A stretch of 64,000 nt of DNA from Gemmatimonadota bacterium (GTDB lineage: Bacteria; Gemmatimonadota; Gemmatimonadetes; Gemmatimonadales; Gemmatimonadaceae): positions 88,112 through 152,111 of the forward strand of contig JAHFCT010000001.1 of assembly GCA_023249375.1 (NCBI GenBank), given 5' to 3'. The notes beneath the pieces were generated by a model that was not told where the DNA came from, searched no databases, and saw nothing but the letters and a program-made list of their open reading frames with translations. This document shows, in pieces, positions 1-64,000 of this stretch (positions are counted from its first letter, which is position 1; each line of letters begins with the position of its first letter). A program made the position numbers and the translations under genes.

Positions 1-24
1 CGCGTGTCGTTCCGCGTGTCGTTC
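1..24. repeat. 12-bp tandem repeat coding for NDTR
   Basis: CGCGTGTCGTTC occurs twice in a row and a diverged third copy follows. On the minus strand each unit encodes N-D-T-R in the truncated secreted protein, so the array probably continues past the window edge. Confidence 0.7.
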
Positions 25-182
25 CGCGAGTCGCGCCGTGTGTCCGCACGCGATTCACTGCGACCGCCGCGTGTGTCGCGGTTGCTTTCGGCGCGCGACT
101 TGTCCCATCCGTAGCGGCTGCCCTGCGCGATCAAAGGCATGCTCACCGTGAGCGCGCCCAACGCCAATGCCGTACGAATCAT
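1..182 (-). CDS. N-terminus of a secreted Arg/Asp-rich repeat protein (cut by window edge)
   Basis: The minus-strand frame stays open to the window edge. It begins with a typical signal peptide (MIRTALALGALTVSMPLIAQ), followed by a very polar Arg/Asp/Ser/Asn-rich segment that turns into a repeated NDTR unit at the edge. Three in-frame ATGs lie at 191, 188 and 182. The purine-rich GGGAGGG at 192-198 is best spaced for 182, so I chose that start. The protein is probably exported. I do not recognise the family, and the C-terminus lies outside the window. Confidence 0.6.
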   Translation of the reverse strand, partial: MIRTALALGALTVSMPLIAQGSRYGWDKSRAESNRDTRGGRSESRADTRRDSRNDTRNDT

Positions 183-324
183 GAACATCATCCCTCCCTG
201 AGGGTTCTGCATTCTCTACCCCCACATGTCGCGGATGATCCCCTGCGCGGAACACGACAAAGGGCGAAGCCGGATGACTTCGCCCTCGTGACGTCTCGCG
301 GGGCGAGCTGCCCGACTACGCCGG

Positions 325-1470
325 TTAGCTCACCGACTCCGAGATGTTGATGCCGCGCTTCGCCAATTCGGCGACGTACGCTTCGCCCGGCATGCATTCG
401 TCGGAGGTGTGCACGCCGGCGGGGCTGATGCGCCCCAGCGCCTGCATCAGGCCGGTGATGGCGAGCGAGAAGCCCGTCGTGCGCTCCATCGACGTGATGT
501 GCGTCTTCTCGTCGAAGCGATCGACCATCTCAAACGTGTGCGTCACGGGCTTGCCCGCCTTCGCACCGCTCACGATGACGCGCATCGCCACGAGGTCGCG
601 ACCGTCGGGCTTGTTCAGGCGCGGCGCCATGCAGGCGATCGCCACGTCGCGCGGCACCACCTTGGTTCCCTTCACGTCGATCACGCCAAGGTCGAGCAGG
701 CCGAGTTCGCGCACGGCTTCCATGATGTGGGCATGCCCGGGGTAGCGCAGCGTCTTGTACTCCATCGTCGGGATCTTTCCCTCGTACCGGAACCCGATCG
801 TCGACAGGCCGCCGGCCGTGTGGAACGCCTCGAGTTCGCCGAGCTGGCTGAACAGCACGGGCTCGCGTTCCGACAGCGCCTTTACCTGATGCCGCTTGCC
901 GTCGCGAATGACCCACGAGAGCGTCGTGTAGTAGTCGAGCACGCCCTCGAGCGAGTACACCACCTGATAGTTCAGCGGCGGCTCGGGGCGCTGCGGCAGC
1001 CCGCCCACGAAAATCTGCACCGACTGCACCGTGTCGCAGCGCGAAATGCCGAGTTGCGCCAGGATGTTCACCATGCCGGGGGCAAGCCCGCAGTCGGGAA
1101 TCACCGTCACGCCGGCGGCCCGCGCCTGGCCGTCGAGTGTCTTCTGCTGAAAGACGATCTCGGTGTTGCCGCCGAGGTCGCAGAAGTGCGCGCCCGCGGC
1201 AATCGCCGCTTCGGTCATGCGCACGTTGAAGTAGTAGGGCACGGCGCACATGACGGCCTTCACGCCGTGCATCGCCTGTTGCGTGGCGGTGGCGTCGGTG
1301 ACGTCGAGCGTCATGGGCTTCAGCTTGCCGCCAACAAATGGGGCAAGGAACGACGGAAGATGATCCACCGCCTTGTCGGCGAGGAGCACCTCCGATACCT
1401 CGGGATGATGCAAGAGGTCATACGCGCACGCCGAGCCCTGAAGCCCGGCGCCGAGCACAAGCATTTTCAT
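325..1470 (-). CDS. Saccharopine dehydrogenase-like / lysine 6-dehydrogenase-like NAD(P) oxidoreductase
   Basis: This 381-residue protein opens with MKMLVLGAGLQGSACAYDLL, a Rossmann nucleotide-binding start (GxGxxG) typical of the saccharopine dehydrogenase superfamily. An acidic residue follows the second strand (LLADK). The C-terminal part has the mixed beta-sheet domain expected for L-lysine 6-dehydrogenase or saccharopine reductase-type enzymes, and the length matches the roughly 385-residue lysine 6-dehydrogenase group. The frame is open 72 bases further upstream, but the Rossmann start fits the ATG at 1470. The likely role is oxidative deamination of lysine or a related amino acid; the substrate cannot be read from the sequence. 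It is transcribed alone, with its 3' end facing the truncated secreted gene. Confidence 0.75.
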   Translation of the reverse strand: MKMLVLGAGLQGSACAYDLLHHPEVSEVLLADKAVDHLPSFLAPFVGGKLKPMTLDVTDATATQQAMHGVKAVMCAVPYYFNVRMTEAAIAAGAHFCDLGGNTEIVFQQKTLDGQARAAGVTVIPDCGLAPGMVNILAQLGISRCDTVQSVQIFVGGLPQRPEPPLNYQVVYSLEGVLDYYTTLSWVIRDGKRHQVKALSEREPVLFSQLGELEAFHTAGGLSTIGFRYEGKIPTMEYKTLRYPGHAHIMEAVRELGLLDLGVIDVKGTKVVPRDVAIACMAPRLNKPDGRDLVAMRVIVSGAKAGKPVTHTFEMVDRFDEKTHITSMERTTGFSLAITGLMQALGRISPAGVHTSDECMPGEAYVAELAKRGINISESVS

Positions 1471-1620
1471 TGGAATGGCCCGTACGAGTGATAACCGGTG
1501 AGCCGCATGGCGCCGCCGGTCACGAAATGTACGCGGCCGCACCCTGCTCGGTTGAGCCCGACGTCATCGGCTTCTCGAACGGCCGCCCCATCGGTCCGGC
1601 GTCACACGGTCTCGCGAACG

Positions 1621-1644
1621 CGCCCACTCGCCCACTCGCCCACG
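1621..1644. repeat. 8-bp tandem repeat (CGCCCACT) between genes
   Basis: Three tandem copies of CGCCCACT/CGCCCACG lie just downstream of the retropepsin-like gene, flanked on both sides by TCGCGAAC/ATCGCGAACT words. Low-complexity GC-rich spacers of this sort recur at other gene ends in the window. I see no gene in 1471-1683. Confidence 0.6.
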
Positions 1645-1683
1645 CGCCAAATCGCGAACTCGCCGCCACGTTGCGCGCGGCTT

Positions 1684-2730
1684 CTATCGCGCAGCGTCCA
1701 TCCAGATCACGCCGCGGCGCACATCCACCGTCCACGGCCGCCCGCGAAGCGCTGCTCGCCCGGCCGGTGAGGCAATTGGCACCGGCGCCTCGCCGGCCCG
1801 CAGCGCGAGGCGCACACCGGGAAAGCCAAGCAACATCGCCGCTCCCACCGCATCGCTCCGCTCGCTCACGCGTCCTGCGCGTCGCAGCGTCACCGTCCCC
1901 GCGCGCGCATCCACGGTCGGCGCAAGCAGCGCGAAGACATCGAAGCCGACGCGGGCCCGCCCCGCGCCGAGTGACGCATCGACGCGCACCGGCACGTCGC
2001 GCAGCGTGAGCTCACCGAGACTGGCAGCGCGCAGAATTCCAATCGGTCCCCGGCGATCATCAGCGATGATTTCGACGAGCCCCGCGCCGCGCCCAAGACC
2101 GGGCAGCACGATCCCCTCTTCCTGCGGATCGATCTCGCCCCACAGCGTGTCGCTGCCCAGCACGATCGGCACGCGGCCGAGCGCACCCACCTCGAGCGGC
2201 GCAAATGGCACCACCGTGGTGTCGGCGCCCATCACGCTCGTGGAACGATCCGCCAGCACCGCCGCGCGTGCCTTTTCTCCCGCCGTCAGCGGCGACGCCG
2301 GGAGCGCGGCGAGCGACTGCCAGTCGCGCAGCCACGTGTAGAGGTGCGCCAGTCGCGCGGCGATGCGCACCGCGTCGCCGCCAAACAACCTCGCTTCTTC
2401 AAGCAGCACCGCACCCGACTGCAGCTGTCCGCGGGATGCCAGCCACTCGCCAAGCGCGGCCCGCGCCGCAGGATCGCGTGGCGCACGGCGCGACGCGTCG
2501 TAGAGCGCACGTTCGGCGGCTTCCACGTCGCCGTTCGCCGCCGCGTCCGTGGCCGGGCGTACGGCGCGCACGTTCTGCGCGTGCGAGGCGGGCGCAATCA
2601 TCGTGGCGAACGAGATGACGAGCAGCACACCCGGCAGCCGGCCGCAGGCACCGGTGCGCCGGCGATGATCGCCTCCCGCGCGCCTGCCGCGTCGCATGCT
2701 CCTGCTGCCCCCCGCGCGCTCGCCGGCCAT
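1684..2730 (-). CDS. Secreted retropepsin-like (aspartyl-protease-fold) protein with helical repeats
   Basis: The gene starts 5 bases after the M1 peptidase stop codon, consistent with translational coupling. Product of 348 residues. A charged N-terminus precedes a hydrophobic signal (LPGVLLVISFATMIAPASHAQ). An alanine-rich region resembling TPR helices follows, then a beta-rich C-terminal half. That half shows the spacing of a retropepsin-like domain, with VPVRVDASLGAGRARVGFD and VDARAGTVTLRR resembling the 'G.D.l...v.iD...g.l.L' pattern. The catalytic D-T/S-G is not visible where expected (GEIDPQEEGIVLPG), so activity is doubtful. An upstream in-frame start at 2781 would overlap the previous gene; 2697 is another candidate start. 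Confidence 0.55.
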   Translation of the reverse strand: MAGERAGGSRSMRRGRRAGGDHRRRTGACGRLPGVLLVISFATMIAPASHAQNVRAVRPATDAAANGDVEAAERALYDASRRAPRDPAARAALGEWLASRGQLQSGAVLLEEARLFGGDAVRIAARLAHLYTWLRDWQSLAALPASPLTAGEKARAAVLADRSTSVMGADTTVVPFAPLEVGALGRVPIVLGSDTLWGEIDPQEEGIVLPGLGRGAGLVEIIADDRRGPIGILRAASLGELTLRDVPVRVDASLGAGRARVGFDVFALLAPTVDARAGTVTLRRAGRVSERSDAVGAAMLLGFPGVRLALRAGEAPVPIASPAGRAALRGRPWTVDVRRGVIWMDAAR

Positions 2731-2735
2731 CGCGA

Positions 2736-4451
2736 TCACTTGGCCGTGCACACTGCGAGCATCGTCTGCCGTGGGTCGCACACAACCGACGCCGGCGCGG
2801 CATCAAGCCGCACGCCGCGCAGCCCAATCACCTGGCTTCGCTCGGCGGCAATCTCCACCGTCACCGTGATGCGCTCGCCCGCAGCGTTCGTTACCTCGAT
2901 GGGCATTGCCAGACGGTAGGGGCCAAACCGTCCCTCTTGATCGACCAGCAGCGTCACAGCGCCCGTCGCACGGTCCCACGCCCACGAGGTTCGCAACTCG
3001 GCCCACCCCGGCCGGCGCAGCCACTCGTCGAAGAACCAGCCGAGCGTTCTCCCCGACGTCTCCTCGAGCGCGCGCTGCAGATCTTGCGTCAGGGCGTTCC
3101 CGTGCCGGTGCGCTGCGAAGTAGCGTCGAAGCCCGGCAAAGAAGAGGCTGTCGCCGAGCACGGACGTGCGCAGCATGTGCAGCACCAACCCGCCCTTCTG
3201 GTACGAATTCTCGTTGAGCAGGCGGTTGGGGTCAGGCTCCACGCTGTCGATCACGGCGTGCGACGCGCTGATCGATGAGCGCACCACGGCGGCGCGGTTG
3301 TTCATCATCGCGACGGCGTACGCCGTGTCGCCATGCGCGTGCTGCGCCCAGAGCGCCGCAAAAAAGGTGGCGAATCCTTCACTGAGCCACAGATGCGCCC
3401 ACTCGCGTTCGGTGACCGCGTCGCCAAACCACTGGTGCGCCGTCTCGTGCGCGATGAGTTCGTCATTCACGCCGTTGGCGCGCCGGAACGCGCGGTCAAA
3501 GTAGAAGATCGCCGAGGGATTCTCCATGCCGCCGTAACGCGTCGTCGTCTGCAGATGACCGAGCTTCTCGTACGGATAGGCCCCCACGGTGCGCGCATAG
3601 AACTCCACGATCTCGCCCGCCCGCGAGAATTGCCCCGGCATGTACCGCGCCTGTTCCGGGGCGGTCCACACGGCCTGCGGCACGCAGCCGCCGTCCTCGG
3701 CCAAACCGCAGGCTGTCTTGCCGAGTTCGTGTGCGGCCAGCGGCGCCGCCGCGATGACCATACCGTACGTCGGAATCGGGCGGTCCTCGCGCCACGTCGT
3801 CATCGCGCGGCCATCCGCCATGGTCTTCGAGGCGACAAGCGCACCGTTGGCGACCACCGTGCGTGCGGCGGGCGCGATGATCTCGAACGTCACCCTCGCC
3901 TTGCGTGACGGATGATCCATGCTCGCCAGCCAAAAGCGCGCCCGATTCGGAAAGTTGTCGCCAAACGCAGCCCAGCGGCCGGCCGAATCGGTGCTGATGA
4001 TCAGACCGTCGGCGGGCACGCCTTCGTACGCAATCGAAATGCAGTTCGTCTGCGCCGGCGTGTAGCCGGCTGTGCGATCGCGCGCGCGCGGAATCGCCAC
4101 CTTCACTTGCCCCGGCGCGCGGACGAATCGCGCGTCCTCCCGCAGTTCCCCGCAGAGGAAGCGCACCCCGAGGACGTGCATCGCGTCATCGAGGTCGAAC
4201 TCCACGGTGTCCACCTGCGGATACGCCGCCAAATGCGCCAGCGCATTCACCTGAATGAACTTTCCGGAGTCGGGGAGTTGGATCTGATACGTATATCGAT
4301 CCACGACAGGCTGCGCCGCGGCCGGTGGCGCTGCGGACGGCGCCGCCTGCTGCGCCGCGAGTGGGGCGGAGGCTCCGGGGAAGTGCAGCGCGTCCAATGC
4401 CACGAACGCCAGCAGGGAGAAGCCCCGAACCAAAGGATGCCATCGGTTCAC
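2736..4451 (-). CDS. M1 family zinc aminopeptidase, exported
   Basis: This 571-residue protein carries the two M1 hallmarks: the exopeptidase motif GGMEN (about residues 307-311) and the zinc site HETAHQWFG...SEGFA, with H335, H339 and E358 as ligands and E336 as catalytic base. The N-terminus is hydrophobic, followed by an Ala/Pro-rich linker, so it is probably exported. It should cleave N-terminal residues from peptides. I chose GTG at 4451 because GGGAGAGG lies just before it; an in-frame ATG at 4520 would add 23 charged residues ahead of the signal peptide. The retropepsin-like gene follows directly, and the pair may process peptides together. Confidence 0.88.
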   Translation of the reverse strand: MNRWHPLVRGFSLLAFVALDALHFPGASAPLAAQQAAPSAAPPAAAQPVVDRYTYQIQLPDSGKFIQVNALAHLAAYPQVDTVEFDLDDAMHVLGVRFLCGELREDARFVRAPGQVKVAIPRARDRTAGYTPAQTNCISIAYEGVPADGLIISTDSAGRWAAFGDNFPNRARFWLASMDHPSRKARVTFEIIAPAARTVVANGALVASKTMADGRAMTTWREDRPIPTYGMVIAAAPLAAHELGKTACGLAEDGGCVPQAVWTAPEQARYMPGQFSRAGEIVEFYARTVGAYPYEKLGHLQTTTRYGGMENPSAIFYFDRAFRRANGVNDELIAHETAHQWFGDAVTEREWAHLWLSEGFATFFAALWAQHAHGDTAYAVAMMNNRAAVVRSSISASHAVIDSVEPDPNRLLNENSYQKGGLVLHMLRTSVLGDSLFFAGLRRYFAAHRHGNALTQDLQRALEETSGRTLGWFFDEWLRRPGWAELRTSWAWDRATGAVTLLVDQEGRFGPYRLAMPIEVTNAAGERITVTVEIAAERSQVIGLRGVRLDAAPASVVCDPRQTMLAVCTAK

Positions 4452-4537
4452 GTTCCTCTCCCTGTGATCACCCGCCGATCGCTTGTGCCGTTCAATCCCT
4501 TGTCGTGAATCCGTGGCCAACCCCGAGGCATGACGGG

Positions 4538-5623
4538 CTATCCGCCGAACAATCGGCCCAGCATGCCGCCACCACCGGCACCGCCCGCCGCCGCCGTCAG
4601 CTCGGTGGCAAACTCCACCGTCGTCTGATACCGATCATCGGCGTTTCTCGCCATGCCCTTGTACAGCACCTTGTCCACGGCTTCCGGAATGTCGGGCCGC
4701 CGCGTGCGGATGGAGATGGGTTCATTGCGCAGCCGCGCGATCATCATCTCCTGCTGGTTCTTTCCCTCGAATGGCAGCTTGCCGGTGAGCATCTCGTACG
4801 TCATCAGTGACAGCGAGTACACGTCGGTGCGCGGATCGAGCGGCTTGCCGCGCAGCTGCTCGGGGCTCATGAACTCCGGTGTGCCGAGAATGATGCCGGT
4901 CGCCGTGAGCTTCTCCAGCTCGCCCCCCGCCTTGCGCTCCTTCGCCAGCCCAAAGTCCATCACCACCGCTTTCTCCGTGCCGTCAGCATTCTTGGTGATC
5001 ATGATGTTCTCGGGCTTCAGGTCGCGATGGATGATCTTCAGTTCGTGCGCCACCTGAAGTCCGGCCGCGATCTGCTGCACGAACGGGATCACTTCGGCGA
5101 GCGGCAGCTGTCCCTTGCGGTTGTTGCGGTCGCTGAGGATTTCACCCTGCACAAACGGCATCACGACGTACACCACGCCGTCCTCGGTTTCGCCAAGGCG
5201 CACGATGTGGCAGACGTTCGGGTGCTCCAGCCGCATGCCCAGCGACGCTTCACGCCGCAGCCGCGCCATGGCGTTGTTGTCCTTGACGAGCTGCGGCGAC
5301 AGCACCTTGATGGCGTACTGATCCTTCGTCGCGATGTCTTCGCCGAGGTAGACGTACGACATGCCGCCCTCGCCGAGCTTCTTGAGAATGCTGTAGCGCC
5401 CTTCGAGCACTTGCCCCGTCAGCGCGGCCGGATTGAACTGCTTGGGAATGCCAACCGGCGGCGTCATCGCGCGCGGTGTCGTTCCAGACGCCGGCGTGCC
5501 GGCGCCACCCAGTGGCGCCGCGGCGGGAGGCGCCGCCTGCGCCTGCAGCCGCGTGCCGTCTCGCGTGCAGAACTTGGCCTCATCGCCGAAGAGGGTACCG
5601 CAAGCCGGGCATCGCATGCTCAT
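4538..5623 (-). CDS. Ser/Thr protein kinase with N-terminal zinc ribbon
   Basis: Product of 361 residues. Residues 5-23 form a small zinc-ribbon-like element (CPACG ... FCTRDGT), then an Ala/Pro linker. A complete Hanks-type kinase follows from about residue 75: glycine loop GEGGMSYVYLG, ATP lysine K106, catalytic HRDLKPEN with D201, DFG at 223-225, and the activation-loop end GTPEFMSPE. It ends in a glycine-rich tail, has no membrane segment and no sensor domain, and so is probably cytoplasmic. ATG at 5623 overlaps the diguanylate cyclase stop as ATGA, so the two are translationally coupled. Phosphorylation targets are unknown; neighbouring proteins are reasonable candidates. Confidence 0.9.
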   Translation of the reverse strand: MSMRCPACGTLFGDEAKFCTRDGTRLQAQAAPPAAAPLGGAGTPASGTTPRAMTPPVGIPKQFNPAALTGQVLEGRYSILKKLGEGGMSYVYLGEDIATKDQYAIKVLSPQLVKDNNAMARLRREASLGMRLEHPNVCHIVRLGETEDGVVYVVMPFVQGEILSDRNNRKGQLPLAEVIPFVQQIAAGLQVAHELKIIHRDLKPENIMITKNADGTEKAVVMDFGLAKERKAGGELEKLTATGIILGTPEFMSPEQLRGKPLDPRTDVYSLSLMTYEMLTGKLPFEGKNQQEMMIARLRNEPISIRTRRPDIPEAVDKVLYKGMARNADDRYQTTVEFATELTAAAGGAGGGGMLGRLFGG

Positions 5624-7086
5624 AGGCACACCTTGTTGCGCCCGTCCGCCTTGGCGCGGTACAGCGCCTCGTCAGCGCGGGCAAAAAGATCGTCCACGGT
5701 GGTGATGGTCGTTGAAGGATACGAACTCACGCCGATGCTCGCCGTCAGCCGCACCGGCTCGCCGAGCGCGGTGGCGAACGGCGTGGCTGCCACGTGCTCG
5801 CGGATGCGTTCGGCGAACGTCGTCGCACCCACCAGCGACGTTTCGGGGAGCACCACGACGAACTCCTCGCCGCCGTACCGCGCCACGACGTCCACGCTGC
5901 GCACTTCGTTCTGCAGCAGCGTCGCCACCTCGCGCAGCACTTCGTCACCCACGAGATGGCCGAAGGTGTCGTTGACCATCTTGAAGTGGTCAAGGTCGAC
6001 CATGAGCAGCGTGATCACCGAGTCGTACCGTCGGGCGCGCTCCAGCTCCGACGCCAGACGCACCGTCAGCGCCCGCCGATTGAGCACCTGGGTCAGCGGG
6101 TCCGTGTGCGCGAGCACTTCAAGGCGCGCATTGTCGGCCTTCGTCGTCTCGATGACCTGCGCGCGGTGGATGGCCGCCACCGCCGCCTTGATGACGGCAT
6201 CGGCGAATTCCACATCCTCGTTGGTGAGCGGCGGTTCGTCGACCATGCGCCGCAGGAAGAAGACGCCCGCCTGCACCTTGCCCAGCGTGAACGGCAGCGC
6301 GATGACGCTGCGAATGGGCACCTGCGTGCCGTTCGCCGCCCACTCGCGGCGGAGGTCGGCATATAGCGGGCTGGTGTGCAGGTCCTCCACGAGCACCGGA
6401 TGCCCGTGCTCGAGCGCCGCCCGAATCTCGGGATACGCGTCGAGATTGATCTCGTAGTTGCGTAGTGCGGGATTGTCGAACGCCGTCGCCACCACGCCCA
6501 CCCGGTCGCCCGGGCGCGCCAGAATCACCGAGCAGCGCGACAGCGCGAGCGCACGCGCCACGCGCCGGGACAGGATGTGGTAGATCTCGTCCGACGACAG
6601 GTCACCGGTGACCTCGTGCAAGATGTCCACGAGCTTGCGCCGGTTCTCGGAGTCCTCGCGCACACGGTCGAGTTCTTCTTCCGCGTCCCGCAGCGCCACC
6701 AGCGTCGATCGCAGCATGGCGTGCGCGCGCAGCTGCGCCTGCACCCGCGCCACCAGCTCGCGCGGCCGGAACGGCTTGCGCACGACGTCCGCCGCACCCA
6801 GACCCAGCGCCAGCTCCGTCATCTCATCGGGCGTGCGCGACGCGATCATCATCACCGGCATCGGGTTCGCGCTGGCCTTCAGCTCCTGCAGCAGCTCCAC
6901 GCCGTTGGCATCGGGCAGCACCGCATCGAGCAGCAGCAGATCCGGCGGCCAGTCGGCGAGCGCCTCGCGCATGGCCTTTGCACTGGCCGCTTCGTGCACC
7001 TCATAGCCGGCGTCACCGAGCGCCGTCGCCAGCGACCGGCGAACGGACTCGTCGTCATCGACCACGAGCACACGCGCGTCAGTCAT
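5620..7086 (-). CDS. Response regulator-GAF-GGDEF diguanylate cyclase
   Basis: Product of 488 residues with an N-terminal receiver domain (phospho-acceptor D54 in LLLDAVLPDANG, K in VRKPFRP), a GAF-like sensor (about 170-310) and a C-terminal GGDEF domain. The active site is GGEEF at 405-409, and an inhibitory RxxD site (RSVD, 396-399) lies five residues upstream. It should therefore make cyclic di-GMP under product inhibition and phosphorylation control. ATG at 7086 overlaps the preceding PLP-enzyme gene by eight bases (ATGACTGA), and the 3' end overlaps the kinase gene by four. No histidine kinase is adjacent. Confidence 0.92.
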   Translation of the reverse strand: MTDARVLVVDDDESVRRSLATALGDAGYEVHEAASAKAMREALADWPPDLLLLDAVLPDANGVELLQELKASANPMPVMMIASRTPDEMTELALGLGAADVVRKPFRPRELVARVQAQLRAHAMLRSTLVALRDAEEELDRVREDSENRRKLVDILHEVTGDLSSDEIYHILSRRVARALALSRCSVILARPGDRVGVVATAFDNPALRNYEINLDAYPEIRAALEHGHPVLVEDLHTSPLYADLRREWAANGTQVPIRSVIALPFTLGKVQAGVFFLRRMVDEPPLTNEDVEFADAVIKAAVAAIHRAQVIETTKADNARLEVLAHTDPLTQVLNRRALTVRLASELERARRYDSVITLLMVDLDHFKMVNDTFGHLVGDEVLREVATLLQNEVRSVDVVARYGGEEFVVVLPETSLVGATTFAERIREHVAATPFATALGEPVRLTASIGVSSYPSTTITTVDDLFARADEALYRAKADGRNKVCL

Positions 7087-8053
7087 CGCCCAGCAGCTCC
7101 TGCAGTCCATCCCAGTCGATGTTGCCGCCGCTTAGCACACACACCGTGTCGCCCTGTCCCTTCACCCGCCCCGACAGCAGCGCCGCCACCGTGATGGCGC
7201 CGCTCGGCTCGGTGACCAGCTTGTGGCGGTCGAGCAGAAAGCGCATCGCATCGGGCAGCGACGCGTCCGGCACGGTCACCACGTCATCCAGTGCCGCGGC
7301 GAGGTGTGCAAAGTTCAGCGTGCCGATCTTCACCGCGAGCAGACCATCCGCAAGGCCGCCCGGATTGGCCGGAATCGTCACCGGCATGCCGGCCTCGCGG
7401 GCCCGCGTGAGCTTAGGAGATCCTTCCGGCTCCACGCCAATCACGCGTGCGGTTGGAGCGAGCGTCTTGATGGCCATCGCCACGCCCGCGGACAATCCGC
7501 CGCCACCAACCTGCACCAGCACCGTGCCGACGCGCGGCAGATCCTCGGCAATCTCCAGCCCCACCGTGGCCTGGCCGGCAATGATGCGCGGATCGTCAAA
7601 CGGAGGAATGAACATCAGGCCCTCCGTCTGCTGCAGCTCCTCGGCTTTCGCAATGCGCTCAGCGGTGGTGGTGCCGAGGTAGAAACAGCGCGCCCCAAGT
7701 CGCTCGACGGCCGCGCGCTTGGCGCGCGGCACCGTCGTGGGCATCACGATGGTGGCCGAAACACCGAACATCTTGGCGGCCAGCGCCACGGCGCCGCCGT
7801 GGTTCCCGCTTGACCCGGTGACCACGCCCCGGGCGCGCTCAGCCTCGCTCAGCCCGGCGAGATACGCGTAGGCACCGCGAAACTTGAAGGCGCCGCCGCG
7901 CTGCAGCTGTTCCGGCTTGAGCCACACGGGACAGCCACACTGCGCGCCAAGCGCGTCCGACCCGAGCAAGGGGGTCCGAACGGCGACGCCGCGCAGCACA
8001 GCGGCGGCGCGGCGAACGTCCTCGATTCCGACGAGTGAGGCCTCGGCGGTCAT
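7079..8053 (-). CDS. Threonine/serine dehydratase-like PLP enzyme (fold type II)
   Basis: Product of 324 residues, the length of biodegradative threonine dehydratases and serine racemases and lacking the regulatory ACT domain of IlvA. The PLP lysine is K57 in GAFKFRGA, the asparagine loop is SSGNHG (81-86) and the phosphate-binding glycine loop is GGGGL (182-186). It probably deaminates L-threonine or L-serine to the 2-oxo acid, or racemises serine; the sequence does not decide. It is first in a translationally coupled cluster with a diguanylate cyclase and a Ser/Thr kinase, an odd pairing of metabolism and signalling. Confidence 0.85.
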   Translation of the reverse strand: MTAEASLVGIEDVRRAAAVLRGVAVRTPLLGSDALGAQCGCPVWLKPEQLQRGGAFKFRGAYAYLAGLSEAERARGVVTGSSGNHGGAVALAAKMFGVSATIVMPTTVPRAKRAAVERLGARCFYLGTTTAERIAKAEELQQTEGLMFIPPFDDPRIIAGQATVGLEIAEDLPRVGTVLVQVGGGGLSAGVAMAIKTLAPTARVIGVEPEGSPKLTRAREAGMPVTIPANPGGLADGLLAVKIGTLNFAHLAAALDDVVTVPDASLPDAMRFLLDRHKLVTEPSGAITVAALLSGRVKGQGDTVCVLSGGNIDWDGLQELLGDD

Positions 8054-8092
8054 AGGCGCAGGGGCATACGCATTACCGCCGCACGCGCGATC

Positions 8093-9385
8093 CTACCGCG
8101 CGCCAGAGTCCCAACGCGAGATGGCGGCGCCCTTGGCCTGCAGTTCCATCGAGAGGAGGGAAACCGCGGGGGAACGCGCGTCGTCGCGCCGGCCGATCAC
8201 GAACTTGGCCACGAGCGTCAGCGGCGAACCCAGCACATCCGCCGTGCGGGCGGTCGTGCGCGGGATGCGCCACAGGTCGGTGCCATCATACGACATCCCC
8301 GAATCGGGGCTGCACCAGAAATACGGACGCGTGTAGCACGCCACGCTGAGCCGCGCGCCTTCCGCCGCCGAGAACGAACGCGTCGTCGGCAAGCTGATGG
8401 CATCGGCGACGAACTCGACGATCTCGCGGTCCGCGTCGTACTTCACGCCCTTCACGGGGATCGCCACGACGTACGACCGCGAGTTGCGCGCGTAGAAATC
8501 GGCCTCGCGGCGCTGGAACAGGGCAAACGCCTGCGCCACGCGCGCCTGATACTCCGCCGTGCTCTCGTACGGATCGCGGGCGACTTCCGGCATCCTGGCG
8601 TTCGTCATCTCGAGCGCCGACGCAACAAACGCATTCAGCCGCTCAGTGAACTGGGACGGCGTCACCGCCTCCGTCACACCAGCGTCGGGCGTGCCGCCCG
8701 CCGCTCGCGTGCTGGCCAGCGCCACGCCGGTTGACGGCGCGCGCGCCGGCAGCTCCACCACCGTCATTGGCACCGGAGCGCCGGCGGGCGCGCTGCGTCG
8801 GCCCGGACGTTTGTTGATCACCACCTGCTGTCCGGCCGGAGCCGCCGTCTTCGGAGCGGCACCCTTCGGTTCAGCCTTGACGGGCGCTGGCTTGGCTTCG
8901 GCAGGCTTCGCCACCGCTGCCTGCGGGCGCTGCGGCGCCGGGTTCGGAGCCGCTACGACCTGCTTGCCATCCGCCGATTCCATGCAGAACGGCCGGTCGT
9001 TGGCGCCGCCGCTTCCCGGCTGCGACACGACGATCACGCACGACGTCGGCTGCAGCGTCGGATGCGTCGCGTTGGCTGCCCACGAACGCGCCGACGCGTA
9101 CGACATCGTGACACTTGCCCCGCTCGCCGGCGTGAAGCCCAGCGCGCGCAAGTCCGTGGTGAAGGTGCGGTTCTTGTCGTACCAGCCGCGCTGGAGCTCG
9201 GCGAGACGTGAGAGGTCGGCCTTGACCGCCTCACTCACCTTCGCCTTGTCGCCGCCCTGTGCGCTGAGCGCAGCCGTCAATCCGAGGATCGCAACGACGC
9301 CAAGGGCAGCGCGAGCGATGCCGCGCGCCATGCGTGAGCTGCTGCTGCCTCGCGTGTGAATCGACTCGCGGGAGTCACGCGCCAT
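8093..9385 (-). CDS. Secreted pilin-like protein with Ala/Pro linker, unknown function
   Basis: Product of 430 residues. A hydrophobic segment (about 22-43, GVVAILGLTAALSAQ) acts as signal or anchor. It is followed by a segment resembling the globular part of type IV pilin-like proteins (ADLSRLAELQRGWYDKNRTF, then LRALGFTPASG), with cysteines in TSCVIVV and RPFCMES. A long Ala/Pro/Lys linker and a C-terminal domain of about 190 residues I do not recognise complete it. There is no prepilin peptidase site, so it is not a canonical pilin. ATG at 9385 has GGAG ten bases upstream, and ATG at 9331 is an alternative start right at the signal. Confidence 0.65.
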   Translation of the reverse strand: MARDSRESIHTRGSSSSRMARGIARAALGVVAILGLTAALSAQGGDKAKVSEAVKADLSRLAELQRGWYDKNRTFTTDLRALGFTPASGASVTMSYASARSWAANATHPTLQPTSCVIVVSQPGSGGANDRPFCMESADGKQVVAAPNPAPQRPQAAVAKPAEAKPAPVKAEPKGAAPKTAAPAGQQVVINKRPGRRSAPAGAPVPMTVVELPARAPSTGVALASTRAAGGTPDAGVTEAVTPSQFTERLNAFVASALEMTNARMPEVARDPYESTAEYQARVAQAFALFQRREADFYARNSRSYVVAIPVKGVKYDADREIVEFVADAISLPTTRSFSAAEGARLSVACYTRPYFWCSPDSGMSYDGTDLWRIPRTTARTADVLGSPLTLVAKFVIGRRDDARSPAVSLLSMELQAKGAAISRWDSGAR

Positions 9386-9598
9386 ATGAACGGATCTCCA
9401 ACTATAAATGGCGAAGGTGCTGCGGAAGAGTGCGGAAAGCGATGTGGATCGCGACTAATCTGCGCTGGCGCAACGAGTTCCGCAACGTCAGAGAGGGGGT
9501 GCCCCCGCTCGTGAACCCTGCAGGTTGCCGTGCGAGACCCTCGTGCGGCATCTCCAAGCAAGTCCTATACTTGGCACCGGCCTCTTCGAGGATTCTGC

Positions 9599-10456
9599 TT
9601 GCGTCGTTTGCTTCGTCCGTTCCTATTGAGCGCGGTCCGCGCGCTTCGGCTGGCTGCCGGCGGAATGTCCATCGCGCTGGGCTCCATCGCCGGCGCACAG
9701 CAGCCGGCCCTGGGCATTCGCCTGGGCGATATCGCCTGGACCGACGCCGCGCGACTGCTCGACTCGTCCACCGTGATCGTCATTCCGCTCGGGGCGGAGT
9801 CCAAGGAACACGGCCCGCATCTCCGGCTCAAGAACGACTTTCTCGAGGCGACCTACTACGCCGATCGCATCGTCGCGGCGTCACGTGTCGTGCTCGCGCC
9901 AACAATCAACTACTCGTTCTACCCGGCGTTCGTCGAGTATCCGGGGAGCACCACGCTGCGGTTCGAAACAGCGCGCGACATGGTGATCGACATCTGCCGT
10001 TCGCTCGCGCGGTATGGACCCCGCCGCTTCTACATCCTCAATACGGGAGTCAGCACACTGCGCATACTGGGCCCCGCGCGCGACTCGCTCGCCGCCAGCG
10101 GCATCGTGATGCGATTCACCAACGGCGGCCACCGCGCCGACTCGGTGGAGAAAGCCATCGCGCGACAGCCGGGCGGCACGCATGCCGATGAAATGGAGAC
10201 GTCGATGCTGCTCTACATGTATCCGCAGTTCGTCGACATGACCAAAGCCGCGGCCGATTATCACCCCGGCGCCGGCGGCCTGACCCGCGACTCGCTGGTG
10301 GCGGCGCGCGACAACAAGGTCTTCTCACGCACGGGGATCTTCGGCGACGCCACGCTCGCCACGCGCGAGAAGGGGCGGCAGTACGTCGAGGCGCATGTGC
10401 TCGACATTCTTGAGGAGATCGAGGCGCTCAGACGCGCGAGTGTTCCACCGAGATGA
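9599..10456 (+). CDS. Creatininase-family amidohydrolase, exported
   Basis: Product of 285 residues with the creatininase signature PLGAESKEHGPHLRLKNDF and the second conserved block HADEMETSMLLYMYP, which supply metal ligands in creatinine amidohydrolase and its relatives (for example mycofactocin MftE). A signal peptide precedes it (LLRPFLLSAVRALRLAAGG ... AGAQQ), unusual for this mostly cytoplasmic family. I chose TTG at 9599 because AGGA lies six bases upstream and it starts right at the signal peptide. A TATACT box at 9566-9571 may be its -10 element, but I see no good -35. The substrate is unknown, likely a small cyclic or linear amide. Confidence 0.78.
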   Translation: MRRLLRPFLLSAVRALRLAAGGMSIALGSIAGAQQPALGIRLGDIAWTDAARLLDSSTVIVIPLGAESKEHGPHLRLKNDFLEATYYADRIVAASRVVLAPTINYSFYPAFVEYPGSTTLRFETARDMVIDICRSLARYGPRRFYILNTGVSTLRILGPARDSLAASGIVMRFTNGGHRADSVEKAIARQPGGTHADEMETSMLLYMYPQFVDMTKAAADYHPGAGGLTRDSLVAARDNKVFSRTGIFGDATLATREKGRQYVEAHVLDILEEIEALRRASVPPR

Positions 10457-10467
10457 CGGATCTCGTC

Positions 10468-11295
10468 CTACCTCACTCGCCTCTCTTTTCTGCGCAGCAT
10501 CTCGCCCACGGCCTGCCGCGTGCGATCGCGCACTGCATCGGGCCCCTGATCGCGCACGAGCTGCGTCATGTCGCTCGGCGACATGCCCAGCGTGCGCGCG
10601 AGCAGCCGGCGCGCCGAGCGCACGTCGGGCAATGCGGCTAGCCGCCCCTTGAGGCGCGTGCCGCCGCGCACGAGCACCCGTGTCACGACGTTCAGCACCC
10701 GTGCCACATCGACCAGCGTCGATGGCGACACCCCACGCTTCGCGAGCTCCCGGTGCAGGGCGAACCGCGAGTGGTCGTGTTGACGCGACGCCCAGGCCGT
10801 AACCGTCAGGTCAGCGCTGTCTCGCAGCAGCAGGTCCTCGAGAAACGTGTGCAGGCTCGCCGGCACGCTTTGGTGGGCTAGCCGAAGTGCGGCGGCCTTC
10901 TGACGGCAACGGTCGCCGTGCAGGCTCCACGCGGCCACCAGCGCGTCCAGACCCTCGGTATCGGGGCGAATCACGTCCTCCACCAGTCCCGCCTCAATCA
11001 GGGCCGCCGCATCGCTCCAGGCCGCTTCGCGCGAACTCGCCACGATGACGATCGGGACCGGTGCATCACGCATCACATGCCGCAGGCGGGTGGGCAGCCG
11101 ATGGTCGTCGAACGGAGGAGCCCCATGCACGAGAACAAGTCGCGCCGGCCGATGCAATAACGGCAGCAGCTCGTGTTCCGACGACGCGAACGCGACGGGA
11201 GCGTGGGGCGCTACCGCGTCACGAAGGCGCACTTTCATCACCACGTGCTCGGCGAGCACGAGAACCGGGCGTTCGGCTTCCGGTGCCTGGGGCAT
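10468..11295 (-). CDS. Orphan regulator: degenerate receiver plus AraC-like helix-turn-helix
   Basis: Product of 275 residues. The first 125 have the alternating strand/helix pattern of a receiver domain (RPVLVLAEHVV, ARLVLVHGAPP, VPIVIVASS), but the phospho-acceptor aspartate position reads VHGAPPFDD, so phosphorylation is uncertain. The second half resembles an AraC-type DNA-binding domain (LTVTAWASRQHDHSRFALH, then ELAKRGVSPSTLVDVARVL). It is probably a transcription regulator of unknown target. A purine-rich GAGG lies before the ATG. Its 3' end converges with the creatininase gene, 11 bases apart. Confidence 0.55.
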   Translation of the reverse strand: MPQAPEAERPVLVLAEHVVMKVRLRDAVAPHAPVAFASSEHELLPLLHRPARLVLVHGAPPFDDHRLPTRLRHVMRDAPVPIVIVASSREAAWSDAAALIEAGLVEDVIRPDTEGLDALVAAWSLHGDRCRQKAAALRLAHQSVPASLHTFLEDLLLRDSADLTVTAWASRQHDHSRFALHRELAKRGVSPSTLVDVARVLNVVTRVLVRGGTRLKGRLAALPDVRSARRLLARTLGMSPSDMTQLVRDQGPDAVRDRTRQAVGEMLRRKERRVR

Positions 11296-11399
11296 GGACC
11301 TCGCTGCTGAGCCCTGCGTCAGAACAGGGCGGGGACGGTAACCTCGCCGTCCAGCGTCAGATCAGCGTCAAGAAAGGCCCAGCGAGGGGATTGCAGCTC

Positions 11400-11514
11400 T
11401 CGGATCTCGAATCTGGATCCTGGATACGGAACGCGGATGGAGACGCACGATTGACCTGGCCAATCGTAGGTCCCCATCCGCCATCGCCATCCGTTATCAG
11501 CATCCGAGATCCGA
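11400..11514. repeat. 115-bp imperfect palindrome built from ATCCG/GGAT words, after gyrA
   Basis: The outer arms TCGGATCTCG (11400-11409) and CGAGATCCGA (11505-11514) are exact reverse complements. Inside are further complementary pairs: GATACGGA with TCCGTTATC, GCGGATGG with CCATCCGC, and ACGATTG with CAATCGT around a 7-base loop. The whole block could fold into one long hairpin. It begins 4 bases beyond the gyrA stop codon, so it may terminate gyrA transcription or be a REP-like mobile palindrome. I see no gene in 11296-11518. Confidence 0.65.
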
Positions 11515-11518
11515 AACC

Positions 11519-14047
<2,529 letters not shown>

Positions 14048-14092
14048 GTGCGGTGTCAGGGGGGTGGAAAAAGGCCCTCGACCAATCTGGAA

Positions 14093-14121
14093 AATTTACC
14101 GAAACCACCCCGAAAAAGCAA
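14093..14121 (-). promoter_or_regulatory. Sigma-70-type promoter of gyrA
   Basis: On the minus strand, TTGCTT (14121-14116) and TAAATT (14098-14093) are separated by 17 bases, an almost consensus arrangement. The -10 lies about 46 bases upstream of the gyrA ATG. The surrounding stretch is clearly AT-richer than the genes. Confidence 0.7.
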
Positions 14122-14127
14122 TAACAA

Positions 14128-14156
14128 ATTACAGATGTAAGTCGTTGTTCTGTAAT
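14128..14156. promoter_or_regulatory. Inverted repeat upstream of the gyrA promoter, possible operator
   Basis: ATTACAGA (14128-14135) and TCTGTAAT (14149-14156) form perfect 8-base arms around 13 bases, ending 7 bases upstream of the gyrA -35. The placement suits an activator site or a supercoiling-sensitive cruciform; no binding protein is identified. Confidence 0.5.
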
Positions 14157-14198
14157 CGTTTGCATTTGGCGAATCTGAACTTGCCGTCGCCAAGCGTA

Positions 14199-14298
14199 AA
14201 GGGCGCGAATGGGCGCGGAGTTTGCCGAGTCACGCGAGCGAGAAACGGCGGCCCAGTGGGCCCGCCGTTGGCTGTGCTTCGCGACTCTTCGCGCCCTT
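14199..14298. repeat. About 100-bp composite palindrome downstream of the CmpX-like gene
   Basis: The outer arms AGGGCGCGAA (14199-14208) and TTCGCGCCCT (14289-14298) are exact complements. A central hairpin pairs ACGGCGGCCC with GGGCCCGCCGT around AGT, and GAGTC...CGCGAG words pair with CTTCGCGACTC between them. It probably terminates transcription from the gene ending at 14354. A 73-codon minus-strand frame through it (14350-14129) has a signal-like start but is most likely accidental. Together with the gyrA promoter and operator this accounts for the 306-base gap 14048-14353. Confidence 0.55.
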
Positions 14299-14353
14299 CA
14301 GTCGCCGGCGCCGCAGCAAGCGACGCCGCGAGCAGCCATGCCGCCAGCACTCG

Positions 14354-15139
14354 CTAGGCTCCCGGAGGCGGCGTGACGCCACTCGGCGAGGCGCCTGCCT
14401 GGCCAGCCTTGGACGCCGCGCCGTGGGACGCGGTGTCCGACAGCACATCTGCCTCCTCGGCTTCCACCTCACGGTCAATCGCCTCGCGCTCGGCCTTGTA
14501 CCGGTCGTACCACTCGCGCGTGACTTCGCCAGCGAGTTCCCGGTTGCCCAGCCCGAACGAGAGCGACAGCGCGAGCGCGATGGCGCCAAAGATGATCGCA
14601 AACGCGGTGGTCACGATCTCCGTGGCCACGCCCAGCTCCTGCAGCGCCATGAACACGGCGAGCAGCACCACGCCGCCCTTGCCGACCCGCGCCAGTGTCG
14701 GGCCGCCATGCAGCGAACTCGTGCTCGCTCCAATCAGGCCGCCGACGAAATCTCCAAGCACGATGCCGACGATGATGATGACGACCGCGGCCACCACGCT
14801 GGGGATGTAGCCCACGAGTTCACTGAAGAGCGACGCAAGTGAATCGAGGCCAAGCGCGTTGGCCGCCAGCAGCATCGCGCTGAACATCACCAGCCAGAAC
14901 AGCAGGTTGGCGATGGCGAGCGTCGGGTTGAGATGCGTGCCGACGCGATCGAGCGGCACGACGCCGCCCTTCTTCAGCACGTCATTGAGATGCATGCGGC
15001 GAAGGCCGCGCGCCGCTCCCTTCTGCACCAGCTTGGCCAGCAGATAGCCGGCGACGAGCACCACTGCCGCGCCGAAAAGTGCCGGGATGTACTCCCAGAA
15101 CTGGGAGAAGCTTTCCTGAAGACGTTGGACGAAGTTCAC
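14354..15139 (-). CDS. CmpX/MscS-type conserved transmembrane-helix protein
   Basis: Product of 261 residues with about five membrane segments: IPALFGAAVVLVAGYLLAKL, LLFWLVMFSAMLLAANAL, VAAVVIIIVGIVLGDFVGGL, GGVVLLAVFMALQELGV and a last one ending SLSFGLGNRELAGEV. This is the repeated conserved TM helix seen in CmpX-like proteins and in small mechanosensitive channel relatives. The soluble MscS beta-domain is missing, so channel gating by the classical route is not supported. A charged, disordered tail (EAEEADVLSD) follows. It probably sits in the cytoplasmic membrane with a role in envelope stress; the exact function is unknown. Confidence 0.7.
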   Translation of the reverse strand: MNFVQRLQESFSQFWEYIPALFGAAVVLVAGYLLAKLVQKGAARGLRRMHLNDVLKKGGVVPLDRVGTHLNPTLAIANLLFWLVMFSAMLLAANALGLDSLASLFSELVGYIPSVVAAVVIIIVGIVLGDFVGGLIGASTSSLHGGPTLARVGKGGVVLLAVFMALQELGVATEIVTTAFAIIFGAIALALSLSFGLGNRELAGEVTREWYDRYKAEREAIDREVEAEEADVLSDTASHGAASKAGQAGASPSGVTPPPGA

Positions 15140-15170
15140 GGAGCAGGGACTCGGAGAGGGTCACTGTAAT

Positions 15171-16355
15171 CTAGAACGTGAACCTCACGAGCGAATAGGT
15201 GCCCGGCAGGCGCGCCGCCGCGAACGCCAACGATTGCGGCGTGACCGAGAGCCGCTCGGCCAGCCGGCGGCCGGCGTCGGGACGCGCGCCCATCCAGTGC
15301 TCGGCAAGCCAGACACCGCCCGCCGCTCCCGCCGCGCCAAGTCCCGCCGTCGCGGCGTTGAATCGTCCGCTGGCGCCGGCGATGACCGCCACGCCGCCGC
15401 CCATGAGCGCACCAGCGACGCCGGCCATCCCGGTGAGCATTCCCTCGCCGGGTGAGTGATCGATGCGACGCACCAGCAAGCGGTCGCCGATGGCGAGTCC
15501 AGCCAGCGCACCACCGAGTGCCGTGAGAGTGCTTACCTTGTGCCCAGGGTGGCCGTTGGCCACGAAGGCGCTCGCGCCCGCCATGCCGATGAGCGAAGAG
15601 GTCGTCAGGGCGTAGATGTCCCCCTCTGTGACGTTGTAGCGGGCATACATGGCGTACATCGCGCCCAGCTGCATCCCGGCAATGCCGGCGCCGGCGCCAA
15701 CCGCGGCTCGCGTGCGTCCGCCGCCGTAGTTGGCATCGAACGCATACATCGTGCCCATCGCAAGAGCGGCGGCGGCATCGGCGCCGAGGACGACGGCCAT
15801 CGCGCCGCCCGTGCTCAGCCGCCTGCCGAGCGTCAGCGCGCCCGTTGTTCCGAGGATGGAGCCGAGAAAGATGCCGGGCGCGTACTCATTCTTGCCGGTC
15901 ATTGCATACTGCAGCGCCGCGCCGATTACGGCGCCCTGGAGTGGCACGTGCGTGGAAAGCACGTCCATACCATCGGTGATCTGCATGTCGCGCGCGATCT
16001 CGGCGGCAGCGAAGAAGCTCCCACCGGCCATCACGAGATACGCGGCCGTGTACTGCACGCCGCCGTCGGCGACGGTCGCCGCGAACGACGGGCCGTACAG
16101 CGCGAGGCCGTAGAGCGCCTGTTTGCGCACGAACGAGTTGTGGAAGAGGCGCCGCACGGCGCCGACGCCGGTGTCGCGGGCGGGCGGCGGCGGCTGACGG
16201 ACGTCCACCCGCGCCTGCACGCGGGGCGCCGTGTCGGCCGGCGCGCGCACGCGGCGCGCGGAGTCCGCGAGTTCGAGCCGCGGTTTGGGCTGGCCAGCGG
16301 GTGATTGCGCCGCGAGGGGAAGCGCGAGCATCAGCGTGAGCGCGAAAGAACGCAT
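15171..16355 (-). CDS. Exported Gly/Ala-rich multi-span membrane protein, unknown
   Basis: Product of 394 residues. It starts with a signal peptide (MRSFALTLMLALPLAAQ), then about 75 Pro/Arg-rich residues, then a repetitive Gly/Ala/Met-rich region with small-residue helices (GIFLGSILGTTGALTLGRRL, ALAMGTMYAF, AGAGIAGMQLGAMYAMYA, AVIAGA). These resemble glycine-zipper membrane segments. The C-terminus ends in YSLVRFTF, an aromatic end as in many outer membrane proteins. I do not recognise the family. The frame is open 84 codons upstream, but the signal peptide fixes the start at 16355. Confidence 0.55.
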   Translation of the reverse strand: MRSFALTLMLALPLAAQSPAGQPKPRLELADSARRVRAPADTAPRVQARVDVRQPPPPARDTGVGAVRRLFHNSFVRKQALYGLALYGPSFAATVADGGVQYTAAYLVMAGGSFFAAAEIARDMQITDGMDVLSTHVPLQGAVIGAALQYAMTGKNEYAPGIFLGSILGTTGALTLGRRLSTGGAMAVVLGADAAAALAMGTMYAFDANYGGGRTRAAVGAGAGIAGMQLGAMYAMYARYNVTEGDIYALTTSSLIGMAGASAFVANGHPGHKVSTLTALGGALAGLAIGDRLLVRRIDHSPGEGMLTGMAGVAGALMGGGVAVIAGASGRFNAATAGLGAAGAAGGVWLAEHWMGARPDAGRRLAERLSVTPQSLAFAAARLPGTYSLVRFTF

Positions 16356-16459
16356 GCGGAGTCTTTGAGGAGTTTTCCTAAAGACTGTCAGACACGGCGC
16401 TTTGTTTCGCGGTTCCCTCGCCTGCCTTGGTGCGCGCCCCCGCCGGCGGCTGAACGCGC

Positions 16460-16720
16460 CTAGTTGCGCGTCCCGCGCTTCACGTCGAACATCGCCGAGC
16501 GACGGCATCGCGGGCACATGAGCCACTCTCGGCGACGCGCATAGCCGAGTCCGAAACTGCCGCCGCCGATCGCGCGCGCCGTCATCGTCGCGAGGCAGCG
16601 CGGGCACCGCACGGGCGCGCCGGCCGCGAAGGCCTCGCGCAGCACGCGCTGTTCCTCCTCGGTGAACTGCGCCCGCGAGTCGTCAGGCACTGCGTCGTCC
16701 GGCGCCTCGTCGCGTGGCAT
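16460..16720 (-). CDS. Small zinc-ribbon protein
   Basis: Product of 86 residues with two CPRC knuckles (VRCPRCLATM and WLMCPRCRRSAMFD), a likely four-cysteine zinc site. An acidic N-terminus (PRDEAPDDAVPDDSRAQFTE) precedes it. Its ATG shares one base with the stop of the upstream oxidoreductase gene (TGATG), so the two are translationally coupled. The function is unknown; zinc-ribbon proteins of this size often bind nucleic acid or proteins. Confidence 0.7.
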   Translation of the reverse strand: MPRDEAPDDAVPDDSRAQFTEEEQRVLREAFAAGAPVRCPRCLATMTARAIGGGSFGLGYARRREWLMCPRCRRSAMFDVKRGTRN

Positions 16721-17760
16721 CACGCGCCAACCTGGAGGACGACCTTTCCGAATTGCGCTCCCGACTGCAGCCGCTCCATCGCCTCGCGTCCGCGTTCGAG
16801 CGGAAAGACGGAATCCACGGGAAGCGCGAGTCGCCCGGCGACCAGTTCGCCGACGACGGCGTCGAAGTCCGCGTCGCTCCCCATCGTCGAACCCATGATG
16901 GTCCATTGATTCCAGAACAGACGGCGCACGTCGGTCTGCAGCGCGTGCCCCGATGTGCCACCGCACGTCACGAGACGCCCTGCACGCCCGAGTGCGCCGA
17001 GCGACTGCTCCCAGGTGGCGGCGCCGACGCTGTCGATGACCACGTTCACGCCGCGCTTGCCCGTGCGCGCACGCACCTCGCGCCCGACGTCGATGCCCGT
17101 GTGATTGATCACTTCGTCGGCGCCCATCGTACGGGCGCGTTCGAGTTTGGCGTCGGATCCCGAGGTCACCCATACGCGCGCACCGCGCGCCTTCGCAATC
17201 AGCAGCGCCGCCTGCGCCACCGCGCCACCGATGCCCCAGATGAGGACCTCGTCGCCGGCCGTCACGCGGGCCTTTGCGACGAGCATGCGCCAGGCGGTGA
17301 GTGTCGCGAGACCGAAGCTCTGCACCGCAGCCTCGGGAAGACTCGCCGGAACGGAGCGGACGTTCGTCGCCGGTACGACGATCTCTTCCGCGAAGGTCCC
17401 GGGAACATGCTCGCCCAGCACACGGAACTTCACGCACAGCGGATGCTCGCCGGCGCGGCAGTAGTCGCATTGGCGGCAGGAGAGACCGGGGTTCACCACC
17501 ACGCGGTCGCCGACGCGTATGCCGGCAACGCCATCCGACACCTCGGCCACTATCCCCGACGCGTCCGCTCCGATGATCCACGGTGACGTCGCGGCGAATG
17601 TCGGCAGGCCGCGCACCGTCCACAAATCGAGGTGGTTGAGCGGCGCACTCTGCACACGCACGCGCACGAGGCCCGGCGCGTTGAGCGCTGGCGCGGCGAT
17701 GTCAGTCCGAAACTCGACGCAGTCGAGCGAACCGGTGGCAGAGATGGTGAGGGCGCGCAC
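16720..17760 (-). CDS. Zinc-type MDR alcohol dehydrogenase / quinone oxidoreductase family
   Basis: Product of 346 residues, the usual medium-chain dehydrogenase length. The structural zinc loop is [15 protein letters not shown], with Cys95, 98, 101 and 109. The Rossmann motif is [16 protein letters not shown]. The usual catalytic-zinc cysteine near residue 43 is replaced by histidine/leucine (LNHLDLW), so it is more likely a quinone-oxidoreductase-like NADPH enzyme than a classical zinc alcohol dehydrogenase. It is co-transcribed with the zinc-ribbon gene and divergent from the E2 gene. Confidence 0.85.
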
Positions 17761-17954
17761 GAGGGGAAAATGGCAGAGGAACGGCGGAAGACCGCCAACG
17801 CACGACGGTGGACGACCGACCGCGGACGACCGATCGACTGAAGCCCGTCGCGACCGAATATATTACGTTGCACAGCGGATTCCGGCGTGCCGCTGCTGCC
17901 GTTTTGCATCCGCTGTGTGCCGCCTGCATTTCCCCTCCATCGCCTGCCCTTCAC

Positions 17955-19202
17955 ATGCTCATCCGCGTTCCCCCCCTTGGCGAATCGATCACCGAAGCCA
18001 CCATCTCGCGCTGGCTCAAGCGCGAAGGCGAGGCGGTGAAGCTGGGCGACACGCTGGTGGAACTTGAGACCGACAAGATCACCGTCGAAGTGCCGGCCGC
18101 AAAAAGCGGTGTGCTCACGCAGCGCGCGAAGCGCGAAGGTGACGTCGTGAAGGTTGACGAGGTGCTGGGAGATCTTGCCGAGGGCGCCGTGGAGGACGTG
18201 GCGGCAGCCCCGGCGGCCGAGGCAGCACCAGTATCGACTCCGACCGCGGCGGCGCCCGCCGCTCCGGCAACCGATGTGCGCGCGGCGCCTAGCGCTGTTC
18301 GGCTCGCGGCGGAATCGGGCATCAACTTGTCGCAGGTGGCAGGCACCGGGCGCGGCGGCGTGGTCAGTAAGCCAGATGTGATTGCCGCGATGAGCGCGCC
18401 AGCGGCGCTTGTGGTTTCGCCCGCTGCGGCGCCGGTGGTGCCGGCATCCGCTCCCGCCCCTGCCCCGTTCGCCACTTCCCCGGTGCCGTCTGCAATTGTC
18501 GCCGGCGTTCGCGAGACCCGCGAGAAGATGTCCACGCGCCGCAAGCGCATCGCCGAGAATCTGCTGCAGGCGCAGCACGCGACGGCGCACCTGACGACGT
18601 TCAACGAGATCGACATGAGCGCGCTGTCGGCGCTCCGTGAACGAATGAAGGAAAAGGTGGAGAAGGAGCACGGCCTCAAGCTCAGCTTCATGCCATTCTT
18701 CGCGAAGGCGGCGTGCCAGGCGCTTAAGGCGTTTCCGACGGTGAACGCGCAGGTGGACGGCGACGCCATTCTCTTCAAGCACTACGTGCACCTCGGCATC
18801 GCCGTGGCCAGTGATGCGGGGCTTGTGGTGCCGAACGTGAAGGACGCCGACCGCAAGGGCATTCTCGAGATTCAGCGCGACATCGCGGCGCTGGCCAAGA
18901 AGGCGCGCGACGGCAAGCTGGCTATGGAAGATCTCATCGGCGGTTCGTTCACGATCACCAATGGCGGTGTCTTCGGCTCGCTCATCTCGACGCCGATCAT
19001 CAACTTCCCGCAAGTTGCCATTCTCGGACTGCACAAGACGCAGGACCGCCCGGTGGCGGTCAACGGGCACGTGGTGATCCGTCCCATGATGTACGTGGCG
19101 CTTTCGTATGATCACCGCGTGATCGACGGCCAGCAGGCCGTGCTCTTCCTCGTGAAAATGAAGGAACTGCTCGAGGATCCAGCGGCGATGCTGATTGATT
19201 GA
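17955..19202 (+). CDS. sucB: Dihydrolipoamide succinyltransferase, E2 of 2-oxoglutarate dehydrogenase
   Basis: Product of 415 residues. The lipoyl domain holds the lipoylated K41 ([13 protein letters not shown]), then an Ala/Pro linker, an E3-binding domain (about 109-146, [19 protein letters not shown]), a second linker and the acyltransferase domain with SYDHRVIDG (H387, D391). The lipoyl start [13 protein letters not shown] is typical of the succinyl-transferring E2. ATG at 17955 begins directly at the lipoyl domain. A TATATT at 17859-17864 may be its -10 box. E3 follows 51 bases downstream; no E1 gene lies nearby. A branched-chain E2 is a less likely alternative. Confidence 0.9.
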
Positions 19203-19253
19203 CAGGGATCACGGGTTCCGGAATCGCTTCGGGAATCCTCAACCGCACCAACC

Positions 19254-20660
19254 GTGACTGACAATCTGACTCCTGACGTCCTCGTCATTGGCGGTGGACC
19301 GGGCGGCTACGTCGCCTCGATCCGCGCGGCGCAGCTGGGCCTGTCCACCGTGTGCGTGGAAATGGACCGCACCCTCGGCGGCACCTGCGTCAACGTCGGC
19401 TGCATTCCGTCCAAGGCGCTGCTCAGCTCCACGGAGCACTACGAGTTCGCTCGACTGCACGCCGCCGAGCACGGCATCGATTATCAGGGTGTGACGTTCG
19501 ACCTCGCGCGCATGATGCAGCGCAAGGACGACGTGGTCGCGCAGAACACCAAGGGCGTGGAGTTCCTCTTCAAGAAGAACAAGGTCACGTGGGCCAAGGG
19601 TTTCGGGACGCTCAAGGCCGGCAACGTGGTCGACGTGAAGGCCGATGATGGCACGGTAACGACGTACGCGCCGAAGCACGTCATCCTCGCCACGGGTTCG
19701 GTGCCGGTGGAGTTGCCGTTCCTGCCGTTCGACGAGGAGCGGATCATCTCCAACGTCGGCGCGCTCAAGCTGCCCGAGGTGCCGCGGCATCTCATCGTGA
19801 TCGGCGGCGGCGTGATTGGCCTCGAGCTTGGCTCGGTCTGGCGCCGGCTGGGGGCGCAGGTCACGGTGATCGAATTCATGCCGACGATTCTCCCCGGCAA
19901 TGACGACGACATCACCAAGGAAGCGGCGCGCATCTTCAAGAAGCAGGGTATGGACCTGCACGTCGGCACCAAGGTGACCGGCGGCCGGCGCGACGGCGAA
20001 TCGGTGATCGTCGAGGTTGAGGAAAAGGGAACGCCGGGCACGTTCACCGCCGACTGCGTGCTCGTGTCCATCGGACGCAAGCCCGCGCTCTACGGCGTCG
20101 ACGCGGCGGCCTTGGGCCTCACGCTCGGACCGCGCGGCGAGATCGCGGTCGACGATCAGCTGCGCACCAATCTTCCGAACGTCTTCGCGATCGGCGATGC
20201 CGTCGGCGGCAAGCTCCTCGCGCACAAGGCAGAGGAGGAAGGCGTGATCGCCGCCGAAGTGATCGCCGGCAAGAGCGCGCACATGCACTACCACAACATG
20301 CCCGGCGTCGTCTACACGTGGCCGGAAATCGCCACCTGCGGTCTTACGGAGTCCGAGGTGAAGGCCAGCGGCCGCTCGTACCGCGTCGGCAAGTTCCCGT
20401 TCTCCGCCAATGGCCGCGCGCGTTCAATGGGCGAGACCAACGGCTTCGTGAAGTTCGTCGTCGACGCCGGCACCGACGAGATCCTTGGCTGCCACATGAT
20501 TGGCGCGAACGTCAGCGACCTGCTGAGCGAGGTCGTGCTCGCGATGGAATACAGAGGCACCGCCGAGGATATCGGGACGACGGTGCACTCGCATCCGACG
20601 CTGACGGAGATCGTGAAAGAGGCGGCGCTCGCGGCGCTGGGCCGGGCGATCCACGTCTAG
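19254..20660 (+). CDS. lpdA: Dihydrolipoyl dehydrogenase (E3)
   Basis: Product of 468 residues, the standard E3 length. FAD-binding VIGGGPGGYVA, redox disulfide C45-C50 (GGTCVNVGCIPSK), NAD-binding VIGGGVIGLELGSVW and the C-terminal catalytic pair H447/E452 (HSHPTLTE) are all present. It reoxidises dihydrolipoamide on E2 with NAD+. It starts with GTG at 19254. E2 and E3 probably form one transcript, with E3 likely shared by other 2-oxo acid dehydrogenases. Confidence 0.96.
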   Translation: MTDNLTPDVLVIGGGPGGYVASIRAAQLGLSTVCVEMDRTLGGTCVNVGCIPSKALLSSTEHYEFARLHAAEHGIDYQGVTFDLARMMQRKDDVVAQNTKGVEFLFKKNKVTWAKGFGTLKAGNVVDVKADDGTVTTYAPKHVILATGSVPVELPFLPFDEERIISNVGALKLPEVPRHLIVIGGGVIGLELGSVWRRLGAQVTVIEFMPTILPGNDDDITKEAARIFKKQGMDLHVGTKVTGGRRDGESVIVEVEEKGTPGTFTADCVLVSIGRKPALYGVDAAALGLTLGPRGEIAVDDQLRTNLPNVFAIGDAVGGKLLAHKAEEEGVIAAEVIAGKSAHMHYHNMPGVVYTWPEIATCGLTESEVKASGRSYRVGKFPFSANGRARSMGETNGFVKFVVDAGTDEILGCHMIGANVSDLLSEVVLAMEYRGTAEDIGTTVHSHPTLTEIVKEAALAALGRAIHV

Positions 20661-20681
20661 GTGGCAGCCACCGTCACCTAG
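20657..20681. terminator. Convergent hairpin covering both stop codons
   Basis: CTAGGTG (20657-20663) and CACCTAG (20675-20681) are perfect arms, with an inner GGTGG/CCACC pairing. Each arm contains a stop codon, one for lpdA and one for the opposing DinB gene. There is no T-run, so termination would be weak or factor-dependent. Confidence 0.5.
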
Positions 20682-21205
20682 AGAGCGTACCGTTCCACCA
20701 GGACCTTCTCGTGGTGCATCGCGTGCCCCGCCGCGATCCACGCGAGCGCGCGGGCACTGACTTCCTTGCCGCTGGCCGTGCCGCGTCGCGTCCACGCTGC
20801 ATCGGGCATCCAGCGCAGCAGCGCCAGCGTCGCGCCGCGCACGGCGGCGAATTCGCCGAGCAGCGTGTCGAGCGAGCGCTCGTTGGCGCCGCAGGTGACT
20901 GCGTAGGCGTTCTCGTCGAACGGCGAGAGCGGCGTGGTGTCACCGCGCCCGATCCGGAGGATTCGATACGCGAAAATCCGCTCGGCGTCGGCGATGTGGC
21001 AAATGACTTCCTTCACAGTCCACTTGCCTGGCGCGTACGCAAAGGCTGCCTGCTCCTCGCTGAGGTGCTTGAGGCGTGCGAGCATCGACTCGCCTTGCGC
21101 GGCGAGCGTGCGCGTGACGTCGCCGTCAGGGACGGATGCGACGTAGCCGGCGTAGAACGGCGCAAATTCGTCAGCAGCAGGGCGGTAGCTCGATTCGGCA
21201 CTCAT
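20678..21205 (-). CDS. DinB-family four-helix metal protein
   Basis: Product of 175 residues in the DinB/YfiT range. Histidines sit where the family places its metal triad: VICHIADAERIFAYR in the second helix, and AAGHAMHHEKVL near the C-terminus. GKWTVKEVICHI is a typical DinB motif. Members are thiol-dependent transferases or hydrolases of unclear substrate. ATG at 21205 has GGGGG seven bases upstream. It is transcribed alone, convergent with lpdA. Confidence 0.82.
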   Translation of the reverse strand: MSAESSYRPAADEFAPFYAGYVASVPDGDVTRTLAAQGESMLARLKHLSEEQAAFAYAPGKWTVKEVICHIADAERIFAYRILRIGRGDTTPLSPFDENAYAVTCGANERSLDTLLGEFAAVRGATLALLRWMPDAAWTRRGTASGKEVSARALAWIAAGHAMHHEKVLVERYAL

Positions 21206-21257
21206 GCAAATCCCCCTGTGAAAGCCCACTTTAAATGGAATTTGGCCCGTGTAAGGG

Positions 21258-21282
21258 TTTCGTGAGGAAATGCCTCACAAAA
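21258..21282. promoter_or_regulatory. Inverted repeat upstream of the DinB gene
   Basis: TTTCGTGAGG and CCTCACAAAA pair over 10 bases with one wobble around a 5-base loop, 53 bases before the DinB start. There is no following T-run in either direction, so an operator or leader hairpin is more likely than a terminator. Confidence 0.45.
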
Positions 21283-21395
21283 CTTCCATAATTGCACCGT
21301 ATTCCGCAGCGATGCCCCACACCAGACATTCCCTGTGCGATCAGTAGCGCGCTGAACAACTGCGGCGATGCACTGGTCAGAAATATAGTGGGAGA

Positions 21396-21593
21396 CGCAG
21401 GGTCGCTTCGGCGACCCAGCGTGTCGCGGTAGGCACAGCGTGGGGCGCGTACAGTGCGCCGGGGGGCCGTCACTGGCTCGTTCACCGCTGACCTACCGCG
21501 ACTCACGTTAAGGCCATCGAGTTTCGAATTCTCAGAGGAGACTCGAACGGCAACGGAGGAGTGCGCCACATTCGGCGCGCTCCTCCGTTTCCT
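21396..21593 (+). ncRNA. Candidate structured small RNA
   Basis: A 412-base gap (21206-21618) with no convincing gene holds ordered secondary structure. A perfect GGGTCGC-TTCG-GCGACCC hairpin (21400-21417, stable UUCG loop) comes first. A long stem follows, pairing TCGCGGTAGG (21424-21433) with CCTACCGCGA (21492-21501) and CAGCG with CGCTG inside it, then a TTCGA/TCGAA stem and a strong terminator. A TATAGT box lies at 21384-21389. It lacks the signatures of RNase P RNA, tmRNA and SRP RNA that I know. The strand is inferred from the box and the terminator tail. Confidence 0.45.
21552..21593 (+). terminator. Strong intrinsic terminator (16-bp stem)
   Basis: AACGGAGGAGTGCGCC pairs with GGCGCGCTCCTCCGTT (one T-G wobble) around ACATTC and is followed by TTCCTT. 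It can end the candidate RNA on the plus strand. It lies 26 bases beyond the stop of the opposing glycosidase gene and may serve that gene too, although the minus-strand tail is T-poor. Confidence 0.75.
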
Positions 21594-21618
21594 TGTGCGC
21601 CCTGTTGATGCCGCCGTG

Positions 21619-24264
21619 CTACTTCGCTCGCAACACGATTTCCCGCCGCACGTACCCATCTGCGTCGGCGCCATCGCGCGGCAGCGGGATGGTGATCGGG
21701 ACGGCACCAGCGCGCACGAGACGCTCAGCCAGCGCACCGCCGATTGCCTGCTGTTCATTGCCGAGGCTGCTCCCCATCGGGATCGATGCATAGGCGACAT
21801 CGGGTGCGCCGACGACGCTACGTGCCCCACGCACGAATCCAATCGCCGTATCACCGGCGATGCCTTCAATCGACAGCCGAATCAAATCGCCCTCGGTACG
21901 CAACGACACCACGCGCACGGCCCTCGAGCGTGCACCGATCACCGCGTTCGGGCTCACGAAACGCACCTCCGGCGCCGTCCCGCGCGCCGTCTCCAGATGC
22001 AACACCGTCTGCCCCGCTTGCAGCTCGCCGCGCACGGGGCGCGCGCCGGCCACCGGGTTGAACGTGACGCGCAGCATGCGTCCTGTGTCGCCGCCGGCGC
22101 GCGTCACGTCGAGCATGACAACCGACGCGCGCACGGTGACCTTGAGGTCAACCTGCATGCGCCCCACCCACAGACGGTCCACGCGCACGCCGTCTTCGCC
22201 CAGCGGCACCCACGGTGCCACGGTGAGTGACCCGGCGGGGGCATCGACCTCGAGCCCCATCATGCCGCGCAGCAGCGGTGTGAGAATCATCGACGTGGCA
22301 AAGAACTGCTGCGGCACCGCGGTGTCGAGCGGCTTGTACACGCGTCCGCTGATCACTTCGGGATTGCGGCCGCGCGCTTCGTCGAACGTTGTGCCCGCGA
22401 TGGCGCGCAGGGCCTGCCACCCCGCGTTCGGGTTGCCGTACCGGAACTGCGCCGTGGACACCCATCCGGTGACGAAGCCCCACACGGCGCCATTGTTGTA
22501 ATGCAGGGGATCAAAGAGCGTGCTCGTCGTCGACAGCGGACGCGCGCCCCAATCCGTCATCAAATCGGAGCGTGCCATCCGCTCGGCCATCAGTCGTCCG
22601 TTGGCTTTGTTGAAGACGTCGAATGCCATCGCCGTTGCGGGCCACGCGGTCATCGTCTCGTTGATCTTGCCCTGCTCCAGCACGGCGAAGGCGTACTGTC
22701 CCTTGGAGGGAATCCAGAGCTTGCCGTCGAGTGCCGCGATGGCGCGCGTGCGCTCCGCGCGCGCCTCGGTGGCCAGCGCGGGCTCATTCATCGCCTCAGC
22801 CATGCGTGCAAAGCGCTCGAGTGAGGCGGCCCAAACGCCGTTGAGGTAGACATCGCTGACGATCCCCTCCTGCAGGTCGCCAACCTCGAGCGCGCCGGCG
22901 CCGGCGCACGTGTTCTCCATCAGGCCGTCGCCGTCGGTGTCACACTTGCGAGACCACTCGTACGCCTTCTTCACATTCGGCCAGAGCGCACGGACCGTGG
23001 CGGTGTCGGCCGTCTGCTTCCAGTACTCGCCGAACGCCAAGATCCAGAATGGCGTCGTGTCGCCGTGGTAGTACGCGTACCCGTACGCGCCGAACCAGTC
23101 GATCTTTCCCGCTCCCTGCGAGATCTCGTGCGTGATCTTGCCGTCGGCGCGCTGGTACTTGGCGAAGAACTTGAGCGCGCCGTCGCGCACCAGTTCGTGC
23201 TGTCCGGCGGCGCTCATCGCGAATGAGTTGATGGACGCATCGCCGCCGAAGAACCAGCCAAAGCCGGGACGATCGCTGGCCGCGCCTGACAGCCCGTAGC
23301 CGGCGACAAGCCCGCAACCAAGGTCGGGGTTGCAGACCATCGATTCGTCGAGATTCACTTTGGCCCACTCGACGGCGCGGTCGAGCACGGCGTCGCCCGT
23401 CACGACCGAGACTTGCTGCGTGCGAATCGAGTCGGCGTGCGCCACGCGCTTCTTCCACTCGCGTTCGATCGCACCAGGCTCGAGCAGGCGCCGGTACAGC
23501 GCGAGCACCGAGTCGCGCGGCATCTCACCGCCCGCCATGACGATCGGGATGTACTTGGCGTGGATGTTGACGTTGCCGCCTGGTGGCTCGCCGAGCCGCG
23601 GTTCCGTGTAGCGCTCGTTTGAGCTCCCCACACCAATCGTGAACTCGGGCGGCGCGGCGGAGAGCATGTGCGCGGGCACGTCGCTCGCTTGCGTGACGGC
23701 GGGCGAACCGAGGAACGCGCTCACTTTGCGTCGGCTCTCGCTGAAAACGAACGCCTTGGCCCCCGCGTGCCACGCGACGTACTGCCCGCCGAGCGAGGCC
23801 GGCCAGGCGAGATGCACGTCGGGCACGAACGACGCGATGATTTCCATCGGCCGGATCGCATCGACTTCGAGCAGCATCATCACGGCCGGAAGGTCCACCG
23901 AGGCGAACACCGTCTGCTTCACGGTGAACGTCTCGTACGCGTACGTGATGGTGACGCCCTCGGGGCGCACAAGCACGGAACGGGCGACGTCCTTGCCGGG
24001 AATGGCCTGCGTGTACTTGGGAACGCGGAAGCTCAGCTTGAAGTCGTGCATCCACTTGTACGGCCAGCTCCACATCTCAAAGGACCCGTCTTCGGTGCCC
24101 ATCGCAATGGCGCGCCGCCCTACGGCGCTGAGGTATTGGCCCGGCCGGGCATCACCGCTGAGCGCGATGGGTGAGCGGCCGAGGTCAAACGGGGCGATGG
24201 TCTGAGCAGTGGCGGCCACGGGAAGCGCGGCGGCAATGGCGAGGACAGCAAGTAAGCGGCGCAT
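21619..24264 (-). CDS. Exported six-hairpin glycosidase-like protein (amylo-1,6-glucosidase/GH63-like)
   Basis: Product of 881 residues with a signal peptide (MRRLLAVLAIAAALPVAATAQ). The middle resembles an (alpha/alpha)6-barrel glycosidase of the debranching-enzyme type: RPGFGWFFGGDASINSFAM, a helical KYQRADGKITHEIS, WFGAYGYAYYHGDTTPFWI, and a calcium-like loop CDTDGDGLMENTC. An N-terminal beta-sandwich and a C-terminal beta-rich domain flank it. It probably hydrolyses an alpha-linked oligosaccharide outside the cytoplasm. The frame extends 164 codons upstream across the SulP gene end, but the signal peptide fixes the start. Catalytic acids cannot be assigned from sequence alone. Confidence 0.75.
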   Translation of the reverse strand: MRRLLAVLAIAAALPVAATAQTIAPFDLGRSPIALSGDARPGQYLSAVGRRAIAMGTEDGSFEMWSWPYKWMHDFKLSFRVPKYTQAIPGKDVARSVLVRPEGVTITYAYETFTVKQTVFASVDLPAVMMLLEVDAIRPMEIIASFVPDVHLAWPASLGGQYVAWHAGAKAFVFSESRRKVSAFLGSPAVTQASDVPAHMLSAAPPEFTIGVGSSNERYTEPRLGEPPGGNVNIHAKYIPIVMAGGEMPRDSVLALYRRLLEPGAIEREWKKRVAHADSIRTQQVSVVTGDAVLDRAVEWAKVNLDESMVCNPDLGCGLVAGYGLSGAASDRPGFGWFFGGDASINSFAMSAAGQHELVRDGALKFFAKYQRADGKITHEISQGAGKIDWFGAYGYAYYHGDTTPFWILAFGEYWKQTADTATVRALWPNVKKAYEWSRKCDTDGDGLMENTCAGAGALEVGDLQEGIVSDVYLNGVWAASLERFARMAEAMNEPALATEARAERTRAIAALDGKLWIPSKGQYAFAVLEQGKINETMTAWPATAMAFDVFNKANGRLMAERMARSDLMTDWGARPLSTTSTLFDPLHYNNGAVWGFVTGWVSTAQFRYGNPNAGWQALRAIAGTTFDEARGRNPEVISGRVYKPLDTAVPQQFFATSMILTPLLRGMMGLEVDAPAGSLTVAPWVPLGEDGVRVDRLWVGRMQVDLKVTVRASVVMLDVTRAGGDTGRMLRVTFNPVAGARPVRGELQAGQTVLHLETARGTAPEVRFVSPNAVIGARSRAVRVVSLRTEGDLIRLSIEGIAGDTAIGFVRGARSVVGAPDVAYASIPMGSSLGNEQQAIGGALAERLVRAGAVPITIPLPRDGADADGYVRREIVLRAK

Positions 24265-24340
24265 GGTGCGCCGAATATGCCGTGGCCGCCCTGCGGACGC
24301 GACTGGGAGAGAGCCGGTCCGACGCGCCACGGTGGGACCG

Positions 24341-26575
24341 CTAGTACTCCTGCAGCATCGCGATCTTGCGTTCAGCGCGACGCAGGCGCTTGGCGAAGGT
24401 GCGCGCCATCGAGTTCGCGAGGTTGAATGCGAGCTTGCGGTGCACCGTCGCCACCTGCTCGAAGTGCTCGCGCGTGAGCACGTACACTTCCGTCGCGGTG
24501 AGCGCGATGGCGTCGTGCGGCCGTGGCTGGTTGTCCATGAAGGCGAGGCCGCCAAAGAAGTCGCCGCGGCCAAAGCTGGCCACGGGGCGCGTCTTCCTGG
24601 CCTCAAGGCGCGCCACGAGACGCACGGTGCCGCGACGCACCCAGAAGAGCTCGCCGCCCGGCGTGCCCCGCTCGTAGATCGTGGCGCCCGCGTCGAACCG
24701 GCGAATCTCCATGTGCCGCTCGATCTCGCGGATGGTCTCGTCGCGGTGCTGCGCAAAGAGCTCCATCTCGTCCAGCGCCATCGGCGGCTCCTCGTCGGCG
24801 GCGCTCTCGATGCCGCCGAGCAGCCGGTCTTCCACCCAGCCGATCGCCGCGTCGAGATCGGTGAAGATGCGCACCGTCTTGCTCTGCGGGTGCCAGACGC
24901 CGCTCTGGCCGAGGAACTCGCGGAGGTTGCGGCCGCTGCGGTGATTCTCGCGCACGCCGCTGAACACCAGCTTGGCCCCGCGTTCCCGGATGGCGTCGCG
25001 AATCTGCCGGAAGAGCTGGGCGGCGGTGACGTCGATGGAGCGTACCCGCCGCAGGTCGATGATCACGTAGCTGCGGGTGCTGATCTCGTGCTCCAGATCG
25101 GCGTAGAGCTGGTACGTGTTGCCGAAAAACAGGCTCCCCTGCAGTTCGAAGACCACTGCCTCGCCGCCCTTCTCCTCAAGCAGGTCCACTTCGCGCTCGG
25201 GGCGATGCCAGCTCGACGACGTCTGCACCAGGTCAGCCTTGTGCCGCACCACCGAGCCGCCCACTTGTTCGCGCACAAAGAGAATCATCGCCAGCCCGAC
25301 GCCGACGGCGGACGCAGCAATCAGGCTGACGGTAAGCGCCACGGCCACGACGGCGAGCACCACTGTGAAATCGAGTACCGTCTCCTTGGACTCGAGAAAC
25401 TGCAGCGGTTCGCGGTCGATGACGCGGACGCCAATCACGATCAGAATGCCGGCCAACGTCGCCACCGGTATCCAGGCAATGAACTGGCTGAGCAGCAGCG
25501 CGGCCACGAGCGCGAGCACGCCTTCCACCTTGCCGGCGGTGCGTGAGCTCGACCCGCTGTTCAGCCCCACCAGTGTCGCGCCCATGGTACCGGCGCCGGA
25601 GATGCCGCCGGCCACGTTGGCCACGACGTTCGCGACGCCCTGCGCCTTCAGTTCGCGATTCGAGTCGTGGTGACTGCGTGTCATCTTGTCGAGCACGACG
25701 CAGGTTTTCAGTGTGTCGATGGAGAGCAGCACTCCCAGCGTGAGTGACGTGCCGAACACGCTGAGCAGATAGCTCAGCCCAATCTGGCCAGACTGCGCCC
25801 AGCCACCCGTTACACCCGCCCATAGCCCGCCGCCGTGGATGCCCAGCGGGCCGATGACCAACGGGTTGCCGCTGAGTTCGCGAAGCGCCGGATTGACGAG
25901 CACGAGACCGAAATACGTCAGTACCCCGGCCAAGATGCCGACGATGATGCCCGGGATGCGGTGCAGGAATCGCGGCGCAATCGTGGCCGTGCCGGCGGTG
26001 ACGAGCGCGATCAGGATGGCGCGCCAGTCCCACCGTGAAGGCGCCAGCACGGCGACCTGCCACGGCACGCCGCCTGGAACGCCGAGGAACTTGGGAATCT
26101 GGCTGCCGATGATAATCAGACCGACGGCGGTCAGGAATCCGCTCACCACGGGAGACGGGATGTATTTGATCAGCCCACCCACTCCGAGCAGGCCCAGCGC
26201 GAGCTGCACGAGCCCGCCCAGGACTCCAACGAGCATCAGGAGGGCTACGACATGCCCTGACGCGACACCGTGCTGTACGAGCTGAATGGCGAACGCAGAG
26301 AGCACCGCCGTGGCCGGAGCGCACGGCGCACTGATCAGGCGGTCCGTCCCTCCAAGCCAGGAGGCCACGAGCCCAATGACCGTCGCGCCGATGATCCCCG
26401 CACGGGCGCCAAGCGCCGCATGTTCCGGACCGAGCGCGGCGTAGACCGTAACTCCGAACGCGATGGACGCAGGCAGCGCCACCAGCATGGCGGCCAGCCC
26501 TCCCCAGAAGTCACCGGGAGAGGGCGCCTGTGCGGCTAAGCCCCGCAACGAGCCGCGTCCGGCGGCGTCGGTCAA
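24341..26575 (-). CDS. SulP-family anion transporter with STAS and cyclic-nucleotide-binding domains
   Basis: Product of 744 residues. About ten to twelve membrane segments (residues 20-420) include the SulP signatures LPASIAFGVTVYAALGP and PSPVVSGFLTAVG. A STAS domain follows (about 465-575, SLFFGNTYQL ... DLRRVRSIDVTA), then a CRP-type cNMP-binding domain (about 610-735, YERGTPGGELFWVRRGTVRL). It should transport sulfate, bicarbonate or another anion across the inner membrane, possibly gated by a cyclic nucleotide. The start TTG at 26575 overlaps the upstream stop (TTGA); no ATG precedes the first membrane segment. It is last in the oxyanion gene series. Confidence 0.88.
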   Translation of the reverse strand: MTDAAGRGSLRGLAAQAPSPGDFWGGLAAMLVALPASIAFGVTVYAALGPEHAALGARAGIIGATVIGLVASWLGGTDRLISAPCAPATAVLSAFAIQLVQHGVASGHVVALLMLVGVLGGLVQLALGLLGVGGLIKYIPSPVVSGFLTAVGLIIIGSQIPKFLGVPGGVPWQVAVLAPSRWDWRAILIALVTAGTATIAPRFLHRIPGIIVGILAGVLTYFGLVLVNPALRELSGNPLVIGPLGIHGGGLWAGVTGGWAQSGQIGLSYLLSVFGTSLTLGVLLSIDTLKTCVVLDKMTRSHHDSNRELKAQGVANVVANVAGGISGAGTMGATLVGLNSGSSSRTAGKVEGVLALVAALLLSQFIAWIPVATLAGILIVIGVRVIDREPLQFLESKETVLDFTVVLAVVAVALTVSLIAASAVGVGLAMILFVREQVGGSVVRHKADLVQTSSSWHRPEREVDLLEEKGGEAVVFELQGSLFFGNTYQLYADLEHEISTRSYVIIDLRRVRSIDVTAAQLFRQIRDAIRERGAKLVFSGVRENHRSGRNLREFLGQSGVWHPQSKTVRIFTDLDAAIGWVEDRLLGGIESAADEEPPMALDEMELFAQHRDETIREIERHMEIRRFDAGATIYERGTPGGELFWVRRGTVRLVARLEARKTRPVASFGRGDFFGGLAFMDNQPRPHDAIALTATEVYVLTREHFEQVATVHRKLAFNLANSMARTFAKRLRRAERKIAMLQEY

Positions 26576-27210
26576 AGCAGGCCGACGACCTGCTTGGCCG
26601 CCCTGAGATAGTTGGTGTTCGGCATTCCGGCGATGCCGAGTCCCTCAACCACCTGCTTCATGCCGGCGTAGTTCTCGCTCTCGGCGCACGCCGATTCCAC
26701 CATCGCGCCGTTGAACCAGACCTGCGCGTACTCGCAGATGATGCCGTCGACCGTGAAGCCGTAGCGCATTTTCTCGACCGTCACGGGCACGAGCTCCGCG
26801 TGCTTGCGCGCCATCGCGATGAACGCATCAATCGTGTAGCTGTCCTGATCGAGCGCGATGTCAACCTTGAGGTGCGAGAGAATGGTCGCGAGGTCCTCGC
26901 GCTTCACCGGGAACTGGAACTTCCCCCTGGGCTGGAAGATTTCGTAGCCTTCCGGCGTGTCGCCGATCTTGGTCTTGATGTCGAGCAGGCCGTCGCGAAC
27001 CTTGACGTTGGCCTCGTTGGTGTTCGCGGAGAGGAAATACGTTTCCGCGGGCATCCTGCGGGCCTGGAAAAGAACGGTCTTTCCGTTCCACATCTTGGCT
27101 TTCACCGCCTCGATGATGTCCTTGCCGAACACGCGGAATTCCGCGCGCGGGACGATCTTGGCCGCATCGTCGGCCGACGTCGCCTGGTTGTTGGCAAACA
27201 CGTTGCTCAT
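26572..27210 (-). CDS. CYTH-like (triphosphate-tunnel-fold) protein
   Basis: Product of 212 residues. The order of motifs resembles CYTH proteins: AEFRVFG at the first strand, then NVKVRDGLLDIKTKIG (the strand pair that supplies phosphate-binding lysines and arginines), then TVEKMRYGFTVDGIICEYA and VESACAESENYAGMKQVVE (the late acidic strand and helix). The canonical ExExK start is not intact, so it is a divergent member and its activity is uncertain. AGGAG lies seven bases before ATG 27210. It is translationally coupled to the SulP gene. Confidence 0.6.
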   Translation of the reverse strand: MSNVFANNQATSADDAAKIVPRAEFRVFGKDIIEAVKAKMWNGKTVLFQARRMPAETYFLSANTNEANVKVRDGLLDIKTKIGDTPEGYEIFQPRGKFQFPVKREDLATILSHLKVDIALDQDSYTIDAFIAMARKHAELVPVTVEKMRYGFTVDGIICEYAQVWFNGAMVESACAESENYAGMKQVVEGLGIAGMPNTNYLRAAKQVVGLL

Positions 27211-27328
27211 CTGCGCGCTCCTGTTGCTGGTGGGAAAGAAGGGTGTGCGCCCACGACGGGCTGATGTCGTGCGCGAATTGGCGCCACGCGGGGGCACTGC
27301 GGGCTGCCGGTGAGTGGCGCCGTGAGCG

Positions 27329-28072
27329 CTAGCCGGCCGTGAGCGTCACGACCGTACCCACGACCACGGCCAGAATCGTGAGCGCCAGCCAACTCGCTGA
27401 CGTCCATCCAAAGGCCCAACGGCCAAAGCTCACCGACCGGCTGCCGCGCGAGGCGATCACGCGGTCGGCGGCCTCCGCCGCGGCGCTGGCGATGGACTCC
27501 ATCGCATCGGCGAAGTGGCGCAGCTGGTTCTTGTGACTGAGCCGCAGGTCGAGCCGGAAGATCATGCGCTTGTATCGCTCGCCGAGCGCGCACGTCTCTT
27601 CCCGCGCCTGCCGCACCGCATTGGCGCGGTCGGTCTCATCGGACGCCTCCGTGAGATGCGCCCGCAGCGCGCTCGCCATGGCATCGACGACGAGCTTGGA
27701 GGATTCCGCCAGCTCGACGAGCAGGGCGTTGCCCTCAAGCACCGGTTCGGGCTGTTCCACGGCGTACTCGAGCAGCGTCGTGGACATCAAGCGGACGATC
27801 TTGTCCGTTCGTTCAAGGCACCGTGCGAGCGGATCCCGCGACCGCGCGATCAGCGCCGGCTCGCGAATTCGGCCCACCATCGCCCGCTGCATCTCGCCGG
27901 CCTGCTGCGCCAGCGCCGACAGTTCGTTGAGCCGCCCGTGGAATTCATCGGGTCGGTCCTGCAGGTACAGGCTCAGCCCCGACCGAAAGAGCACGCCGCC
28001 GTGCACCAGCAGGTCCAGGTAGTCATTCACCTGGACCTTCAGCGCTTCATCATTCCGGAACAGCACGGGCAT
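27329..28072 (-). CDS. DUF47/PhoU-like helical protein with C-terminal membrane anchor
   Basis: Product of 247 residues, almost all helical, ending in one membrane segment (SWLALTILAVVVGTVVTL). The helices have the DUF47/PhoU-like texture, notably the late helix HFADAMESIASAAAEAADRVI. DUF47 proteins usually accompany phosphate transporters (Pit accessory proteins). The membrane anchor is unusual for that family. It lies between a DASS transporter and a CYTH-like gene on the same strand, which fits an accessory role in phosphate or anion transport. The assignment is inference from pattern and context. Confidence 0.5.
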   Translation of the reverse strand: MPVLFRNDEALKVQVNDYLDLLVHGGVLFRSGLSLYLQDRPDEFHGRLNELSALAQQAGEMQRAMVGRIREPALIARSRDPLARCLERTDKIVRLMSTTLLEYAVEQPEPVLEGNALLVELAESSKLVVDAMASALRAHLTEASDETDRANAVRQAREETCALGERYKRMIFRLDLRLSHKNQLRHFADAMESIASAAAEAADRVIASRGSRSVSFGRWAFGWTSASWLALTILAVVVGTVVTLTAG

Positions 28073-28106
28073 GCGGTGGTCACTCCGTCAGGGCACGGCG
28101 GCCGGC

Positions 28107-29738
28107 TTAGAAGAGCCCGAAGACGCCGTGCGGGGTAATGCCGAGCACTCTGAACCACGTCTCGCCGGCCACGATGATGGTCACCCACGACACGAGCATC
28201 ATCGTGAATCCGTACTTGAACGTGTCGCCGAGGCTGTACCGATCGGTCTCGTACAGCAGGGCCGCCGGCTTGCTGTTGAACGGCAGCACGTAGACATGCT
28301 CGATGAGAAACGCCACGGGCAACGCCAGGCTGAGGGCGGTGTACCCAAAGCGGTTCGCGACGCCGATGGCGATGGGCACGAAGATCATCGCGCGCATCGT
28401 CTTCGACTCAAAGGCGAGCGCGCTGAAGAGCATGAAGCCCGTCAGCATCACGTAGAGCGCCCAGAACGGCGTCTGCTGTCCGATGCCGAGATGGTTGAAG
28501 AACGCGTTCACGGAAATCGACGGCAGGTCGGTGGCGTCGAGGCCGGCCCCGAGTGCATAGGCGCCCGCCGAGAAGAGCATGAGGTGCCACGGGATGTCCA
28601 CCTCATTCCACTCGACGATGCCGATGCGTGGCAGCAGCGCGGCGATGCCGCCGAGGAACGCGACGGCCGTCGGGCTGACGCCGTGCACCCGATCGGTCGC
28701 CCACAGCGCGAGAATCAGCACGAAGAGCACGATCGCGCGCACTTCCTTGCGCGTCACCGGACCCAGCGCATCGTACGCTTCGCGCAACCGGGCCATGCCG
28801 CCTTCCACCTGCGGCGCCCGCTCCTCCGGCGCCAGCGGAAAGAAGACCCGCAACGCCAGCACGTACCCGATGAGCATCAATCCGACGGCGACCGGGAACA
28901 TCGCCAGCATCCAATCGGTGAAGAAGATCTTCGCGCCAACCGCGCCGGTAATGATCGCCACCGCGAGGAGGTTCGCCCCCGAGCCGGTGAGAAATGCGCT
29001 GGCGCCGAGGTTGATGTCGAGCAGGTTCTGGAGGACGATGCTTCGTCCGAAGTTCGTCCGGCCCCCGCCCGGCCGCGCCCCATAGATCGCGGCGATCACC
29101 ATGAAGAGCGGCAGCAATATGGCCGCCTTCGCGGTCGTCGCCGAGACAAACGCCGAGAGTGCCAGGTTCAGCACGATGAACACGAGAAAGACCGACCGTG
29201 CGGTGTGGCCAAAGCGCAGGATGAGCCAGAGCGCCAGCCGCTTGGCGAGGCCCGTCGCCACGAGCATGCTCGCGAGGACGAACGACATGATATTGAGCCA
29301 CATCACCGGGTGGCCCAACTGCGCGTAGGCGCGCGTTTCGGTGAGCACGCCGGTGAGCACCAGCGCGACGATCAGCATCAGGCTGGTCAGGTAGTTGGGC
29401 AGCGCGCCGGTCACCCAGAGCGCCATCGACGCGAGGAAGATCGCAAGCATCGCGCCGTTGTGCTGGCTGAACAGCGCGCTCCCCATGGCGGCGAATTCCT
29501 TCTTGGCGGCGTCGGACGAGAGCGTCGCCGGATCGATGCCTTGCAGGAACGGCAGCTTGATGACGAACGCGAAGAGGATGAACAGCACGATGGCGAGCGG
29601 AATGCCAATGACCGCCAGTGTGCGCTCGAACTTCCCCTTCGCCCGAACCGGCAACTGCTCGATTCGGTACTGCCGCATGTCCAGCGGATCGGGCCGGCCG
29701 GCGTCTGGAGCCGGAGCTCCCGTCGCAGCGAGGATCAT
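28107..29738 (-). CDS. DASS/SLC13-family sodium-anion symporter
   Basis: Product of 543 residues with about eleven to thirteen membrane segments. The family's SNT-type motifs appear in altered form: FVSATTAKAAILLPLF in the first repeat and FESKTMRAMIFVPIAIG in the second, with TGSGANLLAVAI nearby. SLC13/DASS members carry dicarboxylate, sulfate or phosphate with sodium. The altered motifs prevent a firm substrate call, and the neighbourhood suggests an inorganic anion. ATG at 29738 shares a base with the CYTH stop (TGATG), so expression is coupled to the triphosphatase gene. Confidence 0.85.
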   Translation of the reverse strand: MILAATGAPAPDAGRPDPLDMRQYRIEQLPVRAKGKFERTLAVIGIPLAIVLFILFAFVIKLPFLQGIDPATLSSDAAKKEFAAMGSALFSQHNGAMLAIFLASMALWVTGALPNYLTSLMLIVALVLTGVLTETRAYAQLGHPVMWLNIMSFVLASMLVATGLAKRLALWLILRFGHTARSVFLVFIVLNLALSAFVSATTAKAAILLPLFMVIAAIYGARPGGGRTNFGRSIVLQNLLDINLGASAFLTGSGANLLAVAIITGAVGAKIFFTDWMLAMFPVAVGLMLIGYVLALRVFFPLAPEERAPQVEGGMARLREAYDALGPVTRKEVRAIVLFVLILALWATDRVHGVSPTAVAFLGGIAALLPRIGIVEWNEVDIPWHLMLFSAGAYALGAGLDATDLPSISVNAFFNHLGIGQQTPFWALYVMLTGFMLFSALAFESKTMRAMIFVPIAIGVANRFGYTALSLALPVAFLIEHVYVLPFNSKPAALLYETDRYSLGDTFKYGFTMMLVSWVTIIVAGETWFRVLGITPHGVFGLF

Positions 29739-30217
29739 CACGTCCCCTCGGCCCAGCGCGTGTAGGGCTGCTTCATCAGCATCGAGTTGTAGTACCGGGC
29801 GTCGCCCGTGACCTCGGCGCCAAGCCACGCCGGTTTCACGAACGACTCATCCTCGGCGGCGAGTTCGATCTCGGCGACGGTGAGACCTTCGTTTTCGCCG
29901 TGGAACTCATCCACTTCGTACGTGTGCGCACCGACCGGCACGAGGTAGCGCACCTTGTCGATGACCCCCGGCTCGCAGATCTGCATCAGCTGCTCGGCCT
30001 CGGTGGAGGTGATCTCCTTCTCCCACTCGTAGCGCGTGGCGCCCGAGGCGCTGCCGATGCCCTTCACGGTGATGTAGCCCTTGTCGCCCTTGATGCGCAC
30101 CCGCACCGTCCGTTCCGGCACGGAGCACAGATAGCCCTGCGTGATGCGCGTTGACTTCTGGGCCAGTTCGCGGAACGAACCCGTCACCAGGAATTTCCGC
30201 TCGATCTCGTTCGCCAT
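29738..30217 (-). CDS. CYTH domain protein, likely inorganic triphosphatase
   Basis: Product of 159 residues, the size of bacterial single-domain triphosphate tunnel metalloenzymes. The N-terminal ExExK signature is intact (NEIERKF, E4-I-E6-R-K8). Alternating basic strands follow (TVRVRIKGDKGYITVKG), then the acidic metal-binding strand YEVDEFHGENEG and AEIELAAEDE. Family members hydrolyse inorganic triphosphate or short polyphosphate with a divalent metal. AGGAG lies seven bases before the ATG at 30217. It is coupled to a DASS transporter. Confidence 0.9.
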   Translation of the reverse strand: MANEIERKFLVTGSFRELAQKSTRITQGYLCSVPERTVRVRIKGDKGYITVKGIGSASGATRYEWEKEITSTEAEQLMQICEPGVIDKVRYLVPVGAHTYEVDEFHGENEGLTVAEIELAAEDESFVKPAWLGAEVTGDARYYNSMLMKQPYTRWAEGT

Positions 30218-30273
30218 GGTGGTTCTCCTCGCGTGGTGACGTGTGGTGGCGGACCGTACTCGGCTTCGGAACC

Positions 30274-30292
30274 CCGGCGCGCCATGCGCCGG
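30274..30292. terminator. Small hairpin downstream of the lipoprotein gene
   Basis: CCGGCGC and GCGCCGG pair around GCCAT, 32 bases beyond the stop of the minus-strand lipoprotein gene and before the CYTH ribosome site. There is no T-run, so it may attenuate or process the transcript rather than end it. Confidence 0.4.
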
Positions 30293-30323
30293 AGACCCGA
30301 GAGCCACAGTGACTGCGTCTGTG

Positions 30324-30959
30324 CTACTTCTTGAAGCCGATAACGGCGATGTTGTCGAAGCGGTGGTTGCCGGAGGCGCCCGCAGCGAGCGGTCCGGTAA
30401 ACAACACCCGGAACCGCAGGTTCGCGTTGTCGTTCACCGCCGTCACCGCCGTGAGGTCAAACGTCTTCACCGTGTAGTCGAGGTCCGGTGTGTACGCCGC
30501 CCCGACGATGGTCCAGGTCGTGCCGCCGTTGGCCGAGTAATAGAACTCCTCCTGGTCGGCGCCCGAGGTGGCCGAGGACTTCATCACGGCAAAGGAGACC
30601 GTCAGCTTCTCGTAGCCGGTCGACGGCGCGGCGATGATGAGTTCACGCGTGTTCGACGGATTGCGCGGCCGCAGACCGAGGCCGGCCGGCGCGTTCTGCT
30701 GCGCGTTCGTTGTCGTCCCCGGATCGACGTTATCCATGTAGCCCAGCCCGGTGCCCGGATACGTGATCGCGGCGGTGGTGTACTTGCTGAAATCGGCTGG
30801 CACCGACGTCAGGGTGCCGGCGGGCAGCGCGTTGAAGTGCCAGTAGTTGATGAGTTCGGAGAGCACCGGCGGCGGCGGCGGCGCGGCGATGTCGTCAACG
30901 CACGCGGTCGTCGAGAGCGCGAGGGCTCCGATCATGAAGGGCAGCAGGAAGCGTTTCAT
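30324..30959 (-). CDS. Lipoprotein with beta-sandwich domain, unknown
   Basis: Product of 211 residues. A signal peptide ends in LALSTTAC followed by VDDIAAPPPPP, a lipoprotein-like cleavage site and proline linker. The rest looks like a carbohydrate- or protein-binding beta-sandwich (INYWHFNALPAGTL, EEFYYSANGGTTWTIVG, NHRFDNIAVIGFKK), similar in style to domains appended to secreted nucleases and phosphatases. It follows the porin gene by 35 bases on the same strand and may be its surface partner. The family is not identified. Confidence 0.6.
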   Translation of the reverse strand: MKRFLLPFMIGALALSTTACVDDIAAPPPPPVLSELINYWHFNALPAGTLTSVPADFSKYTTAAITYPGTGLGYMDNVDPGTTTNAQQNAPAGLGLRPRNPSNTRELIIAAPSTGYEKLTVSFAVMKSSATSGADQEEFYYSANGGTTWTIVGAAYTPDLDYTVKTFDLTAVTAVNDNANLRFRVLFTGPLAAGASGNHRFDNIAVIGFKK

Positions 30960-30994
30960 GGAAGTCTCGTATTGGTTTCGCAGATTCGCGGGCA

Positions 30995-32587
30995 TCAGAA
31001 GGACACCTGGACGCGCACGCCGAGCACCTTGAAGTCCTCGCCGCCCTTGTTGTCGGGTTCGACGACGAGCAGCGGGTTCTTGGTGAGCAGGCCCTTGGCG
31101 TCGTGGCCGACGTACAGTTTGCCGCGGCCGTTCGCGTAGCGGTCGTTGTTCACGAGCGACCAGTTGAGCATGAACTTGACGTTGCGGTTCGGGAACAGGT
31201 TCAGCCCGAGGGTCCACGCTTCGCCGGAGCCGCCCATGATGGCCGCCTTCGAGCTGTTCATGTCCAGGTACTCGTAGCGTGCGGCCACTTCGACGTCGCC
31301 CCAGGAGCGCCCGAGCTTGTTCTCGGTGAACTCGCCTTCGTCGCTGTTGTAGATGTACTTGCCGCCGAACAGCAGGGCGGCTGCCTGGACGAACTGCCCG
31401 CCGAAACTCGCCGTCGACAGCCCGCCCGTGCGCAGCACGTCGGCGTTGGTTGCTTCGGCGGAGAGCTTCAGCCCGTTGTGGAAGGCCGCGAACTCCGCGT
31501 TCGTCACGAACTCGTGGTCGATGTTCTTGATGTAGTCGCTGTCGATGTACTTTTTCTTGTTGATGTGGCTCACGACGCGGGTGTTGAACCGCAGCTGGCC
31601 GGCCACGTCTTCCGTCATCGGCGTGCGGCGAGAGGCGGCGAGACCGAGGTGAATCCCCGAATTTTCGTGGCCCTTCATCGGCATGAACACGATCTTGCCC
31701 GTCAGCGCGAAGCCTTCGTCGACGCCCAGATCCTTGTTGTTGTTCTTGGAGGCCAGGGTCACGTCGGCATCGCCGATATCCTGGAAGTGCACGCCGCCGG
31801 CGATAAGGAACTTCGACGGGCGCCACCGGATTTCGGTGCCGACGCGGCGCGAGGGCGACAGCGCGGACGTGGACATCGGACGCTCAAGGAACGTGTTGTA
31901 GCGGCTCGACGTGGTCTGCTCCATCGAGAACGTTTCCTTGAAGTTGCCCCAGCGGATGTCGAGGTTGTCCTTCGGCGACCACATCAGGTACGCGTCTTCG
32001 AGGTTCGCGTTGGAGTTGCCGAAGTCCATGTCGACTTCGCCATACCAGTTCTTGCGGAACTGCGCCTTCATGGCCATGCGCGCGCGTCGAATCTCGACGC
32101 CGCTGCCCGTCGCGTTGAGCTTGTCGTCGTAGACGAGCGCGCCATCAACGTTGACGCGCATGTCGAACCAGAAACGGTAGTTCAGGTCGGGACTCTCGAA
32201 CACGAGAATGCCGTCGCGATCTTCGCCATACACCGGCCGGCGGTCGACCTTCACGCCGTACTGGTTGTACCGCACGCTCGACACGAGCACAACGTCCACC
32301 TTGCTCTGGCCGGCGATGTCCTTCTCGATGTTGTCAAAGTCGGCCTTTGAGAACATCAGGATCTCGGCGGAGCCGACCGGCACTTCGAGGCGATACTGCC
32401 CGGCGTTGTCGGTCGTCGTCTGCAGCACGGCGCCGCGGAGGCGCACGCTGACGCCGGTCAGCGGCTGGCCGTCGACGTTGGATGTGGCCTTGCCGGTAAC
32501 GACCCGCGCCTGACCCCAGGCGGCGATCGGCGTCACCAGCAGCAGCACGAGCAGTGCGGCAGCGGCGGACTGGATTCGTCTCATCAT
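30995..32587 (-). CDS. Phosphate-selective-porin-like outer membrane protein with N-terminal carboxypeptidase-regulatory-like domain
   Basis: Product of 530 residues. After the signal peptide (residues 1-25) comes a carboxypeptidase-regulatory-like beta domain (ATSNVDGQPLTGVSVRLRG ... TTTDNAGQYRLEVPVGS). A porin O/P-type barrel follows: RRARMAMKAQFRKNWYGEVDMD, DAYLMWSPKDNLDIRWGNFK and the terminal strand VLGVRVQVSF ending in Phe. The OprO/OprP family takes up phosphate and polyphosphate; the substrate here is inferred. GAAGGAA lies nine bases before ATG 32587. A sigma-54-like promoter lies upstream and the NtrC-type regulator gene is adjacent. Confidence 0.8.
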   Translation of the reverse strand: MMRRIQSAAAALLVLLLVTPIAAWGQARVVTGKATSNVDGQPLTGVSVRLRGAVLQTTTDNAGQYRLEVPVGSAEILMFSKADFDNIEKDIAGQSKVDVVLVSSVRYNQYGVKVDRRPVYGEDRDGILVFESPDLNYRFWFDMRVNVDGALVYDDKLNATGSGVEIRRARMAMKAQFRKNWYGEVDMDFGNSNANLEDAYLMWSPKDNLDIRWGNFKETFSMEQTTSSRYNTFLERPMSTSALSPSRRVGTEIRWRPSKFLIAGGVHFQDIGDADVTLASKNNNKDLGVDEGFALTGKIVFMPMKGHENSGIHLGLAASRRTPMTEDVAGQLRFNTRVVSHINKKKYIDSDYIKNIDHEFVTNAEFAAFHNGLKLSAEATNADVLRTGGLSTASFGGQFVQAAALLFGGKYIYNSDEGEFTENKLGRSWGDVEVAARYEYLDMNSSKAAIMGGSGEAWTLGLNLFPNRNVKFMLNWSLVNNDRYANGRGKLYVGHDAKGLLTKNPLLVVEPDNKGGEDFKVLGVRVQVSF

Positions 32588-32658
32588 GGTTTGTAGTTCC
32601 TTCTGCGTGAAAGGGCGTGCGTGTAGCAAGGCTACGGAGCCAACTGGCCCGTCTCTAT

Positions 32659-32674
32659 CTCAATTGCTGTGCCA
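32659..32674 (-). promoter_or_regulatory. Sigma-54-like promoter for the porin gene
   Basis: On the minus strand TGGCAC-AGCAA-TTGAG matches the -24/-12 consensus TGGCAC-N5-TTGCW except that the -12 C is A. It lies 72 bases upstream of the porin ATG. A sigma-54 activator gene is directly adjacent, which raises its credibility. Confidence 0.55.
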
Positions 32675-32715
32675 TCACGGCCGCACCCGGCACAGAGACG
32701 GACAACCGCCAGCGC

Positions 32716-32729
32716 GCCAACGGGTTGGC
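32716..32729. promoter_or_regulatory. Palindrome, candidate activator binding site
   Basis: GCCAAC-GG-GTTGGC is a perfect palindrome centred about 75 bases upstream of the predicted sigma-54 transcription start, a usual place for an NtrC-type enhancer site. Confidence 0.45.
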
Positions 32730-32762
32730 TGCGGGCACCGCTGTCTTGGGGGGCTGGCGAAC

Positions 32763-32817
32763 GGCGGCCGCTGGCCGCCGAAAGGGCGAGATCTCGCCCG
32801 CGAATGGGCGAACGCCC
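32763..32817. terminator. Stacked hairpins after the NtrC-type regulator gene
   Basis: Three palindromes follow one another: GGCGGCC-GCT-GGCCGCC (32763-32779), the perfect 16-base GGGCGAGATCTCGCCC (32784-32799) and GGGCG-AA-CGCCC (32806-32817). They start 5 bases beyond the regulator's stop and probably separate its transcript from the porin's. Confidence 0.5.
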
Positions 32818-32821
32818 GCCG

Positions 32822-34174
32822 CTAGTCGAGCGGGATCTCCATCTCCAGTTTCACGAGCCGGCTGCGCAGCGTACCGCGCGGCATGCCGAGCAGGCGCGCC
32901 GCGCGCGTGACGTTGCGCCCGGAGCGGTCGAGCGCCCATGTGATGATCTCGCGCTCCCGCAGCCGCATGAACTCGTCAAAGGATGGATAGTCCGCGGCGT
33001 CGGCGATGCCCTCTCGCTCGGGCGTCGCGGGGGGAGCGGCGGAGTCGCCGAACGTCAGGTCGGTTTCTCCGGTGGCGATCATGCGCTGCACCAGGTTCTC
33101 GAGCTCTCGCACGTTGCCCGGCCACGAATGCGCCAGCAGCAGCTCGTAGAACCTGGGCTCGAGCCGCGACAGCCATTCGCGGCCGCCGTGCTTTTCAAAG
33201 AAATGCTGCGTCAGCGCCAGCACGTCCTCCGGACGCTCGCGCAGCGGCGGGATGCGCAACGGCACGATGTTGAGCCGGTAAAACAGGTCTTCGCGGAAGA
33301 GCCGGCGCTCCACCTGTTCGCGGAGATCCACCTTCGTCGCGCAGATCACGTGCACGTCCACCGAGATGTCTTCGGTGCCGCCGAGCCGGACGAAGCTGCG
33401 CTCCTGCAGGACGCGCAGCAGCTTGACCTGCGGTCCAAGCGGCAGATCGTCGATGTCATCAATGAAGATCGTGCCGCCGTTCGCGCGCTCGAAGTATCCC
33501 TTGCGCCGCTGCACCGCGCCCGAGAACGCCCCCTTCTCATGCCCGAACAGCTCGCTCTCGAGCAGCGACTCCGGGATGGCCGCGCAGTTGATGGCCACGA
33601 AGGGCTGGTCGCGGCGCGGACTCAGAAAGTGCAGCGTGCGCGCGATCATCTCCTTGCCGGTGCCGCTCTCGCCGCGAATGAGCACCGTGCTGCTGTGCTG
33701 CGCCACGTGCCGCACCGTCTCGAGCAGCTTCAGCATCGCCGGAGACCCGGCAATGACGGTGCGATGCTGGAACAGCTCGAGCCGCCGCCGCAAATCGGCA
33801 TTCTCGTCCAGCACCGAGCGGTACTGCCGGATGTTCCGCATCATCCCCAGGAACTTCTCCGGCGACAGCGGCTTCGTGATGTAGTCGTACGCACCCAGCT
33901 TGAGCGCGTTCACCGCCGTGTCCACCGTCGCAAACGCGGTGATGACGATGACCTCGCACCGGGGATTGGACTGCCGCGCAGCCTGCAGCACGTCGAGTCC
34001 GCTCGGGCCGGGCAGGCGCAGGTCGGTGACGACCACGTCGTACGCACCGGTGCGCGCCTGCGCCACGCCTTTCGTGCCATCCTCCACGGCCTCGGTCGTG
34101 AAGCCCTCGCGCGTCAGCGCGTCGGCCAGCGACACGCGGGTGATGCGGTCATCCTCAACGAGCAGTACTCTCAT
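32822..34174 (-). CDS. NtrC-family sigma-54-dependent response regulator
   Basis: Product of 450 residues with a receiver (phospho-acceptor D51, K101), an AAA+ domain (Walker A GESGTGKE at 168-175, sigma-54 contact loop GAFSGA at 215-220, Walker B FIDDIDD) and a C-terminal Fis-type helix-turn-helix (NVTRAARLLGMPRGTLRSRL). The usual GAFTGA loop has Ser for Thr, a change tolerated in some activators. Its ATG overlaps the kinase stop (ATGA). It should activate a sigma-54 promoter, most obviously the one before the porin gene. Confidence 0.95.
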   Translation of the reverse strand: MRVLLVEDDRITRVSLADALTREGFTTEAVEDGTKGVAQARTGAYDVVVTDLRLPGPSGLDVLQAARQSNPRCEVIVITAFATVDTAVNALKLGAYDYITKPLSPEKFLGMMRNIRQYRSVLDENADLRRRLELFQHRTVIAGSPAMLKLLETVRHVAQHSSTVLIRGESGTGKEMIARTLHFLSPRRDQPFVAINCAAIPESLLESELFGHEKGAFSGAVQRRKGYFERANGGTIFIDDIDDLPLGPQVKLLRVLQERSFVRLGGTEDISVDVHVICATKVDLREQVERRLFREDLFYRLNIVPLRIPPLRERPEDVLALTQHFFEKHGGREWLSRLEPRFYELLLAHSWPGNVRELENLVQRMIATGETDLTFGDSAAPPATPEREGIADAADYPSFDEFMRLREREIITWALDRSGRNVTRAARLLGMPRGTLRSRLVKLEMEIPLD

Positions 34175-35646
34175 GCCGCACGCTCCCTCGGCAGCACGAC
34201 CGTGAATGTCGTCTGCAGGTGGGGCGCGCTGTGCACGCGAATGGTCCCGCCGTGCAGCTCGACGATGCCGAGCGTCACCGACAGGCCGAGTCCGGTCCCC
34301 CGCCCCGTTTCCTTCGTCGTGAAGAACGGCTCGAAGATCTGCGACGTGTGCTCCTCGAGGATGCCGCTGCCGTTGTCCGTGATCGACACGAATACCGCAT
34401 CGCCCTCGGCTTCGCCGCTCTGCACGCGAATGCTGCCGCCCTGTTCCACCGCGTCGATGCTGTTCATCAGCAGGTTCATGAACACCTCTTTCATGAGCGT
34501 CGCGTCGGCGCGCACGGCGGGGAGGTCCGGGGGCAAAGCCACTTGGGTCACCACCTCTTTCTTGCGCAGCTGGAACTCGAGCAGGTCGAGCACCACCTGC
34601 AGCTGTTCGTTGATGCTGATACGCTCGAAGGTCGCCGGCTGGCTGCGGGCAAAGCCGAGCAGTTTCTGCACCACCGACTCGATCTGCCGGATGCCCTCAT
34701 CGATGAGACCAAGATAGCGCTCGGTCAGCTCGGCATTGTGCGGATCGCTCTGCATGCCGTGCACGCAAAAGCGAATGCCGTTCAGCGGATTATTGACTTC
34801 ATGCGCCACGCCCGAGGCGAGCCGGCCAACCGACGCGAGCTTCTCCGCCTGGTACACCTGGTGCTGCGCCGCCGTCAGCTGCCGCCGCGACTGCGCCAAC
34901 CGGCTCTTGAGCAGATCGAAGTGCCGGATCAGGTAGCCGATCTCGTTGCGCGGCGCCTCCAGCGTCGAGGGCTGGTCGCTCTCGAAGTCGATCTTGTCCA
35001 CCTCGGAGACGAGCGCCGCCAGCGACGACGTGATGCGGTCGACCAGCATGTACAGCAGCCCCAGCGTGGCAAACGTGACGATCAACGTGATGAGGAGCAG
35101 CTGCACGAAGAGCCGGCGGATGTCCCTGCGCATGGGCTCCGCGTCAAAGCGGATGAGCGCGCCCCCCCAGCGCTTGCCCCCGACCTGCAGCGGCACGGCG
35201 GCTTCAATGACCCAGCGGGCATCGTCGTCCTGAAACACGGCCGATGCCGGCGCGGCACTCCGGCTTGTCCGCAGCGCCATGCTGTCGGTGAGCACGCGAT
35301 TGACCAGACGCGGATTGCTGTGTGCCAGGATGCGCCCCGCGGGATCCACGATGCTCACCGACACGGCCCCGTCCGTCGCGGCCATGAAGGTGCGCACGTG
35401 GTTGTCGAGCACGTCGGCGGCGGCCGACTGCGTCTGGTCGCCCACGATCATCGCATCCACCGCAGGAATCGCAAAGGTCCGCGCGACAGCCACCGCGTCC
35501 TGCCGCTGCTGCTCGATGATCTGGCTGCGCGTCCGGTGCAGCACCACCAGCGAGATGAGACTCATGAGCGCCACCACCACCACGCCGACGGTCGTGACCA
35601 CCTGCACGCGCAGGCTCGAACGGCCGGAGTGCGTGTCGCGCATCAT
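34171..35646 (-). CDS. Membrane-bound sensor histidine kinase
   Basis: Product of 491 residues. One membrane segment near residues 15-35, an extracytoplasmic region of about 150 residues (PAS/Cache-like, SVSIVDPAGRILAHSNP), a second segment (LLLITLIVTFATLGLLYML), a HAMP-like linker, then the DHp domain with H282 (SGVAHEVNNPLNGI). The ATPase domain has N box MNLLMNSIDA, G1 DNGSG and G2 GTGLGLS. It is coupled by ATGA overlaps to both the binding protein upstream and the NtrC-type regulator downstream, its likely partner. Confidence 0.95.
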   Translation of the reverse strand: MMRDTHSGRSSLRVQVVTTVGVVVVALMSLISLVVLHRTRSQIIEQQRQDAVAVARTFAIPAVDAMIVGDQTQSAAADVLDNHVRTFMAATDGAVSVSIVDPAGRILAHSNPRLVNRVLTDSMALRTSRSAAPASAVFQDDDARWVIEAAVPLQVGGKRWGGALIRFDAEPMRRDIRRLFVQLLLITLIVTFATLGLLYMLVDRITSSLAALVSEVDKIDFESDQPSTLEAPRNEIGYLIRHFDLLKSRLAQSRRQLTAAQHQVYQAEKLASVGRLASGVAHEVNNPLNGIRFCVHGMQSDPHNAELTERYLGLIDEGIRQIESVVQKLLGFARSQPATFERISINEQLQVVLDLLEFQLRKKEVVTQVALPPDLPAVRADATLMKEVFMNLLMNSIDAVEQGGSIRVQSGEAEGDAVFVSITDNGSGILEEHTSQIFEPFFTTKETGRGTGLGLSVTLGIVELHGGTIRVHSAPHLQTTFTVVLPRERAA

Positions 35647-36566
35647 CGGACGCGCAAGCCGAGCATGGCGCGCAGCCGGTCGTAATCGGCGTCCGGCGCC
35701 CGCGTAAAACCGTAGGCGAACTCGGGATCCCAGTTCGCCGTGATGCGCGCAAAGGCCGGGTCGCGCGGCGTGAGCCCGACGAGTGCCTTGGTGATCGCGG
35801 CGACCAGCTGCTCATCGTGCTTCGCCGTGACGACGATCGGAGCGCCCGGAATGGGATCGGACGTGACAACGACGCGCACACCGCGTCCGAGGAACTCGCG
35901 CGCCACGCGGTCCTTCACGACCGCGGCGTCCGCGTTGCCGCGCAGCAGCTCATACACCACCGCATGATGATGCGGCAGATAGCGCACGGATCCGATCGAC
36001 TTGAAGTCGAGCCCGGCCATCGGCATGGCTCGCGACATCAGCCAGTGCGCCGAGTACGAGAGTTCCGGCGGGAGCGCCACGCGTCGGCCCACCAGGTCCT
36101 TCAGCCCGCGAATGTCCGATCCTTCCCTCGTGATGAGCACCGAGCGAAAACTCGGCACCCCGTCCTCATTGAGCGGCTGGACCACGCTCACCACGCCGTA
36201 CTCATCGTGCGCTTTCACGTACAGGTAGGCGCCGAGAAAGGCCGCGGTCACGCGCCCGTGGACGAGCTGCTGCACGGTCTCTTCGTACGATCCGCCGAGC
36301 CGCAGCGCGAAGTAGCGGCCCGTCGTCGCCGACAGATAGTCCATCACCGGCTGGTAGCCGCGGAAGATGACGCTCGACGGATACCGCGAAATGACGCCGA
36401 CGAAGACAGTGTCGCGGGGCGCCGCCGCCACGGCCGCCGGCGCCGTGACACTCGCCGGATACGGCGACGACAGGTCCACGACGGTCTGATAGACGAAGAC
36501 CGTCGGAACCACAAAGGCCAGCACGGCCGCCAGAATCCAGGCGACGCCACGGAACTTCTCGGACAC
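35643..36566 (-). CDS. Membrane-anchored PhnD-like periplasmic binding protein
   Basis: Product of 307 residues. An N-terminal membrane segment (VAWILAAVLAFVVPTVFVY) is followed by a PhnD-type (phosphate/phosphonate-binding) domain: VGVISRYPSSVIFRGYQPVM, VHGRVTAAFLGAYLYV, DLVGRRVALPPELSYS and LLRGNADAAVVKDRVA. No ABC transporter genes are adjacent, while a kinase and regulator follow directly, so it probably delivers ligand information to the kinase rather than serving uptake. GTG at 36566 has GAGG six bases upstream. Confidence 0.85.
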   Translation of the reverse strand: MSEKFRGVAWILAAVLAFVVPTVFVYQTVVDLSSPYPASVTAPAAVAAAPRDTVFVGVISRYPSSVIFRGYQPVMDYLSATTGRYFALRLGGSYEETVQQLVHGRVTAAFLGAYLYVKAHDEYGVVSVVQPLNEDGVPSFRSVLITREGSDIRGLKDLVGRRVALPPELSYSAHWLMSRAMPMAGLDFKSIGSVRYLPHHHAVVYELLRGNADAAVVKDRVAREFLGRGVRVVVTSDPIPGAPIVVTAKHDEQLVAAITKALVGLTPRDPAFARITANWDPEFAYGFTRAPDADYDRLRAMLGLRVR

Positions 36567-36798
36567 TCAGAGCACCTCAGGATGCGCCACGCCGCGCGGA
36601 GCACCGCCGCGTCACGCTCCCCCGAAAGATAGAACTCGCGCCAAACCGTTGCGAGCCAGCATCCTCCAAATCGCGTGCCGAACGCGCGCGTTCACACGGC
36701 CATGTTGTGTGTCAACGAGGCGACATAGTTTTCATGCAGTCAGCATGTGCAGCGCCGCGCGTCAGCGCGCGCCCACTCACCACCGCCGGTCCTTACCA

Positions 36799-37899
36799 GT
36801 GCGTTCTTTCCGTCGTCTCGCCATATCCGCCCTGACGCTGGCCAGCGTGATGCTGGCGTGCTCGTCGCCTTCCGATCCCAACCACGCCTGCGCGGCAGAC
36901 AGCACGGCGGCGGCATGCACCAGTGGCGCGCGCGCGGCATGGCCGGGCAGCGATGATGTGCGCACCGTCGATGCAACGAGCGCGCTCGGCGGCAATGTCA
37001 GCGGCCTCACCTACGAGGGGGCCGGCGCCTCGCCCGCGGTGCTCTGGGCCGTGCGCAATGATCCGGGCACGCTCATCCGCCTCGTCGCCTCGGGCGGCGT
37101 GTGGGGATTCGATGCGAACGGCGGATGGTCGGCGGGTCGGGCGCTGCGCTACCCCGACAACAGCGGCAATCCGGACGCGGAGGGCGTGACGCTCGCGGAT
37201 GGCGGAGCCCTGGGCGGCGTGTACGTCGTCGCTGAGCGAAACAACTCCGCGGGATCCACGAGTCGCAACAGCATTCTGCGATACGACATTTCGCAGGGTT
37301 CAGCGTCGCTGCGCGCCACCCACGAGTGGGATCTCACCAACGACCTGCCGCGCACCGACGCCAATCTTGGCGTCGAGGCGATCACGTGGATCCCCGACAG
37401 CATGCTGGTGGCAAACGGCTTCGTCGATGAATCCACCGGCCAGGCGTATCGCGTCAGCAGCTACGCAAGCCACGGCACGGGACTGTTCTTCGTCGGGCTG
37501 GAGGCCGACGGCAACGTGTATGCGTACGCGCTTAACCATGCGACGGGTGCCGCCACTCGCGTGGCGACGATCGTCACCGGCTTCACCGCGGTAATGGGCA
37601 TGGAGTACGATCGCGACACCGGCCTGCTCTGGATCATCTGCGACAATCACTGCGCCAACGATTCCGGCGTCCTGTCCATTGGCACCGCCGCCTCGGGTCC
37701 CGCCGGGAAGTTCCGGCTATCGGCGCAGTTCACGCGCCCGTCGTCGCTCCCCGACATCAACAACGAGGGCTTCGCCCTCGCGCCGCGCAGCGAATGCGTG
37801 GCCAACAGGAAGCCTGCGTTCTGGGCGGACGATGACAACACGGGAGGACACGCGCTGCGCAGTGCGGGTATTCCGTGCGGGGCCGTCGCGCTGCGCTGA
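36799..37899 (+). CDS. Lipoprotein with phytase-esterase-like / SdiA-regulated-like beta-propeller
   Basis: Product of 366 residues. Signal peptide with a lipobox (ASVMLAC-SS), then a propeller-like domain whose motifs match the 'esterase-like activity of phytase' or SdiA-regulated groups: GNVSGLTYEGAGASPAVLWA, DAEGVTLADG, GVYVVAERNN, LGVEAITWIPD and LPDINNEGFALAP. I chose GTG at 36799 because it starts directly at the signal; the open frame begins 50 codons earlier. It is divergent from the binding protein-kinase-regulator operon and may release or bind phosphate esters. That link is inference. Confidence 0.65.
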   Translation: MRSFRRLAISALTLASVMLACSSPSDPNHACAADSTAAACTSGARAAWPGSDDVRTVDATSALGGNVSGLTYEGAGASPAVLWAVRNDPGTLIRLVASGGVWGFDANGGWSAGRALRYPDNSGNPDAEGVTLADGGALGGVYVVAERNNSAGSTSRNSILRYDISQGSASLRATHEWDLTNDLPRTDANLGVEAITWIPDSMLVANGFVDESTGQAYRVSSYASHGTGLFFVGLEADGNVYAYALNHATGAATRVATIVTGFTAVMGMEYDRDTGLLWIICDNHCANDSGVLSIGTAASGPAGKFRLSAQFTRPSSLPDINNEGFALAPRSECVANRKPAFWADDDNTGGHALRSAGIPCGAVALR

Positions 37900-37924
37900 T
37901 CGCGAGCCGTCGCACCGCAAACAC

Positions 37925-37956
37925 GCGGGGCCGTCCGGTTCGCCGGACGGCCCCGC
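37925..37956. terminator. Bidirectional terminator with TTCG loop
   Basis: GCGGGGCCGTCCGG and CCGGACGGCCCCGC form a perfect 14-base stem around TTCG, between the convergent lipoprotein gene and the small gene ending at 37974. CTCTTCCT follows on the plus strand. Confidence 0.85.
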
Positions 37957-37973
37957 TCTTCCTGACGGACGTG

Positions 37974-38258
37974 CTAGCGCTTGTCGGGCAGCTGACCGAG
38001 AATCTGCGCCGGCACGTGCGCCGGCGTCACCATGCGGCGGCGCGACGACGTCTCGGCTTCGACTTTCTGCCAGAAGGCGACCTCGCGCGGCGCGGCGTTC
38101 AGCGCGGCTTGGTTCACTGGTTCGCCATCGAGCCAAGCGTGCACGGCCTCCGAGATTCGCCCCGTCGGAGCAAGCTCCTGATCGGCCATCGGCGATTCCT
38201 TCGGCGTGCGGGGCGTCGGTTCGAGACCGTCGCGCGGATCAAGGTTGTCGTGCATCAT
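37974..38258 (-). CDS. Small protein coupled to an ECF sigma factor, possible anti-sigma partner
   Basis: Product of 94 residues, soluble, with no cysteines or membrane segment, rich in Pro/Glu/Arg. The centre (ISEAVHAWLDGEPVNQAAL) resembles the first helix of anti-sigma factors, and AFWQKVEAETSSRRR follows. Its ATG shares one base with the sigma gene stop (TGATG). The position strongly suggests it modulates the sigma factor, but there is no zinc motif or clear family match. Confidence 0.6.
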   Translation of the reverse strand: MMHDNLDPRDGLEPTPRTPKESPMADQELAPTGRISEAVHAWLDGEPVNQAALNAAPREVAFWQKVEAETSSRRRMVTPAHVPAQILGQLPDKR

Positions 38259-38824
38259 CACTGGTATCGCTCCTCAAGCAGCGCCTGAAGCGCCTCGCGT
38301 GCACGGTGCACGCGCATCTTCAGGGCTCCCACGGTCGTGTCGAGCAACTCGGCCATCTCCTCGTACGACCGACCCTCGACGTGCTTCATCACGAACGCTT
38401 CCCGCAGAGACGCGGGCAGCGCCGACAGCGCGAGGTCCAGGTCGGATCGCAGTTCCCCCCGGTCGAGCTCTTCTTCAGGGTTCTCGTATCCAGACGGTTG
38501 ATCGTCCTCTTCGTAACTCAGGTGGGTCCGGCGAATGTTCTTCAGCCAGTCCTTGCACCCGTTGGCGACGATGCGGAAGACCCATGCGTCGAAGCGTCCG
38601 CGCACCTCGCTGAGGTGGTTGTACGCCTTGATGAACGAGACCTGCAAAATGTCCTCGGCGACGTCGGGACTCCCCGTCATTCCCACCGCGTGGCGATACA
38701 GCGGATCGCTGTAGCGCTGGATGAGAATGCCGAAGGCGTTCCGGTCCCCGGCGAGTACGCGGTCAATAACGGCTTGATCCGCGTCGGCCTGTTCCTCTGG
38801 CAGCGTGGGCTGGGTCAGTTTCAC
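38258..38824 (-). CDS. ECF-type RNA polymerase sigma factor
   Basis: Product of 188 residues with region 2 (YRHAVGMTGSPDVAEDILQ, then FIKAYNHLSEVRGRFDAWVF) and region 4 (LPASLREAFVMKHVEGRSYE, then MAELLDTTVGALKMRVHRAR), joined by an acidic linker. It should direct RNA polymerase to a stress or envelope regulon. GTG at 38824 fits the usual short N-terminus; the frame is open to another GTG at 38872. A TACACT box lies just upstream of 38824, but its position so close to the start makes promoter assignment unsafe. Confidence 0.92.
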   Translation of the reverse strand: MKLTQPTLPEEQADADQAVIDRVLAGDRNAFGILIQRYSDPLYRHAVGMTGSPDVAEDILQVSFIKAYNHLSEVRGRFDAWVFRIVANGCKDWLKNIRRTHLSYEEDDQPSGYENPEEELDRGELRSDLDLALSALPASLREAFVMKHVEGRSYEEMAELLDTTVGALKMRVHRAREALQALLEERYQ

Positions 38825-38971
38825 GACGCTAGTGTAATGTGTCACACGCGCCGAGGACAGACCCACCCCCACCGCAGCCGATCAGGCCACGCCGGGGCAT
38901 CGCACAATTCAGACGACGCGCCGCGCGGAGGGTAACGGCATCGCTGCGTGCGCCACTCGTAGCCTCTCGGA

Positions 38972-40207
38972 TCACGGGACCGTCGCGCTGATTGGGATCG
39001 CCCACCCGTACTGCTGGTTCAGCGCCCGCGCGACGACATCGGCGACGACACGCTGGCCGGTCGCTGATGGGTGCACACCATCCAGCGACAGCGCCTGGCC
39101 AAACGGCGCATCGCTGTTGAGCAGGCTGCCTGTGACGAATGCGGCCACTCCATACGGCATGCCAAGCCAGTACGCAGTGGGTTCGGCGTACGCGAACCGC
39201 CGCTTCTCCGCCGCAGCCTTGATCGTGCCGTTGAGAGCGGTGATGGTCTGCTGGATCAGTACGACGTCCGCCGGCGTGAGGATGTAATCGACCACACCAG
39301 GCCGGTCAGCGCATGAGAGCGCTTCCGGCTTGCCCGTAGAGCGCGCCGCGGCGACCAGCGACGGAAGCAAGACGGCAGCATTGAGCAGATTCCTCGTCTC
39401 CTGACAATCCGCGTCGACCTCGACTCCAATGGTGGCCAGGGCCGTGCGCTGCCGCCATAGGTCGTCGCCGCCTTGAAACGCGGCGAGTGACATCAGCGGC
39501 GGCATGCCGAGGAACACCGCCTTCGCTTTCGTCGCCGCCACACTGTCCGCGATGGAATCGAAGACCGGCGCAAAGACCGCGGCGGGCATCAGCGTCCACG
39601 CGGTCTTCTGCGTGTAGCTCGTGCCAACCGCAACGAGACCCGTGGTCATCGCGCGCAGCACTTCGCCCGCGCCGAGTTCGACAGCAACTAGCGTCGGCTT
39701 CTGCGACTGCATCGCCTGCAGCTGCGTCTGCACGGCGGGCAGCACCATCGGATAGCGCACCTGGTCGAGCGACGACGGCAGCGTGACAAAGGAGCGCGGC
39801 GTTGTGTGCAACGCGTCCCATGCGGTGGCGCCGCTCATCGCGACGTTGTTGGCGGGCAGGCTGTCGCTGCCGAGCCGCCCGTTGCATCCCGTGGCGCCGG
39901 CCACAACGGTGCCGGCGAGATTGCGATAGATCGAGAGCGGCGCGACCAGTGGCGGCGAGCAGCCGGGCGACCTGAGAGCAGGCACGCGGAAGGTCGCCTC
40001 CATCCGTGCCGCGAGTTGCGCCGGCCAGCTTGTGAGCTGCGATTCGTACACGACGCCCGCCGACTGCTCGCCCATGGTGAAGCCCGTCCCCATCGAAACA
40101 AAGCGATGGAACGCCGACGCGCCGGCAGGCGCCGTGACGCGCTCGCTGCCGCCGCAGGCGGCGGCCGCAACGATCAGCAGCGAGAGAGAACGGGCGCGCA
40201 TGCGCAT
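38972..40207 (-). CDS. SGNH/GDSL-like secreted lipoprotein
   Basis: Product of 411 residues. A signal with lipobox (LIVAAAAC-GGSE) is followed by an SGNH-hydrolase-like fold. Block I reads FVSMGTGFTMGEQ, block II-like LPANNVAMSGATA, and block V DGVHPSATGQRVVAD supplies the catalytic Asp-His. In block I the nucleophilic serine position (usual GDS or GTS) is glycine, so catalysis may be lost or use another residue. It is exported and lipid-anchored. The frame is open far upstream, antisense to the CoA-transferase side, but the lipoprotein signal fixes the start near 40207. Confidence 0.7.
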   Translation of the reverse strand: MRMRARSLSLLIVAAAACGGSERVTAPAGASAFHRFVSMGTGFTMGEQSAGVVYESQLTSWPAQLAARMEATFRVPALRSPGCSPPLVAPLSIYRNLAGTVVAGATGCNGRLGSDSLPANNVAMSGATAWDALHTTPRSFVTLPSSLDQVRYPMVLPAVQTQLQAMQSQKPTLVAVELGAGEVLRAMTTGLVAVGTSYTQKTAWTLMPAAVFAPVFDSIADSVAATKAKAVFLGMPPLMSLAAFQGGDDLWRQRTALATIGVEVDADCQETRNLLNAAVLLPSLVAAARSTGKPEALSCADRPGVVDYILTPADVVLIQQTITALNGTIKAAAEKRRFAYAEPTAYWLGMPYGVAAFVTGSLLNSDAPFGQALSLDGVHPSATGQRVVADVVARALNQQYGWAIPISATVP

Positions 40208-40254
40208 CAATATGGGCGAGGCAGAGGGCGAATCACAGCAAGGCGCCCGTGCTG

Positions 40255-41355
40255 CTACCCCGCAAACGCCGCCCAGCCTCGCGCTCGCACCAACTCTCCG
40301 TGCTCGTCGAGCAACGGCGGCGGCCGGCGCACGGTGCCCGGAGCGAGCGGCGCCACTCCCGTGAGCGGCGAGGCGTCCACGTCGCGCAGCGCCTCGAGCA
40401 CCGGCTTCACCACACCGCACGGTACGTCGGCCATATCGAGTGCCGCCAACCACGACGCGGACGGCTGCGAGCGCACGCGCTCCTGAATTGCGGCGATGAG
40501 TTCGCTGCGATATGCCAGCCGCCCCGCATTCGTGCGATACCGGTCGTCGGCCGCCAGTGCCTCCAGCCCGAGCGCCGTCATGCACTTCGCAAACTGCCCG
40601 TCGCTTCCCACCGCAATCACGATGGGACGGTCGCTGGCATCGAAGAGCTGATACGGTACGAGATTGGGATGCGCGTTGCCCCATCGCGTGGCGTCCTTGC
40701 CAGACACGAGCGCGTTCTGCGCGACGTTCACCAGTGCGGCGGCCGCGCTGTGCGCGAGTGAGATGGTGAGGTTTCGCGAGGCAACGTCAACCAGTCGATG
40801 CCGCGACGCGAGTGCGGCGAGAATAGCGATGGCGGCATCCTTGCCGGCAATCACATCGGCCAGGGCCACGCCAATCTTCATCGGCGGGCCGGACGGCTCG
40901 CCAGTGATCGACATCCATCCCGACTCCGCCTGCACGACGAAGTCGTAGCCGGGGCGGTCGCTCGACGCGCCAAATCCAGTGATCGAGCACCAGAGCAGGC
41001 GCGGGTTGGCGGCGAGCAGCTGGCCTGCGTCGATCCCTCGGCGCTGCAGTGTGCCTCGCCTGAAGTTCTCGACCACGACATCAGCCTGCGTTGCCAGTGC
41101 GCACACTTGCGCAGCACCTTCCGGCGTCGCGAGGTCCAGCGCAACCGACAATTTGTTCCGGTTGACCGATAAAAAGTAGGCGCTGCGGCCCTCCGCATCG
41201 AAGGGCGGTCCCCACCCGCGCGTATCATCGCCGCTGCCCGGCCGCTCGACCTTGAGCACGTCGGCGCCGAGATCGCCAAGAATCATCGTACACAGTGGCC
41301 CGGCGAGCACCCTGCTCAGGTCGAGAATTCTGATGCCAGTTAGTGGAAATGTCAT
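40255..41355 (-). CDS. Class III (CaiB/BaiF) acyl-CoA transferase
   Basis: Product of 366 residues, slightly shorter than the usual 380-400. The opening PLTGIRILDLSRVLAGPLCT and the block GADVLKVERPGSGDDTRGWG are diagnostic of the family. The catalytic aspartate is probably D138 (PGYDFVVQAESGW). It should exchange CoA between carboxylic acids. The substrate is not readable, and no degradation pathway genes are adjacent. The promoter overlaps the start codon. Confidence 0.93.
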   Translation of the reverse strand: MTFPLTGIRILDLSRVLAGPLCTMILGDLGADVLKVERPGSGDDTRGWGPPFDAEGRSAYFLSVNRNKLSVALDLATPEGAAQVCALATQADVVVENFRRGTLQRRGIDAGQLLAANPRLLWCSITGFGASSDRPGYDFVVQAESGWMSITGEPSGPPMKIGVALADVIAGKDAAIAILAALASRHRLVDVASRNLTISLAHSAAAALVNVAQNALVSGKDATRWGNAHPNLVPYQLFDASDRPIVIAVGSDGQFAKCMTALGLEALAADDRYRTNAGRLAYRSELIAAIQERVRSQPSASWLAALDMADVPCGVVKPVLEALRDVDASPLTGVAPLAPGTVRRPPPLLDEHGELVRARGWAAFAG

Positions 41356-41382
41356 TATAATAGCGTTATTATGGCTTGTTAA
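41354..41382 (-). promoter_or_regulatory. AT-rich promoter overlapping the CoA-transferase start
   Basis: On the minus strand TTAACA (41382-41377) and TATAAT (41359-41354) are exactly 17 bases apart, and the -10 shares two bases with the ATG. A second -10-like CATAAT lies 13 bases further upstream. ATAATA-GCGT-TATTAT (41357-41372) forms an inverted repeat across the spacer, so binding there could block the promoter. Confidence 0.6.
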
Positions 41383-41454
41383 TGTAGCTAATTGTCAGTC
41401 TATACTGTGGTTATCGCCCTAGAAGTTCACATCAAATCAGTTGTTTCGGTCACC

Positions 41455-41482
41455 TTGATTATCTCTACAAAAATCATATACT
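41455..41482 (+). promoter_or_regulatory. Promoter of the phasin/H1-like gene
   Basis: TTGATT (41455-41460) and TATACT (41477-41482) lie 16 bases apart, leaving a leader of about 125 bases before the ATG at 41614. This block and the divergent promoter above make 41356-41480 conspicuously AT-rich. Confidence 0.6.
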
Positions 41483-41613
41483 TGGCGCCGATCCATGGGA
41501 CAGCGCCATTCGAGAACTTCTGCGGCGCCCCCTTTCCCCTACTGCGTGATGCTCGATGCGGTAGGACCTGACGCCGGGAGCGTAAGCCGGCGGCTCGAGC
41601 AAGGAGCACCAAA

Positions 41614-42210
41614 ATGACCGACAAGACCCCGGCGAAGCCAGAAGGGACTGGCACGGTATTGCCGCGCCGTCACCCTGGCCACCGCGGCCAGGATGTGCGT
41701 GACGCCGTCGCCGAGATGGCCGCGAAGGCCGCTGAAATTTCCATGGAAGCCGGCAGCAAGATGGCGGCGGCCATGAAAGATGTCATCAATGCGGCGGCCG
41801 GGCTGACCGGATTTGCCATCGAGAGTGCACGCGACGTCGTGCAGTTTATGGTGCGCCGTGGCCAAATGACGCAGGACGAGGCCGACAAGCTGCTGCACGG
41901 CGTCGAGGAAGCGTGGAGCAAGAAGCACAAGGGCGCCAAGCCGCCGCTGAGGGCGGAGCCGATTGCGACCGTGGCGAAGGCCGCGCCGAAGCCCGTTGCC
42001 GCAAAGCCAGCGCACACGCCAGTGGCGCACAAGCCGGCGCACGCGCCAGTGGCGCACAAGCCAGTAGCGCACAAGCCGGCCGCACACAAGCCGGCAGCGC
42101 CAAAGCCCGCGCACAAGCCGGCGCCGAAGAAAGCGGCACCGAAGCCAGCCGCCAAGAAGCCGGCTTCCGCCAAGAAGGCACCGGCCAAGAAGCCCGCGCC
42201 GAAGAAGTAG
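41614..42210 (+). CDS. Phasin-like helical protein with histone H1-like Lys/Ala/Pro tail
   Basis: Product of 198 residues. Residues 25-105 are amphipathic helices with the look of PHA-granule-associated/phasin proteins (AEMAAKAAEISMEAGSKMAA, DVVQFMVRRGQMTQDEADKL). From about residue 110 the protein is a Lys/Ala/Pro/His repeat tail (units such as VAHKPAHAP, then APKKAAPKPAAKKPA), like histone H1 tails and bacterial Hc1-type DNA-compacting proteins. It may bind DNA or granule surfaces. AAGGAG lies seven bases before the ATG. Its own promoter and a strong terminator make it monocistronic and probably well expressed. Confidence 0.75.
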   Translation: MTDKTPAKPEGTGTVLPRRHPGHRGQDVRDAVAEMAAKAAEISMEAGSKMAAAMKDVINAAAGLTGFAIESARDVVQFMVRRGQMTQDEADKLLHGVEEAWSKKHKGAKPPLRAEPIATVAKAAPKPVAAKPAHTPVAHKPAHAPVAHKPVAHKPAAHKPAAPKPAHKPAPKKAAPKPAAKKPASAKKAPAKKPAPKK

Positions 42211-42235
42211 TCATTGGCGGCTTCCACGCAGCGCG

Positions 42236-42277
42236 ACGGGCGCGCACCTTGGTAGGTGCGCGCCCGTTTCCTCTTTC
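42236..42277 (+). terminator. Intrinsic terminator of the phasin/H1-like gene
   Basis: ACGGGCGCGCACCT and AGGTGCGCGCCCGT form a perfect 14-base stem around TGGT, followed by TTCCTCTTTCT. It lies 26 bases after the stop codon. Confidence 0.9.
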
Positions 42278-42289
42278 TCCCCGTCTTCA

Positions 42290-43456
42290 GTGACTCTCGT
42301 ACCGCCGCCCCGCGGCGACGCCATTTCCCTGACCAGTACGCTGGTCGCCATCGACTCGCGCAATCCCAGTCTGGCCGCGACATCGCCGGGTGAGGGCGCC
42401 TGCGCCCGAGCGCTCGCCGACGTGCTCGACGCGTGGGGATTTCGCGTGGCCCTCGTTGACAGCGCGCCGAACCGGCCGAACGTCGTCGCGCGGATCGGCA
42501 GGGCCGGCGGCCGCACGCTGATGTTCAACGGGCATATCGACACGGTCGGCGTGGAGGGGATGACGCACCCGCCGTTCGAGCCGAAGATCAGCGAGGGGAA
42601 TCTGTACGGCCGCGGCAGCTGCGACATGAAGGGCGGCGTGGCCGCGATGTGTGCGGCGGCGGCGCTGGCGGCCGACACCGGCATCGACGGCGAGATCGTC
42701 GTGGCGGCGGTCACCGACGAAGAGTGGACGTCGCTCGGCACGTCGTCGTTGCTCGCGCGCGGCGTGCGTGCCGACGCCGCCATCGTGACCGAACCGACGT
42801 GCCTCTCGATCGGTCCCGCACACCGAGGGTTCGCGTGGGCCGTGGTCACCGTGCACGGCGTGGCGGCCCACGGATCGCGCTACGACGTGGGCGTCGACGC
42901 CAACACGATGGCCGCGCTGCTGCTTGCGGAACTCGACGAATACCAGCGCACGGTGCTCCCGCAGCGGCTGCATCCCTTGCTCGGACGCGGCTCGTTTCAC
43001 GCCGCGCGCATCAGCGGCGGCAGCGGCCTTTCCACGTACGCTGCGTCGTGCCGCGTGGAGTTTGAGCGCCGATCGCTGCCGGGCGAAACAGGGGAGAGCT
43101 TCGCGGCCGAGCTGCGCGCGGCGTGCGACCGCGTGGCGGAGCGCGATGCGCGCTTCCGTGCCGATGTCGAGGTGACCTTTGTGCAGGCGCCCAATGATGT
43201 CGCCGCCGATGCACCCATCGTGCAGTCGCTCGCCCGCGCCGTCGCGGCACTCGAGGGGCGCGACGCGCCCATCGAAGGACTGTCGTACTGGACCGACGCC
43301 GCGCTCCTTTCGGCGGCGGGGATACCCGCCATCTGCTACGGGCCCGGTGACATCCGCCTGGCCCACAGCGCCACGGAGTGGGTGCCGGTGGCCGAGGTGC
43401 GGCGCGCGACAGCGGTGCTCGCGCAGGCGGCGATCGACTGGTTTGGGTCGCGCTAG
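42290..43456 (+). CDS. M20-family metallopeptidase/deacylase
   Basis: Product of 388 residues of the ArgE/DapE/carboxypeptidase G2 type. Metal-site motifs are complete: FNGHIDTVG (H82, catalytic D84), GRGSCDMKGG (D112), TDEEW (E144/E145) and VTEPTCL (E168). A dimerisation lid domain lies in between (VHGVAAHGSRYDVG). It should hydrolyse an N-acyl amino acid or small peptide. The exact substrate is not determined, and no arginine or lysine biosynthesis genes flank it. It starts with GTG at 42290, right after the upstream terminator, and leads a four-gene plus-strand run. Confidence 0.85.
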   Translation: MTLVPPPRGDAISLTSTLVAIDSRNPSLAATSPGEGACARALADVLDAWGFRVALVDSAPNRPNVVARIGRAGGRTLMFNGHIDTVGVEGMTHPPFEPKISEGNLYGRGSCDMKGGVAAMCAAAALAADTGIDGEIVVAAVTDEEWTSLGTSSLLARGVRADAAIVTEPTCLSIGPAHRGFAWAVVTVHGVAAHGSRYDVGVDANTMAALLLAELDEYQRTVLPQRLHPLLGRGSFHAARISGGSGLSTYAASCRVEFERRSLPGETGESFAAELRAACDRVAERDARFRADVEVTFVQAPNDVAADAPIVQSLARAVAALEGRDAPIEGLSYWTDAALLSAAGIPAICYGPGDIRLAHSATEWVPVAEVRRATAVLAQAAIDWFGSR

Positions 43457-43672
43457 GTGCAGCTCACCGTGAAGCAATACGACGCGCTCGAGCAGGCAAT
43501 CACCCGCGGACATCGCGTCGCGGTGCAGCGTCGCGGCTCTGAGTATCTGGTGATTCCCGAGCGGCTGGTGCTGCGCAACCGCCGTGAGTGCATCGAGGCG
43601 CGGCACCCGACCACGGGCGATCATCTGACACTTTGGCTCGATGAGCTCGATGCGGTGGAGGTGGTGCGATGA
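43457..43672 (+). CDS. Small basic protein between M20 and RNase H genes, unknown
   Basis: Product of 71 residues starting with GTG immediately after the M20 stop and ending in an ATGA overlap with the RNase HI gene, so it sits in a coupled run. It is basic in the centre (RNRRECIEARHPTTG) and hydrophobic/acidic at the end (LTLWLDELDAVEVVR). Predicted strands suggest a compact SH3- or Sm-like barrel, but I do not recognise a family. The coding call rests on the tight spacing and matching codon use. Confidence 0.6.
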   Translation: MQLTVKQYDALEQAITRGHRVAVQRRGSEYLVIPERLVLRNRRECIEARHPTTGDHLTLWLDELDAVEVVR

Positions 43673-44277
43673 GCGGCGAGCTGGTGGCGATCTACGCCGA
43701 CGAGTCGTGCCTGGGCAACGGGCAAGCGGGCGACAATCCCGGGGCGGCGGGCGTGCTCGTGGAGTACCAGCGGAAGAACGGCGCGCTGGTGCGGCTCGAC
43801 CTGTGGCTCAGCGAGCCGGCGACGACCAACAACCGCATGGCGCTGCGCTCGGTGACGGAGGCGATGCGCGCCATCGGCGCGAAAGGCGGGCGCTTCCGTG
43901 TCAGCTTCACCACCGACTCGCGCTACATCGTGGACGGAATGACGAGCTGGGTGCATGCGTGGGCGAGGAACGGCTGGAAGCGGAAGGGCGGCGCCATCGA
44001 GAATCTTGAGATGTGGCACGACGCCGTTGAGGCGTGCGAAGGGCATGCGATCGCCTGGCGCTGGGTGCGCGGCCACGACGGTCACGCGCAAAACGAGTAC
44101 GCCAATCATCTCGCGACGCGCGCCGCGGCGGATCAGACGGCGAGTGGCGGGCTGGTGGAATCGGGCTTCGACGAATGGCTCGCGGCTTACCGCACGCGCG
44201 GCGGTCGCGCCGGTGAACCGGATGGCTTTCCCGATGGCGCCGGCTTCAAGCCGAACGCATCTTTGCCTCGTGTCTGA
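43669..44277 (+). CDS. RNase HI-like protein with altered active-site residues
   Basis: Product of 202 residues aligning with RNase HI. AIYADESCLGN supplies D11, TTDSRYIVDGMTSWVHAW supplies D83, WRWVRGHDGH the histidine H136, and the basic patch reads NGWKRKGG. Two of the four catalytic carboxylates differ: the usual NNRMEL glutamate is alanine (NNRMALRSV, A58), and the usual NERCDELA aspartate is asparagine (NEYANHLA, N146). A 40-residue C-terminal extension follows. It may be a family variant with relocated ligands or a nucleic-acid-binding form. It is coupled to the small gene upstream. Confidence 0.85.
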   Translation: MSGELVAIYADESCLGNGQAGDNPGAAGVLVEYQRKNGALVRLDLWLSEPATTNNRMALRSVTEAMRAIGAKGGRFRVSFTTDSRYIVDGMTSWVHAWARNGWKRKGGAIENLEMWHDAVEACEGHAIAWRWVRGHDGHAQNEYANHLATRAAADQTASGGLVESGFDEWLAAYRTRGGRAGEPDGFPDGAGFKPNASLPRV

Positions 44278-44301
44278 TGTCCTCGACGCCGGGGAGAATG
44301 C

Positions 44302-44334
44302 ATGCAGGTCCTCATCATGAAGGCCACCCACTAA
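44302..44334 (+). CDS. Possible 10-residue leader peptide
   Basis: ATG at 44302 opens MQVLIMKATH followed by TAA, one base before the ATG of the zinc-ribbon gene. GGGGAG lies five bases upstream of it, a much better ribosome site than any directly in front of the downstream gene. Translation through this mini-frame could couple or regulate the next gene. It is too short to judge coding by composition. Confidence 0.4.
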   Translation: MQVLIMKATH

Positions 44335-44335
44335 G

Positions 44336-45253
44336 ATGACTGACCATCTCGAACGGCTGTTCGAGGCGCTGGTGCGCCGTGTCCGTGACGTGCGTCCGGA
44401 GCACTTGTCGCGACCATTCGAGGTGGCCGAGATCCTGCGGACGTTCGTGCCGTACCGAGCGACGCGCGCCGAGGTCGGCGTGGAGACGGCTGAGGATTAC
44501 GAAGTGCTCGTGCTGCGGCTGCTGTCGGGGGAGCGCGGCTTCGTCTTTGCCGACGACGCGATGCAGGACGACCTGCGCCGCGAGCTGGACTCTGGCAATC
44601 CTGACTTGCGCGCCCTGCATGCGTACGGCACGGCGAAGGTCACGCTGGCACAGCACGCCATGCGTCAGGTGCTGGAGTCGTCACCGGCGGCCGTCGCCGC
44701 CGCGGCGCCCGTGGACGCAGGCGCGCCCACGGAGCACGCGGCGCCGTCGGTGCCGCGCGACACCGACGGACGCGTGGTCGCGGCGGTGGAGCGTGCACCT
44801 GGGCCTCCGCCGATCGAGCGCACCCACGACGCGGGCGACGCACCGGCGTCACATGCACCGGCGTCACATGCACCGGCGTCACATGCACCGGCGACGCGCG
44901 CGCCGACGCAGAGCGAAGTGAAGGCGGCGCTCGACACGCTGCAGCGGCAGCTTCCACCAACGCTTGCCGAGTTGAATGAGGCGATGGGCGCCGCGGGCGA
45001 GGGGCGAACGCGAGGCTCGTTCCAGCCGCACAGTCCACGCATACCGGATCCGACCGCGGAATCTTCGGGGCGCGCGCCGCGGCCCGGCTGCCGGTTCTGC
45101 GGGCAGATGCTGCCTGAGGGGCGCGAAGTCACCTTCTGCCCGCACTGCGGGCAGAACCTGAAAGTGCGCCGCTGTCCGGGCTGCAGCGCCGAAATCGAAC
45201 CCGCGTGGAAGTTCTGCGTCACGTGCGGACGGGCGACCGGCGCGAGCGGCTGA
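44336..45253 (+). CDS. Protein with N-terminal helical domain, APASH repeats and C-terminal double zinc ribbon
   Basis: Product of 305 residues. The first 115 form a helical/beta domain I do not recognise (LERLFEALVRRVRDV, FVPYRATRAEVGVETAEDY). A Pro/Ala linker contains three APASH repeats. The C-terminus holds two zinc knuckle pairs (CRFCGQMLP ... FCPHCGQNL and RRCPGCSAEI ... FCVTCGRA), the double-zinc-ribbon arrangement seen in many regulatory or membrane-associated proteins. It probably has a scaffold or nucleic-acid role. A mini-frame precedes it by one base. Confidence 0.7.
   Translation: MTDHLERLFEALVRRVRDVRPEHLSRPFEVAEILRTFVPYRATRAEVGVETAEDYEVLVLRLLSGERGFVFADDAMQDDLRRELDSGNPDLRALHAYGTAKVTLAQHAMRQVLESSPAAVAAAAPVDAGAPTEHAAPSVPRDTDGRVVAAVERAPGPPPIERTHDAGDAPASHAPASHAPASHAPATRAPTQSEVKAALDTLQRQLPPTLAELNEAMGAAGEGRTRGSFQPHSPRIPDPTAESSGRAPRPGCRFCGQMLPEGREVTFCPHCGQNLKVRRCPGCSAEIEPAWKFCVTCGRATGASG
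44841..44893. repeat. 15-bp in-frame tandem repeat
   Basis: CACCGGCGTCACATG occurs three times in tandem, plus a partial fourth. It encodes the APASH units of the zinc-ribbon protein linker. The identical copies suggest recent slippage and possible length variation between strains. Confidence 0.85.
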
Positions 45254-45374
45254 CGGTGCGCATCCCGGAACCCGGACGCGCACCGCACCGTACGGAGCGG
45301 AGGACGCGGACAGTCGACGCGATGACTCGCGTCAGGTGCGCCGGCGTCTGCACGCGCTGAGGACATTCCAGACC

Positions 45375-46202
45375 ATGATGAGCCCCGGACCCCTGCCGAC
45401 GGACAGCCGTGCGCTTGACCGCGCCGCGCTCGAGCGTGTGCTCGCTCGTGCGATGGAGCTGCACGTGCGCGGCGACGAGTCGGACGAAACCGGCGAACAG
45501 TTGAGTGAATCGCGCGTGCTCGACATCGCGCGCGAGGTCGGGATCGCGCCGGAGGCGGTGCGACAGGCGATGGCGGAGGAGCGGGCACGCTCGCCGCTGG
45601 CCGAGGCGCAGCGCGAGAGCGACGCGATGCTCGGCGACCCGACCGTTGCGGCGGCGCGCGTGCTGCGCGGCGCGGCGCCGGAGCTGCTCGGCCGGCTCGA
45701 AGCGCTGCTGGCACACGATGAATCGCTGGGCGTGATTCGGCGATTCCCCGACCGTCTGGTGCTGGAGCCGCGCCGCGGACTCGCCGACCAGTTGGCACGC
45801 GCGATGGACTTTGGCGGCAAGGGCTATTACCTGTCGCGCGCGAGCGAGGTGGTGGTGAGCGTGGGCGCGGTGGATGCGCAGCGCACGCACGTGGCGCTGG
45901 CGGCCGACCTGCGGCCAGCGCGCAGCAAGCAGCTCGCGACGCCGATCGTGCTGTTCGTGCTCGGCGCGCTGGCGGGGGCGCCGCTGATAGTGCTCACGCT
46001 GTATCCGTGGCTTGGGGCCGTTCCGCCGCTGGTGTTCGGCTGGCTCGGCTGGCAGTGGGCGCGCGGCGCGTGGCGGTCCGTGCGCCGCCAAGCGCTGGTG
46101 TCACTGGAGCGACTGCTCGACAAGCTCGAGTACCCCGACAAGCCGTCACCGGCACAGCAGCTGATTGACGGCATCACGCGGAGCTTGCTGCCGCCGAAGT
46201 AG
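45375..46202 (+). CDS. Two-span membrane protein with helical cytoplasmic domain, unknown
   Basis: Product of 275 residues. An N-terminal helical region (LERVLARAMELHVRG ... VLDIAREVGIAPEAVRQAMA) looks like a short helix-turn-helix or SHOCT-like element. A mixed domain and two adjacent membrane segments follow (TPIVLFVLGALAGAPLIVL and VPPLVFGWLGWQWARG region), then a C-terminal helix (ALVSLERLLDKLEYP). ATG at 45375 or 45378 is the likely start; the open frame begins with GTG at 45336. It probably sits in the inner membrane. No family recognised. Confidence 0.6.
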   Translation: MMSPGPLPTDSRALDRAALERVLARAMELHVRGDESDETGEQLSESRVLDIAREVGIAPEAVRQAMAEERARSPLAEAQRESDAMLGDPTVAAARVLRGAAPELLGRLEALLAHDESLGVIRRFPDRLVLEPRRGLADQLARAMDFGGKGYYLSRASEVVVSVGAVDAQRTHVALAADLRPARSKQLATPIVLFVLGALAGAPLIVLTLYPWLGAVPPLVFGWLGWQWARGAWRSVRRQALVSLERLLDKLEYPDKPSPAQQLIDGITRSLLPPK

Positions 46203-46246
46203 GTTCGTGGTAGCAGTCGCAGCGGCGCATCCGGTAGATTTGCCGC

Positions 46247-47305
46247 ATGACGGCCGCCGACACTCCTGCCCGCGTTCGTGAGGCCGAACGCTTTGCGCGC
46301 GGCGTGCTGCCGGCGGTGTCGCGCACGTTCGCGCTGTCCGTGGAACTGTTGCGCGGCGAACTCGGGCGGTCGGTGCTGTGTGCGTATCTGCTGTGCCGCA
46401 TCGCCGACACGATCGAGGACGACGGTCATGCGTCGCCAGACGACAAGGCGGCGCTGCTGCGCGAGTTCCTTCGGTGCCTGGATGATGCGACGGCGGCCGA
46501 CGCATTTCCATCACGCGTGGGCGCTATTCAGGGCGATGCGACGCACGTGGAGTTGCTTCGCCGCACGGACCTGGTGTGCGTGCTGTTTCGGTCACTGACG
46601 CCCGGCGCGCGCGACCGCGTGGCGCATTGGGTGCGCGAGATGGGTCGTGGGATGGCGGATTTCGTGCTGCGACATCCGCGCGGCCTGCGCATTCAGACGA
46701 TGGAGGAGTATCGCGAGTACTGCTACTATGTGGCCGGCACCGTGGGCTGCATGGTCACCGAGCTGTGGCGCGAGCACGGCCTCGCGCTCTCGCCTTCGCG
46801 GTACGAGGCGCTCTGGTCGCGATGCACACAGTTTGGCGAAGCGCTGCAGACGGTGAACATTCTCAAGGACATTGCCGCGGACGCGGTGCGCGAGAATGCC
46901 ATCTACGTGCCTGAACGCACGCTGCAGGCGCACGGCGGTTCGCAGGCCTCGCTGCTCGATGAAGCGAACATCGGCAACAACCGGGCAGCGGTCGGCGAGT
47001 TCATCGCGCTGGCGTGGACGGACCTCGACCAGGCGTTCGAGTACCTGCTGTTCCTGCCACGCCGCGCGTTGGCAATCCGCGCGTTCTGCGTGCTGCCGCT
47101 GCTCTACGCGTATGCGACGCTGCGCGAACTCAGCCGCACCGACGCCATGCTGCGCCCGGGTGCCGTCGTCAAGATCTCCCGCCGTGAAGTGAAGTCACTC
47201 ATGATCGCCGGGCTCGCGGCGCTGGCCAGCAACGCGCTGTTGCGGCGCCTGGTGCAGTCCGTGCGGGAGCGCCCCTTCACACCCTTGCTGGGCCTGACGG
47301 GCTGA
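46247..47305 (+). CDS. Squalene/phytoene synthase family protein
   Basis: Product of 352 residues. First aspartate-rich motif DTIED (54-58), second motif NILKDIAAD (204-212), and the squalene-synthase-like block YCYYVAGTVGCM (158-169), which resembles YCHYVAG of squalene synthases more than bacterial CrtB. It should condense two prenyl diphosphates, most likely farnesyl diphosphate to squalene or dehydrosqualene. A hydrophobic C-terminal helix (SLMIAGLAALASNALL) may attach it to the membrane. No hopanoid or carotenoid genes are adjacent. Confidence 0.88.
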   Translation: MTAADTPARVREAERFARGVLPAVSRTFALSVELLRGELGRSVLCAYLLCRIADTIEDDGHASPDDKAALLREFLRCLDDATAADAFPSRVGAIQGDATHVELLRRTDLVCVLFRSLTPGARDRVAHWVREMGRGMADFVLRHPRGLRIQTMEEYREYCYYVAGTVGCMVTELWREHGLALSPSRYEALWSRCTQFGEALQTVNILKDIAADAVRENAIYVPERTLQAHGGSQASLLDEANIGNNRAAVGEFIALAWTDLDQAFEYLLFLPRRALAIRAFCVLPLLYAYATLRELSRTDAMLRPGAVVKISRREVKSLMIAGLAALASNALLRRLVQSVRERPFTPLLGLTG

Positions 47306-47421
47306 CGTGACGAGGGGCGCCATCCGGCCGGGCCGGCCCCGCATGGATTGGCGCGCGACGTCCGACCTCACGCGAACGTGTTGCCGCGCATAAATTCCGC
47401 GGAACCCTCACCACCTCGCCG

Positions 47422-48177
47422 ATGCCGCACTTCTACACCGAGCCCAAGGTCTCCGTTCTCGCGCGCCCGTCGTTTGCCGAACCCGCGCACCTTCCCGTGC
47501 AGTGGAACGGCAACGGCACGGACGGCGAGCGGCTTGCCGAGTTTGCGGGGCGGCTCTGCTACATGAGCCAGAAGAACCCCGCGCATCGGACGACGCACGA
47601 CTATCTGGAGAACATCAAGAAGCAGGGGCACGGCTCGGTGCTCGAGCACGCGAACTATTCGCTGCTGCTGGAAGGGATCAGCCGCTCGCTGACGCACGAG
47701 CTGGTGCGCCACCGCGCCGGCTTTGCGTATTCGCAGCTCTCGCAGCGTTATGTGGACGAGAGCGACGCGGCGTTTGTGGTGCCGCCGGCGATCCTTGGCG
47801 ATGACGCGCTCGTCGCCCAGTGGCAGGCGCAGGTGGAAGGCGCGCAGGCGACGTACATCGCGCTCGTTGAGAAGCTGATGGAGCGCTACAGCTGGGTGGC
47901 GGACAAGGTGCACCGCCGCAAGATGGCGCGGGAAGCGGCGCGCGGCGTGCTGCCCAACTCCACGGAAACGAAGATTGTCGTGACGGCCAACGCGCGGGCG
48001 TGGCGCACGATGCTCGAGCTGCGCACGGGCGAGGGGGCGGAGCAGGAAATTCGCCGGTTGGGCGTGCTGGTGCTGCGCACGCTGCAGGCCGAGGCGCCGG
48101 CGTTCTTCGCCGACTTCGAGGTGTACACGGCCGAAGACCGTGTGGAATCGGCCCGGATTTCCTACCACAAGGTGTAG
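47422..48177 (+). CDS. thyX: Flavin-dependent thymidylate synthase ThyX
   Basis: Product of 251 residues with the ThyX motif RHRAGFAYSQLSQRY (96-110; family pattern RHRxxSxxxxSxRY with Ser replaced by Phe at the fifth position) and the FAD/dUMP residues around GHGSVLEHANYS. It makes dTMP from dUMP with methylene-tetrahydrofolate and FAD, independent of ThyA. ATG at 47422 is the only sensible start. A TTCCGCGGAA palindrome lies about 20 bases upstream at 47394-47403, and I see no good promoter. Confidence 0.96.
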   Translation: MPHFYTEPKVSVLARPSFAEPAHLPVQWNGNGTDGERLAEFAGRLCYMSQKNPAHRTTHDYLENIKKQGHGSVLEHANYSLLLEGISRSLTHELVRHRAGFAYSQLSQRYVDESDAAFVVPPAILGDDALVAQWQAQVEGAQATYIALVEKLMERYSWVADKVHRRKMAREAARGVLPNSTETKIVVTANARAWRTMLELRTGEGAEQEIRRLGVLVLRTLQAEAPAFFADFEVYTAEDRVESARISYHKV

Positions 48178-48212
48178 ACACCGCCGCCGGTTGCGACCGG
48201 TGGGCTCCGTTC

Positions 48213-48227
48213 GTTACATGGTGTAAC
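48213..48227. promoter_or_regulatory. Operator-like inverted repeat before the BTAD regulator gene
   Basis: GTTACA-TGG-TGTAAC is a perfect 6-3-6 palindrome. A TATATT box (48247-48252) lies 20 bases further, so the palindrome covers the -35 region of the probable promoter. It may be an autoregulatory site. The rest of 48178-48417 is promoter and leader without a gene. Confidence 0.5.
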
Positions 48228-48417
48228 GCAAACGCGTGACGTGGTGTATATTCGTGTGCCGGCGCCCTGGTTTGCGCGGCGGGCGTGAATGCCGCCGTGC
48301 GGACGACTTGGCCCGATGCTCGTGCAGCGCCACTGCCCCCCGGTAGGGCTCCAATAGGTATCGCGGCTTGCGATGATGCCGGCCGGTGCCCGTGCGTCCC
48401 GCGCTTACCGGATTTGC

Positions 48418-51400
48418 ATGCAGCTCACCCTGAAGACGCTCGGCACACTCGAAGCTTCCAGCGAGGACGCCGAAGGCACCGTGCGCGTTCTTGCGCGCGG
48501 CAAGCCCGCGGCGATGCTGGCGTACCTGGCGTGCAGCCCGGGGCACAAGGCGAGCCGCGAGCATCTGGCGTCCCTGCTGTGGGGCGATGTCGAGAGCGAC
48601 GCGGCGCGGCAGAATCTCCGGCAGACGCTTTGGTACCTCAAGAAGAAACTCGGCGACGGTGTGCTGGACGGCACCAGCGAGATTGTCGGCCTGGCGGCGG
48701 CATTCACGTGCGATCGCGACGACTTTCTGCAAGCGGCGCAGCGGGCGGACTTCGCGGCGGCGGTGCAGCAGCATCGCGGACCGTTCATTCCCGATTTCGC
48801 GGCGCCCGGCGCGTCGGAGTTCGAGCAGTGGTGTGAACTCGAACGGCGGCGCATCACGGTCACGTTTCTTCGCTGCGCCGATGCACTGGCGCGCCAGTGG
48901 CTGAGTGAGGGGAAGTTCCGTGACGCGCAGGAGTTGGCCGCGCGGGCGCGCGACGTGGAGCCGTTGGATCAGGGCGCGTGGCGATTGCTGCTCGAAGCGC
49001 TCGTCGCCGGAAGCGACGGGTTGGGCGCCGCGAGCGAGGCGGAGCACTTCGAGGCATTTCTCGCGCGCGAGGAAGCGGAGCCCGAAGCGGCTTCGCTCGC
49101 TGTCATTCGGATGGCGCGGCGCTTGCCGTCCGCGCCAACGACGAGTGGGACCGCACCGTCGCCCTCCATCGCTGCCGAGTTGGTGGGGCGCGAGTCGGAG
49201 TTCAGCCACGTGCTGTCGTCGTGGGAGCAGGTACGCAGCGGGGCGCCGCGCGTCATGGTCATCACGGCGGCGGCAGGGCTCGGCAAGAGCCGGCTGTTGC
49301 GCGATGTGCAGGCGCGGCTGCGTGCGTCGCGATCGCGATGCGTGCTCGTACGCGCGAACCCGGGCGATCGGCACTTGAGCGGCGGCTTCGCGGCGGAAGT
49401 CGCATCGCAACTTGCGGCGCTGGCGGGCGCAGCGGCCATATCGACGGGCTCGGCGGGCGTGCTCGTGGCGTTGGCACCCGCGCTTGCCTCGGTGTATTCG
49501 TCGGCAACCCCCGATCGCAGTGACGGCGAGGAGGCAGTGCGCCGCCGTGCCTTGGCCATTGTCGATCTGGCGCACGCGGTGAGTGACGAGCACCCCGTGG
49601 CGGTGCTGCTTGATGACCTGCACTGGGCGGACGATCATTCGGCGCGCGTTCTCGCCGCCGCGCTGTCTCGTCTGGAGCATGCGCGACTACTGGTGCTGAT
49701 CGCCCGCCGTCCCGCCGCGGATCCGCGCGGGCTGCTGGCAACGTTCGACCGTCTGGAGCTGCCGCCGCTCGACCTGTCGGCGGTCACGGCGTTTGTGTCG
49801 CACGTGGCGGAGCTTCCACCTGTGCCATGGGCCGAGCTACTGCCGCAGCAGCTGTTGCTCGCCACGGGCGGGTCACCGCTGCTGCTCGTCGAGTCGCTGC
49901 ACGACGCGATGGAGCAGCGTCTGCTGACGGTGTCGACCGCCGGACTGTGGGAGTGCGGCGATCCCGAGCGCATCACGCAAACGTTGCGCGACGGCAGCGC
50001 GGTGCGACAGCGAGTGCTGCGCCTGGCGCCGTGTGCGCGCCGCGTGCTGCTGGTGCTGGCTGTCGTTGGCCGGCCGGTGGAGATCGACGAAGCAATCGCG
50101 ATGACGGGCGGCGAGTGGGAAAGTGCTCAGGAGCATGTCGATGCACTGGAGCGCAGTGGCTTCGTCGTGCGGAGCGGCATGCAGCTGACGGTGGCGCACG
50201 ACGAGATTGCCGACGCGGCCGTGGCGGCGGCGACCGATGCGGAGCGCCGAGACGTGCAGACCGCGATTGCGAACCGTCTGCTCGCGCACGGCGATGACGA
50301 GCACGCACTGCGCCGCGCGGCGGAGCATGCGCTGCAGGCCGGTAACGACGCGTTGATGTTGCACGCCTGGCGGCTCTTCCTTGATTTGCGGCGGCGCGCG
50401 GCGGACCAACGCGCGACGCGCACGCTCGCGGTCGATCTGCTGGGGATGGACAGTGCATCGCCGCGGGTGGATCAACTCGTGTCGGCCACGCCGATGCTCA
50501 AGCGGCGGCGGACGCGGTGGATGGCGGCTGCCGGTGTCGTGTTAGCGGCGGTGCTGGGCGCCGCACCCGCGATGCTGCACCGGCCGCCGCGGCAGCTCAC
50601 TTCCGATTTTGCGTGGTGGGTGGTGGACAGCGCGTCTGGTGCGGGGCATTTGGTGGGCGTGCGGCTCAAGCACGACGAGAAGTGGACGGCTGGTGAGCCG
50701 ATTGAAGCAGTGGCACTCGACTCCACCGATTTTCCGCTGCGGTCACGGGACATGGATGGAGTCCTGTACCGCTCTCCTAATGGCAAGGAGTGGTGGGCGC
50801 ACGCCGTCGTGCCGGGTCTCGGCGACGAGGGAATCTTCATCGACTCGGTTGGCGTTCGGCACCTGCCGCTCCGCAGTCCCTACGATGATGCGATCACAAG
50901 CATCTCGCCGGATGGACGACAGTTCGTGGGTTCGACGGCGCGCTTCGACACACTGACGGATCACATGGCGTTGGTGACCGCACCACTACGAGGTGGGCCG
51001 TTACGCCGATTGACAGGATCGGCGGAATACCAGCGAGCTCCTGCATGGCGTCCCGACGGCACGCAGATAGCGTTTGTGCGCCATTACTACACGACGCCGA
51101 GCGCGGATCGCATTTGCCTGGTTGACGTAGACGGTTCGAACGAACGCTGTCTCGCCTCCGAACTCAGTGGGACTCAGGAACTGATAGGCTGGGTGGACGA
51201 ACGCCGAATGTTGTTCCGCAAGAACGATGGGTCGTCGATGATCACCCTCGATGAATCGAGCGGCAGCGTCACGGCGATCAACGCTGTTCGAGGGACGGTC
51301 GCCTGGGCGCAGGGCGAGATCCAAGCTTGCACGTGCCGTCTTTCGGATGACGGAGATCCGTCCGCCTACCTTGTTCCGACGGCGAATCTGTCGTCGGCTC

Positions 51401-52416
51401 GCCCCGTGATGTACCATGGCCGGCCTCTGCGCGGCGCTCTTCGCTACGCCGCCCCCATCGCGGCGACCGGTGAATGGCTCGACACGCTGCGACTTCGACT
51501 GCCGGCGGGCGGCCTGGCGGTGGACAATGTGCACCGGCTTCAGGTGGACGGACGACGCGCCAACGGGGCTCCCGCATGGCTGCATGATCTTCGTTGGACT
51601 TCGCGTGACACGTCGGTGGCGACGGTGGGCGCAGACGGACGGCTGCGCCCACGCCGTCTCGGAAGCGTGTGGATTGTGGTGTCCGCGGGTGGCTGGCGCA
51701 CCGACTCGGCGCTGGCGCACATTGTGCCGCCGTCATCGCGGACAGTCTTGCACGAGCGGTGGGACGTAGACTGGCAGACGCGATGGCGCCCCTTCGGGAC
51801 TCCGATGGGGATGGTGGTACAGACTGACCGCGGCCGCGCGCTGCTGCCGAATGGCGATGGGTCCTACCCTTCCGGCGCCTACTCACCTGTGCTCATCGCG
51901 GCGACCACCGGTGCGGGCGTGGAAGCCGATCTCAGCATGACGATCACCGCCTCGCAGTGGCAGACGCTGTCGATTGTGCTCATGCAGCAAGAGGTGCTTG
52001 GCCCGCTCAATCGATGGGATCATCGGACTGGTAAGGCCGCCTCAAGCGCCCCGCGTCCATGCGAAGTGCACTTTCCCGGAGACGAAGGAGCGTTGGGGCG
52101 CGACGACCTGACGCTTGGCGCGGTCTCCCATCAGGTGAGTCGCCGTATGCCGCCGTCGTTGTACAGTGGCTCGTGGCATCGGGTCCGGATGCAGATGCTC
52201 CCGGATGGGCGCTGTGCAGTGGCCATCGACGGCCACCCTTTTGCCATCGTGTCGGCTGGCGCGCCAGTCAGTACGTCGCGCGTCTTTGTTCATCTCGAGG
52301 GCGATGACCGATTCGGTGGACGTCTGGTCGTCGGCCCGCTCGACGCCTGGAGCGGCGTGCGCGGCGGCGTGGACTGGACGGAGCTGGACGAAGCGCCGAC
52401 GAAGAAGAAGCCGTAG
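48418..52416 (+). CDS. Giant BTAD-AAA regulator with membrane segment and beta-propeller/Ig/lectin-like C-terminus
   Basis: Product of 1332 residues. Residues 1-235 form a SARP-like DNA-binding wing (SREHLASLLWGDVESDAARQ) and BTAD helices. Residues 255-640 are a STAND/AAA ATPase with Walker A AAAGLGKSR (about 284-292) and Walker B VLLDDLHWADDHS (about 395). One membrane segment follows a basic KRRRTRW stop (about 701-720). Beyond it are TolB-like propeller blades (SPDGRQFVGS, WRPDGTQIAFV), a Big2 Ig-like repeat (WTSRDTSVATVGADGRLRP) and a concanavalin/LamG-like domain. The layout implies a one-component membrane regulator sensing outside the cytoplasm. ATG at 48418 starts at the first BTAD strand. 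It is monocistronic. Confidence 0.85.
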   Translation: MQLTLKTLGTLEASSEDAEGTVRVLARGKPAAMLAYLACSPGHKASREHLASLLWGDVESDAARQNLRQTLWYLKKKLGDGVLDGTSEIVGLAAAFTCDRDDFLQAAQRADFAAAVQQHRGPFIPDFAAPGASEFEQWCELERRRITVTFLRCADALARQWLSEGKFRDAQELAARARDVEPLDQGAWRLLLEALVAGSDGLGAASEAEHFEAFLAREEAEPEAASLAVIRMARRLPSAPTTSGTAPSPSIAAELVGRESEFSHVLSSWEQVRSGAPRVMVITAAAGLGKSRLLRDVQARLRASRSRCVLVRANPGDRHLSGGFAAEVASQLAALAGAAAISTGSAGVLVALAPALASVYSSATPDRSDGEEAVRRRALAIVDLAHAVSDEHPVAVLLDDLHWADDHSARVLAAALSRLEHARLLVLIARRPAADPRGLLATFDRLELPPLDLSAVTAFVSHVAELPPVPWAELLPQQLLLATGGSPLLLVESLHDAMEQRLLTVSTAGLWECGDPERITQTLRDGSAVRQRVLRLAPCARRVLLVLAVVGRPVEIDEAIAMTGGEWESAQEHVDALERSGFVVRSGMQLTVAHDEIADAAVAAATDAERRDVQTAIANRLLAHGDDEHALRRAAEHALQAGNDALMLHAWRLFLDLRRRAADQRATRTLAVDLLGMDSASPRVDQLVSATPMLKRRRTRWMAAAGVVLAAVLGAAPAMLHRPPRQLTSDFAWWVVDSASGAGHLVGVRLKHDEKWTAGEPIEAVALDSTDFPLRSRDMDGVLYRSPNGKEWWAHAVVPGLGDEGIFIDSVGVRHLPLRSPYDDAITSISPDGRQFVGSTARFDTLTDHMALVTAPLRGGPLRRLTGSAEYQRAPAWRPDGTQIAFVRHYYTTPSADRICLVDVDGSNERCLASELSGTQELIGWVDERRMLFRKNDGSSMITLDESSGSVTAINAVRGTVAWAQGEIQACTCRLSDDGDPSAYLVPTANLSSARPVMYHGRPLRGALRYAAPIAATGEWLDTLRLRLPAGGLAVDNVHRLQVDGRRANGAPAWLHDLRWTSRDTSVATVGADGRLRPRRLGSVWIVVSAGGWRTDSALAHIVPPSSRTVLHERWDVDWQTRWRPFGTPMGMVVQTDRGRALLPNGDGSYPSGAYSPVLIAATTGAGVEADLSMTITASQWQTLSIVLMQQEVLGPLNRWDHRTGKAASSAPRPCEVHFPGDEGALGRDDLTLGAVSHQVSRRMPPSLYSGSWHRVRMQMLPDGRCAVAIDGHPFAIVSAGAPVSTSRVFVHLEGDDRFGGRLVVGPLDAWSGVRGGVDWTELDEAPTKKKP

Positions 52417-52425
52417 CGAACGAAA

Positions 52426-52462
52426 GGCTCCACGGCGTTCGCGATGGCGAGACCGTGGAGCC
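52426..52462. terminator. Convergent hairpin between the regulator and EF-G-like genes
   Basis: GGCTCCACGG and CCGTGGAGCC form a perfect 10-base stem around 17 bases, 9 bases after the regulator's stop. It lies between convergent genes and could serve both; T-runs are weak. Confidence 0.6.
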
Positions 52463-52530
52463 CTCCGTGCCGTTGAACGAGGAGCCGCGTGCCTGCGCAC
52501 GCTGATCGTTCGTCACCTTGGACGAACCGC

Positions 52531-54636
52531 CTACTCCTCCGTTTCTTCCTTCTTCTCCTTCTCGGATTCCGCAATCACCTTGGCTGCGGCTTCGTGCGGC
52601 ATCAGGTCGTACGTGTGGAAGCGATGTGTAAAGGTGCCACGTCCGTGCGTCATCGACTGCAGCTTGGTGGCGTACAGATACAACTCCGCCTGCGGCACGA
52701 CGCACTTCACCTTGGTGCCCACGCCCTCGATGGCGTCGGAGCCGAGGATCTGCCCGCGGCGTCCGGAGATGTCGCCCATCACGTCGCCGAGGTAGTGGTC
52801 GGGGGTGAGGATCTCCACCTCGTGCAGCGGCTCGAGGAGCACCGGCCGGCACTTGGGCGCGATGTTCTTGAAGGCCAAGATGCCCGCCATCTTGAACGAC
52901 GCTTCGTTGGAGTCGACGGAGTGTGACGAGCCGTCAAAGCACTCGCAGATGAAGTCGACCACGGGATAGCCGGCAAGGATGCCGCGCTCCGAGGCTTCCT
53001 GCACGCCCTTGTCGACGGCGGGAATGTACTGGCGTGGAATCACGCCGCCCTTGATGGCGTCGACGTATTCGTAGCCCTTGCCGCGCGGCCCTGGACGGAG
53101 CCTCACCCAGCAATCGCCGAACTGGCCGCGGCCGCCCGACTGCTTCTTGTGCCGCCCCTGCCCTTCGGCCGTGGCGGTGAGCGTTTCTCGGTAGGCGATG
53201 CGCGGCGTCTTGAGTTCGGCGCTGACATTGAACTGCCGCTTGAGGCGGGCCATGGCGACTTCGATGTGGCGCTCGCCCATGCCGCTGAGGATCGTCTCGT
53301 GCGTCTCCGAGTCGTAGTGCGTCTCGAAGGTCGGATCCTCGTCGTGAATACGGTGCATCCCGACTTGCAGCTTCTCTTCGTCGGCGCGCGCGGTGGCGCG
53401 CACGGCGTAGGTGACGAGCGGCGACGGAAACTCCACCTGCGGCAAGCGCACCGGATGCTCGCGCGTGGAGAGCGTGTCGTTGGTGTGCGTGTTCTTGAGC
53501 TTGGCGATGCAGCCGATGTCGCCCGGGAAGAGGCGCGTCACCTCGATGCGTTCGCGCCCCTGCGGGATGGCGAGGTGCACCAGCTTTTCGCCGACGTCGC
53601 GCGTGGCGTTGAAGACTTCGGCGCCGTTGTCGACGATACCGCTGAACGTGCGGAAGTACGTGACTTCACCCACGTGCGGCTCGGCGGTCGTCTTGAAGCA
53701 GAGCGCGGTGAAGGGCGCGTCTTCGTTGGGGTGAATCTCGACCGTTTTGTTGCCTTCGGCGCCCTTGAACGCTTTCTGCTCTTCCATCTCGTAGGCGGAC
53801 GGCATCAGCTGGACGAGGAAGTCGAGCACCGTGCGGACGCCCCACGTGAGCTGCGCGGAGCAGCAGAGGAGCGGGAAGAGGTCCTGCCGCTTCATCGCCT
53901 GCTTCATGGCGGCCATCTCTTCGTCGCCGGGGATCTCCTCGCCGCTGAAAAAGCGCTCGAGCAGCGCGTCGTCGGTGGCGGCGATCGCCTCGACCATTTC
54001 CTGATGGTACTTCTCGAAGCGCGCCTTTTCCGAGTCGGGAATCTCGGTCTCGGTGTATTCACCCGCCTTGGTGCCGGGGGCAAAGATGTGCGCTTTCTTG
54101 GTGAAGAGGTTGATGATGCCCTTGAAGCCCGCGCCGGCGCCGATGGGAATCTCCACCGGGACCACCTTGGCGGTGAGCTGTTCCTTGACGGCCTCGTACA
54201 CTTTGTCGAAGTCGGCGTGCTCCTTGTCCATCAGCGTGACGACGAAGAGCACCGGGTCGCGGCGCGTGAGCGCTTCGCGGAACATGCGTTCGGTTCCCAC
54301 TTCGACACCGGCGGCGGCAGCCACCGTCACCAGCGCGCCATCAGCCGCGGTGAGACCGGCGATTGCATCGCCCTGGAAGTCAAGAAACCCTGGCGTGTCG
54401 ATCAGGTTGATCTTCGTGTCGCGCCATTCGGCGAAGGCGCAGCCCATGGAGATGGAAAAACCGCGCTCGATTTCCTCGGGAGAGGTTACGGTCAACGCGG
54501 TTCCGTCTTTGACTTGGCCATGTCGCTTGCTGCTTCCGGACACGAAGGCGAGGGCGTCTACAAGCGTAGTCTTGCCACTCGTCCCGTGCCCCACTACAGC
54601 GACATTTCTGATTGCCTCACTCTTGTACTCTTTCAT
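52531..54636 (-). CDS. EF-G-like translational GTPase (EF-G2 type)
   Basis: Product of 701 residues with the five-domain EF-G layout. P-loop GHGTSGKT (16-23), switch I ERGFSISM, G3 DTPG (80-83), domain IV with GGRGQFGD, and domain V ending in YLGDVMGDISGRRGQILG. The N-terminus and the E-tail (KEKKEETEE) resemble EF-G2 rather than the housekeeping FusA, and no ribosomal protein operon is near. The guanine-specificity motif is altered: where EF-Gs have NKxD this one has TLMD (134-137). GGAGG lies five bases before the ATG. The role is probably ribosome-related, non-essential or stress-linked. Confidence 0.88.
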   Translation of the reverse strand: MKEYKSEAIRNVAVVGHGTSGKTTLVDALAFVSGSSKRHGQVKDGTALTVTSPEEIERGFSISMGCAFAEWRDTKINLIDTPGFLDFQGDAIAGLTAADGALVTVAAAAGVEVGTERMFREALTRRDPVLFVVTLMDKEHADFDKVYEAVKEQLTAKVVPVEIPIGAGAGFKGIINLFTKKAHIFAPGTKAGEYTETEIPDSEKARFEKYHQEMVEAIAATDDALLERFFSGEEIPGDEEMAAMKQAMKRQDLFPLLCCSAQLTWGVRTVLDFLVQLMPSAYEMEEQKAFKGAEGNKTVEIHPNEDAPFTALCFKTTAEPHVGEVTYFRTFSGIVDNGAEVFNATRDVGEKLVHLAIPQGRERIEVTRLFPGDIGCIAKLKNTHTNDTLSTREHPVRLPQVEFPSPLVTYAVRATARADEEKLQVGMHRIHDEDPTFETHYDSETHETILSGMGERHIEVAMARLKRQFNVSAELKTPRIAYRETLTATAEGQGRHKKQSGGRGQFGDCWVRLRPGPRGKGYEYVDAIKGGVIPRQYIPAVDKGVQEASERGILAGYPVVDFICECFDGSSHSVDSNEASFKMAGILAFKNIAPKCRPVLLEPLHEVEILTPDHYLGDVMGDISGRRGQILGSDAIEGVGTKVKCVVPQAELYLYATKLQSMTHGRGTFTHRFHTYDLMPHEAAAKVIAESEKEKKEETEE

Positions 54637-54768
54637 CCGGCCCTCCGCCGTTTCTGACGGCGACGCTTTATTGGGTTCCGGAGCTTCGAATTAGTACCAA
54701 GCAACGTCAAGGGCGGGACTTTCCTGACTCGTTTGTAGGGGGTCGGCGATGTGTGCCGAATCGAGGCG

Positions 54769-54803
54769 GAAAAAACGATGGGGCCCGCTGTAGGCGGACC
54801 CCA
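54769..54803 (-). terminator. Intrinsic terminator of the unknown gene at 54844
   Basis: On the minus strand TGGGGTCCGC and GCGGGCCCCA pair around CTACA (54803-54779), followed by TCG and a run of six to seven T (54775-54769). A GGCGCTTCGGCGCC hairpin lies just before it. This is the most classical terminator in the window. Confidence 0.92.
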
Positions 54804-54843
54804 CTGGCGCCGAAGCGCCTATGTCTGACGGAACAGAGTTCGT

Positions 54844-55389
54844 CTAGTTCTCCTCGAGATCCAGATCGTACGTGAGTCCTTCGGCTTCGCGCAGCACGGC
54901 GAGCACCGCTTCGGAACTGACCGCGTTTGTCGCCAGCGCCGGGATGGGCGTGAACGAGAACGAGACCGCGCGGCGCGTGCCTTCGGGCCAGTCGGCCATC
55001 AGCAGGCCGCCCACCAGACGACGAATCACCTGACCGCACTCGAGCAGCAACGACTGCGCCGTCTCGGCCAGCACGGCGAGCGGAATCTGCAGGTCCTTGG
55101 TCACCAGCTGCCCGGTATTTTCGTCCCGCCAGGCGGCATCACCGACCGCCCCACGTTCGGGCCACACTCCTACATGTCGTACCGTGTCGGCCCGATCGTC
55201 GGCCGACCGCCGGGATTCCAGTGCCGCTGCCAGCGCCAACGCGAGAGACTCCGGGCTGGGAATGCCATACAGCGTCACGACATCGCGCGACGGACGTTCC
55301 ATCGTAAGGGGCGACGGTACGGAGCTGACATGCGCGAGCACGCTTGAGTGCTCGGGCGGCTGCTCCTCTACCATCACGAGAACATCCAT
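54844..55389 (-). CDS. Conserved-looking soluble protein, unknown
   Basis: Product of 181 residues with a near-perfect ribosome site (AAGGAGG, four bases before ATG at 55389), suggesting strong translation. Acidic protein with a beta start (MDVLVMVEEQPPEHSSV), helices rich in Ala/Leu/Glu in the middle (LALALAAALESRR, LAVLAETAQSLLLECGQ) and an acidic end (GLTYDLDLEEN). There is no signal or membrane segment. It has its own terminator, so it is monocistronic. I do not recognise the family. Confidence 0.7.
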   Translation of the reverse strand: MDVLVMVEEQPPEHSSVLAHVSSVPSPLTMERPSRDVVTLYGIPSPESLALALAAALESRRSADDRADTVRHVGVWPERGAVGDAAWRDENTGQLVTKDLQIPLAVLAETAQSLLLECGQVIRRLVGGLLMADWPEGTRRAVSFSFTPIPALATNAVSSEAVLAVLREAEGLTYDLDLEEN

Positions 55390-55648
55390 GAAACCTCCTT
55401 GGGACACGCCTACACCGATGATTACCTGCAAGTACCGGGCCGCGTCACATCGCTCTGGTCACGGAGCTGTCACGATCCCCTGCTCTAAGAATCGGCCGCT
55501 CGGTTCCCGTTCATAACACGGACCGACTGAGAAAGCGTGAGGTCACGGCGCGCCGTTCGCCTGCCACTGATACCCCAAGGCACCATGCGACGGTTCCGGC
55601 ACAACGCACGGATGCTTGACGAGAGGCGGGCGGCGCGCGGGATTAACA

Positions 55649-55675
55649 GGGAGACGCCGCTGACGTCTCCCTTTG
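55649..55675 (+). terminator. Hairpin plus T-run just before the DUF1800 gene, possible attenuator
   Basis: GGGAGACG and CGTCTCCC form a perfect 8-base stem around CCGCTGA followed by TTT, ending 22 bases before the DUF1800 ATG. It could terminate a short leader transcript. Otherwise the 307-base gap 55390-55696 holds only the upstream region of the minus-strand gene and no clear frame with coding character. Confidence 0.5.
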
Positions 55676-55696
55676 CAGTCCCCTCACGAGCTGCCC

Positions 55697-57580
55697 ATGC
55701 GACGCTTCGCCCCCCTCGTTGCCCTCGTCATTGCCGGCTGTTCGAACGCCCCGCATCGGACGTCATCGCCGATGCCGGCGAACACGGCCGCAGCCCCTCG
55801 CACGCAGACCGCCGACCAGCAGGGCGTGCACGCGCTGTCGCGACTGACGTTCGGTGCACGTCCCGGCGACCTCGAGCGCCTCCGCGCAATGGGCGTGGAC
55901 CGATGGATCGATGAGCAGCTGCACCCGGAGCGCATTGACGACACCAAGGCCGAGGCGTGGGCGGGACAGTTCGAAGTCGTGCAGCGGACCGCGGCGCAGC
56001 TTGAGGGCGAGTACCAGAATCCGGGCGCGCTCGTGAATCAACTGGCGGCGCGCAACAACGGCGGCCTGACCCGCGAGGACTCGGCGCAGCTGCGCCAGGC
56101 GCGGCAGAACCTGCGCCGCATCGCCGAGGAAGTGCAGGTGTCGCACGTGGGACGCGCGCTGCTCTCGGAGCGGCAGCTGCAGGAAGTCATGACCGACTTC
56201 TGGCTGAACCACTTCACGGTCTTCGCCGGCAAGGGAATCCGCGAACAGTTCTATCTCGCCGACTATGAGAACCGCGTGATTCGCCCAAACGCGCTTGGGC
56301 GGTTCCGCGATGTTCTGGGCGCGGTGGCCAAGAGTCCGGCGATGCTCTTCTACCTGGACAACTGGGAAAGCGCGGCCGACAGCGCGCGACCGCGCCTGGT
56401 CAATGTCAACGCGCCTGCCGTGCGGCGCGCGGTGCAGCAGCGCTTCCCGGAGGTTGCCAATCCGAAGTCGCCAGCCGCACAGCAGCTGCAGCGCCGCGTG
56501 CGCGCCGGACTCAATGAGAACTATGGTCGAGAGCTGCTCGAACTCCACACCCTCGGCGTGGACGGCGGCTACACGCAACAGGACGTGATCAACGCGGCGC
56601 GTGCGCTGACCGGATGGACGATTGCGGGCCCGCGGCAGGGCGGCGGCTTTCAGTTTGCGGCGTACATGCACGACGCCGGTGAGAAGACGCTGCTGGGCCA
56701 TACGATGCGCGCCGGCCGCGGCATCGAGGACGGGGAGGAACTGCTCGACATCGTCGCGCGTCATCCGAGCACGGCGCGCTTCATTGCGTTCAAGCTCGCG
56801 CGCCGGTTCGTGAGCGACACACCGAGCGCGGCGCTGGTGGAGCGCGCCGCGGCCACGTTCACGCGCACGGATGGCGACATTCGCGAAGTGCTGCGGACGA
56901 TCATCACGAGCCCCGAGTTCTTCGCGCGCGAATCGTACCGCGCCAAGGTGAAGACGCCGTTCGAGGTGGTGCTGAGCGCTTTGCGCGCACTCAATGCGCA
57001 ACCCGACAAGACGCCGCGCACGGCGCAGTTGATCGCGGGACTTGGCCAGCCAGTCTTCGGACACCAGACGCCGGATGGCTGGCCCGAGACGGGTGAGAAA
57101 TGGATGGGAACGGGAGCGATTTTGAATCGCATCAACTTCGGACTGGTGCTGGCCAGCGGCCGCGTGCCGGGTGCCAATCCCATGACGTTCCCGGGCGTTG
57201 ACATGCTGCGCCAGGCACCGCGCGATCAGCAGGTGGATGCCGTAGTGGGCGCGTTCCTTGGCGGCGACGTGTCGAGCGTGACGCGTTCGGTGCTGCTGAC
57301 GGGCAAGAATCCCCTGCTCGACGCGGCGGGTGGTGCGCCTACGGCGACGCCGCCAGCTGATGAGCCGATGATGATGCCGCCCGCGACGCCGCCGGCAAAT
57401 GCGCAGCCCGCAGCGCCGCCAGCCAACGTGATGCCTGGTGCACCTGGCGCACTACCGCCGGCCATGCGCCCCGCGCAGCAGTTCGCGCAAGCGCGAGCGA
57501 ACGCCCCGTTGCCGCCGTTGCGCGGGCTGGCCCAGGTATTGGGTCTCGCGCTCGGCAGTCCCGAGTTCCAGCGGAGGTAA
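55697..57580 (+). CDS. DUF1800 family lipoprotein
   Basis: Product of 627 residues. Signal with a clean lipobox (VIAGC-SNAP). The DUF1800 signature blocks are present: HALSRLTFGARPGDLERL, MTDFWLNHFTVF, NYGRELLELHTLGVDGGYTQ, DVINAARALTGWTI, LARRFVSDTP and the late block TPDGWPETGEKWM. A Pro/Ala/Met-rich linker precedes a short C-terminal helix. DUF1800 genes regularly pair with DUF1501 genes, as here, and have been linked to exported or surface processes of unknown chemistry. ATG at 55697 starts at the signal. Confidence 0.9.
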   Translation: MRRFAPLVALVIAGCSNAPHRTSSPMPANTAAAPRTQTADQQGVHALSRLTFGARPGDLERLRAMGVDRWIDEQLHPERIDDTKAEAWAGQFEVVQRTAAQLEGEYQNPGALVNQLAARNNGGLTREDSAQLRQARQNLRRIAEEVQVSHVGRALLSERQLQEVMTDFWLNHFTVFAGKGIREQFYLADYENRVIRPNALGRFRDVLGAVAKSPAMLFYLDNWESAADSARPRLVNVNAPAVRRAVQQRFPEVANPKSPAAQQLQRRVRAGLNENYGRELLELHTLGVDGGYTQQDVINAARALTGWTIAGPRQGGGFQFAAYMHDAGEKTLLGHTMRAGRGIEDGEELLDIVARHPSTARFIAFKLARRFVSDTPSAALVERAAATFTRTDGDIREVLRTIITSPEFFARESYRAKVKTPFEVVLSALRALNAQPDKTPRTAQLIAGLGQPVFGHQTPDGWPETGEKWMGTGAILNRINFGLVLASGRVPGANPMTFPGVDMLRQAPRDQQVDAVVGAFLGGDVSSVTRSVLLTGKNPLLDAAGGAPTATPPADEPMMMPPATPPANAQPAAPPANVMPGAPGALPPAMRPAQQFAQARANAPLPPLRGLAQVLGLALGSPEFQRR

Positions 57581-57585
57581 GCGCG

Positions 57586-58836
57586 ATGCAACGCCGAATC
57601 TTTGTGCGGAACTCCGCCTTTGCGCTGGTGACGATGGGGCTCAGCCCGACGTTCCTGCGCCGCACGGCGCTCGGGATGGAGCTGCCGCGCGCCGCCAAGG
57701 GGAAAGTGCTGATCTGCCTGTTCCAGCGTGGAGCAGCGGACGCGCTGAACGTGGTGGTGCCGCACGGTGATCGCTCGTACTACGCACTGCGGCCGGCCAT
57801 CGCCATCGCGCCGCCGGTGCGCTCGGCGGGAGGCGCGGGCGCGATTGACCTTGATGGGTTCTTCGGGTTGCATCCCGCACTGGCGCCGCTCAAGCCGCTG
57901 TGGGACCGCGGCCTGTTGGCGCCGATTCATGCCGTGGGAAGCCCGAGTGCGACGCGTTCGCACTTCGACGCGCAGGACTACATGGAGAGCGCGACGCCGG
58001 ACAACAAGGGAACGAGCGACGGCTGGCTGAACCGCTATCTCGCGACGTCGCGCACGTGCGAAGCGTGCACACCGACGCCGTTCCGCGCGGTGGCAATGAC
58101 ACCGCAGACGCCGCGTGTGCTGCAGGGGAGCGCACCGACGGTCGCGATGAACTCGGTGGCGGAGTTCACGGTGCGGAGCGGCGGCACGCAGGCCGCGGAA
58201 CTCGAGGCGCTGTATCGTACCGGCTCGGCCGATCTGATCCACGGTACGGGGACCGAGATGTTCGAGGCGGTGAGGATGCTGCGCGCGGCCAATCCCCAGC
58301 GATATCAGCCCGAGCACGGCGCGGAGTATCCGGCGTCGCAGTTCGGCCAGCGGTTGCTATCAATTGCGCAGCTCATCAAAGCCGGGGTCGGGCTTGAAGT
58401 CGCGTTTGCTGATATGGGCGGGTGGGACACGCACGTGAATCAGGGCGGTGCCACCGGGCAGTTGGCACAGCGGCTGTCCGATTTTGGCGCGTCGATTGCG
58501 GCGCTCACGACAGATTTGGGCGACCGCATGCAGGATGTGGTGATCCTGACGATGTCGGAGTTCGGCCGCATGGCGAGGCAGAACGGCAATGGCGGCACTG
58601 ATCACGGGCACGCCGGCGCGATGTTCGTCATCGGTGGCAGCGTGAAGGGGCAGAAGGTGCACGGACGCTGGCCGGGTCTCGCGCCCGAGCAGTTGTACGA
58701 GGGGCGCGATCTCGCATTGACCACAGATTTTCGAGCGGTGTTTGCGGAGGTCGCGTCGAAGCATCTTGGGGCAATCGGCATTGAGGCGCTGTTCCCGGGG
58801 TTCGCGCCTGGTTCATTGCCAGGCGTGCTGGGATAG
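57586..58836 (+). CDS. DUF1501 family protein, probably Tat-exported
   Basis: Product of 416 residues five bases after the DUF1800 gene. A twin-arginine-like start (QRRIFVRNSAFALVTMGLS) suggests folded export. Family blocks include VLICLFQRGAADALNVVVP, a sulfatase-like THFD-type SATRSHFDAQDYME, VAFADMGGWDTHVNQG, TMSEFGRMARQNGNGGTDHG and HGRWPGL. DUF1501 belongs to the alkaline-phosphatase/sulfatase-like fold, with His and Asp residues as probable metal ligands. It is probably cofunctional with DUF1800; the substrate is unknown. Confidence 0.92.
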   Translation: MQRRIFVRNSAFALVTMGLSPTFLRRTALGMELPRAAKGKVLICLFQRGAADALNVVVPHGDRSYYALRPAIAIAPPVRSAGGAGAIDLDGFFGLHPALAPLKPLWDRGLLAPIHAVGSPSATRSHFDAQDYMESATPDNKGTSDGWLNRYLATSRTCEACTPTPFRAVAMTPQTPRVLQGSAPTVAMNSVAEFTVRSGGTQAAELEALYRTGSADLIHGTGTEMFEAVRMLRAANPQRYQPEHGAEYPASQFGQRLLSIAQLIKAGVGLEVAFADMGGWDTHVNQGGATGQLAQRLSDFGASIAALTTDLGDRMQDVVILTMSEFGRMARQNGNGGTDHGHAGAMFVIGGSVKGQKVHGRWPGLAPEQLYEGRDLALTTDFRAVFAEVASKHLGAIGIEALFPGFAPGSLPGVLG

Positions 58837-58899
58837 AGCGTTACTGTTACCGCGACGCGCGGTACCTGTTTCGCCGTGCGCGCGGGTAAATTTCACGCC

Positions 58900-59820
58900 A
58901 TGCGCTCCGCTTCTTTCGCTGCCCTTGCCGCACTGACCTTCGTGTTTCCTGCGCTCGCGCAGGTTCCGTCCCCCGGCACGCCGCACCGCATCCCGGTGCT
59001 CGAATACCATCTCATCGGCGAAAAGGACAGCCGGTGGGGGCGTTCGCGCGACGGATTCCGGCGCGACCTGGAACTGCTCTACCGCCGCGGATACCGCCCG
59101 ATCACCGTGGCACAGCTGGTCGACCGACACTTCGACATTCCCGCCGGGATGTCGCCGGTGGTGTTCACCTTTGACGACGCGTCGCCGGGTCAGTTCTCGT
59201 ACATCGAGCACAACGGCGCGCTGGAGATCGATCCCAACAGCGCGGTGGGCATCTGGCTGGCGTTCCACACAGCGCACGCCGACTGGGGCAACCGCGCGAC
59301 ATTCTGCATGCTGCCCGCGGCCGCCGCCGGTCACGCGTTCTTCGGTGACAAGGGCATCGACGGACAGAAGACCGAGTGGCGGCTGCGTAAGGTGAAGTTC
59401 CTCGCCGACGAGGGCTTCGAATTGTGCAATCACACGCTGTGGCATGCGACGCTCAACCGATACGGCGACGTGATGGTGCAGGAACAGATTGCGCGCGGCG
59501 TGCTGGCGATCGATTCCGCGGTCGCGGGCTACCGCGTGCGCACCTTCGCGCTGCCGCTCGGCGTCTGGCCGAAGAACCGCGCCCTCGCGACGGCCGGCCG
59601 ATGGATCGATGCACGCAGTGGACGCGCCGTCGAGTATCGCTTTGACGCGATTCTGGAAGTGAGCGCGGCGCAGTCCGGCACGGCGTACGGGCCCGCGTTC
59701 AATCCGCTGGCGATTCCCCGCTATCAGGTGATCGGCGAGAATCTCGCCGGGCTGCTCGACCGGATGGAACCGGTGCGTTTTGTGCCGGCGGCGAAAACGA
59801 CGGCGGGCGGCTCACGCTAA
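58900..59820 (+). CDS. Exported polysaccharide deacetylase-like (NodB-fold) protein
   Basis: Product of 306 residues with a signal peptide (FAALAALTFVFPALAQ). NodB-type motifs are visible: PVLEYHLIG, the metal motif FTFDDASPG (D92, D93) and a second motif NHTLWHATL (about 176-184). It should remove acetyl groups from an extracellular or cell-wall polysaccharide. The region between the motifs is longer than usual (GIWLAFHTAHADWGNRATFC). ATG at 58900 is preferred over the GTG at 58876 because it starts at the signal. Confidence 0.82.
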   Translation: MRSASFAALAALTFVFPALAQVPSPGTPHRIPVLEYHLIGEKDSRWGRSRDGFRRDLELLYRRGYRPITVAQLVDRHFDIPAGMSPVVFTFDDASPGQFSYIEHNGALEIDPNSAVGIWLAFHTAHADWGNRATFCMLPAAAAGHAFFGDKGIDGQKTEWRLRKVKFLADEGFELCNHTLWHATLNRYGDVMVQEQIARGVLAIDSAVAGYRVRTFALPLGVWPKNRALATAGRWIDARSGRAVEYRFDAILEVSAAQSGTAYGPAFNPLAIPRYQVIGENLAGLLDRMEPVRFVPAAKTTAGGSR

Positions 59821-59896
59821 TTCAAGTCCGGCGGCGACCGCCCGATATGGTCAAGTAGGACAGGGCACGGACGCCCTGCGGAACCGGAGCGCCAGG

Positions 59897-60295
59897 ATGG
59901 TGCCGTTGCGAATCTTGATTGTTGACGACGATCCCGGCGTCTGCTTTGCGTTGCGCCGGCTGCTCGAAAGTTCGGGTGGAATGCACGCCATCACCGCGCA
60001 GAACGCGGACGCCGCCGAGGCCGAACTGGCCCGTGGCGCCGTGGACGCGATGGTGCTCGACCTCCATCTCCCCGGCATGCGCGGCGACGCCTTCTTTCAC
60101 CGGGCGTGTGAAATGCAGCCGTCCATTGCGCAGCGCACGGTGTTTGTCACCGGCGATTTTTCGCCGCCCGCGAATGACGCCATCACGTCCACGGCTTGTC
60201 CCCTGCTGCTGAAGCCGTTTCTCGCGTCGACGCTACTCACCTCACTGCGCGACCTGACCGTGCACGCCAGCGCGCGCGACGTGCGCATTGCGTGA
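59897..60295 (+). CDS. Stand-alone receiver domain protein
   Basis: Product of 132 residues consisting only of a CheY-like receiver: acidic pocket VDDDPG, phospho-acceptor D55 (MVLDLHLPG), Thr/Val block FVTGDF and lysine LLKPFL. There is no output domain, so it probably acts by protein contact or in a phosphorelay. GGAG lies seven bases before ATG 59897. No full histidine kinase is adjacent, but a 63-residue H-box peptide is encoded 0.7 kb downstream. Confidence 0.9.
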   Translation: MVPLRILIVDDDPGVCFALRRLLESSGGMHAITAQNADAAEAELARGAVDAMVLDLHLPGMRGDAFFHRACEMQPSIAQRTVFVTGDFSPPANDAITSTACPLLLKPFLASTLLTSLRDLTVHASARDVRIA

Positions 60296-60310
60296 GCAGG
60301 GCGGAACCGC

Positions 60311-60901
60311 CTACCGGCGGTTCCGCAGCGCGTCGATGGCCTTGTCGAGCGCGTCCCGCTGCGCGGGGTGCGGTGCGGTGCGGCGCAGCGCGCCGAATGT
60401 GTCAATCGCCAGCTTGAGCGCCACGGGATCGTCTTCGGCGGTGCCTACCGTCGCGGCATTGTCGGCAAGGTTGGCGCGTGCGAGGTCATCATCGGGGAAG
60501 CGCTCGGTGACCTGCAGCCAGCGGGTCATGCGCGAACGCGGCTCGGTTTCGGTGAGCGCCCACAGGTGCCATGCGCCGCGATGTGAGGGATCGGCGGCGA
60601 TGGCGCGCGACGCCAGCTCACCAACCGTCTCGGGTCCACGCCCGCTCAGCCAGTACGCACTGGCCAGGCGTACGAGGGCGCGCGCGTGCTGCGGCTCGCG
60701 TGCGACCACCACCTCCATCAGCGGCCCCAGCACTTCGGGGATGGCGGCGTGCGCGTCGGCCGCGTCGAACAGTTCGTCGGTCGGCGTCGCCTCCGCCATC
60801 GCCTGCAGCGCCTCGAGCAGTCGTGCAATATCGGCGTGCTGTCGATACTCTTCGATGACGGACGTGAGTTGTGCCAGGGCGCGGCCGCGTGGAGTATTCA
60901 T
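60311..60901 (-). CDS. TPR-like helical protein, unknown
   Basis: Product of 196 residues, all helical with alanine-rich TPR-like repeats (ARALVRLASAYWLSGRG, ELASRAIAADPSHRGAWHL, ARANLADNAATVG) and an N-terminal helix pair. It probably mediates protein contacts. The start at 60901 gives a compact protein; the frame is open a further 58 codons upstream through the start of the divergent H-box peptide gene. Confidence 0.65.
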   Translation of the reverse strand: MNTPRGRALAQLTSVIEEYRQHADIARLLEALQAMAEATPTDELFDAADAHAAIPEVLGPLMEVVVAREPQHARALVRLASAYWLSGRGPETVGELASRAIAADPSHRGAWHLWALTETEPRSRMTRWLQVTERFPDDDLARANLADNAATVGTAEDDPVALKLAIDTFGALRRTAPHPAQRDALDKAIDALRNRR

Positions 60902-60949
60902 TGCATCCAATTTATGCGGGGCCAAGCGGCCCCGTGACCCGAAGCAGCC

Positions 60950-61141
60950 ATGACTCCCTCGGAACGCCACGAAATCAACAACGTGCTGGCCGCCTTGCTT
61001 GCGGAAGCGCAGCTGTTGCAGATGGACGCACTCACGCCCGACCAGGCCATTGGGGTTGATCGCATCGTTTCGCATGCACGGCGCCTTCGCGACCTGCTGC
61101 GGCCACCCCAGCCCGCCAACGCCGGTACCACGGCAGGCTGA
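60950..61141 (+). CDS. 63-residue HisKA-like H-box peptide
   Basis: Product of 63 residues that looks like the first helix of a histidine-kinase dimerisation domain: MTPSERHEINNVLAALLAEA with the candidate histidine H7, compared with HELNNPLAAI in kinases. A second helix follows (AIGVDRIVSHARRLRDLL). No ATPase domain follows; the frame ends and the region before rho is non-coding. Either it is a degenerate remnant or a minimal phosphotransfer/dimerisation module. It lies close to a stand-alone receiver gene. Confidence 0.6.
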   Translation: MTPSERHEINNVLAALLAEAQLLQMDALTPDQAIGVDRIVSHARRLRDLLRPPQPANAGTTAG

Positions 61142-61528
61142 CGGTAGGGTTGCGCGAAACCTCCGCGCCCGCCATACTCAACGCCACTCGGTCTGCGCGT
61201 TGCGCACCCCGATGAATGCACCCTTCCGCCTCTGCCGTTCTGCGGCACGCGACTTCGGCGCTGACGCCGCAAGTGTCGGTGCGTCCGTTCGATCCTGCCG
61301 GGCTCCGTGACGTACCGAAGCCTGGGATGCCGAGGCGCCTAGAGCGCTGCGTCTCGTCCGATTTCAGCGAGTGATGTGTTTTTTGCGCGCCATCGGCGCG
61401 CGCAGTCCGTGAAGGTCACGGACCCTTGTCCCTGAGGAAGCAGTCGGAGTGTGCACTCCTTGCACAGCTGAACCGCGTGCGCGCGGTCTTGGCCCCTGTT
61501 GTTTCGAATCAACACCATTTATCCACGC
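61142..61528 (+). promoter_or_regulatory. Long structured leader of rho
   Basis: A 387-base gap upstream of rho contains TTTTTT (61379-61384) directly followed by GCGCGCC-ATC-GGCGCGC (61385-61401) and GTCCGTGA-AGG-TCACGGAC (61405-61423). Both are perfect stems, so the leader RNA would be strongly folded. Known rho genes are autoregulated by attenuation in the leader, and this arrangement is compatible with that. I see no convincing gene within the stretch. Confidence 0.55.
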
Positions 61529-63082
61529 ATGAGCGAGAATCGTCGTCCTCGCCGCCGCGGGCGCCCTGCGCGTTCGCGCGGGCAGTCCGCCCCCGAGTCC
61601 ACATCGTCCGAACCCGATCCGTACCTTGACTCCTCCGGAGCCGAGGCACCGGCCGAGACGGAAGCCGCGCCCGCACCTGAACCGGAGCCGGCGACGAAAG
61701 AGGCGCCTTCAGCACCGGAGTCGGCGGTTACCGCCGATCCGTCAGCGCCAGCTGAGGCCGGCGCTCCCGAAGCCAACGGCAACGGGCGTTCATTCGAACC
61801 CCGGCGCGAAGGCCGCGAGGGCCGCGAGGGCCGCGAGGGACGAGAAGGACGAGAAGGACGGTTCGGCCGCCGCGGCCGTCGCCACCGCGGTCGCACCCGC
61901 GGGGGTGAGCCGAATGCACAGAGTGGCGGAGGCGGAGGTGCACCGCCGCAACCGATCGTCGTGGACGGCGAGACACTCGGCTGGTACGATCCCTCGCGCG
62001 ACGCGGGCTTCATCCGCCGCCCCGGGGCGAGCTACCTCGAAGAACAGGGTGATGCGTATGTGCCGGGCGTGCTCGCCCGACAGCACGGCTTGAGAAAGTC
62101 CGACGAAGTCCGCACCACCACCGGGCGCGATCATCGGGGACGCGTCACCGCCGTTGACATCCTGTCGATCAACGGCCGCGATCCGGCGGACATGGCGCGA
62201 CGCCCAGATTTTGCGTCGTTGACGGCGAGCTATCCCGAGCGTCGACTGACGCTCGAAACCGGCCGTCCGGCGAAGGCCGGCCCCGAACTCACCCGCCGCT
62301 GCATCGACCTCATCGCGCCCATCGGCTACGGCCAGCGCGCGCTCATCGTGGCGCCGGCGCGTGCCGGCAAGACGATGCTGCTGCAGGCCATCACCGAGGG
62401 CGTCGCCCTCAAGCATCCCGATGCCACGCTGCTGATCCTTCTCGTCGACGAGCGTCCGGAGGAAGTGAGCGAGGCGATCTCGTGGGAAGTTGGCGAGGTC
62501 ATCGCGTCGTCGTTCGACCAGCCGGCACGCCGTCACGTCGAAGTCACCGAAATGGTGCTCGAGCGCGCGCGGCGTCTGGTGGAGTTGGGACGCGACGTGG
62601 TCATCGTGCTTGACTCGCTGACGCGCATGGCACGCGCGCACAACACGGCCGAGCGCGGCACGGGACGTACGCTGTCGGGCGGCCTCGATTCCTCCGCGAT
62701 GGCCAAGCCCAAGGCGTTCTTTGGTTCGGCGCGCAATATCCCGACGGAGGCTGGCGGCGGATCGCTGACGATCATCGCCACGGCGCTTGTCGAGACGGGC
62801 TCTCGCATGGACGACGTGATCTTCGAAGAGTTCAAGGGCACCGGCAACTGCGAGATCAAGCTCGATCGCGGGCTTTCCGAGAAGCGCATCTTCCCCGCGT
62901 TCGACATCGCGAGTTCGGGGACGCGGCGCGAGGAGAAGCTCTACAAGACCGGCCAGCTCGACGCGATCTACAGCCTGAGACGCGGATTGCAGCAGATGCC
63001 GCCGCAGGCGGGGATGGAGTGGCTGATCAAGCGCATCGCGAGCACGGCGGACAACGACACGCTGCTCGCCGGCCTGTTGTAG
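61529..63082 (+). CDS. rho: Transcription termination factor Rho with disordered N-terminus
   Basis: Product of 517 residues. The RNA-binding fold (about 150-230) and the RecA-like ATPase are typical: Walker A APARAGKTM (275-283), Walker B DVVIVLDSLTRMARAHN, Q/R loops GTGRTLSGG and the C-terminal GFVRLRRLL-equivalent KTGQLDAIYSLRRGL. The usual N-terminal helical bundle is replaced by about 140 residues of Pro/Ala/Glu then Arg/Gly repeats (REGREG). Such Arg/Gly inserts can bind RNA or phase-separate. ATG at 61529 is the first good start; a TTG 30 bases upstream is open. Confidence 0.95.
   Translation: MSENRRPRRRGRPARSRGQSAPESTSSEPDPYLDSSGAEAPAETEAAPAPEPEPATKEAPSAPESAVTADPSAPAEAGAPEANGNGRSFEPRREGREGREGREGREGREGRFGRRGRRHRGRTRGGEPNAQSGGGGGAPPQPIVVDGETLGWYDPSRDAGFIRRPGASYLEEQGDAYVPGVLARQHGLRKSDEVRTTTGRDHRGRVTAVDILSINGRDPADMARRPDFASLTASYPERRLTLETGRPAKAGPELTRRCIDLIAPIGYGQRALIVAPARAGKTMLLQAITEGVALKHPDATLLILLVDERPEEVSEAISWEVGEVIASSFDQPARRHVEVTEMVLERARRLVELGRDVVIVLDSLTRMARAHNTAERGTGRTLSGGLDSSAMAKPKAFFGSARNIPTEAGGGSLTIIATALVETGSRMDDVIFEEFKGTGNCEIKLDRGLSEKRIFPAFDIASSGTRREEKLYKTGQLDAIYSLRRGLQQMPPQAGMEWLIKRIASTADNDTLLAGLL
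61804..61860. repeat. 9-bp tandem repeats encoding REG units in Rho
   Basis: GCGAGGGCC-type and GAGAAGGAC-type 9-base units repeat about six times and encode R-E-G triplets in the disordered Rho N-terminus. Two synonymous variants suggest expansion by slippage. Confidence 0.8.
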
Positions 63083-63127
63083 GGGACTGTTGTTGCGGAC
63101 CGGTTGAAACCGCGTCGGCAATATCCG

Positions 63128-63165
63128 CGAGGGCACGAGACCGGCGTCTCGTGCCCTCGTTTCTT
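63128..63165. terminator. Strong terminator of rho
   Basis: CGAGGGCACGAGAC and GTCTCGTGCCCTCG form a perfect 14-base stem around CGGC, followed by TTTCTT. It lies between rho and the convergent FkbM gene and reaches that gene's stop codon. Confidence 0.93.
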
Positions 63166-64000
63166 ATGCTCGCTCGTTCGGCACGAGCAGTGTTTCGTCG
63201 CTGCCGATGCGCTTGGTTGTCTCGAAGCAGCGGGCGTGACGGTTCCAATGCCGCATCGTGTACGCGCTCGCCGCGGCCCACTGCTGGACATCGGCGACGG
63301 TGTGCGAGTGCGTGGACATCCAGTAGGTGTCGAACTCGGCGAGAATCAGCGGCCGGCAGCGCGCAACGGTGCGGACGGCGCCGTTCAGCACCAGCAGTTC
63401 CGCGCCCTCGACGTCCAGCTTGATGAGATCAACGCGACCCAGGCCTGACGAGTCGGCCCAGTCATCAAGCAGAGACATGTTCACCGTGAGATGGCCCTTG
63501 CCCGTGTCGACGACCGCGGCGGTTCCTGACCCCGCCCCCGTGACGGACGATCGAAGCCACATGTCCACCGGATGCGTGGCGTCGCCCAACGCGAGCGGTG
63601 AGACCGTGACGTTGTGCAGCGCGTTCATCGTGATGACCCGCTCGAGCCGCTCGCGATTGGCGGGGACCGGCTCAAACGCAATCACGCGCGCACCGGGCCC
63701 GAGCTGACGCGCAAGCGGCACCGTCCACGCGCCGACGCTCGCCCCAACGTCGAGCACGACGGCATCGGCAGGCAGCTGCGCCGCCACGGCGTTGCGAATG
63801 AACTCATCCCAGAGGCCGAGGAAGACGGCGCGCCCTTCGGCCGCATCGCGCACGTCCCAGGTCATGGTGCTGCCATCCTTCATGCGGACCGTGCAGAGCG
63901 GATCGGCGCTTCCGCGCAGCGGGAGCAGCAGGCGGCGCAGCACGTTCGCCACCTGCCACTTGCCCCAGAAATGCGGTAATGCCCGCGTGATGCCCGCGGC
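63164..64000 (-). CDS. FkbM-family SAM methyltransferase (5' end outside window)
   Basis: A GTG at 63952 would give 262 residues, but the frame continues open to the window edge with coding character (ITRALPHFWGKWQVANVL), so the true start probably lies outside. The SAM site VVLDVGASVGAWTVPLA and the FkbM block RVDLIKLDVEGAELLVLNG are clear. FkbM enzymes methylate hydroxyl groups of sugars, peptides or polyketides. It is convergent with rho across a shared terminator. Confidence 0.85.
   Translation of the reverse strand, partial: AAGITRALPHFWGKWQVANVLRRLLLPLRGSADPLCTVRMKDGSTMTWDVRDAAEGRAVFLGLWDEFIRNAVAAQLPADAVVLDVGASVGAWTVPLARQLGPGARVIAFEPVPANRERLERVITMNALHNVTVSPLALGDATHPVDMWLRSSVTGAGSGTAAVVDTGKGHLTVNMSLLDDWADSSGLGRVDLIKLDVEGAELLVLNGAVRTVARCRPLILAEFDTYWMSTHSHTVADVQQWAAASAYTMRHWNRHARCFETTKRIGSDETLLVPNERA

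Follow-up and report, generated by a model that had tools for sequence, protein, structure and literature searches.

A probable structured noncoding RNA gene with a nearly invariant rod between dinB-family and glycosidase genes in Gemmatimonadota

The window analysed here, a stretch of 64 kb, belongs to a 3.8-Mb genome bin and holds, between a DinB_2-family gene (dinB) and a glycoside hydrolase gene (glycosidase), a gap in which a candidate small RNA had been proposed at 21396-21593. Both neighbouring genes lie on the minus strand, and the RNA is therefore not the leader of a downstream gene. The features of the locus are as follows.

20681-21205, minus strand: DinB_2-family protein gene, divergent from the RNA (Pfam PF12867, E 6e-24)
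21262-21278, no strand: dyad GTGAGG-N5-CCTCAC in the divergent dinB/RNA promoter region, in 9/9 aligned loci
21287-21292, plus strand: candidate -10 element CATAAT, the best conserved sigma-70-like position upstream (mean 7.3 of 12)
About 21299-21595, plus strand: putative stand-alone RNA gene of about 290 nt, both ends predicted
21325-21334, plus strand: conserved motif GACAUUCCCU, in 9/9 loci with one substitution in one sequence
21341-21376, plus strand: hairpin P1, 13 pairs, 94% of cells paired, 4 pairs compensatory
21395-21422, plus strand: hairpin P2 of 11 pairs, paired in 100% of cells, its loop being UUCG in the window genome; one of the pairs varies as UA/UG/CG
21423-21502, plus strand: rod P3, 80 nt and GC-rich, 32 pairs of which 30 never vary, 97% mean nucleotide identity over nine loci
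21513-21551, plus strand: hairpin between rod and terminator in the MFE fold of the window genome, in a region of unconserved sequence
21552-21589, no strand: terminator-like hairpin P4, 16 pairs, between the converging RNA and glycosidase genes
21619-24246, minus strand: glycoside hydrolase gene (MGH1-like / GH116-like), convergent with the RNA (Pfam PF22422, PF04685)

The structures originally described within 21396-21593 proved real, but the 5' end had been drawn too narrowly: hairpin P1 had been missed, and both P1 and a conserved region that extends upstream as far as about 21255 are part of this gene. A perfect 7-bp UUCG hairpin is present as described in the sequence and in the MFE fold (GGGUCGC-UUCG-GCGACCC at 21400-21417), and is lengthened by ACGC/GCGU to occupy 21395-21422. 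The long helix GUCGCGGUAGG/CCUACCGCGAC is likewise found in both, although it comprises 11 bp (21423-21433 with 21492-21502) and not the 10 given. The inner 5-bp helix CAGCG/CGCUG was confirmed, and further pairing beyond it leads to an almost continuous rod with small internal loops only. The 16-bp terminator does exist as a hairpin at 21552-21589, its 16 pairs including one G-U, but the T-rich tail said to follow it (TTTCCTTG) is modest and a consensus terminator scan made no call. That pairing of this density exceeds chance expectation holds against dinucleotide shuffles: the plus strand folds at -119.6 kcal/mol compared with -80.4 +/- 4.5 for 200 shuffled sequences (z -8.76, 0/200 as low), and the reverse strand folds more weakly (-107.1, z -7.39). 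With correction for GC content the fold z of -5.0 is the most extreme of the 64 kb, where the best window of a tiled grid reached -3.8 (3868 windows, both strands); without that correction, four grid windows equal or beat the stretch in raw fold energy.

An ortholog of the RNA was found in nine of the 11 genomes of the genus, with the gene order lpd, dinB, RNA, glycosidase to the extent that the contigs cover it. A sequence search of 60 genomes, the window genome included, gave strong matches in these nine over approximately the first 130 of 221 query bases and in the window genome itself over the full length, and a covariance model returned the same nine. The model matched none of the remaining 168 genomes of the family (179 in total) and none of the 277 other genomes of the order (288 in total), in searches run with strict filters under which weak relatives can be lost. 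Both genus members in which the RNA was not found (G007 and G008) are also without dinB and an orthologous lpd (best match 46-47% identity), and the glycosidase is missing in G007 and cut by a contig end in G008; as the surrounding locus is not there, the absence of the RNA may be an assembly gap. Within the genus genomes examined, the RNA is present wherever the locus is assembled. It occurs as a single copy at a fixed place in each genome, except that G003, which is fragmented, has in addition a partial second copy of 92 nt (L015) at the edge of a contig. Three loci of other genera show no such RNA upstream of their dinB. A 28-mer scan of contig records returned at least eight stretches from seven named assemblies, and the records sharing the core are labelled Gemmatimonadetes or Gemmatimonadota, with one Gemmatimonas sp. 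and one 'bacterium'. The best reading of this distribution is that the RNA is restricted to the genus.

Several candidate relatives were rejected. The weak matches L011, L012 and L016 look unrelated on reading, L016, a short similarity elsewhere in the window genome, being a hairpin between converging genes. With filters off, a search of loci with dinB or glycosidase homologs, covering 25 of 33 (L042-L046 and L051-L070; L047-L050 and L071-L074 were left out), gave as its best match a long tandem-repeat hairpin next to the glycosidase of another genus (E 0.002 and 0.008, one per strand) that was judged unrelated. An origin in a mobile element or phage was also set aside, since viral contigs, plasmids and phages yielded no match to the RNA. 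We note two structures at the loci of other genera: a near-perfect tandem-repeat hairpin of CGCAGAGGA units adjoining a glycosidase homolog (L044:1279-1381), and, upstream of dinB, an ORF flanked by inverted CACGGAGACACAGAGACACGGAG-type repeat copies (L051:960-1420), which we take to resemble GxxExxY proteins.

Among the nine loci mean identity is 91% in the block at about 21255-21299, 77% in the P1 domain, 95% over P2 and P3 together, 97% in the rod and 56% downstream. The neighbouring genes reach nucleotide identities of 74% (dinB), 79% (glycosidase, from seven of the nine loci as two contigs end early) and 84% (lpd), each of them less than that of the rod. No ORF of at least 20 codons is common to all nine loci on either strand: such ORFs differ between loci, and there are none on the plus strand in one locus and none on the minus strand in five.

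The proposal of a small RNA had come with the suggestion of an Rfam search and of an alignment of the orthologous dinB-glycosidase gaps for compensatory changes, and it is supported by both. The alignment recovers the same RNA with compensatory changes, albeit mostly in the 5' hairpin outside 21396-21593, because the rod, which lies inside, hardly varies. Over nine distinct sequences and 56 pairs, 98.0% of 504 cells pair. Two-sided changes occur in 6/56 pairs compared with a mean of 2.2 in shuffles (0/500 as high), counts that are not to be read as probabilities since the nine sequences are close relatives from one genus; the partial copy of G003 (L015) was left out of them. Sliding the structure by one to three columns leaves no pair or a single pair with two-sided changes. 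These changes are spread unevenly, with four of 13 pairs in P1, one of 11 in P2 and one of 32 in the rod. Within P1, five of the nine sequences do not form the pair at columns 22-49, and when P1 arms were exchanged between species the cognate arms paired better (P 0.014, permutation). The sole two-sided pair of the rod (119-163) is broken in three of nine sequences, so that the case for a paired rod comes from energy and from pairs that are invariant or wobble. G-U pairs make up 44 of the approximately 494 paired cells, and two wobble pairs of the rod are invariant; as each would be an A-C mismatch on the other strand, they favour an RNA of the plus strand over a cruciform in DNA or an RNA of the minus strand.

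From these comparisons we consider it very likely that the stretch is a stand-alone, plus-strand gene for a structured noncoding RNA. Its conserved, folded, stand-alone and noncoding character is supported at the level of sequence; its transcription from the plus strand, its start and stop, and its function we infer. It resembles other stand-alone intergenic bacterial small RNAs in what would be a transcription unit of its own between genes, with a strong fold, a putative hairpin terminator, a covarying stem and no shared ORF, but differs from them in that the constrained length is mostly a near-invariant GC-rich rod, that Hfq was not found in the genus and that there is no known target. In agreement with the view that no known RNA signature fits, no Rfam family reached its gathering threshold anywhere in the window. 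At E up to 10 over 20600-22300, the plus strand of the core had no match, and the matches obtained fell on the terminator hairpin (minus-strand sraL and two miRNA models), on the opposite strand or in other places. The sraL match (RF01408) is weak, at 24.8 bits (E 0.0054) where the cut-off is 39, and was treated as chance; it covers the minus strand of the terminator hairpin and the 3' end of the glycosidase, outside the core. Index entries for the literature on small RNAs, 6S RNA and candidate structured RNAs of Gemmatimonadetes and on noncoding RNA of Gemmatimonas make no evident mention of this RNA and, going by such entries alone, no work on small RNAs of the phylum Gemmatimonadota is evident. 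We have filed the RNA as a new family of a known kind.

At the 5' side, the dyad GTGAGG-N5-CCTCAC carries an A to G change in one arm in two of the nine loci; it may be an operator. The candidate -10 element CATAAT (CGTAAT in one locus) stands 32 nt from GACATT in 9/9 loci, with variable sequence between the two. The -35 match at this site is weak, and by the sigma-70 consensus the promoter would be a weak one. Strong matches to the upstream block were found in four of 99 genomes, all in the genus, together with three weak matches (E 0.002-0.009).

At the 3' side, relatives carry at the place of P4 hairpins of other sequence, often much longer and made of short tandem units, and in some relatives similar hairpins also stand where lpd and dinB converge. 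For this reason P4 is probably best read as a bidirectional terminator, and it looks like the ordinary terminator type of the genus between converging genes. Like intrinsic terminators, it is a GC-rich hairpin placed where converging units end, but its U tract is weak, and such terminators account for P4 only and not for P1-P3. As a separate observation, long inverted repeats of tandem 8-11 nt units (e.g. ACAACAGAGAG) lie between converging genes at L017:6887-6966, L018:7866-8007, L020:3468-3597, L024:5587-5702 and others. A ACAACAGAGAG-type 20-mer, allowing two mismatches, occurs 70-330 times per genome in seven of the 11 genus members (G001, G002, G004, G005, G006, G008 and G010), has 0-2 copies in the other four and none in nine genomes of other genera; a reversed control gives similar matches, presumably owing to the near symmetry of the unit.

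We propose that the RNA would start near 21299, its promoter region serving the divergent dinB-family gene as well, and would fold into the covarying P1, the short UUCG-type P2 and the 80-nt rod P3, a succession consistent with the comparison of the nine loci, before ending at the hairpin terminator P4 that it may have in common with the converging glycosidase gene. P1 and P4 vary freely, but the bases of the rod are nearly all fixed, which makes it likely that the rod is the functional portion and that its individual bases are what a partner, most likely a protein, would recognise, without Hfq, which was found in 0/13 genomes in a search whose controls were positive in 5/14. A specific partner of the rod is the most economical reading of a rod that stays fixed while P1 keeps mainly its fold; protein binding as the mechanism is nevertheless put forward tentatively. 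It is somewhat more doubtful, but possible, that the RNA represents an undescribed Gemmatimonadota family of structured RNA that acts independently of Hfq and uses its invariant rod to bind and control a protein, with a role like that of 6S or CsrB-type RNAs but another architecture. An RNA more conserved than the adjoining protein genes, in a lineage without detectable Hfq, would offer a clean entry to RNA regulation there, and the rod predicts a specific binding partner.

Another possibility is that the RNA is a trans-acting antisense small RNA, with GACAUUCCCU as a seed that pairs with the Shine-Dalgarno regions (AGGGAA-like) of target mRNAs and with the rod and hairpins serving only to stabilise it. 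The near-complete conservation of GACAUUCCCU would fit this model, as would its predicted partly unpaired state (mean unpaired probability 0.41-0.75 over the nine loci). However, the same predictions weaken it, as the motif is only partly unpaired and in several relatives is paired with the linker before P2. GACAUUCCCU could be a seed or the 5' strand of a closing stem; the closing stem considered (P1a, GACAUUCCCU with the linker) was rejected, because cognate arms did not pair better than swapped ones (P 0.18). The failure to find Hfq in the genus also speaks against antisense action, which moreover leaves unexplained that the rod, and not the seed, is the most constrained part. We regard it as unlikely.

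Distinctly less probable is a DNA-level element, that is, a protein-binding or recombination site or a cruciform, in which the inverted repeats act as DNA. A near-palindromic stretch conserved letter for letter to this extreme degree is what such an element would look like, but a cruciform in DNA would have a mismatch at every G-U pair, invariant or variable, the pairing of P1 is kept through compensatory changes, and one copy per genome at a fixed place (with the partial second copy in one), with none in viral, plasmid and phage collections, does not suit it. We place slightly below this the possibility that the conserved block is the 5' untranslated region of a minus-strand leader or attenuator of the dinB-family gene: the 91% block does lie about 50-90 nt upstream of dinB, but the core is about 190-300 nt upstream, and both the wobble pairs and the fold energy favour the plus strand.

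That the RNA is instead a known RNA in diverged form, 6S RNA being the foremost candidate, is conceivable given that Rfam 6S yields no match over its cut-off in 18 genomes of the family, but it is scarcely credible, since a separate 6S-like locus exists, which excludes 6S as far as the search tools reach, and since the rod is without the large central bubble that is the defining feature of 6S RNA. Our preferred stand-alone RNA is like 6S RNA (RF00013) in being long, rod-like and conserved in one lineage; it differs from it in having no Rfam match and no such bubble, the RF00013 model finding nothing in the window, in 20600-22300 at E 10 or in the 11 genus genomes at E 0.1, and in that several of the same genomes have a separate 6S-like gene. 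The 6S-like RNA of Gemmatimonadota itself (L077:1500-1690, L078:1500-1700 and L079-L084) scores below the Rfam cut-off, with 25.8 and 22.9 bits against 46.4 in two other genera. Its DNA has matches at E below 1e-11 in six of the 11 genus genomes, and the RNA described here is present in four of these six.

Follow-up and report, generated by a model that had tools for sequence, protein, structure and literature searches.

A predicted class of membrane-spanning SARP–STAND receptors with exchangeable periplasmic sensors in Gemmatimonadota

SARPs are described as soluble antibiotic activators, and membrane one-component regulators as the simplest transmembrane signalling systems. A single gene of a Gemmatimonadota bacterium (Gemmatimonadaceae; assembly GCA_023249375.1) raises the question of whether a SARP can itself span the membrane. 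The gene lies in a 64,000-nucleotide stretch of contig JAHFCT010000001.1 (positions 88,112 to 152,111, forward strand), here called the window and numbered from its first letter, and occupies 48418..52416 on the + strand, coding for 1332 residues. A first-pass annotation had read the product as a one-component membrane receptor, with BTAD and AAA domains inside and β-propeller, Ig-like and concanavalin-like regions outside. The open reading frame and its length were called correctly and are matched by collinear full-length homologues; an in-frame ATG at 48373 leaves the frame open further 5′, and 48418 is a provisional start of the gene.

With the C-terminal half of the window protein as query, 201 genomes of the order yielded numerous collinear homologues. 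From these we assembled a family set of 39 proteins (38 fetched regions plus the window protein) spanning three families of one Gemmatimonadota order, with lengths of about 1330–1460 amino acids and the same collinear domains throughout; in one of them, L034, the N-terminal part sits in a different frame, and this gene may therefore be frameshifted. When 298 genomes of the phylum were searched by profile, the inner half proved far more widespread than the full-length family, of which at least one case (G284) occurs in another family of the class. The source genome has one full-length copy, and a scan of genome contigs returned mostly matches to the PD40 motif along with one true relative, L072. 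Thus, the survey of this architecture that the first-pass annotation had proposed finds the same layout in dozens of Gemmatimonadota genomes. Four of the homologues (L034, L035, L036 and L041) are syntenic orthologues, and they share with the window the genes for thyX, a squalene/phytoene synthase, an EF-G-like GTPase, DUF1800 and DUF1501. The retention of these neighbours indicates that the gene is old and has been inherited in place. No polysaccharide genes were found among the annotated neighbours, and no antibiotic cluster was seen adjoining the gene.

The domain order is a winged helix, BTAD, a STAND/AAA_16 module, a basic stretch, a hydrophobic segment, a TolB-type propeller, a BIg2 domain and a C-terminal β domain. 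The SARP-type winged helix-turn-helix covers approximately residues 1–82 (48418..48663, +). Here Trans_reg_C matches residues 31–80 of the window protein with 19.3 bits, below the Pfam cut-off, and is found in 25 of 36 family members; further, a profile of the N-terminal part of the family matches AfsR (1e-4) across positions 23–218, i.e., over both the winged helix and BTAD, and matches EmbR and the OmpR/ToxR-type winged helices more weakly. BTAD follows at residues 107–218 (48736..49071, +; 23.4 bits against a Pfam cut-off of 22.1; 27 of 36 members), and then the AAA_16/STAND-type ATPase at residues 254–426 (49177..49695, +; 74.7 bits; 36 of 36 members). Invariant across the family are G287, G289 and K290 of Walker A, D399 and D400 of Walker B, and H402 and W403. 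A further invariant pair, His594-Asp595 (50197..50202, +), is possibly the MHD-like nucleotide-sensing motif of STAND proteins. The receptor would presumably switch with ATP. The BTAD and AAA calls were thus sound, both domains lying over their Pfam cut-offs. AlphaFold models of the C-terminal half and of the N-terminal domain, built from two-sequence alignments, reached mean pLDDT values of only 37 and 40 and were unusable.

This inner half places the protein next to the large SARPs (AfsR, PolY/RslR3) and the SARP-LALs (PimR, SanG), in which a winged helix and BTAD are likewise followed by a STAND-type ATPase. The described members of both groups have C-terminal halves of the TPR or guanylate-cyclase/LAL-like kind, whereas here that half consists of a predicted membrane helix and a propeller–BIg2–β-domain sensor; no TPR match was obtained in the window protein, which has the propeller and BIg2 at that end. 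By its predicted N-terminal domains the protein is a SARP, yet it falls outside the TPR-bearing large SARPs.

The first domain of the outer half is a TolB/PD40-type β-propeller region at about residues 760–1000 (50695..51417, +), which contains C900, C911, C971 and C973. PD40 matches residues 862–888 of the window protein over the cut-off (24.4 bits) and is found in 35 of 36 family members, and the profile of the C-terminal half of the family matches TolB structures at 1e-21. It is followed by a BIg2 (Ig-like) domain at about residues 1021–1105 (51478..51732, +). The Pfam Big_2 match is weak (residues 1035–1086, 15.4 bits, below the cut-off; 11 of 36 members); the same C-half profile finds BIg2 structures, namely bglH at 5e-8 and the Leptospira Lig domains at 6e-6. 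Both the propeller and the Ig-like domain had been named from the sequence, and both hold. The C-terminal β domain (residues 1108–1320; 51739..52377, +) is conserved in the alignments. The concanavalin-like fold given to it was the weakest part of the first-pass annotation and is unproven: Laminin_G_2 touches 3 of 34 members with a best E of 0.0009, and the closest solved chain belongs to a glycoside hydrolase of family 9 (E 0.038). A LamG- or lectin-like fold would be a guess from this weak lead. The domain likely contains a disulfide between C1215 and C1266.

Between the two halves lies the feature on which the topology turns. A basic stop, KRRRTR (residues 695–700; 50500..50517, +), immediately precedes a predicted transmembrane segment at residues 702–720 (50521..50577, +), as the first-pass annotation had placed them near residue 700, and the segment is kept in the family. 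First, this is the strongest hydrophobic stretch of the window protein (Kyte–Doolittle 2.09), and in the family-averaged hydropathy it is again the highest peak, at 1.74 compared to 1.24 for the runner-up; the segment is moderately hydrophobic, with a simple central-value dG sum of +1.8. Second, in 36 of the 39 proteins Lys/Arg are more numerous among the 18 residues that precede the segment than among the 18 that follow it; the means over the set are 4.8 and 1.7. Third, the cysteines after the segment number four or six and are even in 39 of 39 proteins, which share ancestry and so do not amount to 39 independent events, while those before it are even in 21 and odd in 18. Every member has C900, C911 and C1215, and 38 of 39 have C1266; C900–C911, like C1215–C1266, is a predicted disulfide. 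The C971-x-C973 pair is either wholly present or wholly absent in most members, and in L035, where one of the two remains, another cysteine restores the even number. Changes of cysteine pairs appear to have happened repeatedly in the family. Such parity on the C-terminal side of the segment is to be expected in an oxidising, periplasmic compartment. The membrane reading is therefore supported by two independent lines, hydropathy with charge bias on the one hand and cysteine parity on the other.

A comparable arrangement was found in a second class of proteins of about 1010–1100 amino acids, which have the same inner half as the window family, followed in the same position by a hydrophobic segment. 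Their C-terminal half of about 280–316 amino acids has no significant sequence match to that of the window protein, and contains no cysteine or two cysteines in 17 of 17 proteins. In two distant proteins of 1367–1369 amino acids (L171 and L170), the C-half cysteines number four and zero, respectively. Outer domains have thus been exchanged, and one inner module would be paired with two or more periplasmic sensors that are unrelated to each other.

From these features we consider it quite probable that the window protein is a single-pass, N-inside one-component receptor, with the SARP and STAND modules in the cytoplasm and a disulfide-stabilised sensor in the periplasm. This layout matches the bitopic one-component design of the ToxR-like receptors (ToxR, CadC, TcpP), with their cytoplasmic winged helix, single membrane helix and periplasmic C-terminal sensor (PMC5936718). 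It differs in that BTAD and the STAND ATPase, about 600 residues, separate the DNA-binding domain from the membrane, and for that reason the protein is not a strict member of the ToxR family. Of the earlier idea of a ToxR-like receptor built from SARP parts, the one-component receptor and the SARP parts are well supported by the topology, the domain profiles and the SARP-like repeats upstream of homologues described below. Its further suggestion, that the receptor reads an extracellular polymer, is unsupported, given the neighbouring genes (thyX, phytoene/squalene synthase, EF-G-like GTPase, DUF1800 and DUF1501) and the unproven lectin-like fold. The TolB/PD40 propeller proteins likewise place a TolB-type propeller outside the membrane, but here the inner part is a SARP–STAND regulator. 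Receptors joining a kinase or a winged helix through a transmembrane segment to PD40 are found in annotations of Acidobacteria and Gemmatimonadota.

The DNA upstream of the homologues bears on what such receptors might bind. In the 300 nt upstream of 37 members, the top 7-mer was CGTCAGA (the reverse complement of TCTGACG), present at 17 loci against 1.7 expected. The spacing of TGACG direct repeats peaks at 11 bp, with 13 coding-strand pairs compared to 4 for the next best spacing, and the exact TGACG-N6-TGACG occurs on the coding strand at 13 of 39 loci against 0.04 in shuffles. In the second class, whose loci were not used for discovery, the exact repeat is present at 6 of 20 loci (0.0 in shuffles), and with at most one mismatch at 9 of 20 (0.35 in shuffles). 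In each of the approximately 16 kb regions of the four syntenic orthologues, the sole exact site lies directly upstream of the gene. The window gene has no 11-bp TGACG repeat within 300 nt upstream, the best candidate having two mismatches; an exact site is found at 11355-11370 (−) of the window, upstream of an ORF without a Pfam match. A second enriched 7-mer, CTTGCCG, was rejected as a further operator: it is not repeated, in many cases a −10-like stretch comes after it, and it is accordingly read as a −35 element, and at no locus do it and the repeat occur together in one 300-nt upstream stretch.

The operators of SARPs are heptameric direct repeats, classically in 11-bp units, that overlap the −35 region (PMC10972967, PMC5930380), and the direct-repeat operators of the large SARPs and SARP-LALs have the same 11-bp period as the repeats upstream of the homologues here. 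Based on this match in geometry, we infer that the receptors bind DNA in the manner of SARPs and that those of the family often control their own gene. The window protein itself may bind TGACG repeats too, and its action would presumably be activation rather than repression. Across 11 genomes of the genus, TGACGSN5TGACGS has a summed count of 69 against about 27 for the reversed control. The strongest competitor to this part of the reading accepts the receptor topology and assigns the 11-bp repeats to another regulator, e.g., one of the OmpR/PhoB type, whose winged helices also bind direct repeats of 10–11 bp. It can point to sites that in the genus also precede a prmC-like gene (two genomes) and a glycerate-kinase-like gene (two), both named by reading their sequences. 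Among 30 genus loci examined, however, 8 are at genes with an N-terminal domain of the family type, although for two of those, L180 and L188, the site falls within an open reading frame and probably reflects coding sequence by coincidence. Moreover, the repeat accompanies the inner half in both classes and in many genera. We therefore regard assignment to another regulator as possible but on the whole unlikely.

The window gene has a different candidate operator, the palindrome GTTACATGGTGTAAC (GTTACA-N3-TGTAAC; 48213..48227, no strand), 205 nt upstream of the start. The check that had been suggested for it, a look at other promoters, gave a divided result: with one mismatch allowed this is the only copy in the source genome, whereas near copies with one or two mismatches are present at −156 to −224 upstream of four family members, each from another genome of the genus (L048, L051, L054 and L056). 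In all, 6 of 37 loci have the palindrome with at most two mismatches, against 0.14 in shuffles. Being found once in the genome and, as near copies, in one subgroup of the genus, it was rejected as a general operator of the family, whose members mostly have TGACG-N6-TGACG or a plain −35-like element instead.

In the working that we propose, a periplasmic ligand or a state of the envelope would change the conformation or the oligomer of the sensor (propeller, BIg2 and terminal domain), and this change would pass through the membrane helix to the STAND module. The latter, by nucleotide exchange or oligomerisation, would gather the SARP domains, which could then occupy heptameric direct repeats of the form xTGACGs, with an 11-bp period, in the −35 region and recruit RNA polymerase, with the receptor gene as its own target in many homologues. 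A variant of this scheme has the regulator merely tethered to the membrane, the SARP–STAND half being cut near it on a signal and thereafter acting as a soluble protein. Such a half, of nearly 700 residues, makes up an entire soluble regulator elsewhere, in the large SARPs (PMC10972967), and cleavage was once proposed for CadC; but full-length CadC in the membrane binds DNA and does not need to be cleaved (both in PMC5936718), and none of the conserved neighbours examined was recognisable as a protease gene, which makes release by proteolysis a distinctly improbable route. Far less credible is a membrane STAND sensor acting as a conflict or defence switch, with the winged helix in some role other than transcription. 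Bacterial STAND proteins are often sensors of conflict systems (see also PMC7159879), but the AfsR match over the winged helix and BTAD, the SARP-like geometry of the repeats upstream of family genes and a position beside thyX that is kept vertically, unlike defence islands, all speak against it. Finally, an ordinary soluble SARP–STAND protein, with a modestly hydrophobic buried helix and a propeller, Ig-like and terminal domain in the cytoplasm (where some propellers do exist), was rejected on cysteine parity (even in 39 of 39) and charge bias as the least plausible of all, the more so given the conserved top hydropathy peak, the two unrelated outer domains joined at one place and the mostly extracytoplasmic relatives of TolB and BIg2.

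With regard to the single-pass receptor, a limited literature search that covered few subscription papers found no description of a membrane-spanning SARP, and nothing relevant on SARP or BTAD together with a membrane or propeller; a review of SARPs contains neither "membrane" nor "transmembrane" (PMC10972967). Taken as a whole, we lean towards the view that Gemmatimonadota possess a class of membrane-spanning SARP–STAND receptors, which would combine at least two kinds of periplasmic sensor with an ATP-driven switch and DNA binding and would often control themselves through 11-bp TGACG repeats. In such a design a STAND ATPase, which can integrate a signal and set a threshold for it, is interposed between the DNA-binding domain and a sensor on the outside. 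If true, it would add to the known layouts of transmembrane signalling, in a phylum where signalling has received little study, and both the operator and the disulfides predicted here are open to direct testing. One molecule could then sense external conditions and control genes within the cell.

Upstream of the family, the collinear homologues of the regulator, a k-mer scan of the 300 nt preceding 37 members showed enrichment of the heptamer CTTGCCG, which was present at 11 of the 37 loci against 1.7 expected (L037, L038, L048, L051, L056, L061 and others). We read this heptamer as a -35 element; its complement, CGGCAAG, is the heptamer of the Streptomyces regulator PimR.

The family also occupies a second conserved chromosomal setting (L043, L047, L048, L050, L051, L054, L056 and L066), whose common neighbour genes, by eye resembling folate/pterin, SDR and SbcC-like genes, differ from those of the window. 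In the window a DUF1800 gene is followed by a DUF1501 gene (55673-58836). The syntenic orthologues of the regulator retain this pair close by, and it also lies near L062. Separately, a second class of membrane-anchored SARP-STAND proteins (L152-L169) has an unrelated, extracytoplasmic C-terminal half of about 300 aa.

Within the window, an exact TGACG-N6-TGACG direct repeat at 11355-11370 (-) lies about 75 nt upstream of a 275-aa ORF (10468-11295, -), which matched no Pfam family and adjoins a gyrA-like ORF, so named by eye, on the latter's downstream side. This site is a candidate SARP target in the window genome. Elsewhere in the genus, TGACG repeats with 11-bp spacing precede prmC-like genes in one pair of genomes (L190 and L192), where TATGTA follows the repeat by about 7 bp, and glycerate-kinase-like genes in a pair represented by L194 and L203. 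Both sets of genes are candidate members of the regulon.
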